A stretch of DNA of 41,884 nucleotides from Chloroflexota bacterium. Lineage in GTDB: Bacteria; Chloroflexota; Dehalococcoidia; UBA2247; RBG-13-53-26. This document shows positions 1 through 41,884 of this stretch, one piece after another (within the stretch, counting starts at the first letter, position 1; each line of letters begins with the position of its first letter). The notes under the pieces are model-generated. The model saw nothing but the letters and a program-made list of their open reading frames with translations. It had not been told where the DNA came from and searched no databases. Where the stretch lies: positions 1 to 41,884 of the forward strand of contig VGOE01000016.1 in the NCBI GenBank assembly GCA_016876035.1, written 5' to 3'. A program made the position numbers and the translations under genes.

Positions 1-61
1 CCTTGACCTCCCGCCACAAATCCTCTAACTTGAGTTGGGTCAGGTCTTTGACCTGTACCAT
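1..61 (-). CDS. IS256-type (mutator) transposase, N-terminal fragment
   Basis: Reading leftward from an ATG at 61, twenty codons are open and run off the window edge (MVQVKDLTQLKLEDLWREVK). A strong Shine-Dalgarno (AGGAGG) lies at 68-75 on the minus strand. The short peptide resembles the start of IS256/mutator transposases, which often open with a leucine-rich segment followed by LWREVK-like residues. Support comes mainly from the IS256-like terminal sequence just upstream (about 117-149). The family would provide a DDE transposase for copy-paste movement of its own element. Only 20 residues are visible, so the catalytic core cannot be checked and the family call is an inference. A different gene with a coincidental N-terminus remains possible. 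Confidence 0.5.
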   Translation of the reverse strand, partial: MVQVKDLTQLKLEDLWREVK

Positions 62-149
62 GGGGCGTCCTCCTTTCTAAGATATCTTTCTCTTATCTCT
101 AGAAGGATACGCCCCCCTCTTTTTACACACAATATGTTACGCTACCCCG
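1..149 (-). mobile_element. Terminal portion of an IS256-like insertion sequence
   Basis: The region upstream of the truncated transposase ends in a sequence (about 117-149) that, read from its outer edge on the minus strand, has the form GTAACATATTGTGTGTAAAA. This resembles the known IS256 inverted terminal repeat, which has a TAATTGTGTAAAAG core. The transposase start lies about 60-90 bases inside this end, as expected for such elements. The outer boundary near 148-150 is an estimate because the other end and the target duplication are outside the window. The element inserted only about a dozen bases upstream of the -35 box of the next gene. Confidence 0.5.
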
Positions 150-161
150 AAAGGTTGGTGG

Positions 162-190
162 TTGACTACCTGCCGAAAATCGGCTATAAT
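162..190 (+). promoter_or_regulatory. Sigma-70 promoter of the dksA-like/lspA/rluD unit, with palindromic spacer
   Basis: A -35 box TTGACT (162-167) and a perfect -10 box TATAAT (185-190) are separated by exactly 17 bases. The spacer holds a perfect 13-base palindrome at 172-184 (GCCGA, AAA, TCGGC) that abuts the -10 box, so a bound repressor would block polymerase. The predicted leader is about 125 nt and contains a short RNA hairpin (248-254 pairing with 263-269, one wobble pair). Confidence 0.85.
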
Positions 191-322
191 GTGGCTTCAC
201 CACTGAATACTGGGTATTTGTACATCCCTTTCTTTTCTGTTGATTGAGCTTGGTGCGTAATAACCGAGCAGAGTGACTTAGGACAGAGGTAGAGGACCTG
301 GCTCTGGCCAAGGAGAGAGGAA

Positions 323-703
323 ATGCCGGCGACTATCAAAGAATTGCAGCGCCGTTTGCTTGAAGAACGCGAAAGGTTGAGTAAGGGGCTGGAGCAGCTA
401 AAAGCCAGCGCCCCACCCATCGGCGAGCTGAAAGAAGGTAGTCCCTATGGCAAGAAGGAAGAGGGAGCCAGTGAAGCCTTTGAGCTTGAGAAAAGGCTGG
501 CTCTTGAGAGACGCCTATCAGGACTTCTCGCCGAGGTGGAGCGCGCCCTCCAAAAAGTGGAGCAGGGAACCTACGGTCTGTGCGATGCCTGTGGGCGGCC
601 TATTGGCATGGAGCGACTTGAAGTTCTTCCTCAGGCAAGCCTTTGTCTCGATTGCAAGTCACGCCAGACAAAGAATGCGAAAGGTAAGCCACCTGCAAGG
701 TAG
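323..703 (+). CDS. TraR/DksA-type C4 zinc-finger protein
   Basis: This 126-residue protein has an N-terminal charged coiled coil (about residues 1-80) and a C-terminal C4 zinc finger with Cys87, Cys90, Cys108 and Cys111 (CDAC and CLDC motifs). This is the layout of DksA/TraR proteins, which enter the secondary channel of RNA polymerase and modulate initiation, often together with ppGpp. The ATG at 323 is preceded by a good GAGAGAGG ribosome site. The gene is first in a unit with lspA and rluD; lspA begins inside its 3' end. Pairing of a DksA-like finger with lspA is common in bacteria. Whether it carries the acidic coiled-coil tip of true DksA is not clear, so a general TraR/DksA label is used. 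Confidence 0.9.
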   Translation: MPATIKELQRRLLEERERLSKGLEQLKASAPPIGELKEGSPYGKKEEGASEAFELEKRLALERRLSGLLAEVERALQKVEQGTYGLCDACGRPIGMERLEVLPQASLCLDCKSRQTKNAKGKPPAR

Positions 704-1178
704 CCTGCAATCTCAGAGAACTCTCTTCATCGTTGCCCTCTTGGTAGTGATAGCAGATCAACTGAGCAAGCTGTGGATCACGGAGAGCTTGCAACTGGGC
801 GAATCGAGGCCGGGCGAAGGATTTGTGCGGCTAACCCTAGTACACAACACAGGCATCGTTTTCGGTCTTTCTGTCAACCAGGCGGTTCCGTTGATCTTGT
901 CCATAGCGGTGATAGCCGCAGCCATTTTCTTTTCCCATCGGTACGCCCTGCTCAACAACAGGTTAGTCAAAATAGCACTGGGGTTGTTCATCGGCGGCAG
1001 TATAGGCAATCTGATTGACAGGATCCGCCTCGGCTATGTCACCGACTTCATCGATTTCCGACTCTGGGGCGACTATCACTGGCCAGCCTTCAATCTGGCC
1101 GATGTGGCCATCGTGGTCGGATTTTTGCTCCTCCTCTGGTTTGCAATACGTTTCGCAATAGCTCCCAAGCAAGGCTAA
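675..1178 (+). CDS. lspA: Lipoprotein signal peptidase (signal peptidase II)
   Basis: LspA is the membrane aspartyl protease that removes the signal peptide from diacylglyceryl-modified prolipoproteins. The 167-residue protein has four hydrophobic segments (about 17-35, 70-86, 97-113, 145-163). Family motifs are present: ADQLSK near residue 28, HNTGIVFG near 58, GGSIGNLIDR with Asp115 and FNLADV with Asp143, the latter two being the expected catalytic pair. The same frame is open back to 447, but homology begins near the ATG at 675, which overlaps the dksA-like gene by 29 bases and is the only sensible start before the first membrane segment. Its stop overlaps the rluD start (TAATG), indicating translational coupling. 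Confidence 0.93.
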   Translation: MRKVSHLQGSLQSQRTLFIVALLVVIADQLSKLWITESLQLGESRPGEGFVRLTLVHNTGIVFGLSVNQAVPLILSIAVIAAAIFFSHRYALLNNRLVKIALGLFIGGSIGNLIDRIRLGYVTDFIDFRLWGDYHWPAFNLADVAIVVGFLLLLWFAIRFAIAPKQG

Positions 1179-2098
1179 TGGAAACAGCCAGAACTATTCG
1201 CCTGGTAGTCGATAAGGTAGGCCTGCGCCTCGACAGATACATCAGTCAGACATGCCCTGAACTCACCCGTTCCTACATCCAGAAGCTGATTGATGAAGGG
1301 CGTGTCACCATAAACAGCAAGGCGGCAAAGCCAAGCCACAAACCCAAAGTTGGGGATGAAATCATAATCAACGTGCCTCCTCCCTCCCCCTCCCCGGTCC
1401 TGATTCCCCAGGGAATCCCCTTGAGCATTATCTACGAGGACAACGACCTCATGGTGGTTGATAAGCCCTCAAGAATGACTGTGTACCCCGCACCTGGCCA
1501 CCCTAGCCACACTCTGATGAACGCCATTCTGGCTCACTGCCCCGGAATTTCGGCTATTGATAGCTCTGTCCGCCCTGGAATTGTACATCGACTCGATAAA
1601 GATACCTCCGGTCTGATGGTGGTAGCCAAGAACAAGGCAGCACAGCTCAATCTGGCTGCCCAGCTAAAAAGGCGCACCATGCTGAAAAGATATTTTGTGC
1701 TGGTAAAGGGATGCCCCAGCCCAGAAGAAGGTGTTGTCGAAGCTCCAATTGGGCGCCATCCCAAAGATCGCAAGCGCATGGCAGTAGTTCCCCAGGGGAG
1801 GGAGGCACGCACCTCTTATCGAGTAATGAGGCATTTCAAGGGTTACAGCCTGTTAGAAGCAACACCTCACACCGGACGCACCCACCAGATCAGAGTCCAT
1901 TTCTCCACTATCGGTTGTCCTGTAGCTGGAGACCCAGTCTACGGGATACGGTTGCCCTATCTGAAACGACAATTCCTCCACGCCTTCCTACTCGGCTTCG
2001 AGTCCCCCAGCACCGGGGAATATGCGGAGTTCAGGTCGGACCTGCCAGCAGAGCTTGAGCAGGCGCTGGAGCATCTATCCCGTGATTACCGAGCTTGA
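1178..2098 (+). CDS. rluD: RluD-type 23S rRNA pseudouridine synthase
   Basis: The 306-residue protein has an N-terminal S4 RNA-binding domain (about 15-75) followed by an RsuA/RluA-family catalytic domain. The signature HRLDKDTSG is at 137-145 with the catalytic Asp140, and a GRTHQIRVH motif lies near residue 230. RluD-type enzymes convert uridines in helix 69 of 23S rRNA to pseudouridine. The start codon overlaps the lspA stop. The common lspA-rluD adjacency supports the call. The exact target uridines (RluD versus RluC type) cannot be settled from sequence by eye; the S4 domain plus this context favours RluD. Confidence 0.93.
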   Translation: METARTIRLVVDKVGLRLDRYISQTCPELTRSYIQKLIDEGRVTINSKAAKPSHKPKVGDEIIINVPPPSPSPVLIPQGIPLSIIYEDNDLMVVDKPSRMTVYPAPGHPSHTLMNAILAHCPGISAIDSSVRPGIVHRLDKDTSGLMVVAKNKAAQLNLAAQLKRRTMLKRYFVLVKGCPSPEEGVVEAPIGRHPKDRKRMAVVPQGREARTSYRVMRHFKGYSLLEATPHTGRTHQIRVHFSTIGCPVAGDPVYGIRLPYLKRQFLHAFLLGFESPSTGEYAEFRSDLPAELEQALEHLSRDYRA

Positions 2099-2277
2099 AG
2101 CAGTCTCGGGGCCCGCTCTACCAGCACAGGCCCATACACACACATTCTGCCAAAGGCTGAGCCACATGTCTTCTTGCTCCGGCCTTGTTTGAGATGCTAC
2201 AATTTGCCGAACCACGGTCAGGATTAGGTTTCGTTTAGAGAGTATGTATACAAGAAGTAGAATCATGGTGCAGTTTT

Positions 2278-3771
2278 ATGGATAATGGCCCCACCCAGTC
2301 AGCAGTAGTTCCGCCAGTGCGGGTGCGTTACGCTCCCAGCCCCACCGGCTATCCCCATGTGGGCAATATCAGGACTGCCATGTTCAACTGGCTATTTGCC
2401 AGGCATTATGGAGGCAGCTTCATTGTCCGCATTGAAGATACGGACGTGGAAAGAAAGGTGGAGGGGGCGGTAGAGGATATCCTGGGTAGTCTGCGATGGC
2501 TGGGGCTGGAGTGGGATGAGGGGCCCGAGGTGGGGGGTGACTATGGCCCTTATACCCAGTCACGACGACTGGAGCTGTATCACCCCGCAGCCCAGCAACT
2601 GGTGAGAGATGGTTATGCCTATCCCTGCTATTGCTCTCCAGAAAGGCTGGAAGCGATGAGAGCAGAACAGGTGCGCCGTGGGCAGCCGCCCGGCTACGAT
2701 CGCCAGTGCCGCAACCTCAGCCAGCAAGAACGTTCTCGTTTGGAAGCCCAAGGTATCACCCCAGTGACCCGTTTCAGAATGCCCCTAACTGGTCGGACAC
2801 AGTTCAGAGATCTGATTCGGGGAAAGGTGCTGTTTGAGAATAGCACACTGGACGACTTCGTGCTGCTCAAATCGGATGGTTATCCCACCTACCACTTGGC
2901 CAACGTAGTTGATGATCACCTGATGCAGATTTCACACGTTCTCAGAGCGGATGAATGGTTGGCGAGCACACCGCGCCATATCTTGCTTTATCTGGCCCTC
3001 AGCTATCAGCCTCCGCAGTTTGCCCACCTGCCCATGATTTTGGGGCCAGATCGTAGCAAACTGAGTAAACGCCACGGTGCCACTTCTCTGCTGGAGTTCA
3101 GAGACGAGGGCTACCTGCCTGAAGCTATGCTGAACTACCTCGCTCTCCTGGGCTGGTCCCTGGACGACCGTACCGAGCTCTTCAGCCGCGAGGAACTGAT
3201 AAGACATTTCTCCCTGGAGCGCCTCAGCAAGACAGCCGCCATCTTTGACATCGAGAAGCTTCGCTGGATGAACGGTGTCTACATCCGCCGGTTAAGGGTT
3301 GAAGAGCTTACGGAAAAGGCGCTACCCTTTTTTGAAAAGCACCTACCAGCCCAGGTCAGACGTCCACTCAGCCGGGACTACGTGAGCCAAGTGGTCTCCC
3401 TGGAGCAGGAAAGGGCCAGGACGCTGGCTGAATTGCCACAGCTCGCCGAGTTCTTCTTCGTTGAAAGGCTTGTTTATCCCAGCGAGCTGTGGCTAAACAC
3501 CGGCATGACCAGGGAGAAGAGTGCTGAAGCTCTATCGAATGCTCTGAAGAAGCTGCAAGCCTTGCAGTCCTTCGATAACGATTCTCTGGAGGCGTTGCTG
3601 CGTTCTTTAGCCACGGAACTCTCTCTCAAAACGAAGGAATTTTTCGGCCTGCTGCGAGTGGCCATCACCGGGCGTAATGCTGCTCCTCCCCTCTTCCACA
3701 CTATGGCGGTGCTTCAGAAAGAGAAATGCCTGCACCGCATACAGGCCGCGCTACACCTTTTGCAGGCCTAG
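2278..3771 (+). CDS. gltX: Glutamyl-tRNA synthetase
   Basis: This class I aminoacyl-tRNA synthetase charges tRNA-Glu (and in many bacteria also tRNA-Gln, for later amidation). The 497-residue protein has the HIGH-type motif in APSPTGYPHVGN (19-30), the RIEDTD segment after it, and the KMSKS-type loop SKLSKRHG near residues 260-266, followed by an all-helical anticodon-binding domain. Length is normal. The ATG at 2278 has no visible Shine-Dalgarno. A TAGAAT hexamer at 2258-2263 could be a -10 box giving a very short leader, but no convincing -35 accompanies it. A Cys pair near residues 118-120 (YCYC) lies where some GluRS enzymes bind zinc. Confidence 0.96.
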   Translation: MDNGPTQSAVVPPVRVRYAPSPTGYPHVGNIRTAMFNWLFARHYGGSFIVRIEDTDVERKVEGAVEDILGSLRWLGLEWDEGPEVGGDYGPYTQSRRLELYHPAAQQLVRDGYAYPCYCSPERLEAMRAEQVRRGQPPGYDRQCRNLSQQERSRLEAQGITPVTRFRMPLTGRTQFRDLIRGKVLFENSTLDDFVLLKSDGYPTYHLANVVDDHLMQISHVLRADEWLASTPRHILLYLALSYQPPQFAHLPMILGPDRSKLSKRHGATSLLEFRDEGYLPEAMLNYLALLGWSLDDRTELFSREELIRHFSLERLSKTAAIFDIEKLRWMNGVYIRRLRVEELTEKALPFFEKHLPAQVRRPLSRDYVSQVVSLEQERARTLAELPQLAEFFFVERLVYPSELWLNTGMTREKSAEALSNALKKLQALQSFDNDSLEALLRSLATELSLKTKEFFGLLRVAITGRNAAPPLFHTMAVLQKEKCLHRIQAALHLLQA

Positions 3772-3782
3772 TGTCTCATAAC

Positions 3783-3886
3783 GTGAGACCCTTCTCAGCC
3801 TGCGGTGAATTAGAGTGACAGCGCCCATGGCTGTCGTTCTGATCCTTGCACAAGGAAGGAGAAGATTCTCGATTGTTGCGCAGAAC
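3783..3886 (+). repeat. Dispersed outer repeat, copy without the 80-bp core
   Basis: This segment shares with 33153-33331 the ordered blocks GAGACCCTT, GTGACAGCG and a TTCTGATCC block, and shares with 39721-39854 the right-hand block (GATTCTCGATTGTTGCGCAG here; ATCTCGGTTGTTACGCAG there). It lacks the 80-bp core found between these blocks in the other two copies. The alignment was made by eye and is imperfect, so homology is an inference from the order of matching blocks. Confidence 0.6.
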
Positions 3887-4021
3887 CATGAATTGAGACA
3901 AAAGGATCAAGGATCACCTGTGAGACAGTCCCTTCCAGCCGCAGGTTCGCTGACCGAGAAAACGTGAGGGTTCAAGCCTGAAAAACATAGCTCTCAAGGC
4001 TGGGGATCAGAGGTTTCATGT

Positions 4022-4069
4022 TAGCCAGACAGCCGCCAGCAACTTTGATTTTGCGGAATCGTCTGGCTA
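4022..4069 (+). terminator. Branched hairpin followed by T-run, ahead of a small gene
   Basis: A perfect 9-bp outer stem (4022-4030 with 4061-4069, TAGCCAGAC/GTCTGGCTA) encloses an inner CCGC/GCGG stem (4033-4036 with 4053-4056). It is followed by TAGTTTTCC. It could terminate gltX transcripts or act as a leader element for the gene starting at 4082, only 12 bases further on. The T-run is short, so termination is uncertain. Confidence 0.5.
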
Positions 4070-4081
4070 TAGTTTTCCTGT

Positions 4082-4327
4082 ATGGAAGTCCATCCCCAAG
4101 CTGCCGGCTTTATCCTCTATTGCACCAGCCACCAGAAGAGATGGCCAGCCCTTTACGATGAGATGTGCCGCGTTGCCGGGCAGGGGATCTACCAGGGTCT
4201 ACGCCACAAAGACTTGAGAAAGCTGGGAGTTTCCCTTGCTCTAAATCACATAGAGGAGACTATACAACTAATCGAAACAGTGGCAAACTTGAGAATTAAT
4301 GACGCGTCTCTAGATTCCACCTCATAG
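4082..4327 (+). CDS. Small conserved-looking protein of unknown function
   Basis: This 81-residue protein is not recognised. It is predicted soluble and mostly helical, with a core around residues 12-68 (YCTSHQKRWPALYDEM, then GIYQGLRHKDLRKLGVSLAL and an amphipathic tail) that looks like natural protein rather than a chance frame. There is no signal peptide or metal-binding motif. An in-frame stop at 4070-4072 limits the start to the ATG at 4082. No Shine-Dalgarno is visible, and a strong hairpin ends 12 bases upstream, so expression may be controlled by RNA structure. It stands alone between gltX and another small gene. A non-coding status cannot be excluded. Confidence 0.55.
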   Translation: MEVHPQAAGFILYCTSHQKRWPALYDEMCRVAGQGIYQGLRHKDLRKLGVSLALNHIEETIQLIETVANLRINDASLDSTS

Positions 4328-4504
4328 AAGGCTGAAACAGACGCCCCTCCCATCACTCCCATCCCTGGTAATCTCATCTGACGTCTCTGTTAGAGGCACT
4401 GGAATTCTCGGGCTCTGCTACGCGGCAACTCCAGCGTTTCACCCAGAGAGGCTTACAGCAGCCGCCCAAAAGGGAGAGAAAGGTTGAGGGTGTGCGTGGG
4501 GATG

Positions 4505-4533
4505 TAGACAAAACCATTGATGGCAGGTATACT
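4505..4533 (+). promoter_or_regulatory. Sigma-70 promoter of the 4562 gene
   Basis: A -35 box TAGACA (4505-4510) and -10 box TATACT (4528-4533) have exact 17-base spacing. The predicted start near 4540 gives a leader of about 22 nt that includes the strong ribosome site. The preceding 4328-4504 shows no coding sequence. Confidence 0.75.
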
Positions 4534-4561
4534 TCCTACGTAAACACCAGGAGGTGATGGA

Positions 4562-4801
4562 ATGGAAAACACTTTTGACAGCACCTATATCATCAACAAG
4601 GCCAAGTATGCTGAGTTTGTGACCGAGGCTAGCAAGCTGGCCATCGCCGTGTATACCATCCCAGCCTTTGTATGGCTGGAGATATATGAGAGCGTGGACA
4701 TGAGCAAAGACATTGCCATGCGGGTGGTCTGGAAGCCAGAGACAACGGTGGGGCAAATTAAGGAGTTCGACAAGGTCTGGTTCTTAAAGAAATACCAATA
4801 A
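4562..4801 (+). CDS. Small protein of unknown function
   Basis: This 79-residue protein is not recognised. It begins MENTFDSTYIINKAKYAEFV and has a mixed helix/strand character with one moderately hydrophobic stretch (about 26-42, AIAVYTIPAFVWLEIYE), too polar for a sure membrane span, and an aromatic-rich C-terminus (KVWFLKKYQ). The gene has its own good promoter (4505-4533) and a near-ideal Shine-Dalgarno (GGAGGTGATG) with proper spacing, so it is very likely expressed as a single gene. It has no neighbour closer than about 230 bases on either side. Confidence 0.75.
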   Translation: MENTFDSTYIINKAKYAEFVTEASKLAIAVYTIPAFVWLEIYESVDMSKDIAMRVVWKPETTVGQIKEFDKVWFLKKYQ

Positions 4802-5005
4802 ATTCAGCCGATGCAGGCAAGATAGCCACGGCCACACGCTCTTCGGTACCGGTGATTGAGCCCGTTCATCGCACCAATAAGGTTTGCTGATCATTGTTGG
4901 ACTTTCCCTGCCCATGAGCTTTATGGCTGCCGGCGAAGGATTTGCCCCTTCCACAAGAGTATTGCGTACACCGTCAGGCTGTGCGGCTCTGCCAAGAAGA
5001 GGCTA

Positions 5006-5034
5006 TTGGATATTTCTCAGCAAAGCATTATGAT
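5006..5034 (+). promoter_or_regulatory. Promoter of the long his/lipid/replication operon
   Basis: A -35 box TTGGAT (5006-5011) and -10 box TATGAT (5029-5034) are 17 bases apart. The expected start near 5041 leaves only about 5 nt before the hisZ ATG at 5046, which would give an almost leaderless mRNA. The rest of 4802-5045 shows nothing else convincing. Confidence 0.65.
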
Positions 5035-5045
5035 TAAGTAAGGTT

Positions 5046-6317
5046 ATGGAAACACAGAGATGCAAAGGTAGCCGGGATCTCCTACCCGGAGACATGGCCA
5101 GGTTCCGTCACGTTGAGAAGGTCTTTCGTTCCTGCTGCTTAGGCTGGGGCTACCAGGAGGTAAGGACTCCCACTTTAGAGTATCTTCACCTGTTTACCTC
5201 CACCGGAACCCTCACCCCTAACATGCTGAGCAGGGTGTATTCCTTCCTCGATTGGGATGGGTGGAGCGGTGAGAGGGTGGTACTAAGACCCGACGGTACG
5301 ATTCCTGCCGCCCGGCTTTATGTCGAGAATTTTCCCCAGGCTCAGCCAGCCAAGCTCTTCTATATAGAGAACGTCTTCAGCTACGAAGAAACCGGAAGAG
5401 AGTCAAGGGAGCGATGGCAGTGCGGTGCCGAGGTAGTAGGCAGCGCCAGACCATTGGCCGACGTAGAACTGATAATGCTCGCCCTGGAGACCTTAGGCCA
5501 GCTAGGCATCAAAGAGGTGAAGGTGCATCTTTCTCATGCGGGAGTCATAAGAGCCGTGCTCAAGGAATTGGGATTGTCACCAGCGCAGCAGAGCGAGCTT
5601 TTTCAGCGAGTCCTAGACGGTGACACAGAGGCAATGAGCAGAATGGTTAGTGCTAGTCCTCACCTCAGAAACGCCATGTCTTTGCTTTTCGAGGGCAAAG
5701 GGAGATCAGCCGGCCATCTGCAAAATCTGAAAATCACTCTGGAAAGAGCATTGCTAAGCCCCCACCTCGAGGCAAGTATGAATGACTTCATTGCCATTGC
5801 TCAATGCCTGACTGAGCTAGGCTGTGAATATCAGGTTGATATCGTTTCCGGAAGGAGCTTTGAGTACTACACCGGAATAATTTTCCGGTTCTACAGCAAG
5901 GGGGAGAGACTGGGTGGAGGAGGTAGATACAACGACTTAATACCACTGTTAGGAGGGGGAGACATCCCTGCCTCCGGCTTCGCTCTTCCCCTAGACAGGC
6001 TGATAAATCTGATCACGGATTGGCAGGACAAAGCGCCCAGGGTTCTGATCCAGAGCGATGTCAGCATAACCGGCATCCATAAGCTTTGCTTTGAAACCGC
6101 CGGTGCTCTCCGCCGGGCCGGTTATGTAGCCGAGCTGGACCAGGGACATGCAAAGACAAGCGACTACCGGTGGGTTCTTGCAATCAAAGGGGAAAGCGCC
6201 AAGCCTGCTTTCCTTTTGACTGATAAAGCTGGCGGCAAGTCTCTCAGAGCAGATTCAGCCGCTGAGATTTTGAAAGCGCTACAGACAGCAGATGCAACTA
6301 AAGCTAGCTCTCCCTAA
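5046..6317 (+). CDS. hisZ: ATP phosphoribosyltransferase regulatory subunit HisZ (HisS paralogue)
   Basis: HisZ is a catalytically dead relative of histidyl-tRNA synthetase that binds short-form HisG and provides histidine feedback. The 423-residue protein has class II synthetase features: KGSRDLLPGD at the N-terminus, motif 2-like RPDGTIPAARLY near residues 81-92, RSFEYYTGIIF near 269-279 and GGGRYNDL near 291-298. It also has a C-terminal anticodon-binding-like domain (about 335-420), which many HisZ proteins lack. The hisZ call rests on the immediate overlap (26 bases) with hisG. Without that context a divergent HisS would be considered; the canonical HisS motif RPEGT is RPDGT here. Start ATG 5046 fits the promoter. 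Confidence 0.82.
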   Translation: METQRCKGSRDLLPGDMARFRHVEKVFRSCCLGWGYQEVRTPTLEYLHLFTSTGTLTPNMLSRVYSFLDWDGWSGERVVLRPDGTIPAARLYVENFPQAQPAKLFYIENVFSYEETGRESRERWQCGAEVVGSARPLADVELIMLALETLGQLGIKEVKVHLSHAGVIRAVLKELGLSPAQQSELFQRVLDGDTEAMSRMVSASPHLRNAMSLLFEGKGRSAGHLQNLKITLERALLSPHLEASMNDFIAIAQCLTELGCEYQVDIVSGRSFEYYTGIIFRFYSKGERLGGGGRYNDLIPLLGGGDIPASGFALPLDRLINLITDWQDKAPRVLIQSDVSITGIHKLCFETAGALRRAGYVAELDQGHAKTSDYRWVLAIKGESAKPAFLLTDKAGGKSLRADSAAEILKALQTADATKASSP

Positions 6318-7704
6318 AGGTAATCTTCTTTCCCCGACCAGTGCCTTTTTGCAACGCACGGGACTGGAACTCAGTTGCTATGATGGCCAATCTCGCTCCT
6401 ACCGGCCCCGGTGCGACAAGCTCCCCGAACTTTTCCTGAAGGTATTCCACGAAAAGGATGTGCCTATCCAGGTAGCCGTGGGAAACTACGACTTGGGAAT
6501 CTGTGGTCGAGATTGGGTTGAAGAGCTTCTGGCCAAGTACCCTAGCAGCGCTCTGGTTAAGGTACTGGACTTGAACTATGGTAAGACCGCTCTGTACGTA
6601 GCCTGTAGCAAGTCGGACAGTTCCAGGTCGATAGACTACTGGCAGACCAAGCCAGGAACCATACGCATAGCCACTGAATACCCCAGTCTGGCTGAGTCCT
6701 TCGCCCTGAGCCTCAGGCTAAGGCGATTCAGCATCTTCCCTCTTTGGGGAGCGGCTGAGGCCTATCCCCCGGAAAATGCTGATCTGGCTTTGATTTCCTT
6801 GCCCACGGGCAATCCCTTTAATCAGACACTGTCCCCGGTATCAATGGTCCTTTCCTCAAGCGCATTACTGATCGCCCACCGAACTAGCTGGGACTCTAGA
6901 GACCTGAGTCCGCTGCTTCGATGCCTTCACTCAGCAAGTGATGCCAAAGAGATAACAATCGGAAATATAGAGGGCCAGAAAGAGGGCGTAGATGAATCTC
7001 TTCCCAGCCCTCTACGCCCGGACTCTGCTGTTCGGCTGGGTCTTCCTGACGGGCACCTGCAAGGGCCAGCACTGGAATTCTTGGGCAGGGCGGGCATCAC
7101 CATCCAGAATAACCCTCCAGACCCACGCCGGCCTGGTACTAATATCGAAGGCATAAGTACAAAGATGGTTCGGCCCCAGGATATGCCCCTCCAGGTGGCC
7201 AATGGGAACTTCGACCTGGCCGTCACGGGTGAAGACTGGCTCCTGAACCACCTTTGTCGCTTCCCCTCCAGCCCGGTGAAGCAAATTCTGAGGCTAGGTT
7301 TTGGCAAAGTAAGGGTAGTGGCCGTAGTTAGCAAGCAGCTTCCTGTGGACAGCCCCCAAGACTTGAGGGAGCTACTGAGGAAGGGTCATCTCTCCAGGCT
7401 GAGAGTAGCCTCAGAGTACACTGATATCGCCGACAAATACGCCCGGGATAACCATCTCAGCCCTTATCGACTGATTCCTACCTGGGGGGCCAGCGAGGTA
7501 TTCTTGCCCGAAGACGCGGATCTGCTGATTGAGAACGTCCAGACCGGGCGAACGCTGGCCGAGCATAATCTGAAGGTTATTGACACGCTCTTTGAATCCT
7601 CGTCCTGCCTTATCGGTAGCACCCATACCCCTCACGATAGCTATAAGCTGGAGAGGATGAACAGCTTCATTCATACTCTACAGCAAGCGATAGATAAAAG
7701 CTGA
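6292..7704 (+). CDS. hisG: Tandem-fused ATP phosphoribosyltransferase (HisG-HisG)
   Basis: HisG joins ATP and PRPP in the first step of histidine synthesis. Short-form HisG is about 210 residues; this protein has 470 and contains two HisG modules, about 1-215 and 245-468, with a linker rich in acidic residues. Module 1 has LPKGNL (7-12), VGNYDLGICGRDW (63-75) and IRIATEYP (124-131), but its PRPP loop is degraded (PTGNPFNQT, 171-179). Module 2 keeps the PRPP loop VQTGRTLAEHNL (416-427), NGNFDLAVTGEDW (304-316) and LRVASEYT (370-377), but the N-terminal PKG is PDG (Lys to Asp, 252-254). No ACT-like long-form C-terminal domain is seen. Start ATG 6292 overlaps hisZ. Both modules are clearly HisG; how they share catalysis is unknown. 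Confidence 0.88.
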   Translation: MQLKLALPKGNLLSPTSAFLQRTGLELSCYDGQSRSYRPRCDKLPELFLKVFHEKDVPIQVAVGNYDLGICGRDWVEELLAKYPSSALVKVLDLNYGKTALYVACSKSDSSRSIDYWQTKPGTIRIATEYPSLAESFALSLRLRRFSIFPLWGAAEAYPPENADLALISLPTGNPFNQTLSPVSMVLSSSALLIAHRTSWDSRDLSPLLRCLHSASDAKEITIGNIEGQKEGVDESLPSPLRPDSAVRLGLPDGHLQGPALEFLGRAGITIQNNPPDPRRPGTNIEGISTKMVRPQDMPLQVANGNFDLAVTGEDWLLNHLCRFPSSPVKQILRLGFGKVRVVAVVSKQLPVDSPQDLRELLRKGHLSRLRVASEYTDIADKYARDNHLSPYRLIPTWGASEVFLPEDADLLIENVQTGRTLAEHNLKVIDTLFESSSCLIGSTHTPHDSYKLERMNSFIHTLQQAIDKS

Positions 7705-7715
7705 AAGGAGTGATT

Positions 7716-8546
7716 ATGGAATTCAAGACCATCATCCTGGAGAAGAAAGGCCCAATTGCTGTCCTGACCCTCAACCGGCCCCAGTCCCTGAACGCCGTCA
7801 ACGAGCAGATGGCCAATGAGCTGGTCACCGCTGTACAAGATGTGGCTGATGATGACACGGTCAGGGTACTGATCATCAAGGGAGCTGGGCGTGCCTTTTG
7901 CGCCGGGGGCGACTTTGATTACGAGAAGGTGAGAAAGGGCGAGATCGCCATTGAGGATCTGAAGGTATGGCCAGAGATTGAGAAACAGGTGAAAAAGGGC
8001 AAGATCCCCCCAAAGCCGCAGAAGTACGTAATCCTGGGGCTACAAAACCTGGATAAACCGACAATAGCAGTGGTGCATGGATTTGCGGCTGGCCTGGGTT
8101 GGGACATCGCCTCAGCCTGTGATATCAGGATAGGTTCACCCGCAGCTCGGTTTACCATTGGCTTCACTACTGCTGGTGTACCGCCAGACAGCGGCGGCGC
8201 ATGGCTACTGCCTCGGCTCATAGGCGTGGGGAAAGCCCTGGAATATATCTTCACCGGAGACACTTGTGATGCCCAGGAAGCACACAGAATTGGCCTCCTG
8301 AACAGGTTGGTGCCTGCTGAGCAACTGGAAGAGGAAACGATGAAGCTGGCCGAGAAGATAGCCAGAGGTTCTCCGATAGCCTTCAGGCTGTCGAAGCTGC
8401 TCGTCTACAAAGGACTGGAAATGGATCTGGACACGGCTATCTGTTTTGCCATGGCCTGCGTCAATATAGCCACCGCCTCTGAGGACTTTAAGGAAGCCGT
8501 GAAATCCTTTGCCGAGAAGAAAATGCCCGTATTCAAAGATAGATGA
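7716..8546 (+). CDS. Enoyl-CoA hydratase/isomerase (crotonase) family protein
   Basis: The protein (276 residues) has the crotonase oxyanion-hole segments FCAGGDFDYE (about 60-69) and HGFAAGLGWDIASACDIRI (about 117-135). The segment PPDSGGAWLLPRLIG (about 155-169) places Asp where classical enoyl-CoA hydratases have the second catalytic Glu. A PDSGG signature is typical of PaaG-like isomerases, so isomerase or hydratase activity on an acyl-CoA is equally possible; the substrate is unknown. A GTG at 7710 is in frame, but AAAGGAG at 7704-7710 is spaced correctly for the ATG at 7716, which is chosen. It lies 11 bases after hisG and 13 before cmk, inside the operon. Confidence 0.88.
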   Translation: MEFKTIILEKKGPIAVLTLNRPQSLNAVNEQMANELVTAVQDVADDDTVRVLIIKGAGRAFCAGGDFDYEKVRKGEIAIEDLKVWPEIEKQVKKGKIPPKPQKYVILGLQNLDKPTIAVVHGFAAGLGWDIASACDIRIGSPAARFTIGFTTAGVPPDSGGAWLLPRLIGVGKALEYIFTGDTCDAQEAHRIGLLNRLVPAEQLEEETMKLAEKIARGSPIAFRLSKLLVYKGLEMDLDTAICFAMACVNIATASEDFKEAVKSFAEKKMPVFKDR

Positions 8547-8559
8547 CAAGGTAGGCACA

Positions 8560-9231
8560 ATGCCTTTACCCTCCACCATCACCATCGACGGGCGAGGGGC
8601 AGTTGGCAAGAGCACAGTAGGCAGAATCCTGGCCTGTAAGCTGGGATATTCCTTCGTAGATACGGGGGAGATGTATCGTGCTCTGACATGGCTAGCTCTT
8701 CATCGCAAGATTGATCTCACAGATGAAGCTGCGCTAAGCAAACTAGCCACCCAGGCCAAAATCGAAGTTGCACGGCAGGACGGAAGCGGGTATAATCCCG
8801 TTTCCGTCAATGGCTGTAACGTCACTGCTGAGATCTACAGCCCTGAGGTGGAGGCAGCAGTATCACAGGTAGCTAAGGTAGCTGGAGTGAGAGAGGTTTT
8901 GGTAGCAAAGCAACGCCGCATGGCCAAGGAAGGCAAGATCGTAATGGCAGGGCGAGACATCGGTACTGTAGTCCTGCCCCAAGCCGGGCTAAAGGTCTTC
9001 CTTGTTGCTTCTCGGGAAGAGAGAACCCGTCGCCGTCATGCGGAGCTAGGCCAGAAAGGCAGACTGACCTATGAAGACATTCTCGCCGAATTAGAGAAGC
9101 GTGATGAGATTGACAGTCAGCGGTCACTATCTCCCCTGCGCCCCGCCAGCGATGCTAAGATTGTTGACACCGAGGGCCTTACCCCGGAAGAGGTCGCTGA
9201 CCGGATAATTGATCTAGCAGGAGGAAGCTAG
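8560..9231 (+). CDS. cmk: Cytidylate kinase
   Basis: Cmk phosphorylates CMP and dCMP to the diphosphates in nucleotide salvage. The 223-residue protein starts MPLPSTITIDG and has a P-loop GRGAVGKST (about 11-19), the typical FVDTGEMYRALTW substrate segment (about 34-46), GRDIGTVVLP near residue 131 and the LID-like REERTRRRHAEL. Its P-loop is slightly unusual, since most Cmk have GPxGxGK. The frame is open back to 8509, but that would overlap the preceding gene by 38 bases; ATG 8560 matches the family N-terminus. The stop is directly followed by the plsC GTG. Confidence 0.93.
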   Translation: MPLPSTITIDGRGAVGKSTVGRILACKLGYSFVDTGEMYRALTWLALHRKIDLTDEAALSKLATQAKIEVARQDGSGYNPVSVNGCNVTAEIYSPEVEAAVSQVAKVAGVREVLVAKQRRMAKEGKIVMAGRDIGTVVLPQAGLKVFLVASREERTRRRHAELGQKGRLTYEDILAELEKRDEIDSQRSLSPLRPASDAKIVDTEGLTPEEVADRIIDLAGGS

Positions 9232-9888
9232 GTGTCTCCCAGCGTCTATGGTGCCGCCAAACCGGTGGTGGCCGTTTTGCTTTCTGGCCTTTGCCACTGG
9301 CACGTGAACAACAAGATCGATGCCATGCCCGAAGGCCCAGTTATTGTCGCCTCCAATCACCTCAGCTGGATTGACATCCCTCTGCTGGGAGTCTGCATTC
9401 CCCGAAGGATTGCCTTCATGGCAAAGAAGGAGTATTTCTACTCGCCCTTCCATAGAGTTCTCTTGCGCGTCTTTGGGGGCTTCACCGTGGAGCGTGGTAC
9501 AGTGGATAGAACAGCCCTGGATCAAGCCGATGAAGCACTGAAAAACGGCTGCGCTCTGGGGATATTTCCTGAAGGTACCAGAAGTCGAAACCTCCAGCTA
9601 CAGCGGGGTCGACTGGGTCTAGCCTTCATTGCTTTTCGTAACGACGCCCTTATCCTTCCTGTAGGCATCTCTGGCACGGAGAAGATTAGACAAAGATATG
9701 AAAACAAGTCTCGGTTCTTCAGCCGCCCCGACGTGACAGTCAATATCGGGCAGCCGTTCAAACTACCCAGAGTTGACGGGAGTTTAACGCGCGCTCAACT
9801 GGTCTCTTCTACAGAGATGGTTATGAGGCGCCTGGCTGAGCTTCTTCCTGAAGACTACCGGGGCGTCTACAAAGGCAATACGCCTTAG
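9232..9888 (+). CDS. plsC: 1-acyl-sn-glycerol-3-phosphate acyltransferase
   Basis: PlsC acylates lysophosphatidic acid to phosphatidic acid at the membrane. The 218-residue protein has the catalytic NHLSWID (N42, H43, D48; the NHxxxxD box), the FPEGTRSR motif near 113-120 and an RIAFMAKKE segment between them. The GTG at 9232 directly abuts the cmk stop and is preceded by AGGAGG at 9219-9224, indicating coupling. There is no clear N-terminal signal; a hydrophobic stretch at about 8-18 may associate with the membrane. The acyl donor (ACP or CoA) cannot be told; AcpP and FabD are encoded in the same operon. Confidence 0.92.
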   Translation: MSPSVYGAAKPVVAVLLSGLCHWHVNNKIDAMPEGPVIVASNHLSWIDIPLLGVCIPRRIAFMAKKEYFYSPFHRVLLRVFGGFTVERGTVDRTALDQADEALKNGCALGIFPEGTRSRNLQLQRGRLGLAFIAFRNDALILPVGISGTEKIRQRYENKSRFFSRPDVTVNIGQPFKLPRVDGSLTRAQLVSSTEMVMRRLAELLPEDYRGVYKGNTP

Positions 9889-9997
9889 TACTTAGGCCTG
9901 TCACCCCGGTCCTGAACATCCCCACAAGGACAGGCACCACAAAAAGAGAAAGATTTAGAACTTCTACCAATGCCTTAATGAATCGAGCATCTTAAAT

Positions 9998-10867
9998 ATG
10001 CTACGCATCGAAAAAGCAAAGGAAACAGGATTCTGCTTCGGGGTGAGAAGAGCCTTGAAGATATTAGAAGAAGCCACCGGAAAGTATGGGGAGATAGAAA
10101 CCCTCGGGCCGGTAGTACACAACGAGCGTGTAGTTGATGACCTCAGACGGCTTGGAGTGAAGGTGGTGACCAGCCTAGATCAGATTTCAGGCAGCATTGC
10201 CGTTATCCCCTCGCATGGTGTGCCTCCCCAGGTAGCAGAAGAGCTTAAGGCCAGAAGGCTCAGGTTAATTGACACTACTTGTCCCAATGTACGAAAGGCA
10301 CAGAAAGCCGCCAAGGAATTATCGGAAGCGGGCTTCTTCGTAGTTGTCTTTGGAGACCCTAACCACCCCGAGGTCAAGGGGATCCTTGGTTGGGCAGGAG
10401 GGACAGGGATAGCCATCCCAGACAGTCAAGCAATTTCGGAACTGGGCCAGTTGCCTCGGCGTTTGGGGCTCCTGTCACAAACCACACGAAACGCTAATCA
10501 ATTTGCACAGTTCATAGACAGCTTTGTCACTTGGTGTCTGCCCCTGATTCAGGAGTTGCGTATCGTCAATACTCTATGCAATATCACCAAGAAGCGGCAG
10601 TCAGAGGCAGTACAGCTAGCCAACAAGGTAGACATGATGATAGTAGTCGGAGGACGGAATAGCGCCAATGCCCGCTGCCTTGCCGAGGTTTGCTCTTCCA
10701 CGGGGACAGAAACACATCATATAGAAAGGGCATCAGAGATCGAACAAGGCTGGCTAAGGGAAAAGACTTCCGTTGGTGTAACCACTGGCACCTCTATACC
10801 TGATCAGGTCACCGACGAAGTAATGCTGAAACTAGAGCAACTGAGAGAGGCCAGGGCAGGGAAATAA
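9998..10867 (+). CDS. ispH: 4-hydroxy-3-methylbut-2-enyl diphosphate reductase
   Basis: IspH performs the last step of the MEP isoprenoid pathway, reducing HMBPP to IPP and DMAPP with a [4Fe-4S] cluster. The 289-residue protein has the three cluster cysteines at Cys13 (GFCFGV), Cys95 (DTTCPNV) and Cys194 (NTLCNITKKR). It also keeps the His123-Pro-Glu125 active-site segment (NHPEVKG), SQTT at 160-163 and IPSHGVP near 70-76. Near the C-terminus, GVTTGTSIPD replaces the common GVTAGAST. The 109-base gap before it shows no clear promoter, and the ATG lies after AT-rich sequence without a good Shine-Dalgarno. No S1-domain fusion is present. Confidence 0.95.
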   Translation: MLRIEKAKETGFCFGVRRALKILEEATGKYGEIETLGPVVHNERVVDDLRRLGVKVVTSLDQISGSIAVIPSHGVPPQVAEELKARRLRLIDTTCPNVRKAQKAAKELSEAGFFVVVFGDPNHPEVKGILGWAGGTGIAIPDSQAISELGQLPRRLGLLSQTTRNANQFAQFIDSFVTWCLPLIQELRIVNTLCNITKKRQSEAVQLANKVDMMIVVGGRNSANARCLAEVCSSTGTETHHIERASEIEQGWLREKTSVGVTTGTSIPDQVTDEVMLKLEQLREARAGK

Positions 10868-10961
10868 ACAGGGCGTTAGATTAGAGGAATGGCTTGAAAG
10901 AGGAAATTGGTCGGCCTATCTGATAGAATTATTCATGGTGGTATAACGGAGTCCAAGAGAA

Positions 10962-11498
10962 ATGGGCAATGCACAGATCAACGTGGCACAACTCCTGAAA
11001 GAGGGCACCGGGGCTACTCGCGCCTTCGAAATCGACGAGACCCTCTACCTGGACGAGACAACCCAGTGTCATGTTCACGGAGAGGTGGAGCTACTACGTA
11101 CTCGCAGGGGCATTCTGGTAAGAGGCACTTTCGCTGGCACGAGCCGCCTGATGTGCAGCCGCTGCCTGGACTTCTTTGAATATCCACTCATCTTTCGGAT
11201 GGAAGAGGAATTTCTCCCTTTGGTAGATATCACTACTGGCATCCCCTTGCCCCTGGACGAGGATCCGGCCACGTTTACAATCGATAATCGTCACATACTG
11301 GATTTGAGCGAGGCGATGCGTCAATATGCCTTACTCGCCCTACCGATGAAACCCGTGTGTCGGCCTGATTGTGGCGGGCTTTGCCCTCAGTGTGGCACAA
11401 ACCTTAATCACCAGCGCTGCCACTGCCCGCCTTCCTCAGGCAATCCACTCCTAGACGAACTGACGAAACTGGATGATAATGCCAGAAAGTTGAGGTGA
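10962..11498 (+). CDS. DUF177/YceD-family protein
   Basis: This 178-residue protein belongs to the YceD/DUF177 family, usually encoded directly before rpmF and linked to rRNA accumulation and ribosome assembly. Visible features are the central CSRCLDFFEYP (about 65-75) and a C-terminal cysteine cluster (CRPDCGGLCPQCG then HQRCHCPPS, about 127-151) that may bind zinc. The C-terminal acidic tail (LLDELTKL) is typical. The ATG at 10962 fits the family N-terminus (INVAQLLKEGTG). Only 4 bases separate its stop from rpmF. Upstream 10868-10961 contains AT-rich hexamers that might be an internal promoter, but spacing is not convincing. Confidence 0.9.
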   Translation: MGNAQINVAQLLKEGTGATRAFEIDETLYLDETTQCHVHGEVELLRTRRGILVRGTFAGTSRLMCSRCLDFFEYPLIFRMEEEFLPLVDITTGIPLPLDEDPATFTIDNRHILDLSEAMRQYALLALPMKPVCRPDCGGLCPQCGTNLNHQRCHCPPSSGNPLLDELTKLDDNARKLR

Positions 11499-11502
11499 TC
11501 TA

Positions 11503-11700
11503 ATGCCGCCATTACCCAAGAGGAAATACGCCAAGGCGCGCCAAGGCAAGAGGAGGAGCCATCTGGCCTTGGCTCCACTAGCCGTCGAGACCTGCCCTCG
11601 GTGTCACCAGACCAAGCTTTGCCACCACATTTGCCCCAACTGTGGCAGCTACAACAACGAAGACGTTATCGAAATAGAAAGCAAGAAAAGCAAGAGATAA
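11503..11700 (+). CDS. rpmF: Ribosomal protein bL32
   Basis: The 65-residue protein is a small, basic large-subunit ribosomal protein with the classic N-terminus MPPLPKRKYAKARQGKRRSH and four zinc-ligand cysteines (Cys31, Cys34, Cys44, Cys47). The zinc-binding (C+) form is present. It follows yceD by 4 bases, the usual arrangement. In many bacteria plsX and fabH come next, but here the next gene is fabD after a 113-base gap. The lysine-rich C-terminus (ESKKSKR) is normal. Confidence 0.96.
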   Translation: MPPLPKRKYAKARQGKRRSHLALAPLAVETCPRCHQTKLCHHICPNCGSYNNEDVIEIESKKSKR

Positions 11701-11813
11701 GCGGGGGAGGTGAGGGCGTTCTTGCTGAGGACTGCTGCCTGCGAGTTCCTGGACATGGGTTACCATACTGTTCAGGTCGGCAGCTCTAGTCAGTACGTGA
11801 ATTGAGGCTTGCT

Positions 11814-12722
11814 ATGCCAATGGCGGAAGAACGGAAGGTGGCTTATGTCTTCCCTGGCCAGGGCTCACAAAGGGTGGGCATGGGACAAGAGCTTTATCAT
11901 AGCTCACCACAAGCCAGAGCAGTCTTTGAAGAGGCTGATGCTGCTCTGGATTTTCCCCTGACACGGCTCTGCTTTGAGGGACCTGATGAAGTCCTTCGTC
12001 AAACGTGCAACGCTCAGCCGGCGATACTGGCAGTCAGCATAGCCTACCTCAGAGCCAGTCCAAAGCTTCAAGATCAGGTGCCAGCATTTGTAGCCGGTCA
12101 TAGCCTCGGCGAATACACTGCCCTGGTAGCTGCCCGAGCGCTGGACTTCGCCCAGGCAGTCTACCTCGCCAGAGAGCGCGGTCGTTTGATGCAAGAAGCA
12201 GGGAACCAGAACCCGGGAGGGATGGTGGCCATCCTCGGACTGGAGGAAACTTTGGTTAACGATGTCTGCGAAGCCACTGGAACCCAAATTGCCAACATGA
12301 ATTGTCCGGGGCAAATCGTAATCAGTGGTGCTGCCCAGGATGTCGCCCGCGCCGCAGATCTAGCCAGAGCAAAAGGAGCCCGAAGTGTCATACCTCTCCA
12401 AGTCAGTGGTGCTTTCCACAGCCGCCTAATGCGTCCAGCCGCCGAAGGCATGGCCCACGTTATTTCGGATCTTGCTTTCCGTGACCCGATCATTCCCATC
12501 GTTGCCAATACCACTGCCCAACCACTGACCTATGCCGAGGCAGTCAAGGCTGAACTGTTGCATCAGTTGTGCCATTGTGTCCAATGGCAGAAGTCTGTAG
12601 AATACATGGTTCACCAGGGAGTATGCAGCTTCGTCGAAATAGGGCCAGGGCAGGTACTCACCGGTCTGATAAGGCGAGCCGCTAAACAGGCTGAGGTCAT
12701 GAGCACAGAGGGCAAGGGCTGA
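11814..12722 (+). CDS. fabD: Malonyl-CoA:ACP transacylase
   Basis: FabD loads malonyl groups onto acyl carrier protein for fatty acid synthesis. The protein (302 residues) has FPGQGSQRVGMGQEL near the N-terminus, the nucleophile in GHSLGEY (Ser97), an arginine in LARERGRLMQ, and GAFHSRLM with the catalytic His202. The frame is also open from a TTG at 11802, but TGAGG at 11803-11807 is well placed for ATG 11814; ATG 11820 is a further candidate. Its carrier protein, acpP, is encoded about 1.8 kb downstream in the same direction. Confidence 0.94.
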   Translation: MPMAEERKVAYVFPGQGSQRVGMGQELYHSSPQARAVFEEADAALDFPLTRLCFEGPDEVLRQTCNAQPAILAVSIAYLRASPKLQDQVPAFVAGHSLGEYTALVAARALDFAQAVYLARERGRLMQEAGNQNPGGMVAILGLEETLVNDVCEATGTQIANMNCPGQIVISGAAQDVARAADLARAKGARSVIPLQVSGAFHSRLMRPAAEGMAHVISDLAFRDPIIPIVANTTAQPLTYAEAVKAELLHQLCHCVQWQKSVEYMVHQGVCSFVEIGPGQVLTGLIRRAAKQAEVMSTEGKG

Positions 12723-12833
12723 TGAAGATTCTTTCCTCTCAATGCAGCTAAACTGCCGTCGGCGGTAAGTGCCACACCCTATGATCCAACCAAACACCTT
12801 CTAATATTCGTCAGTGGTCTGTTAAACGCTGTA

Positions 12834-14000
12834 GTGGTTCAGTTAAGTAAAATGCGAAAGCAATCCGGACTTCCAGATGTAGAAACGGCTCCAATCTGTC
12901 AGAACTGCGGTCGGGAATCACCCCTCATATCCCGCGCGCTAGGGATATGCGCAGGCTGCATCCGGCATGATTTCAGCCGCGTTTTACCCCGGATTAGAGA
13001 GGCCCACAGTCAATCGCGGACGCCATTCCATCTTTCGGGCCAACCACCTCGAGATAGCACTGGACTAACCTGCAAATTATGTGCCAATGAATGTCAGATT
13101 GCCGAAGGGGTGGCAAGCTACTGTGGCCTACGCACCAACAAAGGAGGCAGACTAGAGGGAGTGAACGCAGATACAGCCAATGTCAGTTGGTATTACGACT
13201 CCTTGCCCACCAATTGCGTAGCTGACTGGGTTTGCCCTGGCGGTACTGGCAGTGGCTTCCCTGATTTTGCCTACTGCCCCACCGCGGAGCGTGGCTATAA
13301 GAACCTGGCGGTCTTCTATCAGGCCTGTTCCTTCAACTGTCTATTCTGCCAGAACTGGCAGTACCGCTACGCCGCCAGAAGGAAAGGGCACGTCAGCGCC
13401 TCAACCCTGGCCCAGGCAGTGGATCAACAGACTTCCTGTATTTGCTACTTTGGGGGAGACCCCACCCCCCAGCTACCCCACGCCCTTCTGGCCTCCCGTT
13501 TAGCCCTGCAACAAAACCGCGGCAGGATTCTCCGCATCTGCTGGGAAACCAATGGCTCAATGCATCCCGCCGCGTTGCAGCAGATGGCCAAGCTTTCCCT
13601 GACATCCGGCGGGTGCATCAAGTTTGATCTCAAAGCCTGGAGTGAGGGATTGCACGTTGCTCTCTGCGGGGTGAGCAACAGGAGAACCCTGGAAAATTTC
13701 CAACTGCTGGCCAAATACGTCTTCATGAGACCTCATCCTCCGTTCTTGATTGCCAGCACGCTCCTCGTGCCAGGTTATGTAGACCAGGAGGAAGTGGCCA
13801 GGATCGCATCCTTTATTGCTTCCCTTAGCCCAGATATCCCCTATTCCCTCCTTGCTTTCTATCCCCAGTTCATGATGAGTGATTTGCCCACCACCTCCAG
13901 ACAACACGCCGAGGAGTGTCTTGAAACTGCAAGGAGGCGAGGACTAAAGAACGTCAGGATAGGAAATCTTCACTTGCTAAGATACCAATGCTATACTTAG
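12834..14000 (+). CDS. Radical SAM protein of the PFL-activase-like group
   Basis: The 388-residue protein begins with a small zinc-ribbon-like segment (CQNCG, then CAGC, about residues 22-45), followed by CKLCANEC...YCGL (about 80-100). The radical SAM cluster motif CSFNCLFC lies near 163-170, in the activase context FCQNWQ. A GGDPTPQ segment follows, as in the SAM-binding GGE-type region. This arrangement resembles AmmeMemoRadiSam-type and pyruvate formate-lyase activase-like enzymes, but the substrate cannot be inferred. No glycyl radical enzyme is encoded nearby. The GTG at 12834 opens the frame; ATG 12852 is an equally good start. A 111-base gap separates it from fabD. Confidence 0.82.
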
Positions 14001-14046
14001 TGACAGGTATCAGGTTATTGTTGGCATCAACAACGTAAGAAGCCCA

Positions 14047-14496
14047 ATGAGTAGAACCATAACGAAAACGCCGGTAGCCACCCGCCGAAAGGGGAGAGTA
14101 GCAGCTTTACAGGCACTATTTGAGGTTGACTGTTCCGGTCATGACTTCGTGCAGTCTTTGGATCGGCTGTCTGAAGACGCTTCCCTACCCGAAGAGTCAA
14201 TTGCCTTTGCCAGGCAACTGGTTTCGAAGGTGCTAGAGAATCGGCAGGCTATCGACGCCCTGGTGCAGAAGTTTGCTACTGCATGGCCTTTGCAGCAAAT
14301 GTCCATAGTTGACAGAAACATCTTACGTTTAGGGGTCTGCGAGATGCTGTTCGATATGGTTCCGTCGAAGGTAGCTATCAACGAAGCAGTCGAGTTGGCC
14401 AAGTCTTTCGGTAGTGATAGTTCCGCGAAATTTATCAACGGTGTCCTGGGCTCGGTTTATTCCGAGCTGACTAATGAAGAAAGTAGAAAGGGGTGA
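14047..14496 (+). CDS. nusB: Transcription antitermination protein NusB
   Basis: NusB forms the antitermination complex with NusE (S10) on boxA RNA of rRNA operons. The 149-residue, all-helical protein has the family N-terminus ([17 protein letters not shown]) and the conserved core [18 protein letters not shown], followed by [28 protein letters not shown]. Length is normal. An inverted repeat (TTGTTG/CAACAA with GCAT loop) lies 20-35 bases upstream. Its 3' end overlaps the extended acpP frame, but the preferred acpP start is just downstream of the nusB stop. Confidence 0.95.
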
Positions 14497-14500
14497 CATA

Positions 14501-14761
14501 GTGGCTTCAGTTTTCGAACGGGTGAGGGCCGTCATAGTCGAGCAACTAGGGGTAAAGGAGGAAGAGGTCGTGCCCTCCGCTTCTTTTATTGAAGACTTCA
14601 ATGCCGACTCCCTGGATCTGGTCGAGTTGATGATGGCCCTGGAAGAAGAATTCAGCACTCCAAAGAGGAAGATAGAGATACCTGACGAAGACGCCAGAAG
14701 GATAATGACAGTAAAGGATTCGGTCGATTACATCGTGAACCTCGGAATAGAAGACGAGTAA
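14501..14761 (+). CDS. acpP: Acyl carrier protein
   Basis: AcpP carries growing acyl chains on a phosphopantetheine arm. The 86-residue acidic protein contains the attachment site ADSLDLVEL with Ser37. The frame is open from an ATG at 14474, but GTG 14501 has a good Shine-Dalgarno (AAAGGGGTGA) and gives the standard N-terminus ([17 protein letters not shown]), so it is chosen; it begins 4 bases after the nusB stop. A short insertion near residues 52-58 (STPKRKIEI) makes it slightly longer than the E. coli protein. It probably works with FabD and perhaps PlsC from the same operon. Confidence 0.95.
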
Positions 14762-14818
14762 ACAGTACGCTATCAATAACAGAATCAATCAGCCAGAATG
14801 AAACCGGGGAACTATTGA

Positions 14819-16147
14819 GTGAGCGACAAGCACCAATCATCCAAGCTTCCCCTTTTCCCCTTAACGGCAGAGAGCAACCACAAGAATCATCTCGTTATCG
14901 GCGGCTGTGATGCTGTAGATTTGGCCGCCAGTTTTGGCACTCCCCTGTACATCTTTGATGAGATCACGCTACGCACCAGGTGCCTCGACTACCGCCAAGA
15001 GTTTCAACGGCGCTACCCCAAGACAGCAGTAGTCTACGCCTGCAAGGCATTTATCAATCCGGTCTTGGCGCGCATCTTGCACCAGGATGGTCTGGGGCTC
15101 GATGTGGTCTCCGCCGGGGAGATGGCCATTGCCAGGTCTGTTGCCTTTCCTCCGCAGATGGTCTACTTCCACGGCAACAACAAGACCGAGGAGGAACTAA
15201 GACTGGCCCTGGATTGGGGAGTGGGGCGTATAGTAGTCGATAACTTCCGTGAGCTCAGCCTGCTGAGCAGTTTAGCTAAGGAGGGAGGAAAGACCCAAGA
15301 TATTCTGCTGCGCCTGTCCCCAGGTGTTGATCCCCACACGCATGGCCACACCACTACCGGCATCCTTGACAGCAAATTCGGGTTCCCCATCAGTACGGGA
15401 CAAGCCGAAGAGGCGCTCACCAAAGCACTGGACTTCCCTAGCCTTAATTTGACAGGGCTGCACTTCCACCTAGGCTCCCCTATTTTTGAGACTCAACCCT
15501 ACGTGGAAGCCCTTGAAATTTTGCTCCGCTTTGCGGCTGAAATAAGCAAGAAACACAGCTTTGAGTTGAGAGAATTGGACATAGGCGGTGGTTTTGCCAT
15601 CCAGTATTTGCTAGAGTCTCCACCCCCATCGATTGGCAGCTATGCTGAGGCTATCACTTCGGCGCTCCTTAATCTTAGTAGCCAGCTTAAACTGGCTGCG
15701 CCGCAACTGATCATCGAACCAGGAAGAGGAATCGTAGGTCAGGCAGGGGTAGCCCTTTACCGAATAGGCGGGTCAAAGGATATCCCAGGCATACGCAAAT
15801 ACGTCTTTGTTGACGGCGGGATGGGAGACAACATCAGACCTCCCCTCTATGGTGCCAAATACGAAGCCCTGATCGCCAACAGAACTACGGAAGCAGAAAC
15901 AGAGAAGGTTACCATAGCTGGCAAGTTCTGCGAGTCAGGCGATATCCTGATCAAGGATATCTATCTTCCTAAGGTAAGGGAGGGCGATATCCTGGCTGTA
16001 CCAGCTTGTGGTGCCTACTGCCTTTCCATGGCCAGCAATTACAATGCTTGCCTCAAACCGGCTATCGTCCTGGTCAAGGAAGGACGGGCGCAACTCATCC
16101 GGCGTCGCGAAACCTACGATGACCTGATGAGATGCGACCTGTTTTGA
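14819..16147 (+). CDS. lysA: Diaminopimelate decarboxylase
   Basis: LysA decarboxylates meso-diaminopimelate to lysine. The 442-residue fold-type III PLP enzyme has the cofactor lysine in YACKAF (Lys76), HFHLGSPI (about 219-226), the phosphate-binding GGGFAIQY (about 257-264), EPGRGIVG (about 302-309), CESGD near 364 and a C-terminal GAYCLSMASNYN. The GTG at 14819 is chosen because the N-terminal residues lead directly into family homology (LVIGGCDAVDLAASFGTPLYIFD). The gene follows acpP by 57 bases and precedes holB. Confidence 0.95.
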   Translation: MSDKHQSSKLPLFPLTAESNHKNHLVIGGCDAVDLAASFGTPLYIFDEITLRTRCLDYRQEFQRRYPKTAVVYACKAFINPVLARILHQDGLGLDVVSAGEMAIARSVAFPPQMVYFHGNNKTEEELRLALDWGVGRIVVDNFRELSLLSSLAKEGGKTQDILLRLSPGVDPHTHGHTTTGILDSKFGFPISTGQAEEALTKALDFPSLNLTGLHFHLGSPIFETQPYVEALEILLRFAAEISKKHSFELRELDIGGGFAIQYLLESPPPSIGSYAEAITSALLNLSSQLKLAAPQLIIEPGRGIVGQAGVALYRIGGSKDIPGIRKYVFVDGGMGDNIRPPLYGAKYEALIANRTTEAETEKVTIAGKFCESGDILIKDIYLPKVREGDILAVPACGAYCLSMASNYNACLKPAIVLVKEGRAQLIRRRETYDDLMRCDLF

Positions 16148-16174
16148 AAGCCATTCAAGACGGAGCGGGCCCAG

Positions 16175-17161
16175 ATGTGGAAGATTATAGGTCAATCCAG
16201 GGCGACTACGCTCCTGGAACGCAGCATTAAGGCAGGACAGCTTTCCCATGCCTATCTTTTTGTCGGGCCACCTCACGTTGGTAAGTTCACCTTGGCATTG
16301 GGCCTGGCCCAGGCGGTAAATTGCCAGGCAAGCGATGTCCCTTGTGGAGAGTGTACCTCCTGCCGGCGGATTGCGGGAGGCAAGCACAGTGACATCTATG
16401 TAATAGGCGTCCTTTCAGGAGAGGGCAAGAAAGAGATAAGCATAGACCAAGTGAAGGAAATGCAAAGTGCCGCCAGTCTGCCCCCGTATGAGGGCAGGCA
16501 CAAAGTGTTTATCTTTGACAAAGCTGAGCTTCTTTCCCAGGAAGCGGCCAACCGCCTGCTCAAGACCCTGGAGGAGCCCTCACCTCGGGTGCTCATCATC
16601 CTGCTTACCTCCCGGGAGAGTGAGGTGCTACCGACGGTTGTTTCCCGCTGCCAGCGAGTGGAACTGCGTCCCCTCCCCATTACCCTGATCAAAGAAACAT
16701 TAGCCGAGCGGTATTCCATTGACAACCAAAAAGCGGAACTCCTTGCCCGGGTGTCGGGCGGGTGCCTGGGTTGGGCACTGCTGGCCTTGCAGGAGGAAGC
16801 ATTGCTGAAAACAAGAGACCAGAGGCTGGCCAACATGGCAAGACTCAGAGAGGCAACTATCATGCAGCGCTTCGCCTATGCGGCTGAACTGGCAAACCAG
16901 TTCAGCAAGCGACGTGAGGAGATAAAGGAGACCCTTGACCTGTGGATACGGTGGTGGCATGACCTGCTCTTGATTCGAGGCGACAACAGTGAGTCTATCA
17001 CCAATGTAGACCATCAAGCTGCGCTCTTTCAGCAGGCCAGAGACCTCAATGGCAGGCAAATCTCGGGCTTCATCCGCCACCTTCAGGAGGCAAGCCAAGC
17101 GCTGGAGCAGAATGCCAATCCTCGCCTGGTCTTCGACAATCTCATGTTAACTATGCCGTAG
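16175..17161 (+). CDS. holB: DNA polymerase III delta' subunit
   Basis: The 328-residue clamp-loader ATPase relative has a P-loop GPPHVGKFT (31-39), a four-cysteine zinc module (Cys50, Cys57, Cys60, Cys63), HKVFIFDKAELLSQEAANRLLKTLEEP and the sensor-1-like LTSRESEVLPTVVSRCQ. The first part resembles DnaX closely, but the length, lack of a long C-terminus and altered Walker B region (FDKAE) fit delta'. The C-terminal third (RIRWWHDLLLIRG-like helices) is typical of this subunit. It helps load the sliding clamp. The ATG at 16175 gives the standard start. Confidence 0.88.
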   Translation: MWKIIGQSRATTLLERSIKAGQLSHAYLFVGPPHVGKFTLALGLAQAVNCQASDVPCGECTSCRRIAGGKHSDIYVIGVLSGEGKKEISIDQVKEMQSAASLPPYEGRHKVFIFDKAELLSQEAANRLLKTLEEPSPRVLIILLTSRESEVLPTVVSRCQRVELRPLPITLIKETLAERYSIDNQKAELLARVSGGCLGWALLALQEEALLKTRDQRLANMARLREATIMQRFAYAAELANQFSKRREEIKETLDLWIRWWHDLLLIRGDNSESITNVDHQAALFQQARDLNGRQISGFIRHLQEASQALEQNANPRLVFDNLMLTMP

Positions 17162-17179
17162 AAAGGACTGAGCGCAGAC

Positions 17180-18277
17180 TTGAAGTCAAATAATGATCCG
17201 GAGAGGCTTATCAGGCCACACCTGCTGAACACCAAACCCTATGCTTACGTCTCCCCCCTGGAGGCCCTCAGTGAGGACACCGGCGTGGCGACTGAAGAGA
17301 TCATCAAACTTGACGGGAATGAGAACCCCTATGGTTGCTCCCCCAGGGTAAGGGAGGCCCTCTCCACCTATCCCTATTACCACATTTACCCCGACTCTGA
17401 GCAGCGCCAGCTACGGAAGGCGCTGGAAGGATATGTTGGAGTATCTTCCCGTCGTCTGCTAGCAGGGAGCGGCAGTGACGAGCTTATCGACTGGATTGTG
17501 CGCCTTTTTATTGAGCCAGGGGATAGGGTGATCAACTGTACGCCCACCTTTGGCATGTACCCCTTTAGCACCGAGACCGGTGGCGGCAGGGTAATTGAGG
17601 TACCACGAGACGAAGACTTTGCCGTTGATGTGCCCGCGGTGAAGAAAGTCATAGTGAAGGAAAGGGCTAAGCTTATATTCCTCGCCTCCCCCAATAATCC
17701 CACCGGCAATGCTACTCCTGAACGGGATATCCTGGCCCTGCTCGAAACCGGGATAATGTTAGTATTGGATGAGGCTTACTACGAGTTCAGTGGGCATACC
17801 TTGGTGCCTCTGGCAGGCGACCACGACAACCTGATCATCCTGCGTACTTTCAGCAAGTGGGCCGGTTTGGCCGGTCTGAGGGTAGGCTATGGTATCTTTC
17901 CAGAGAAAATCGCCCGACACCTGACGAGAGTTAAGCCACCTTACAACGTGAACATAGCTGCCCAGATTGCAGCGCTGGAGTCGCTGAAAGATCTAGACTA
18001 TTTGCAGCCGACTATCAGAGCTATCATCGCGGAACGAGAGCGCCTGTTCACCAGGCTGGCCGAAATTGAGTGGCTTAAGCCCTACCCGTCAAAGGCGAAC
18101 TTCATCCTCTGTCATGTTATTGGCAGGCAGGCAAGGGATGTCCACCAAGAATTAAGACGGAAGGGCATCTCTGTCCGCTACTTTGACACCCCGCGCCTCA
18201 CAAACTGCCTTCGCATAAGCGTGGGAAAGCCGGAGCATACTGATGCCCTGATTGCAGCACTCAGTCAGATTTGCTAG
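17180..18277 (+). CDS. hisC: Histidinol-phosphate aminotransferase
   Basis: HisC transfers an amino group from glutamate to imidazole-acetol phosphate in histidine synthesis. The 365-residue fold-type I PLP enzyme has LDGNENPYG (44-52), SPNNPTGN (170-177), LDEAYYEF (196-203) with Asp197, and FSKWAGLAGLRVGYG with cofactor Lys226. The TTG at 17180 is 12 bases after AAAGGA and is the only start that includes the conserved N-terminus (RPHLLNTKPYAYVSPLEAL). It is separated from hisG by about 9.5 kb but lies in the same direction, so the his genes are scattered within one long unit. Confidence 0.94.
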   Translation: MKSNNDPERLIRPHLLNTKPYAYVSPLEALSEDTGVATEEIIKLDGNENPYGCSPRVREALSTYPYYHIYPDSEQRQLRKALEGYVGVSSRRLLAGSGSDELIDWIVRLFIEPGDRVINCTPTFGMYPFSTETGGGRVIEVPRDEDFAVDVPAVKKVIVKERAKLIFLASPNNPTGNATPERDILALLETGIMLVLDEAYYEFSGHTLVPLAGDHDNLIILRTFSKWAGLAGLRVGYGIFPEKIARHLTRVKPPYNVNIAAQIAALESLKDLDYLQPTIRAIIAERERLFTRLAEIEWLKPYPSKANFILCHVIGRQARDVHQELRRKGISVRYFDTPRLTNCLRISVGKPEHTDALIAALSQIC

Positions 18278-18327
18278 AATGATGTCACCGCTGAGTGAGT
18301 CAGAAAGAAAAAGGAGGGAAACAATAG

Positions 18328-18738
18328 ATGATAAAGCAACTATACGGGGTAAACATAGCGGTGAAGGATCTTGATGAAGCGGTGAAGAAGTATTCCGCGA
18401 TCCTCGGCGGAAAGGTGGAGTGGACCAAGCCTGAAGACTTTGCTTTCCCCGGGCTGAGAGGGGCCACTGTTTGGGTAGGCGACGTTAGAATCAACCTGAT
18501 TGCCTCGAGCAACCCAGATACCTCAATCTACAAGTTTGTAGAGAGTCGGGGAGAGGGCGTGTTCCTGCTCTCCTTCCAAGTGACCGACCTGCCGAACGAT
18601 ATGAAAGACCTAACAGCTAAGGGAGTGAAGCTGGTAAGCCCTGACAAGCCCATGACCTATTCTGGCGGCATAGTCAACTTCGGGCATCCCAAGTCACTAT
18701 TTGGTGTACAGATGGAGTTCATCCAGCCAAAGGAGTAG
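18328..18738 (+). CDS. VOC-family (glyoxalase/epimerase-like) protein, copy 1
   Basis: This 136-residue protein has two beta-alpha-beta-beta-beta modules of the vicinal oxygen chelate fold: N-terminal MIKQLYGVNIAVKDLDEAV and C-terminal VFLLSFQVTDLPNDM. It resembles methylmalonyl-CoA epimerase-like proteins, but the His expected before IAVKDL is replaced (GVN) and that in the second module is replaced by Leu, leaving a Glu in GVQMEF. So a standard metal site is doubtful. A strong GGAGGGAAA ribosome site supports ATG 18328. The paralogue at 18865 probably arose by tandem duplication. Confidence 0.8.
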   Translation: MIKQLYGVNIAVKDLDEAVKKYSAILGGKVEWTKPEDFAFPGLRGATVWVGDVRINLIASSNPDTSIYKFVESRGEGVFLLSFQVTDLPNDMKDLTAKGVKLVSPDKPMTYSGGIVNFGHPKSLFGVQMEFIQPKE

Positions 18739-18864
18739 GGCTGGGTTTCTGATATTCGATAAGACCTTCACTTCATAGCGAGTGAAGCGAAGTAGCGTAT
18801 GGGGATGCTCTGAGGCCGCTTAAGATGATCCCCGAGTGATTACCGGGTACCAAGGAAGCAGGAA

Positions 18865-19296
18865 ACGATAAAACGGTTCCTCGATGTAGCCATAGCAGTG
18901 CAAGACTTAGACGCTGCGGTTAAGAGATACTCCGAGGTCCTGGGTGTGGCACCTAGTCTGCTTCCGCCAGAGCGTTATGCCTACTCTGGGCTTAGGGGTG
19001 TCAGGTTTCGCCTGGGCAACGTAGCCATCAGTTTAGTTGCCTCAGAAGAGGCTAGCAGTCCGATCGCCAGATTCCTCGCTGTCAGAGGAGAAGGGGTAAA
19101 CCACATCTCGTTGGAGGTCACCGACATAGAGCAGGCCATGAAAGACTGGGCAGCTAAGGGCGTCAGTTTTGCCAGCGATGCGCCGCTAGACTTTTCCGGC
19201 GGGCAAGTCATTTTTGCCCATCCTAAGTCCTTGCATGGCGTCCAGATTGCCCTTGTGCAGGCAAAGCCAGACACAGATGTGCTGGTAAGCGGATAA
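18865..19296 (+). CDS. VOC-family protein, copy 2, without a canonical start codon
   Basis: This is a paralogue of the preceding gene, aligning along its length (TIKRFLDVAIAVQDLDAAV against MIKQLYGVNIAVKDLDEAV). At the position matching the copy 1 ATG stands ACG (18865-18867), preceded by an AAGGA/AGGA-type site, and no ATG, GTG or TTG is in frame between the upstream stop at 18826 and GTG 18898. Translation from 18898 would remove the first strand of the fold. It has a His in the second module (GVNHISLEV) but Ala instead of the last Glu ligand (GVQIAL), the reverse of copy 1. Options are ACG initiation, a short product from 18898, a recent pseudogene or a base error. Confidence 0.65.
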   Translation, partial: TIKRFLDVAIAVQDLDAAVKRYSEVLGVAPSLLPPERYAYSGLRGVRFRLGNVAISLVASEEASSPIARFLAVRGEGVNHISLEVTDIEQAMKDWAAKGVSFASDAPLDFSGGQVIFAHPKSLHGVQIALVQAKPDTDVLVSG

Positions 19297-19363
19297 GTTC
19301 ACAGAGAGATTATTAATCAGCGACGTGCTGGTTTGGGCTGAAGCCAGAGTATAGGAAACAGCA

Positions 19364-19951
19364 ATGACGGAGAGAATAGCCAGTATCAAGAGGGAAACTC
19401 AGGAGACCGCGGTGGGTGTAGAACTGGCCATCGATGGCCAGGGTGAGTTCCAGATAACCACCGGGCTCAGGATGTTTGACCACCTTTTGTCGCAGCTTGC
19501 CAAACACGGGGTCTTCGACCTCAAGGTCTCAGGCACCGGGGCTGACCCGCATCACCTGGTAGAGGATGTCGCCCTTTGCCTTGGTCGAGTCTTCAACCAG
19601 GCGCTGGGAGGAAAAGAAGGGATCGTCAGGATGGGGCATGCCATCGTACCGATGGATGACGCCTTGGCGCTGGTGGCTGTGGACATTAGCGGCAGGGGGC
19701 ACGCCGCAGCAGAGCTAGCCTTCGACGAGGAGAAAATCGCCGATTTACCTGCCAGCCTCATCCCTCACTTCCTGGAGACTTTCGCCTCTGAGGCCCGCAT
19801 CAACCTGCATGCCCAGATCCTCCGAGGAAGCAACGACCACCACAAAGCAGAAGCGACCTTCAAAGCGCTGGGGCGGGCGCTAGACAGTGCCACCAGACAC
19901 GATGACCGCATCAGAGGGAGAATACCCAGCACCAAGAGGCTCATCGACTAA
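19364..19951 (+). CDS. hisB: Imidazoleglycerol-phosphate dehydratase
   Basis: HisB dehydrates imidazole glycerol phosphate in histidine synthesis. The 195-residue monofunctional enzyme has the metal-binding motifs [13 protein letters not shown] (His40, His48) and [10 protein letters not shown] (His63, His64, Glu67), then [19 protein letters not shown] and SGRGH. The usual MDEAL is MDDAL, a conservative change. The C-terminal [17 protein letters not shown] carries the last ligands. No histidinol phosphatase domain is fused. It is the last gene before a strong terminator. Confidence 0.95.
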
Positions 19952-20013
19952 TAGCTCTGGGCAGTGGACTGGGAGAGAAAAGCTAAAACTAAATAAGAGC
20001 TGAAACTGACATC

Positions 20014-20046
20014 GAGGAGCGACCTTCGCGGTCGCTCCTCCTTTTT
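20014..20046 (+). terminator. Intrinsic terminator of the long operon
   Basis: A perfect 11-bp GC-rich stem (20014-20024 with 20030-20040, GAGGAGCGACC/GGTCGCTCCTC) with a 5-base TTCGC loop is followed by CTTTTTG. It lies 63 bases after hisB. No A-run precedes it, so it should act on + strand transcription only. Confidence 0.92.
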
Positions 20047-20175
20047 GCAGCTACTTTAGTGCGGATTTTTTACTGCGAATCCTGAGTGGTTCGGCTTCAG
20101 CGCGTGGTACGCAGACTCTCAGCAGAACCTGTTCCGCTTCTCGACGTTCCTATCAGTTCCTGTCAACGCCCGAAC

Positions 20176-23100
20176 TCAATTGCCGAGGCTACCCAATTCG
20201 ATAACCTGGAATCCCTTGATCTCTGAGCGGAGCAAATCTACTGTCTCGGGATGGCATGTGAACAGTATCACCTGGTGGTTTTCAGTCAGGAGCTTGATAG
20301 CCTTGCAGGCTTCTCGCGCCCGCCGAGGGTCGAAGTTCGCGAGAACGTCGTCCATGACAACGGGAAGAGTTTCAGAGCGCCGTCCGAACTCCTGCACAAG
20401 CCCAAAGCGCAAGGCGAGGTAGAGCTGCTCGGCAGTACCCCGACTTAGTTGTCCAACGTCTTTCCGCTCACCTCGTTGGTCTTCTATTGCAATCCGGTTT
20501 TCTCCGGGCGGCGACAAAAGGCGCGGATACCGCCTCCCCGTGATACACGAGAAATACGCTTGCGCTTCCTGCACCACGGCTGGCTGACGTTCCCTTTCAT
20601 ACCGCTCTCGCGCTTTCTTAAGGAAAGCTTGAGCAATGCTGAGCACAGACCACTCGTGGGCCTTCTTTCTTAGATCGCCGATGACTCCGCCAAGACGGAA
20701 GCGAAGGACAGAAGATTCGTCCTCGGCTTCCAACTTCTTTACTTGGTCATCAATCCGGCCCCACTCCTTGTTTCTCTCATCACGCTGCAACTCCATTTCT
20801 GAAACCTTCTGGCCGAGTTCACGTTCACGCCTGTGTAGCTCCTCTGGAGTCATATCCTTGATCTCATTCAAGAATTCTTCAAGGGCGTTGCCTCGACCGG
20901 CTATCCGCTCCAAGTTCTTAGTTCTTTCTCTGATGGAGGAGAGGAGGCTTTCTCTCTCTGTGTGGATTCTCGCCAGTTCGTGGAATTCCTCTTCAGTCTC
21001 TGCACTGGCTTGGCTCAAAAGTTCCTTCCGCTCGTTGTCTATCTGTTCATATCGGCACCTGAGATGATCCTCTTCGAGAGTCCTCTCCTCAATTATTCTG
21101 CGGAGTTGCACAGCCATTTCGGAATCATGCTGGTTCTCTTCAAAGCACTTTATCAGTTCATCAACAACCGCCGGAAAGGCATCGCGAGGCCTCTCACTCT
21201 GCTTACAGGACTCAAGAACGTCATTTGCCATCTTCTCATATTTTCGCATTGCTGATTCCACGGTCTCGATGCGTGCGGTATGATCCTCCAGTGCCTTGAT
21301 CTTTTCGTAGGCGCTTTCAACCCTAGAAAGTAGCTCAAGACACGTATCGGTGCTGAGGTCAGTGTCGATGGCTCGCTCTTCAAGACAGGTCGCCCATTCT
21401 GCGTGCACTGCCAGCATGTTGTCGCGAGCTTGGCTTTCAGTGTCTTCAGCCTTTCTAACTCGCTCCTCTTGTTCATCAACCCGATCGTGGGCTTCGGTAA
21501 CCCGTTGTTTTGCCTCATTCCACCCCCGAAGTTCTTCCACAGCCTTCTGAATTTGCATATCCAAGGACTCCATATCTTCCACAGTCGGAATAGTATCAAA
21601 CCCAAGGGCATTTGCGGCCCGTCGCAAGGTCGTTTCCTCGCCTGCAATCTGATTGGACACCCTATGGAGATCTTCATCTAAACCGAGCAGTGTGTTCGAT
21701 ATAGTACCCTTTTCCTCCTGCAAAACTTCAATGCGCTCCCGCATTCTTTTCGACTGCTGGGCTCGTATCTGACTGTAGGCCAAGGCAATGATTCCTACCA
21801 AGAGCACTACACCAACGAAGGGGAACCACTCACCCTTGCTAGCAAACCACCCTGCCAAAGCGACGACGATTACTGCAGCAAGCAATGCTGGCCACATGGG
21901 AAGAAATGCCACGCTTTGCCTGAGTTGCGTCTCGATAGAGGCAAGATACGATTCGCGATCTGCTCGTCGCTCCCTTAGGTGTTCGCTTTTCTCTAACAGG
22001 CCCCGGTGTTTGGGGAGGGCAAATAGCAGTTCTCTGGCCCGGAGTCTCCGGGCCTCCAAAGCGTTCATATTCAGCTCACCTGGCTCGCTCAACCTCTCCA
22101 AGACCTTTTCGAGACGCTCGTGTTCTTTTCTTCTCTCTCCCAAGAGTGACTTGGCACTGCGCACCTCTTGCTGTGCATCTCGGAATTCCTGGGATGCGTT
22201 CAGAAGTGCTTTGCCATGACTGCGTACGGCCTCGCGCACAGGAAGCGATGTGTCAAACCCCTTCACGCGTTCCTCATCCCACCCAGGACCCATGTACCTC
22301 AAGCTTTCGGCCAAATCCCGCTTCTTAGCTTTCAGCTCTGCTTGCAACCCAGGCAGGTCTTTCTTTGCCGACTCGTATGCATTCAATCCGCGACGCAAGG
22401 TTTCTATTTTTGGAGCCGCTCGCAGCATTCGCTCGTCAACCTGGATGGAATCAAGTTCATTCTTAGCTTTCACTAGTCTTGTCTGAAGATCGATGAGGTT
22501 CTCCTGAAGGCTTCGGCTGGTCTCAACTATACGTTCTAGGCGGACAACACCGTCCGGTGGGAATTCGACAACCTCAGGTAGCTGGCTAAGCCGCCCCCTA
22601 CTTGCCTGCAGTTCCGTCCAATCATCCCAAGCCTGGATAAGATTCCTCACATGGACCAGCCTACTCTGCTCGGTAAGGAGATTCCCTTTTGTGGTAAGCA
22701 AATCCGCAGTCAGGCTATCGAGATTTCTTCGAAGAGAGTCATATTGTGATACCCGGTCGGATAGCTGTCGCAGTCGTGCTTTCAGTGTGTCCCCTTCTTG
22801 GAATAGCTTCGGGATCTCCTGAGAGCTTCCACTCTCCTTGAACAATTTCTGCCTCTGTTGATCAATCTCGCGTTCGATGTCTGCCAGGACCAAACGCCCT
22901 GTACCAATTCCTGCGCCGTAGATTCGAGCCCTGACACCCTCACTAGTCAAGGTTTCGAATGCCTGAAGTTCGCTAAGGCTGAAGGCGAATACATTGCGGA
23001 AGAGATCTCGAGAGGCATTCCCGAGAAGCGCGTTTAGATCGTCCATTCCGCCCTCTGAGCCATCAGGCAATGTGACAGCGAGCGCTCCACCTCGCGAACC

Positions 23101-23385
23101 GGCAAGACGCTCAACAACATATCTGCCCCCACGACGATCAGCTATAATTATCCGACCTCCGTGCCGTCCCCCACGAAGGGGAGGATAACGGTTCTCAGTA
23201 GTTCGAGCGTCAGCGAAACCGAACAGGATCGTGCGTATGAAAGAAAGAAGGGTACTTTTGCCTGATTCGTTGGGACCCAATACGACTGCAAGGGTTGGCG
23301 AGAAGCTAGCCTGCGCGCCTTCAGATGGGAGAGAGGCGTCTCGAAAGACCCCGTAACCGTCGATGTAGAGGGACTCGATTCGCAT
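20176..23385 (-). CDS. SbcC/YhaN-like AAA ATPase with membrane-spanning hairpin in the coiled coil
   Basis: The 1069-residue SMC/Rad50-like ATPase has a Walker A GPNESGKST (about 37-45), long coiled coils either side of a central hydrophobic hairpin (about 495-541, two candidate membrane spans), and a C-terminal signature and Walker B (QLSRGTAEQLYLALR then VVMDDVLANFD). YhaN-type proteins share this plan, with membrane spans where SbcC has a zinc hook. No CxxC hook is visible here. It probably works with the upstream YhaO-like nuclease on DNA ends. The ATG at 23385 overlaps the nuclease stop (TGATG); a TTG one codon earlier is also in frame. Confidence 0.88.
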   Translation of the reverse strand: MRIESLYIDGYGVFRDASLPSEGAQASFSPTLAVVLGPNESGKSTLLSFIRTILFGFADARTTENRYPPLRGGRHGGRIIIADRRGGRYVVERLAGSRGGALAVTLPDGSEGGMDDLNALLGNASRDLFRNVFAFSLSELQAFETLTSEGVRARIYGAGIGTGRLVLADIEREIDQQRQKLFKESGSSQEIPKLFQEGDTLKARLRQLSDRVSQYDSLRRNLDSLTADLLTTKGNLLTEQSRLVHVRNLIQAWDDWTELQASRGRLSQLPEVVEFPPDGVVRLERIVETSRSLQENLIDLQTRLVKAKNELDSIQVDERMLRAAPKIETLRRGLNAYESAKKDLPGLQAELKAKKRDLAESLRYMGPGWDEERVKGFDTSLPVREAVRSHGKALLNASQEFRDAQQEVRSAKSLLGERRKEHERLEKVLERLSEPGELNMNALEARRLRARELLFALPKHRGLLEKSEHLRERRADRESYLASIETQLRQSVAFLPMWPALLAAVIVVALAGWFASKGEWFPFVGVVLLVGIIALAYSQIRAQQSKRMRERIEVLQEEKGTISNTLLGLDEDLHRVSNQIAGEETTLRRAANALGFDTIPTVEDMESLDMQIQKAVEELRGWNEAKQRVTEAHDRVDEQEERVRKAEDTESQARDNMLAVHAEWATCLEERAIDTDLSTDTCLELLSRVESAYEKIKALEDHTARIETVESAMRKYEKMANDVLESCKQSERPRDAFPAVVDELIKCFEENQHDSEMAVQLRRIIEERTLEEDHLRCRYEQIDNERKELLSQASAETEEEFHELARIHTERESLLSSIRERTKNLERIAGRGNALEEFLNEIKDMTPEELHRRERELGQKVSEMELQRDERNKEWGRIDDQVKKLEAEDESSVLRFRLGGVIGDLRKKAHEWSVLSIAQAFLKKARERYERERQPAVVQEAQAYFSCITGRRYPRLLSPPGENRIAIEDQRGERKDVGQLSRGTAEQLYLALRFGLVQEFGRRSETLPVVMDDVLANFDPRRAREACKAIKLLTENHQVILFTCHPETVDLLRSEIKGFQVIELGSLGN

Positions 23386-24647
23386 CAATCGTCACCTACA
23401 AGTAGGTCAAGGCAACGGGCTTCGGCCGCATCCAGGCACTGCAACAGCTCCTCGTCGGTTAGAGGCTCAACAAACAACCGGCCACGACGGGACTCGAAAA
23501 GAGGAGCCAGTTCAGACCGCAGCGAACTCGAGAGTGTAGGATCGCCCCTGTATTCACGAATCAGCGCCAGGAGGTCTGACAAGAAATCCTGCCCTGAACG
23601 CCGGGCTTCAACATCGACCACGGGGCGTGTATCCACTTCTATTCGCTCCAGCCAAACCGAAGGGTCTCGGCCGCCCTCGCTTTCCCTTATCACACGCACA
23701 AGATCATCCACGAAACCTGACTGCATGAGCTTGCGATGCATTGGGCTTCTTCCTTCCAGTGTAACCCGACACAGTGCCGGTCGGTTATCTGCTTGCTCTC
23801 GCACTACCGCACACGCATTCTCCACTGTATCGATCAGCTCGTCTTCGCTGCTAGCCTGTTCAATGCTCACGGTTTCCCAGAACCAGCGGATTGTGTCCAC
23901 CGCAACGAAATCTATGCTGGGGTGGCCCTCTGTGTCCACCTGAACGAGATAGCATCCGCGTGCCTTCTGCTCACGGACATTGCATCCCTGCGGATTGCCT
24001 GGATATGCAATTGCGGGACGCTCAGGGCAAACGATTACATGGTCATGTACGTGTCCTAGTGCCCAGTAATCCATCCCCACATAGACAAGGTCTTCTACTG
24101 TGCAGGGTGCGTACGGTTCATGCCCAGTGCTGTCTCCGAGATTGCAGTGAAGAAGCCCGATGGCAAACGGGCCATCGTCAACACGTCGAAATTCCTTGGC
24201 CAAGTTCCGTCGAACGTCTCGTGTAGGATAGCTTATCCCGTATATCTGGGCAAATACATTGCCATTCTCCCCCACAACAACCCGCTCGACCTCTCTACCC
24301 CCAAAGATGTGTACCCTCTCGGGCCATCTGAGACTGGCCGACCATCTGTCTAGCGGATCGTGGTTTCCATGGACCACGAATGCCGAGATTCCCGCATCAT
24401 TCAGGCGCGCAAGTCCGTCTCTGAAACGAATTTGAGCGCGAAGGCTGCGGTCCCGGCTGTTGTAAACATCCCCAGCGATGAGTAGGAAATCGACGCGTTG
24501 GTCTATGCATATATCCAGCACACGCTCGAATGTGTGGAACGTCGCCTCACGCAGGCGACTGGCAACCGAGTCGTCCAGACGCGATATCCCGACAAAAGGG
24601 CTGTCCAAGTGCAGATCAGCCGTATGTACGAATTTGAAAGGTCTCAT
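23385..24647 (-). CDS. SbcD/Mre11-like metallophosphoesterase nuclease (YhaO type)
   Basis: The 420-residue protein has the calcineurin-like nuclease motifs in order: HTADLHLDSPF (Asp11, His13), AGDVYNSRDRSL, VHGNHDPLDRW, LLHCNLGD and ALGHVHDH. These bind two metal ions in Mre11-type nucleases. A C-terminal domain (about 290-415) would contact the ATPase partner. The frame is open to 24704, but MRPFKFVHTADLH at 24647 is the family start and has AAGGATG upstream. The stop overlaps the ATPase start, so the two are made together. In related bacteria such pairs act in DNA-end processing or repair; no local evidence shows the substrate. Confidence 0.9.
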   Translation of the reverse strand: MRPFKFVHTADLHLDSPFVGISRLDDSVASRLREATFHTFERVLDICIDQRVDFLLIAGDVYNSRDRSLRAQIRFRDGLARLNDAGISAFVVHGNHDPLDRWSASLRWPERVHIFGGREVERVVVGENGNVFAQIYGISYPTRDVRRNLAKEFRRVDDGPFAIGLLHCNLGDSTGHEPYAPCTVEDLVYVGMDYWALGHVHDHVIVCPERPAIAYPGNPQGCNVREQKARGCYLVQVDTEGHPSIDFVAVDTIRWFWETVSIEQASSEDELIDTVENACAVVREQADNRPALCRVTLEGRSPMHRKLMQSGFVDDLVRVIRESEGGRDPSVWLERIEVDTRPVVDVEARRSGQDFLSDLLALIREYRGDPTLSSSLRSELAPLFESRRGRLFVEPLTDEELLQCLDAAEARCLDLLVGDD

Positions 24648-25079
24648 TCGGGCATCCTTCGATGAACTTCGCGACTGTGGCGAGAGCTTCATTCTTACCA
24701 CCATCTACGTTTGTAGCCAACTCACTTGGATGAGAATGGCAGTGCAGTCAGCCACGCCTAGCAATTTCCCGGCTACTATCTGCTTAGCCACCAGGTTGCC
24801 TCCCAGCAGAGCCTTAAGAAGACCACACCTGTGGCCATTTTACGCTGACAATCCCTCGACAACAAGCCAAGGAGGCCACCAAACTTCTACCTGCAATACC
24901 AGCCATAGGCCAATCAACAGAACAAAGGCCGGAATTGTTGTTTCTAAACCTTAACAAAATCAGCTATTGTTAAGGGTCCGTTTGCTCACCACCGGGCTAC
25001 CGATCTTCTTTTGGTTCAACTTAGATCTGTCTTCCGGATTAGCATGAAAAACACCCTTCGGGCGAGATACGCCTCAGGT
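24648..25079. other. Intergenic stretch with AT-rich hairpin
   Basis: No convincing gene is present. A perfect 9-bp inverted repeat (24949-24957 with 24967-24975, CCTTAACAA/TTGTTAAGG, 9-base loop) is followed on the minus strand by TTT, so it could be a weak terminator of the dehydrogenase at 25080 or an operator ahead of the nuclease genes. The sequence 24705-24948 shows nothing recognisable. Confidence 0.6.
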
Positions 25080-25826
25080 CTACCCAGCCACAAAGCCGCC
25101 GTCAATAGTCATGAGGTGTCCGGTAACAAAGGAGCTGGCATCGGAACACAGCCAGACGACACCCTCAGCTATCTCCTCCGGCTTGCCCCAGCGGTGCATC
25201 GGTGTCGGCCGGGCCGGCCCCATCTGCGGCTGCTTGGACAGCCGCAGAGCCATAGGTGTGCTGATGCCACCCGGGCAAACAGCATTAACGCGAATATTGG
25301 ACTGGGCACACTCCAGCGCTACCGTGCGGGTCAACTGCACCACACCACCCTTCGACGCGCAGTAAGGCGACAAGCCCTGGAGCCCCACCAACCCACCCAC
25401 CGAAGCCGTGTTGACGATCACCCCACCACCCTGCTTCACCATCTGCGGCACCTCATACTTCAGGCACAGCCAGACGCCTTTAAGATTGACATCGATAATC
25501 CGGTCCCATTCCTCTTCACTGAAGTCGGGCGAGGGAGCCATCCTCCCCTCGATTCCGGCATTATTGAAGGCGCAATGCAAAGCGCCATAGGTTTCCACCG
25601 TTTTCTTAATCAGCGCCTCAACCTCAGCTTGCTTTGAGACATCACACTTAACAAAGATAGCCTGGCCCCCAGCTTCTTTGATAAGCCGAACCGTCTCCTG
25701 TCCATCCTCCACAAGGACATCAGCCGCCACTACCCTGGCTCCTTCCCGAGCAAAGGCCACGGCTGTAGCCCTGCCAATTCCCGAGGCCGCCCCAGTCACC
25801 AGGACAACTTTGCCTTCCAGTCGCAT
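25080..25826 (-). CDS. Short-chain dehydrogenase/reductase
   Basis: This 248-residue classical SDR has the dinucleotide motif TGAASGIG (11-18), Asp36 after the second strand (favouring NAD over NADP), NNAG (88-91), Asn114, and the catalytic set Ser142, Tyr155, Lys159 (SPYCASK). The C-terminal PGGISTPM and IDGGF are typical. The substrate is unknown; the family includes diol, 3-oxoacyl and steroid dehydrogenases. An ideal AAGGAGGT lies before ATG 25826. The next genes on this strand (nuclease and ATPase) are over 400 bases away, so it is probably a single-gene unit. Confidence 0.92.
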   Translation of the reverse strand: MRLEGKVVLVTGAASGIGRATAVAFAREGARVVAADVLVEDGQETVRLIKEAGGQAIFVKCDVSKQAEVEALIKKTVETYGALHCAFNNAGIEGRMAPSPDFSEEEWDRIIDVNLKGVWLCLKYEVPQMVKQGGGVIVNTASVGGLVGLQGLSPYCASKGGVVQLTRTVALECAQSNIRVNAVCPGGISTPMALRLSKQPQMGPARPTPMHRWGKPEEIAEGVVWLCSDASSFVTGHLMTIDGGFVAG

Positions 25827-25981
25827 TGCTTTCTTACCTCCTTAATCTGAATTTCATGGACAGATAGTGGCCAACAACACCGACATGATAAAAGGCAGTC
25901 CCCCGAGCAGGCGCCGAAGAGAGGATGAAGGGAGACCGCATTGCGTCACCAGTATAGAATACGAGGATCAGTTATTCAAGC

Positions 25982-26010
25982 TTGACAATAGGGGACTGGG
26001 AATATTATCA
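25982..26010 (+). promoter_or_regulatory. Promoter of the secreted esterase-like gene
   Basis: A perfect -35 TTGACA (25982-25987) is followed at 17 bases by TTATCA (26005-26010), or at 15 bases by TATTAT (26003-26008). The leader of about 85-90 nt contains a small inverted repeat (AACTG and CAGTT arms, about 26053-26074). Confidence 0.6.
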
Positions 26011-26104
26011 TCGGCAGAGACAACGCTGAGGGTTTGGTGTTACCCTGTCAAGAACTGAGTTGGAAATCCCAGTTCAGGTACTTCTTAACTAGAAGGGAGC
26101 AGAA

Positions 26105-28966
26105 ATGCGTATTCTTAGAGTCATTGCTGTTGCTATGTTCGTGATGTGCTTGGCCTCTGCTGCTGTGCCCTGGGCTGGGGGAGGGGGAGCGGTGGTGGCT
26201 GCGGCTGCTTCCATCAAGCCCGAGTTGGGCCCCCTGATTTGCGGAACGTCATCTTATGTCAAGGGGACATTCGTTTGGACTGACTATGCCTACGACGACA
26301 GAGGCGCCAACTTCGATGAGTCACCGGACCGAGGGGCCTCGCCTGGTGAGGCGGCTCGCTCTGGCGGCGACGCCACGTATCCGGACTGGGCTGCTCCTGG
26401 GAATGCTGCTGACCTGATCCAGCTCCAGATTAGTGTAAAAACAGATGGTTTGCACTTGCTGGCGATACTACAGACACTGACTGCTGCCAAGATTACCGTC
26501 CCCATCCTGGGCGTGGCCTTTGACACCGACAACGACCCGGCAACCGGGGCCGCTCTGCTCCCCGACGGCGGTGATAGCTGGCCAGCAGATGGGCGGCTAG
26601 GTGTTGAGACTCTCGTAGTGGTAACGTCAGATGGTGCTAAGCTGTGGAGCTACGCCGGACAGGCGTGGTCAGCAACTGAGTCGGTCATCGCTGCCACGGT
26701 TGATGCTGATCAGAACGTCATGAAGACGGTCGTACCCAGCAATCTACTGGATACCCCCGAAGAAGGAATCTGGCGGGCTTTTGCAGTGCTGGGGATTCGC
26801 AATGCCCAGGGCGGATCATGGCTAGACGGCAGCGAACCGATCTACGACCTAGCCTTCGTTGGGAATGAGCCTTTCGTGCGATGGCAGGAAAACCGGCAGT
26901 CTGATATTCTCGCTGATCTCCTACCCTCATCGAACGCAGCGGCTGAGCTTGACTTCGAGAAAATGACAGACCACGCCACCGAGCTCGCCGATGGAAGAAC
27001 TCCGGGTTGGCACACGTACCTGCACCACTCTGCGCTTACTCTTTCCGAAGGTGTGAACCTCCCTAATCCTGACAAACCCTGGCAGCACGAGTACCTTGGC
27101 CCGTATCAGCCCTACATGGTCTTCATTCCCGAGGAGCTACCGGAGGGCAACCCTCTCACTGTCTATCTGCACGGCGCTGACAACAATCACATGCAGTCGA
27201 TTTTCGTAACCCCTCTCGGCTACGTCGGTACGGCGCGTCAGCAGAGTGATGACCTCTATCTGATCGGGATGTTCCAGCCGGACGTCACACTCGACACGAG
27301 CCTGCCCGTGACGATGCAGGTGTACCCCTTGGGGCGGGGCGAGACGCTACGCTATGAAGGGATCAGCGAAGTTGACGTGCTCGAGGTTCTGGCTGACGCG
27401 ATCAAACGCCTTGGCATCAACCCTGACCGCGTCTCACTCCAGGGTTCGTCGATGGGCGGAATGGGCGCCTACCGTCTCGGTGTGCTCTATCCGGATCTGT
27501 GGGCCTCAATCCTCCCCCACGTGGGCACTGGTGTCGCCTACCGGGAGGTTCTCTTCCCCAACCTTCGCAACGTCCCGGTCCTGCAGATTAACGGCTTCCT
27601 CGACAGCGGCCAACTCGGGCCGCCTTCTAAGGAAGATGCCGATCGCCTGGACCAGCTGGAGTACGAGTACCATTACTGGTTGGTCTACGACCGCGGCCAC
27701 GAGTGCCCGGCATACTATCGCTGCGTCTTCGAACGCGCGTCCCTCGATTTCACCCGCAACCCAAATCCGTATCAGGTCGTTTACACCGTCGACCCGGCAC
27801 TCTTCAACATCAACCCGGCACTGGGTCTCGACCTACGGTATGACTCGGCGTACTGGGTGTCGGGGATCTTGGTTAGCGACGACTCCATGCCGGGAACGGT
27901 CAACATCATGAGCAACGCCTTGCCACACAGCACCGAGACGATCGAGCGAGGTGAGACCACACGGAACAACAAAGACGACGGTCAGGATCTGTGCGGCCCG
28001 AATCCGGCTTTCGCACCTGGCTGGTCCTCCGCACACCCAGAGGGTGAAAGCTGGCTCGAGCGGTGGCTTGTGCGGGTGCCCGGCACTGCCCAGCCGACAT
28101 CTAGCCATCTTGAGGCAGACCTGACAAACATCGGTGCCGTAACCCTCGACCTCAACCGGGCTGGAATTGCTGCCGGCAAGGAATGCACTATCAATGTGTC
28201 CACTGACAGCGACGTCACTGTTACATTGGCGGGGTTGCATCGGAATGCGGGCGTCGTACTTGAAGGAACGCTCCTCGGAGCTGCGAACGCCGAAGGTCAG
28301 GCAGCCTTTGAGCTACCACCGGGGGATCATGAACTGGTGGTTACCCACGCCACCTTCGAACTCAGTAACCTCACCATCAACCCTGATCGCATCAAGGCAT
28401 ACTCAGTGAAAGACCATAAGATTGCCGTTAGCCTTGACGTAACCAATAGCAGCATAGTTCCAGGTACTTACAGGGTGGTACTGCAAGTCGACGGCAAAGA
28501 GACAGCTAGCACCAATGTGACTCTCGACGGAGGCAAATCACAGACGGTAAGCTTTACCACAAAAGCAAAGACGGCTGCGACCTACAGTGTCCGCATATCT
28601 CCTTTAGTCGCTAGCGGCGTCACGATTTTCCCACGAGAGCCTGCGTCTGGTGAAACTGTGACCATTACTGCTACCGTGACGAATACCGGTATAGTTGACT
28701 GGAGCGACAAGGTAGTACTGAAGTTCGATGGCGAAGAGATAGACAGTCAGGATTTGTTCCTGAAAGGTGGTGATTCAGAGACAGTAGTCTTTATGGTGAC
28801 CCACGAAGGCTCTGGCACCTACACTATGGAAGTCGGCGAACTAAGCGGCACATTCAGGATTGGATACCGTGGGTTCATGATGAGCGTTATTGCTGGTAGC
28901 ATAATGGCATCCGCGCTGATAGTGGGCGGCGCGATCTTGTATTGGCGTTCCCGGAAAGAGGTGTAA
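26105..28966 (+). CDS. Secreted, membrane-anchored esterase-like protein with CARDB-like repeats
   Basis: The 953-residue protein has an N-terminal signal peptide (about 1-36) and a C-terminal membrane segment (about 925-945) ending WRSRKEV, so its bulk is extracellular. Residues about 40-270 resemble a beta-sandwich of the glucodextranase C-terminal/DOMON-like type. Residues about 330-590 are an alpha/beta hydrolase with YLHGAD, the nucleophile elbow GSSMGG (Ser449 or so), and candidate Asp near 500 (GFLDSG) and His near 530 (RGHECP), as in feruloyl-esterase or PHB-depolymerase-like enzymes. Two CARDB/APHP-like Ig domains follow (about 755-920). The substrate is unknown; a surface polymer ester is plausible. 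AGAAGGGAG precedes ATG 26105. The central part looks richer in C-ending codons than its neighbours. Confidence 0.85.
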   Translation: MRILRVIAVAMFVMCLASAAVPWAGGGGAVVAAAASIKPELGPLICGTSSYVKGTFVWTDYAYDDRGANFDESPDRGASPGEAARSGGDATYPDWAAPGNAADLIQLQISVKTDGLHLLAILQTLTAAKITVPILGVAFDTDNDPATGAALLPDGGDSWPADGRLGVETLVVVTSDGAKLWSYAGQAWSATESVIAATVDADQNVMKTVVPSNLLDTPEEGIWRAFAVLGIRNAQGGSWLDGSEPIYDLAFVGNEPFVRWQENRQSDILADLLPSSNAAAELDFEKMTDHATELADGRTPGWHTYLHHSALTLSEGVNLPNPDKPWQHEYLGPYQPYMVFIPEELPEGNPLTVYLHGADNNHMQSIFVTPLGYVGTARQQSDDLYLIGMFQPDVTLDTSLPVTMQVYPLGRGETLRYEGISEVDVLEVLADAIKRLGINPDRVSLQGSSMGGMGAYRLGVLYPDLWASILPHVGTGVAYREVLFPNLRNVPVLQINGFLDSGQLGPPSKEDADRLDQLEYEYHYWLVYDRGHECPAYYRCVFERASLDFTRNPNPYQVVYTVDPALFNINPALGLDLRYDSAYWVSGILVSDDSMPGTVNIMSNALPHSTETIERGETTRNNKDDGQDLCGPNPAFAPGWSSAHPEGESWLERWLVRVPGTAQPTSSHLEADLTNIGAVTLDLNRAGIAAGKECTINVSTDSDVTVTLAGLHRNAGVVLEGTLLGAANAEGQAAFELPPGDHELVVTHATFELSNLTINPDRIKAYSVKDHKIAVSLDVTNSSIVPGTYRVVLQVDGKETASTNVTLDGGKSQTVSFTTKAKTAATYSVRISPLVASGVTIFPREPASGETVTITATVTNTGIVDWSDKVVLKFDGEEIDSQDLFLKGGDSETVVFMVTHEGSGTYTMEVGELSGTFRIGYRGFMMSVIAGSIMASALIVGGAILYWRSRKEV

Positions 28967-29002
28967 GCTTCGGTCTCGGATTCTTGCTTCGCATGATTTT
29001 GT

Positions 29003-29026
29003 GGGGTGGGCTCAGAGGAACCACCC
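29003..29026. repeat. GGGTGG/CCACCC hairpin
   Basis: A 6-bp inverted repeat (29004-29009 with 29021-29026) carries GGGTGGGCTC in its left side. A related sequence (GGGTGGGCTCGG then CCACC) occurs at 31497-31514, so hairpins of this kind lie on both sides of the helicase gene. No T-run follows on either strand, so a terminator role is weak. Confidence 0.4.
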
Positions 29027-29081
29027 TAACTGTGTTGAAGCGTGAAATATCGAACCCACTGTATCTGTTGACATAGCCGGC

Positions 29082-31310
29082 CTACAACACCGGCGCTCGC
29101 AAAAGCGCATCACCCGCTTGCTTCGCTGCGGAGGCAATAGGCAAGGGCAAATCCTCCATCTGACGCAGGACCTCAGCGGTCTGAATAAGGAGCCATTGCA
29201 GATCGCCTTCCTCGATGTCGGCTTCTCCCACCACCCTTTCCCATTCTTCCCCTTCTGCCCAGAGCTTGACCGCTGCCCCCCTTTTCCAGGCCTCCTCGGC
29301 AGAAAACTGGACAGAAGAGATCCCCACCCTTCTCTCAAGCCTTTCCAGTTCCTCCGCCAGTTTCAGGAGTGATTCCAGGTTCAGGCGACCAACAGCCCGC
29401 CTGGGGCAGCGCCCGGGAGACAAAGCCCCAATCCAGCCGGCAAGCTCCGCAGCAGACAGCGAAGGATAGAGCTGGCGCCTTATCATCTCGGTGAAGATGA
29501 GGGAGTTCTCGTGCCGTATGAGCACAGCCCACCGGCCGAATTCCGTTAAGAAAAATGACTCGTCGAGATATCTGAATCTCTGCAAGATGCCTATCCTCTT
29601 CATCAGTTCGTCGCCCAGTTGTGCCTTGACCTCATGGAAGTCTTTTCGGGTGCTCTGCTGAAAAAGGAGGAGGCTCCTCTCCAGGATATCCCTGGTCTTG
29701 TCCAAACTGGAGCGATTGAGGAGATTCAGTATCTGGTGATAGCTGATCTTAAAAGCAGATTTTATCGCTTCTGGTTCAGAATTTTGCAGGCTCAAGGCCA
29801 CAAACAGATCCCTCTCATTTTCCGGGTCAAGGACAACAAAGCCGATCTTGTCCTTGCCTCTCCTGCCCGCCCTGCCCGTCATCTGCTGAAACTCCAGTGT
29901 GCTCAAGGGCCTCGCGCCAAAGCTGTCCCGTGCCATCAATGTAGGTAAGACCACGGTGCGGGCTGGTACATCCAGTCCTGCGGCTAGAGTCGTGGTGGCA
30001 AACACAGCCCGCAGCTTGCCTGTGGCCAGTATCCGCTCCACCGCTACTTTCCACCCCGTGAGATGGCCGGCGTGGTGCGAGGCTATCCCGGCCTCCACCA
30101 GAGGGTCTAGCAAAGGGTTGTCCCAAAGATAGGGATTGTCCCTGGCCGCTTCCGCCAGAATATCCCATCTTGACGCCCTGTCCTTCCAGGAAAAACCCTG
30201 AAACTTGGAGGCCGCCCGGTCACAATCTTTGCGCGACGGCAGGAAAATAATTGCCGGAAGGAGTTCCCTTTCCTCCAGCGTCTCAACCACTCTCACCGGG
30301 TTGAAACCTGACCTCGCCCTCTTTCGCGATCTGATAGCCTTTGAATCCAGGCTGAGAATATATTTTCTATGGGTCAGGAAGCCGTACCGCAAGGGGACTG
30401 GCCTCTCTTCCTCCTTGACAGGATGAGGTCTTTTCCGTCTCACCCTTTCCATCCATCTTACAATCTCATCAGCATTAGAGATCGTGGCCGAGAGAAGGAG
30501 GAGATGCGTCTCAGCCGGGGCCAGGATTATCACTTCCTCCCAGGTGGTGCCGCGCTGTTCATCCCCCAGGTAATGAGCCTCGTCCAGCACGGCTAAACAT
30601 GGTTTCTGATCTCCCGAGTAGAGCGCATTGCGAAATACTTCGGTGGTGGCCACTATCACCGGTGCCGATGGATTATCCTTCCTTTCCCCGGTGAGAAGCC
30701 CCACCCTTTGTTCGCCGAGAAGCTTTCGGAAATTGTCATACTTCTGATTCGACAGCGCCTTCAGGGGAGTGGTATACCAGCATGCTTTTCCTTGCTTCAG
30801 GAAACTCTCTATGGCTCGCTCTGCGATCCAGGTCTTGCCGCTTCCGGTGGGGGCGGTGACCACCACATCGCCCTGAAGGATGAGTTGCAGGGCCTCTTCC
30901 TGAAAGGGCGAGGGACAGAAAACGCAGGGTTCAGGCTCCCCCAACCCGCGGAGAAACTGGCTGGTGCGCTGATCAAGCTGGCTCTTGCTGACTCCTTTCT
31001 GCCTTATCCTTTCTTTCTGGCTGACCTTCGCCGCTTTCCTTTCGAGAGCTTTCAGCTCCTCTGGCCTGGAAGTAACGATAAACAGCTCCTGTACCACGTC
31101 TGAACTATAGGCCAGCAGCTTGGCACCACCCTGCACCGGGTACTTGTATCGAACCTGTAGGCCACTGACCATCTTCTTTGTCTTTCTGATTCTTCCAGGG
31201 ATAATGGTCCGGACATGGCCCAGAGGTTCCAGTTCCTCCTCCAGGAACTCCCTCAGCCCAGGTATGAGGCTGTGCTCGTACTTTATCTTCGAGCTTCCAC
31301 GGTATCGCAT
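29082..31310 (-). CDS. Ski2-like DEAH helicase with DUF2103-like N-terminal domain
   Basis: The 742-residue protein has a superfamily 2 core: APTGSGKT (153-160), TTPLKALSNQK (180-190), DEAH (243-246), LLLSATISNADE, HHAGH, TTTLAAGLDVPAR and QMTGRAGRRG (about 475). This arrangement is of the Ski2/Mtr4/HelY type, which unwind RNA or DNA. The first 80-90 residues (YEHSLIPGLREFL, then IIPGRIRK, then KLLAYSSDVVQELFIVT) look like the DUF2103 domain, normally a stand-alone predicted metal-binding protein; I recognise this from pattern memory and it should be tested. The C-terminal helical part could be a reduced DSHCT-like domain. ATG 31310 has no Shine-Dalgarno; a TAAAAT 8 bases upstream suggests a leaderless message. 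Confidence 0.85.
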   Translation of the reverse strand: MRYRGSSKIKYEHSLIPGLREFLEEELEPLGHVRTIIPGRIRKTKKMVSGLQVRYKYPVQGGAKLLAYSSDVVQELFIVTSRPEELKALERKAAKVSQKERIRQKGVSKSQLDQRTSQFLRGLGEPEPCVFCPSPFQEEALQLILQGDVVVTAPTGSGKTWIAERAIESFLKQGKACWYTTPLKALSNQKYDNFRKLLGEQRVGLLTGERKDNPSAPVIVATTEVFRNALYSGDQKPCLAVLDEAHYLGDEQRGTTWEEVIILAPAETHLLLLSATISNADEIVRWMERVRRKRPHPVKEEERPVPLRYGFLTHRKYILSLDSKAIRSRKRARSGFNPVRVVETLEERELLPAIIFLPSRKDCDRAASKFQGFSWKDRASRWDILAEAARDNPYLWDNPLLDPLVEAGIASHHAGHLTGWKVAVERILATGKLRAVFATTTLAAGLDVPARTVVLPTLMARDSFGARPLSTLEFQQMTGRAGRRGKDKIGFVVLDPENERDLFVALSLQNSEPEAIKSAFKISYHQILNLLNRSSLDKTRDILERSLLLFQQSTRKDFHEVKAQLGDELMKRIGILQRFRYLDESFFLTEFGRWAVLIRHENSLIFTEMIRRQLYPSLSAAELAGWIGALSPGRCPRRAVGRLNLESLLKLAEELERLERRVGISSVQFSAEEAWKRGAAVKLWAEGEEWERVVGEADIEEGDLQWLLIQTAEVLRQMEDLPLPIASAAKQAGDALLRAPVL

Positions 31311-31651
31311 CTAGCCCCATTTTAACCTATCGGGGTAAACTTAAGGCAAGAAAGATTTGCCAGGCGTGCCTCACGATAGCCCCCCGCCGAGGCAAAACCG
31401 TATCCAAACCGTCTTGGTGCATGTCAGAATTTCGCCGTGGCAAAAGAAAGGTAACATGGCGAAACTCGTGGACTACACAATACTAGCAAACGCGTAGGGT
31501 GGGCTCGGTCCACCAATTTTGCTTTTCACCAGCCAGGCGAGAGCTATGCAGGTCCCGATGTTTGAAGGAACCTCTTCCTTCGTATCAACACAGAAGGGCG
31601 GATGAAGCATAGCAAGACACACCCTACCAGGCTTCTCAAGACAGCACACGC
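31311..31651. other. Intergenic stretch between helicase and MFS genes
   Basis: No gene is supported. On the helicase side a minus-strand -10-like TAAAAT (31319-31324) and TTGCCT (31344-31349), 19 bases apart, form a weak promoter. A GGTGG/CCACC hairpin lies at 31498-31514. The part next to the MFS stop (31530-31651) has an open minus-strand frame but no recognisable protein. Confidence 0.5.
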
Positions 31652-32911
31652 TTACCGTCGCCAACCTCTGACGCCTGGGCGCACTTCTGATACATGTCGA
31701 AGAAGAGTTACCGCCACCAGTCCCCGCAGAAGGCCGGAAATCAAGAACAGCGTCAGCAGACTGTAGCCCAGCACTGGGGGTAGATACAAGGCTAGGTAGC
31801 CCCCTAGAATCGCACCAAAGCACATGGCGCCTCCATTCATGGCATTGAAGAGAGCAATGCAACGCATCCTGTTTTCTGGCGTCGAGGCATCGTAGACGAA
31901 GTTGGTGCTGGCAAGGGTAAATCCGGACCAGGCAAACCCGGAAAGCATCTGCACCGGAATGAGCCAATAAAGCTGATGGCTCGCTACCCACAGCAGGGGG
32001 ACCAAAGGAATCAGGATAGATGTAACACTCAGAACTTTGACATTCCCTAAGCTATCGGCTCTCCTGCCCCAGAAGGTGAGGAAGGTCAGGTGTACCAAAG
32101 AGGCAGAGACAATGACGGCAGCATAGGTGAGATAGTCGAACCTTAAGTCCCGCAGCATATAGACAGCAAGAAAGGGACCTGCTATATACGTGGCAAAGTT
32201 CATTAGCGATACATAGATTGTGAACCTGCCCAGGTTCGATGAGGTCAGGCTGCTCACAATATCGAGCAGCCCGCGCCGCTCCCACCACTCCAGCCGAAGA
32301 GGTGGCTCGTACATCTTCGAGATGAAGTACCAGGACATTAGTCTGAAAAGCACTGCAGCACCAAAGATAATCGAGAAACCGAAGAATATTTCAGTCGCAG
32401 AAAAGCGTAGTATGACCCCACCGATGAAGAAAAAAACAAGAGTGGTAAAGCCGCAGATCCTACCTCTCAAGCCAAAATACCTGCCTCTCATTCCCGCAGG
32501 CACCAAGTCGGACATCATGCTTCCCCAGGCCGGATTTCCGAGGGAGCCGAATACAACGCTCAGAGTGAAGAAACCTACCAGCCACCATACTTTCGGCCCC
32601 GGAAACACATGGGGAATCAGGAGAATGGGCACCCACAGCAAGGCATGAATGAAGACGACACGAAGGATGAAGCGCTTGCGGCTGCCAGCTCTCTCAGCTA
32701 GTTGAGGGGCCAACAGTTGGGACAGGGCCATGACCAGGCTGGACAAACTGGAAAGCAACCCGATCTGGGCCGTAGTTGCTTTAAGGGCCAGGGCAAAGGG
32801 GGTAACATACTCCTGGCCCAGCCCCAGCGAAGCCGCGTTGGCTGAGCCATCCAGTATCCCATACCTCAGGCTCTTCCTGACCTTGTCCGATCCACGGGGA
32901 AAATCAGACAG
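31652..32911 (-). CDS. Major facilitator superfamily permease, non-canonical start
   Basis: The protein (about 419 residues) has roughly twelve hydrophobic segments and the MFS loop pattern after the second helix (AERAGSRKRF), with GMRGRYFGLRGR after the fifth. The substrate is unknown. From the first standard start, a TTG at 32758, the protein would lack helix 1. Upstream in the same frame lies an obvious continuation (KSLRYGILDGSANAASLGLG, then YVTPFALALKATTAQIG), with no ATG, GTG or TTG before an in-frame stop at about 32930. A CTG at 32911 with TAGGAGAG 6 bases before it is the best start; an indel near 32915-32930, where a short out-of-frame ATG lies, is the alternative. Confidence 0.75.
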   Translation of the reverse strand: MSDFPRGSDKVRKSLRYGILDGSANAASLGLGQEYVTPFALALKATTAQIGLLSSLSSLVMALSQLLAPQLAERAGSRKRFILRVVFIHALLWVPILLIPHVFPGPKVWWLVGFFTLSVVFGSLGNPAWGSMMSDLVPAGMRGRYFGLRGRICGFTTLVFFFIGGVILRFSATEIFFGFSIIFGAAVLFRLMSWYFISKMYEPPLRLEWWERRGLLDIVSSLTSSNLGRFTIYVSLMNFATYIAGPFLAVYMLRDLRFDYLTYAAVIVSASLVHLTFLTFWGRRADSLGNVKVLSVTSILIPLVPLLWVASHQLYWLIPVQMLSGFAWSGFTLASTNFVYDASTPENRMRCIALFNAMNGGAMCFGAILGGYLALYLPPVLGYSLLTLFLISGLLRGLVAVTLLRHVSEVRPGVRGWRR

Positions 32912-33152
32912 CGTTATCTCTCCTACGCATTACTCCTGATAGCTGGGCCAACCACAGATATGCGATATATCGCCGCCGTCTCCGTGGTAATGGACGACTG
33001 AGGCATACTCTTAAAGGCGAACAGGGAACAGGCACACTCGACCGACATCGCACAGCAGCCCAGTGCCACCTATGGGTGCTAGCCTATCGCTCAACAGCAG
33101 GCCACAGATAATATACCACAAGCCCAAGAAATAAGACTAATGCTTCCTAACC

Positions 33153-33331
33153 TGAGACCCTTCGCTACACTCAGGGTGACAGCGTCAGCAGGTGTCATTC
33201 TGATCCGCTCGCCTGAGAGGCTGTGAATTTATTGCCCCTTCAAAGCTGGAAATCGTGAAGGGCCGAAGCTACGGCCCGCATTTCTTCACAAACTCTGAGG
33301 CGGGAGAAGAATCCCTGTTGCTATACGGAAC
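33153..33331 (+). repeat. Dispersed outer repeat containing the 80-bp core, copy A
   Basis: The outer blocks (GAGACCCTT, GTGACAGCG, TGTCATTCTGATCC on the left; AGAAGAATCC...GTTGC on the right) match those at 3783-3886. Between them, 33216-33295 is identical over 80 bases to 39741-39820. The core can fold: outer TGTGAA/TTCACA, a CCCTTCA/TGAAGGG stem and a GGGCCG/CGGCCC hairpin with AAGCTA loop. CTTCGCTACACTCAGGGTGACA resembles short repeats widespread in environmental bacterial genomes. Confidence 0.85.
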
Positions 33332-33425
33332 TAGCAGAGTACGGTAGGTTCAGCACAACACAGTCTCTGCTCCGGAGATTGCCCGTCAACCTGATACGAA
33401 CTTGCCACTTACACGTATCTAAGTC

Positions 33426-33454
33426 TTTTCAAATCACGCTAGTTACGCTATCAT
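33426..33454 (+). promoter_or_regulatory. Promoter of the ilvDBN operon
   Basis: A -35-like TTTTCA (33426-33431) and -10 TATCAT (33449-33454) are 17 bases apart. The predicted start near 33461 gives a leader of about 47 nt. The -35 box matches the consensus at only four of six positions. Confidence 0.5.
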
Positions 33455-33507
33455 AAATCACTACTTCCAATGGAGCCACGGCTTACCCGAAGAAGAGGTG
33501 AAGGACA

Positions 33508-35160
33508 ATGAAGAGTGACATGGTCAAGAAAGGCATTGAGCGGGCCGGGCACCGGTCTCTGCTGAGGGCTTTGGGATGCACCGATAGGGAGCTTGACCAG
33601 CCCTTCATCGGCATTATCAATAGCTTTAGCGAGATCATCCCCGGACACATTCACCTGTGCAGCATTGCTGAGGCAGTGAAGGGCGGGGTGCGCGAAGCTG
33701 GCGGCACCCCCTTTGAGATGAACACTATCGGGGTGTGTGACGGCATCGCCATGAATCATCTTGGCATGAGGTTTAGCCTTCCCTCCCGGGAGTTGATCGC
33801 TGATTCTGCCGAGATCCTAGCCCAGGCTCATGCTTTCGACGCTCTGGTATTCATCCCCAACTGCGATAAGATCATCCCTGGCATGCTCATGGCGGCAGTG
33901 AGGCTCAACATCCCCTCTATCTTTGTCAGCGGCGGCCCCATGCTGGCGGGAAGATTCCAGCAGCAGGCAGTCGATCTTAACTCAGTGTTCCTGGCAGTGG
34001 GAAGGGTAGCCAAAGGAGAGATGACCGAGGCGGAGCTGACAGAGCTAGAAAAGGTAGCTTGCCCAGGCTGCGGCAGTTGTGCCGGCATGTTTACTGCTAA
34101 CACCATGAACTGCCTCACCGAGGTTCTGGGAATGGCCCTCCCGGGCAATGGCACCATTCCAGCCACGGATGCAAGGCGAGTCCGTCTGGCCAGGGAAACT
34201 GGGAGGGCGATCATGAACCTCCTACAGAAAAACATCTGCCCCCGCGACATTGTTACTGAGGAGTCCATGTACAATGCCTTTGTAGTGGACATGGCACTGG
34301 GAGGCAGCACCAACTCTATCTTACACCTCATGGCCATCGCTAGCGAGGCAGGAGCCGAGTTTCCTCTGTCACAGATAAACGAGATCGGCACCAAGACCCC
34401 TCACCTTTGCAAGATCAGCCCGGCTGGCGATCACCGCATCGAGGATCTGGACTATGCTGGTGGTATTGCAGCCCTGATGAAGGAGCTGGGCCACCTGCTG
34501 AAACTGGGAGCTAAGACCGCCTCAGGAGGGTCTGTGGCAGAGAACATCGCTATGGCCCAGAACAAGAACCAGGAGGTCATCCGTCCTTTGTCCCAGCCGT
34601 ACTCGGCCAAAGGTGGCCTGTCCGTCCTCTTCGGTAATCTGGCCCCTGAAGGTGCGGTGGTCAAGAGTGCCACCGTGGCTCCGGAGATGCTGTCACACCG
34701 GGGTCCGGCCAGGGTTTTCAACTCCGAAGCAGAAGCTACCACGGCCATCATGCGACGGAGAATTAATCCGGGGGAGGTGATCGTCATCCGTTACGAGGGG
34801 CCGAGGGGAGGTCCCGGCATGCCGGAGATGCTGACGCCCACATCGCTTCTTAGCGGCATGGGCCTAGATAAAGAAGTGGCTCTCATCACCGATGGGCGGT
34901 TTTCTGGGGCCACGCGAGGGGCAGCCATTGGACACGTTTCACCAGAGGCAGCTGCCAGGGGGCCTATCGCTGCGCTCCAAGACAATGATATAATAAGCAT
35001 CAATATCCCTAAATATAAGCTGAATGTAGAACTGCCTGACACCGAGATACGAGCCAGGCTGGCGAAGTTGCCCGCTTTTGAACCCAGGATAAGCACCGGC
35101 TATCTGAAGCGCTACTCGGAGAAGGTCAGTTCGGCCAGCAAGGGAGCAATTTTCATCTAG
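33508..35160 (+). CDS. ilvD: Dihydroxy-acid dehydratase
   Basis: IlvD dehydrates dihydroxy acids to the 2-keto acids that precede valine, isoleucine and (indirectly) leucine. The 550-residue iron-sulfur enzyme has [13 protein letters not shown] near residue 35, NCDKIIPGM near 117, [17 protein letters not shown] near 185 and [14 protein letters not shown] near 265, plus the C-terminal [19 protein letters not shown]. The cysteines in the last two cluster motifs would hold the Fe-S centre. ATG 33508 has GAGGTGAAGG upstream. The gene is 15 bases before ilvB. Confidence 0.97.
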
Positions 35161-35175
35161 CGCGGAGAACACACT

Positions 35176-36894
35176 ATGAAGTTAACGGGTGCCCAAATTG
35201 TCTGCGAGAGTCTGGCGAGAGAAGGAGTAGAGGTCATGTTTGGCTTCCCTGGTGGGACGCTTCTGCCCTTCTACGACACCCTGCGCCACTATCCCCAGCT
35301 CCGCCATATACTGGTACGCCACGAGCAGGGTGCTGCCCATGCTGCCGACGGCTACGCCAGGGCTACAGGACGCCCTGGGCTCTGCTGTGCCACTTCAGGC
35401 CCGGGAGCTACCAACCTGGTAACAGGCATTGCCAATGCCTATCTCGATTCATCACCAGTAATAGCCATGACAGGCCAGGTAGCCCGGCCCTTCATCGGCA
35501 AAGACGCCTTCCAGGAGATAGACATCACAGGCATTACCCTGCCCATCACCAAGCACAACTATATCGCTCTAAGCGCTGCGGACCTGGCTAGGATTTTCAA
35601 GGAAGCCTTCTACATCGCCACTACAGGCAGGCTGGGAACAGTGCTCATTGACATACCACGGGACGTCTTCATTGAAGAAGCTGAGTTCCACTATCCTGTC
35701 AAGGTCGATCTGCCCGGATACAAGCCGATACTTCGCGGTCACCCTGCCCAGATAAGAAAGGCAGCCCAGCTCATAGACCGTGCCAAATGTCCCGTCATCA
35801 TCTCTGGCCGAGGTGTGATCATCTCCGGGGCTCACCAGGAAATCAGAGAGCTGGCAGAAAAGGCACAGATACCGGTGATCACCACCCTGCTGGGAACCAG
35901 TTCCTTCCCAGAGAATCACATGCTCAGCCTGGGTATGCTGGGAATGCACGGTCTGGCCTATGCCAATATGGCGGTAACCCATGCTGACCTGGTGATCGCC
36001 ATTGGTATGAGGTTTGATGATCGGGCTACAGGTATAGTTAGCGGTTTTGCTCCCAAGGCTAGCATTATCCACATCGATATTGACCCGGCCGAGATCGGCA
36101 AGAACGTCAGAGTGGATGTTCCCATCGTGGGCGATGTCAAGCACGTGCTACGAGAGTTGAACAAGCAAGTGACGAACCAGACCCACGTCGGTTGGATCCA
36201 GCAACTGGAGCAGTGGCGTCAAGAACATCCGTCCATAGACATCAGGGGCGGCGAGGAACTCCTGCCCCAGTATGTGATCCGCAGCATCTGTGAAGTAACC
36301 AACAGCGACGCCACTATTGTTACCGGGGTAGGGCAGCACCAGATGTGGTCCGCCCAGCACTTCTGCTATAAGAAGCCCAACAGTTTCATTTCCTCTGGCG
36401 GCTTGGGCACCATGGGATTTGAACTGCCAGCCGCTATCGGGGTCAAGGTCGGGCGCCCGGAGGAGACCGTCTGGTGCGTGGCTGGGGATGGCGGCATCCA
36501 GATGACTATACAGGAGTTGGCCACCATGGTTCAGGAAAGGCTGGCCATCAAGATAGCCATCATGAACAACGGCTATCTGGGCATGGTCAGGCAATGGCAG
36601 GAGCTGTTCTACGGGCGTCGCTATGTGGCCACACCTCTAATGGGTCCGGACTTCCTGAAGATCGCTGACGCCTATGGCATCTCTGCGCTAAGAGTGAAAA
36701 AGCGGAGTGAGGTGATCCCTGCCATCCAGAGGGCCATGGAACATGATGGGCCTTTCCTCATTGATTTCATGGTAGAGCCCGAGGAGAGCGTTTACCCTAT
36801 GGTGCCTCCAGGGGCAACCCTGGCTCAGGTGATCGAGTGTCCCAAGAGGAAGGCCGCGGTACCCAGCACCAGTGGTACTGTAAGCAATATCTAG
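35176..36894 (+). CDS. ilvB: Acetolactate synthase large subunit
   Basis: The 572-residue thiamine-diphosphate enzyme joins two pyruvates (or pyruvate and 2-ketobutyrate) at the branch point of branched-chain amino acid synthesis. It has the catalytic Glu50 in RHEQGAAHAADGYAR, the AFQEIDI quinone/FAD-region segment near 115, and the diphosphate-Mg site GDGGIQMT...NNGYLGMV (about 437-472). The RFDDRATG segment near 280 is typical of biosynthetic AHAS. Its stop is 41 bases before the ilvN start. Confidence 0.96.
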   Translation: MKLTGAQIVCESLAREGVEVMFGFPGGTLLPFYDTLRHYPQLRHILVRHEQGAAHAADGYARATGRPGLCCATSGPGATNLVTGIANAYLDSSPVIAMTGQVARPFIGKDAFQEIDITGITLPITKHNYIALSAADLARIFKEAFYIATTGRLGTVLIDIPRDVFIEEAEFHYPVKVDLPGYKPILRGHPAQIRKAAQLIDRAKCPVIISGRGVIISGAHQEIRELAEKAQIPVITTLLGTSSFPENHMLSLGMLGMHGLAYANMAVTHADLVIAIGMRFDDRATGIVSGFAPKASIIHIDIDPAEIGKNVRVDVPIVGDVKHVLRELNKQVTNQTHVGWIQQLEQWRQEHPSIDIRGGEELLPQYVIRSICEVTNSDATIVTGVGQHQMWSAQHFCYKKPNSFISSGGLGTMGFELPAAIGVKVGRPEETVWCVAGDGGIQMTIQELATMVQERLAIKIAIMNNGYLGMVRQWQELFYGRRYVATPLMGPDFLKIADAYGISALRVKKRSEVIPAIQRAMEHDGPFLIDFMVEPEESVYPMVPPGATLAQVIECPKRKAAVPSTSGTVSNI

Positions 36895-36935
36895 GCTATC
36901 GCCTCAAGCTTTTCAAGAGACAGGAGGTGCTGCAA

Positions 36936-37430
36936 GTGACTCAACCGAAGCACACTATAGTCGCCCTAGTGGCTGACAGGCCCGGCGTGCTCAACCGCGT
37001 GGCTAGCCTTTTCCGCCGGCGTGGTTTCAACATCGAAAGCATTGCCGTGGGGCGAACAGAGATGAAGGGGGTATCCCGAATGACCATCGTGGTCAGCGGT
37101 GACACCGCTACAGTAGAACAGGTAAGGAAACAGCTAGACAAGGTGATCGATGTCATTAAGTTGTCCGACATCACTGATGAAGATAGGGTAGACCGAGAAT
37201 TGGCCTTGATCAAAGTAAAGACTACACCGCAAAACCGCAGCGAAATCATGCAGATTGTCGATATCTTCAGGGCCAACATTGTGGATGTGGCGGCTGAATC
37301 AGTCACTGTGGAAGTCACTGGTGACGAAGACAAGATAAGCTCCCTACTTAACCTCCTGCGTGACTTCGGTATCAAAGAGGTCGCCCGCACTGGACGGCTG
37401 GCGATGACCAGAGGCACCGTCCCAACCTAG
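36936..37430 (+). CDS. ilvN: Acetolactate synthase small (regulatory) subunit
   Basis: This 164-residue subunit gives valine feedback control to IlvB. It has an N-terminal ACT domain (HTIVALVADRPGVLNRVASLFRRRGFNIESI, about 6-36) and the usual C-terminal domain with DRELALIKV near 90. The frame is open from GTG 36837 inside ilvB, but AGGAGG at 36922-36927 fits the GTG at 36936, which gives the family N-terminus. Its last 87 bases overlap the 3' end of the convergent DUF2851 gene. Confidence 0.95.
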   Translation: MTQPKHTIVALVADRPGVLNRVASLFRRRGFNIESIAVGRTEMKGVSRMTIVVSGDTATVEQVRKQLDKVIDVIKLSDITDEDRVDRELALIKVKTTPQNRSEIMQIVDIFRANIVDVAAESVTVEVTGDEDKISSLLNLLRDFGIKEVARTGRLAMTRGTVPT

Positions 37431-38750
37431 AGGGCAGACCTGGCATCTGCACTTGAGGCAAAAGGTCTCATAAAGGTGGATCAGTCCCTGTTGCTGGCAG
37501 GCTGAATTCACCTTCATCCTTTCCAAGCCAAAGATTTGCTTCTGCATGCGTCTGGTCACCCAGTTCTCCGGCAAACCCGGATAGTCACGGTATAACTCCA
37601 AAACTTGCCCTTTGAGCCACGACTGATGGCATTTGACTGCCCAAGCAAGAAGGCACGGAAGCAGAACGTTCACCACCATCTCTCTGGCACGGCCCTGACC
37701 AATGAGGCTCCGTTCGCTACCCAGTTCCCTTCCAAAATCACAGTGGGACACCCAGTAGCCATCGCCGGGGATCATGAACATCTGCTCCAACTTCTTCTGA
37801 GTTTGAGGGTGAGCCTGCTCGACCATGTCCAGCACGCTCTCCAAAAGCACTGGCCCGTGCCTGGAAAGCAGGTAGCTAGCAGCCACAATACGGCGAGGTG
37901 GCAGATTCTCTGGCCGTACCTTGAAGAACCGCCAATCCGACTCCTTCATCGCCTGACCGACACCGCAAGAGTACCAAACTTGTTGCAGTCTTTCCGCTTC
38001 TAGCTTGTCAGAGCCAGAAAGGCCCATGTGCTTCCCGCATCTTTGTTTGGGCAGCAGCCCGGCCGTACCTAACATCATCGCCTGGATTTCCACCAAACTT
38101 CGCAGGCCGTCAGTCTCTACCAGGACATCTAGTGGCAGCAATTGCGCCAGCCTTTCAAAAGGTCTCTTGTTCTTGGCATAGCCCAAAGCTCTCATCAAGC
38201 CTTCATGAAGTACCTGGTCTATCTCTGTTTCGGCCATTCTTTTCTTGAATCGCCACGCCTTCAAATGGAACCGTTCCTTCCCGGCTTTAACCAGCACACC
38301 CTCCACCCAGGCCTGGCCATGCCGCTGGAACGCCTCGGAGCAAGCACAACTCAAAAAGGACGGCTGCATTGCCCAGCGCAATTCCTCAAGTGGCCCTCTC
38401 AGATATGGTGACAAGGCCAGAATCGGTGCTTTCTTCCCGTTGTTCAGCGAACTAGCTTCCCTACCACCATCCCAAAGCACCACATGCAGAACAACGCTGT
38501 CATAGTTTGGGTCCTTATGGTGGCCATGGGCCTCCCACTCCTGGGAGCGGAGATGAAGCTCCACGTCCCCGGTAACCGGACTTCCTCCATTCATGCCGAT
38601 GATCGCATGGCGAAAGTCAGGACCACTGTCATGGCTGTTCTCCCAGCCCGGATGGAGCACCAATACTCTTTGGCCATCAACAGTCGTCAACGCATCTTTG
38701 ATTATCCACTGATGCCTCCAAATCTGAGCTAGGAGGCTTTCCCTGATCAT
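37344..38750 (-). CDS. DUF2851-family protein
   Basis: The 468-residue soluble protein begins MIRESLLAQIWRHQWIIKDAL and contains the family-like LHPGWENSHDSGPDFRHAII, GDVELHLRSQEWEAHGHHKDPNYDSVVLHVVLW and a C-terminal CLKCRCQVCPL. The conserved acidic and histidine residues suggest a nuclease-like or metal-dependent function, but none is established to my knowledge. The frame is open to TTG 38831, but ATG 38750 has GGGAGG upstream. The last 20 or so residues after CPL look like a read-on into the antisense of ilvN and may be a later extension. Confidence 0.82.
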   Translation of the reverse strand: MIRESLLAQIWRHQWIIKDALTTVDGQRVLVLHPGWENSHDSGPDFRHAIIGMNGGSPVTGDVELHLRSQEWEAHGHHKDPNYDSVVLHVVLWDGGREASSLNNGKKAPILALSPYLRGPLEELRWAMQPSFLSCACSEAFQRHGQAWVEGVLVKAGKERFHLKAWRFKKRMAETEIDQVLHEGLMRALGYAKNKRPFERLAQLLPLDVLVETDGLRSLVEIQAMMLGTAGLLPKQRCGKHMGLSGSDKLEAERLQQVWYSCGVGQAMKESDWRFFKVRPENLPPRRIVAASYLLSRHGPVLLESVLDMVEQAHPQTQKKLEQMFMIPGDGYWVSHCDFGRELGSERSLIGQGRAREMVVNVLLPCLLAWAVKCHQSWLKGQVLELYRDYPGLPENWVTRRMQKQIFGLERMKVNSACQQQGLIHLYETFCLKCRCQVCPLGWDGASGHRQPSSAGDLFDTEVTQEVK

Positions 38751-38776
38751 ATCCCTATCCAACCTCCCTCGGGTAC

Positions 38777-38797
38777 ATCTTACACTATTACGTGTAA
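38777..38797 (-). promoter_or_regulatory. TTACAC/GTGTAA inverted repeat overlapping a -10-like box
   Basis: A 6-bp inverted repeat (38780-38785 with 38792-38797) starts right after the DUF488 stop. Reading leftward it runs into TAAGAT (38777-38782). The string GTGTAAGATGT here is also present at the XRE gene promoter. No good -35 box is seen, so promoter activity would depend on an activator. Confidence 0.4.
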
Positions 38798-39241
38798 TCA
38801 GGGTACAAAAAACTGGCCCTGAGGTGACCAAGTCTGCTTCTCATCGATGGTATGAACCACCTGCCAGCCTTGCCGGCTCAGTTCAGCTCCGATGAAACGC
38901 CGGTGACACCGCCACGGCAACTTCTCGGCACAGACAATGGCTGTGATTCTCTGAGACGCTATCCCCATCAACTCTTCCAGTCCGCCTTTGAACTCTTCCG
39001 TGGTTGAGAAGGTTGCATAGCCACCTTTTTTGTATCCCCCCAACTTCCCACCCAGATAATAGTAGTCGATGCCTTGCTGTGGCAGCGACTTGGTTAGCTC
39101 CTCGCAGCTAAAGTATGAGAAGCGACTCCTGGGAAAACGGCGCACATCCACCACCACCTGAACCTCATATCGGTTCAGCAAAGCCACAAACTCGTCAAAA
39201 CTTCGAGTGCCGGTGCCGAGGGTATAGACTAATCTGCCCAC
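38798..39241 (-). CDS. DUF488-family protein
   Basis: The 147-residue protein has the family features TLGTGTRSFDEFVALL (usually TIGHS..), VVDVRRFPRSRFSYF, YYYLGGKLGGYKKGG and ICAEKLPWRCHRRFI (here VCAEKLPWRCHRRFI), with the conserved Cys-Ala-Glu. The His of the TIGHS motif is missing (GTG). The biochemical role of the family is not known to me. The frame is open to GTG 39292, but the promoter predicted at 39284-39311 would start transcription near 39277, so GTG 39241, with AAAGGA upstream, is the better start. Confidence 0.85.
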   Translation of the reverse strand: MGRLVYTLGTGTRSFDEFVALLNRYEVQVVVDVRRFPRSRFSYFSCEELTKSLPQQGIDYYYLGGKLGGYKKGGYATFSTTEEFKGGLEELMGIASQRITAIVCAEKLPWRCHRRFIGAELSRQGWQVVHTIDEKQTWSPQGQFFVP

Positions 39242-39283
39242 CTTGGGAATGTCCTTTGCCTCTCTATTTAGCCCCTCACTCCC

Positions 39284-39311
39284 ATGATACACGTTTCCGT
39301 GTATCTGTCAA
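39284..39311 (-). promoter_or_regulatory. DUF488 promoter with palindromic operator in the spacer
   Basis: Reading leftward, a perfect -35 TTGACA (39306-39311) and -10 TATCAT (39284-39289) are 16 bases apart. A perfect palindrome (39286-39305; arms GATACACG and CGTGTATC, 4-base loop) fills the spacer and overlaps the -10 box. This looks like a repressor-controlled promoter; the XRE gene just upstream is a natural candidate. Confidence 0.8.
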
Positions 39312-39416
39312 GCCCCTGAAGGAAGAGCGCAACGAAAACTGAGACTCCAGAGGACGTATCACAGAGGAAGCATGGAGAACAAACCATCCGAACACTGCGG
39401 CCTCCGGCCACTGTCA

Positions 39417-39650
39417 TCAGTTATCTTTTTCGGTCTGCTCTCCCTGATATTTGAAGCCGGCCCCCTCAGAAATCATGGTAAGCAGCGTCGCGGAGGCACC
39501 CCGCGGCCGGTACATCCCCAACTCCCACTCGCTGATGGTCTGCTGGCGTGTTCCCATCTGGTCAGCCAATTGTTGCTGTGTCACGCCCAGATGACGCCGC
39601 AGCGCCCGGATGCGCTGCCTGTCCCACTCCTGCTTCTTTCTTCGTTTCAT
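39417..39650 (-). CDS. Small XRE-family HTH regulator
   Basis: The 77-residue protein is essentially one helix-turn-helix domain: RIRALRRHLGVTQQQLADQMGTRQQTISEWELG, with the recognition helix TRQQTISEWE, and a short tail rich in charged residues. There is no sensor or dimerisation domain, as in toxin-antitoxin or restriction-control regulators; no toxin or methylase is adjacent. GTG 39656 is in frame, but ATG 39650 is six bases after a -10 box and suits a leaderless message. It may control DUF488 through the palindrome at 39286-39305. Confidence 0.88.
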   Translation of the reverse strand: MKRRKKQEWDRQRIRALRRHLGVTQQQLADQMGTRQQTISEWELGMYRPRGASATLLTMISEGAGFKYQGEQTEKDN

Positions 39651-39656
39651 GGACAC

Positions 39657-39686
39657 ATCTTACACGCTTGAGTGCATGGCCGTCAA
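39657..39686 (-). promoter_or_regulatory. Leaderless promoter of the XRE gene
   Basis: Reading leftward, -35 TTGACG (39681-39686), an 18-base spacer and -10 TAAGAT (39657-39662) lie just before the ATG at 39650. Transcription would start at or next to the A of the ATG, and no Shine-Dalgarno is present. Confidence 0.6.
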
Positions 39687-39720
39687 CGGCTTAACCACGA
39701 GGCCGCCCACGAATGCGTAG

Positions 39721-39854
39721 GTATCATCCTGATCCGCCGCAGAGGCTGTGAATTTATTGCCCCTTCAAAGCTGGAAATCGTGAAGGGCCGAAGCTACGGC
39801 CCGCATTTCTTCACAAACTCGCACGCGGATAAGAATCTCGGTTGTTACGCAGAA
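39721..39854 (+). repeat. Dispersed outer repeat containing the 80-bp core, copy B
   Basis: The core 39741-39820 is identical to 33216-33295. Left (CCTGATCCGC) and right (AGAATCTC, GTTGTTACGCAGAA) outer blocks are more diverged. The repeat ends directly at the polX stop codon, so it lies in the 3' region of the polX mRNA, where its hairpins could act as terminator or stabiliser. The core interrupts no gene. Confidence 0.9.
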
Positions 39855-41573
39855 TTAGTTGTGTTTCAGACCGGCCAGCAGGTCTTCCACCGGTAGAGTG
39901 TTCAATATGTTGCGTGCCTCACACCAGCCACGGCGGGCTATGCCGATGCCAAAGCGCATCAGGGCCAAATGGTCAGCCCTATGAGCATCAGTGCTCATGA
40001 TAAGCTTCACCCCCAGCTCTCTGGCCCGCATTACGTGAACGTCCTTCAGGTCGAGGCGCTCCGGCATAGCGTTGATTTCCAGGGCTGTCCCCGCTTGCGC
40101 CGCAGCATGAAAAACCGCCTCCATGTCCAGGGCAACAGGCTCCCTCTCACCCAGTAGCCGACAGGTGGGATGAGCTATCACATCCACATGGGGATTCCTT
40201 ATCGCCATCAGAACCCTCTCAGTCATCTTGGCCTGATCCTGTCCCATAGCAGAGTGCACCGCAGCCACCACCACATCCAGCTCTTTCAGAAGTTCGTCAG
40301 GAAAGTCCAGGCTTCCATTGGCACGGATATCCACCTCGATCCCAGTGAGAATGCGGAGGTCGGTCACCCTTTCATTGAGCCTTCTGATCTCGGCCATTTG
40401 CTCCCGCAAGCGCTCCTCCGTCAGTCCACGGGCAATCCCCCGACCCCGAGAATGCTCGGTTATGGCGATGTACTGGTAGCCCAGGGCCCGGGCTGTCACG
40501 GTCATAGCTTCCAGAGAGTCATGGCCATCGCTCCAGTCAGTATGGACGTGGAGGTCACCTTTGATGTCTGACAACTTCACCAGTTCAGGGATAGAACCTT
40601 GCTCCGCCCTCTCCACCTCCTGCTGTCCTTCCCGCAACTCCGGGGGGATCAGGGGCAGGCCCAGGCGATGATAGAACTCCTCCTCGGTAGCGAACTTCTC
40701 CAACTCGCCTGTTCGCAGATCAGTGATCCCATACTCACTCAATTTGACCCCCTGGCGACGCCCCCTTTCCCTGAGAACGATGTTATGCTGCTTGCTGCCG
40801 GTGAAATATTGAAGCAGAGAGCCGAAGGCATCGTGTTCCACCACCCGGAGGTCCACCTGAAGCCCCTGGTCAGCAATAATGCTGGCCTTGGTGACTCCTT
40901 TGGCCAGCACCTCCTTTGCCAGAGGCAGACGAATGAAGGCCTCGATAGCCGCCTCAGCTTCATCTGCCGTGCCCATCAGGTCAATGTCGCCGATGGTCTC
41001 CCTGAAGCGGCGTAGGCTTCCTGCTGGAGTAAGGTGGCGCAGGTCAGACGTCTTGCCGAGAGAGGCCATGATATCTTCCACCAAGGGCAGGGCGACACCA
41101 ATGGGGATGCGCCGCTCCTTGGTGCGCAGCGACTGGAGGTGACGCAGGATATTTTCCGCTGTCTTATCACCCAGGCGGAAGAGCTTGGCCACCTTACCTT
41201 CAAGGATGGCCGTTTCCAGTTCCTCCACCGATTTTATCCCAAGTTCGGTGGAAAGTCTGACGGCAGTCTTGGGGCCGATGCCGGGTATCTCCAGGAGGCT
41301 GATGACCCCTTCGGGGAATTCCGCCCGCAATTTCTCGTAGTATTCCAGGCGGCCAGTGGTGAGAAGCTCGGTAATCTTCTTGGCAATAGCCTCGCCAACG
41401 CCGGGCACCTCCTTCAGCCTGCCCTCCTCCATCAATTGCTCCAGCTCCACCGGTAAATACTCTATGGAACGCACCGCCTTCTGGTACGCCCTCACCTTGA
41501 AGGGTATTTCGCCCTTCATCTCCAGGAAGTCGGCGATATCCTGGAATACTCTAGCTACCTCGCTGTTCTTCAT
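39855..41573 (-). CDS. polX: DNA polymerase/3'-5' exonuclease PolX
   Basis: The 572-residue family X polymerase has helix-hairpin-helix motifs (PGVGEAIAKKI near 55-65, PGIGPKTAVRL near 97-107), the nucleotidyltransferase core GSLRRFRETIGDIDLM and LQVDLRVV, and a C-terminal PHP exonuclease domain with DLHVHTDWSDG (about 335-345), EHSRG, GIEVDI, AHPTCR and STDAHRADHL. Bacterial PolX fills short gaps in base-excision repair and proofreads. ATG 41573 is chosen because TTG 41606 would begin upstream of the predicted start site. Length matches the family. Confidence 0.95.
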   Translation of the reverse strand: MKNSEVARVFQDIADFLEMKGEIPFKVRAYQKAVRSIEYLPVELEQLMEEGRLKEVPGVGEAIAKKITELLTTGRLEYYEKLRAEFPEGVISLLEIPGIGPKTAVRLSTELGIKSVEELETAILEGKVAKLFRLGDKTAENILRHLQSLRTKERRIPIGVALPLVEDIMASLGKTSDLRHLTPAGSLRRFRETIGDIDLMGTADEAEAAIEAFIRLPLAKEVLAKGVTKASIIADQGLQVDLRVVEHDAFGSLLQYFTGSKQHNIVLRERGRRQGVKLSEYGITDLRTGELEKFATEEEFYHRLGLPLIPPELREGQQEVERAEQGSIPELVKLSDIKGDLHVHTDWSDGHDSLEAMTVTARALGYQYIAITEHSRGRGIARGLTEERLREQMAEIRRLNERVTDLRILTGIEVDIRANGSLDFPDELLKELDVVVAAVHSAMGQDQAKMTERVLMAIRNPHVDVIAHPTCRLLGEREPVALDMEAVFHAAAQAGTALEINAMPERLDLKDVHVMRARELGVKLIMSTDAHRADHLALMRFGIGIARRGWCEARNILNTLPVEDLLAGLKHN

Positions 41574-41589
41574 TGGATAGTTTTTTCGT

Positions 41590-41618
41590 CTAGTACCGTG
41601 TAACACTTAAAGATTCAA
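41590..41618 (-). promoter_or_regulatory. polX promoter
   Basis: Reading leftward, -35 TTGAAT (41613-41618), a 17-base spacer and -10 TACTAG (41590-41595) lie 16 bases before the polX ATG, leaving a leader of about 9 nt without a Shine-Dalgarno. The -10 and most of the spacer form one arm of the inverted repeat at 41590-41692. Confidence 0.55.
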
Positions 41619-41692
41619 AGAAAGTCGCTCACTTTTGTGCATACGCATTGGGACTCAAAGTATGCGCAAGAAACCATGTTACACCGTACTAG
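41590..41692. repeat. Inverted repeat pair upstream of polX (operator or small mobile element)
   Basis: Arms of 16 bases (41590-41605 CTAGTACCGTGTAACA; 41677-41692 TGTTACACCGTACTAG) match with one mismatch. A second, nested pair lies at 41635-41644 and 41660-41669 (nine of ten). No transposase is present and no target duplication is obvious, so it may be a pair of outward-facing control sites or a tiny MITE. Confidence 0.6.
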
Positions 41693-41721
41693 GTAGCTTG
41701 ACCAACGTCAGCCAAGCTACC
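41692..41721 (+). other. Hairpin in the gene-free right end of the window
   Basis: A perfect 9-bp stem (41692-41700 with 41713-41721, GGTAGCTTG/CAAGCTACC) with a 12-base loop follows the inverted repeat. The remaining sequence to 41884 shows no gene: the only ATG-started frames close within a few codons. Whether a promoter for a gene beyond the edge is present cannot be told. Confidence 0.45.
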
Positions 41722-41884
41722 TTTGGCAGAGTCTATTTCATGTATGGAACGACCTTCAGAGCCTGTCTCAGAAAGGACTGTGACAAATCATTACCAACAA
41801 TCGTGCTATCATGTTGCCACAAAAGATGACCTTGGTGCTATCCAGTGCAAAATAACCTATGGCGGCTCTCTTGTCGGGCCAATG

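Follow-up and report, generated by a model that had tools for sequence, protein, structure and literature searches.

Tandem HisG, in which two HisG modules lie in a single chain, is an old, class-wide feature of the Dehalococcoidia and no peculiarity of one genome. Read at the level of sequence, the two domains share a single origin, partition the active-site motifs between them, stand under purifying selection and are linked to hisZ. The explanation that we consider reasonably probable is that HisG was duplicated once within the class, fused, and locked as a pseudo-symmetric internal dimer, each chain having its one productive site in module 2 where a HisG homodimer has two sites. What had been a symmetric pair of enzymes seems to have turned into an asymmetric chain that works at one site only.

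The window, that is, the whole 41,884-nucleotide stretch of DNA that was analysed, carries the gene together with that of its partner:

5046 to 6317, forward strand: hisZ, gene of the regulatory subunit (HisRS-like), 423 aa; PF13393 at 203 bits; overlaps the start of hisG by 26 nt.
6292 to 7704, forward strand: tandem hisG, 470 aa, the sole HisG of the genome.
6292 to 6945, forward strand: module 1 (residues 1-218), HisG fold without a PRPP loop; TIGR00070; pLDDT mostly 80-97.
6946 to 7026, forward strand: linker (residues 219-245), predicted to be disordered at 219-240 (pLDDT <50).
7027 to 7701, forward strand: module 2 (residues 246-470), HisG fold with an intact PRPP loop; TIGR00070.

The tandem gene is a single uninterrupted open reading frame with an ATG start and no internal stop. 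Residues 1-233 alone score 117.0 bits against the TIGR00070 hisG model and 89.4 bits against PF01634, while the second half alone scores 127.7 and 115.6 bits, respectively, the curated cut-offs being 75.75 bits for TIGR00070 and 25.5 bits for PF01634. The first-pass annotation had placed two HisG modules within one 470-residue protein, and the profile scores bear this out, neither half failing as a HisG when run separately. Aligned with each other, the halves share 31% identity across 223 columns (E 4e-33), and the spacing between the domains in relatives is mostly 24-30 residues. The HisG_C domain that marks the long form, HisGL, is absent from the window protein (no PF08029 and no TIGR03455 match) and present in the single-HisG relatives scanned. 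The lack of HisG_C and the HisZ partner are traits of the short form, but there are two HisG domains per chain, whereas the short form has one, its HisG homodimers being built into a hetero-octamer. The tandem protein is a HisG by sequence and fold, yet it matches neither the standard short form nor the long form.

AlphaFold2 was run on the window protein and on a relative 46-47% identical to it, the two runs sharing alignment members and hence not being fully independent. The pTM was 0.84 in both, with pLDDT values of 87.6 and 87.8, and only the linker fell below 50. The two modules have like secondary structure in the model, which in Foldseek searches matches HisG chains at a target TM of about 0.8-0.88 (short or core chains) over about 220-235 columns, the extent of one module, and so has the HisG fold; no PDB chain covering both modules was among the Foldseek matches listed. 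Loosely placed domains of 220 residues could not reach a pTM of 0.84, and the modules are therefore predicted to adopt a defined mutual arrangement, in which they may pack head to tail.

The protein encoded at 5046-6317 also matches hisZ and hisS models, below both cut-offs. The earlier observation that the tandem gene adjoins hisZ extends well beyond the window and its 26-nt overlap, with hisZ directly upstream in 69 of the 69 testable loci. Apart from the tandem protein, no HisG is encoded in the 2.5 Mb assembly, which has homologues of hisI, hisD and hisA/hisF on other contigs, as well as a second HisRS-like (hisS-like) gene on contig C35, presumably the true hisS. Since there is no other HisG and further his genes are present, the first step must fall to the tandem protein if the pathway operates; that this protein is the organism's ATP phosphoribosyltransferase forms, as read from these genes, part of the best explanation. 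The his genes of this genome (G000) are scattered, with hisZG on C16, hisD on C8, hisI beside a hisA/hisF homologue on C17, and others on C4 and C73. A scan for promoters and terminators gave no more hits than in shuffles, and an Rfam scan of the window gave no match. Elsewhere in the window, on the reverse strand, 29082-31310 encodes a DUF2103 metal-binding domain N-terminal on a DEAD/DSHCT helicase chain, and 39855-41606 a DNA polymerase X family protein with a PHP domain.

Among Dehalococcoidia genomes of at least 90% completeness, 326 of 345 are HisG-positive, about half of these, as counted from the table, at tandem strength (E below 1e-40; contig ends truncate a few) and the remainder at single-domain strength. 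Most matching genomes in a sample of 60 relatives match over the full tandem length, and in the phylum sample no genome outside Dehalococcoidia matched better than E 1.8e-20, which is single-domain strength. The search for other proteins with two HisG domains led to 70 tandem ORFs being read in the class, those of loci L033 and L059 being identical over both modules. One family with the tandem, f18, consists mostly of single-contig genomes of 1.4-2.1 Mb that carry 18-50 reductive-dehalogenase matches each, and therefore includes organohalide respirers, which are very probably Dehalococcoides and Dehalogenimonas. Tandem HisG thus occurs in organohalide-respiring bacteria of the Dehalococcoidia.

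Most of these genomes are fragmented draft assemblies, in which an error of assembly or annotation might join two genes. We give such an artefact next to no credence, however, as the same fusion occurs in some 70 sequences, single-contig genomes included, with variable linkers and one old duplication behind them; chance is likewise rejected for an architecture conserved across the class. Pieces resembling single modules in G487 and G488 run to contig ends and were dropped. Outside the class, G089, G098, G124, G295, G328 and others show two weak HisG matches per genome, which may represent a pair of genes or one gene in two pieces; G295 (L090), the one among them that was inspected, has one single HisG, and other kinds of HisG duplication may exist outside the class. 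An unexpected arrangement was seen at L048, L052, L055 and similar single-HisG loci of the class, where a HisZ/HisRS-like gene is followed immediately by a long-form HisG that has HisG_C, the copy at L055 also having an anticodon-binding domain.

On a maximum-likelihood tree of 64 rows, all first modules form one clade (100/100), all second modules another (100/99), and the two are sister clades (100/95). It follows that the duplication happened once, before the carriers radiated. The nearest single HisG on this tree belongs to the same class (L081, 98/89). It is encoded at L081:3991-4965 (G258) and is a long form: it has HisG_C, reads PIGH at the PKG position, keeps SRSY intact, and lies in a cluster with hisD- and hisC-like ORFs (named by reading their sequences) and no hisZ; it may resemble the ancestor before duplication. 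That ancestor was apparently a long-form HisG that lost HisG_C, its descendants now always being found with hisZ. The stem of the first modules is about twice as long as that of the second (0.89 versus 0.43), so module 1 is, by branch length, the more changed module. Both modules are under purifying selection, which is strong in close pairs, with dN/dS of about 0.02-0.25 where dS is unsaturated, and module 2 is the more conserved half.

A natural split form also exists. In L046 (G054), hisZ is followed by two separate, overlapping genes, each a frame of 232 residues, the second of which can start at GTG 3016, ahead of the first gene's stop at 3024-3026. The partition is that of the fused forms, the first gene having SRSY and no PRPP loop and the second PDGH and TGATL. 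L046 is nested inside the fused clades on a FastTree tree with weakly supported inner nodes, and its split is probably a later fission, an indication that the modules are able to function as separate polypeptides. A frameshift is an unlikely cause, as read-through leaves about 8 linker residues, against at least 19 in every fused protein, and a GTG start overlapping a stop is usual for coupled genes.

HisG is a textbook allosteric enzyme, and research on the HisZG of Psychrobacter arcticus and Acinetobacter baumannii centres on how HisZ brings an arginine from one subunit into the site of the adjacent one. Arg56 of one P. arcticus subunit crosses the dimer to the PRPP pyrophosphate in the partner site; R32A costs 25-fold and R56A 42-fold, each being partly rescued by HisZ, while R56K is strongly impaired and is not rescued by HisZ (PMC9734150). 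Arg73 likewise acts in trans, contacting the ATP gamma-phosphate of the adjacent subunit (PMC10998830). Motif equivalences were established by alignment to the P. arcticus HisG sequence, with the Arg56 region of module 2 read by eye and by pattern, and the motifs in the window protein lie as follows:

6313 to 6324, forward strand: PKGN, the loop of module 1 (residues 8-11) that corresponds to SKGR 29-32 in P. arcticus.
6394 to 6396, forward strand: Arg35 of module 1 in an SRSY context, equivalent of P. arcticus Arg56.
6802 to 6828, forward strand: degenerate PRPP loop PTGNPFNQT of module 1 (residues 171-179), its columns not conserved.
7045 to 7056, forward strand: PDGH of module 2 (residues 252-255), a fixed replacement of the PKGR loop.
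7126 to 7131, forward strand: Arg279-Arg280 of an RRP motif, where Arg56 would lie in module 2; the loop length varies.
7171 to 7173, forward strand: Arg294 of module 2 in RPQDMP, equivalent of P. arcticus Arg73.
7531 to 7572, forward strand: PRPP-binding loop ENVQTGRTLAEHNL of module 2 (residues 414-427), intact.

Motif counts refer to the 70 tandem ORFs, 69 of them distinct. The TGx[TS] pattern of the PRPP loop is found in 70/70 second modules and 0/70 first modules, and the same division holds for the fuller pattern (E/D/Q)TGxTL, which every second module has and every first module lacks; T418, G419, T421 and L427 are invariant in alignment A1. That both modules are active ATP phosphoribosyltransferases, or that the two clefts carry out different reactions, is consequently hard to credit and in our view very unlikely: each module does score as HisG and is under purifying selection, but none of the 70 first modules has the loop.

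The arginine that acts across the dimer is distributed the other way. The Arg56 position of module 1 is R in 61 sequences and K in five, with four unscored, i.e., R or K in all 66 scored, and the Arg56-type pattern [SATP]RxY occurs in nearly all first modules and in none of the 70 second modules, in which R279 and R280 are conserved in 28/42 and 36/42 sequences. The lysine was seen in L077, and by counts in its near-identical relatives L027 and L074, as AKIY (3/70); these single-contig sequences of family f18, genus g24, are likely Dehalococcoides. A KGR-type loop is likewise confined to module 1 (PKGN in the window), with KGR in 46/70 and TGD, AGD, RGE or AGE types in a deep clade. Module 2 has DGH in 69/70 and NGH in the remaining one, so its PDG is part of a fixed DGH motif and no random degradation of PKG. 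The Arg73-type position is R in 68/68 readable second modules and in 10 to 12 first modules, most of the others having H, Q or N (His53 in the window protein); in the deep clade, Arg73 is mostly kept in module 1, whose own PKG loop has decayed. The pattern of the short form, with a KGR loop and SRK arginines in each subunit, is thus not found here. Single HisG proteins in the tree set have the Arg56-type arginine in 25/25, the Arg73-type in 24/25, the lysine of PKG in 18/25 and the PRPP loop in nearly all.

The first-pass annotation had described module 1 as keeping its PKG loop with a degraded PTGNPFNQT, and module 2 as having PDG with a good PRPP loop, VQTGRTLAEHNL, all of which reads as claimed. 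Its phrase for this, a complementary loss of motifs, is apt in so far as retention is unequal between the modules; the pattern is nevertheless no clean swap, as DGH is a fixed motif and PKG and Arg73 sort opposite to the PRPP loop and Arg56.

Because the TGx[TS] and Arg56-type motifs are partitioned, module 2 together with module 1 is the only pairing that has both a PRPP loop and a trans Arg56. The working site would then be that of module 2, whose cleft would hold PRPP binding and chemistry. Module 1 would have lost PRPP binding to become a dedicated partner, its Arg35 reaching across the interface of the pseudo-dimer to stabilise pyrophosphate as it leaves, and would probably share in relaying the HisZ signal. 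Module 1 has lost its PRPP loop and yet retains an arginine of use only to the neighbouring module, which argues that it is not a mere decaying copy, and the loss from module 2 of its own Arg56-type arginine implies that the site of its neighbour is dead. An arginine kept in module 1 and a PRPP loop kept in module 2 are what a single composite site predicts. A HisZ tetramer with two tandem chains would have two working sites instead of four, a plausible change in HisZ stoichiometry; a regulatory role for one module is plausible as well.

The catalytic unit might instead be a dimer formed by the second modules of two chains, with module 1 an accessory, e.g., for HisZ docking. The stronger conservation of module 2 and its PRPP loop in all 70 sequences would suit such a unit, but it would contain no trans arginine of the Arg56 type, which module 1 keeps without a PRPP site of its own, and it sits poorly with the high pTM of the intrachain arrangement. 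We disfavour this homodimer as quite improbable.

Of the options raised at first reading, an internal pseudo-dimer with one working site is the best supported, by the pTM of 0.84 in both runs, the PRPP loop only in module 2 and the trans arginine only in module 1. The deep clade, with Arg73 mostly in module 1 and a decayed PKG loop, fits a single composite site fully. What counts against the internal dimer is that, in the window's clade, Arg73, reported to act in trans, is in module 2 and PKG(R), presumed to act in cis, in module 1, both of which point to the cleft of module 1. A simple model, in which module 2 keeps all needed elements and the rest is lost, is for this reason not fully borne out. 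In the window's clade these two positions may have other roles, or the module 1 cleft may still bind nucleotide; the contrast between the clades rests largely on one split and not on many independent events. By analogy with P. arcticus R56K, which HisZ does not rescue, the lysine at the Arg56 position of the likely Dehalococcoides sequences would also speak against the internal dimer.

Module 1 may, alternatively, be chiefly a regulatory pseudo-site, whose cleft binds ATP, ADP, AMP or ppGpp without PRPP and tunes module 2 by energy charge; PKG(R) would contribute to that cleft in cis, and Arg294 of module 2 from the opposite side. The window's clade keeps around this cleft exactly the elements that are not needed for binding the PRPP 5'-phosphate, K9 being present in most sequences and R294, whose P. 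arcticus counterpart contacts the neighbour's ATP gamma-phosphate, being invariant. However, R294 lies within an invariant RPQDMP that may be structural, and the reading is not general, as the deep clade has a TGD/AGD/RGE loop and Arg73 mostly in module 1. We regard it as unlikely, with some chance of being right. Much the same small chance attaches to a combined form, in which one half would be catalytic while the other would supply the trans arginine and also sense nucleotides at a pseudo-site, joining HisZ-dependent histidine feedback to an energy signal, with half the sites per HisZ tetramer.

Under the preferred reading, that of an internal dimer with its working site in module 2, nature has set the PRPP side and the trans-arginine side apart in the tandem, and the two sides of the cross-subunit mechanism can hence be probed separately; a homodimer is hard to mutate on one side only. 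The tandem hisG is, furthermore, a lineage-limited gene elongation in the histidine pathway of which fused and split forms are both extant. The remark at first reading that no tandem HisG had been described agrees with our searches, which found no description of tandem, fused or duplicated HisG in 5.39 million open papers, subscription papers and database domain views lying outside that scope, and with a 2020 review on the elongation of his genes, which reports no internal repeats beyond hisA, hisF, hisB and hisD (PMC7284861). A 2007 review of his fusions includes two Dehalococcoidetes genomes and, in the passages covered, mentions hisG only when the operon is described.

The tandem protein shares with the short-form HisGS/HisZ enzymes of Psychrobacter arcticus, Acinetobacter baumannii and Thermotoga maritima the HisG catalytic fold, the lack of HisG_C, an adjoining hisZ, and the logic of a PRPP loop served by a trans arginine. 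It differs from the short-form homodimer in being one chain of two diverged modules with one PRPP loop per pair, and in having a fixed DGH loop in the module that carries the PRPP loop; on the tree, its modules group with long-form HisG and not with the solved short forms. The long-form HisGL enzymes (PF01634 plus PF08029) are its nearest tree relatives, yet the tandem is without HisG_C and always paired with hisZ, whereas L081 has HisG_C and no hisZ. Finally, the elongations of hisA, hisF, hisB and hisD arose likewise by in-tandem duplication and fusion, giving two diverged modules, and are held to predate LUCA and to be universal (PMC7284861), while that of hisG belongs to one bacterial class.
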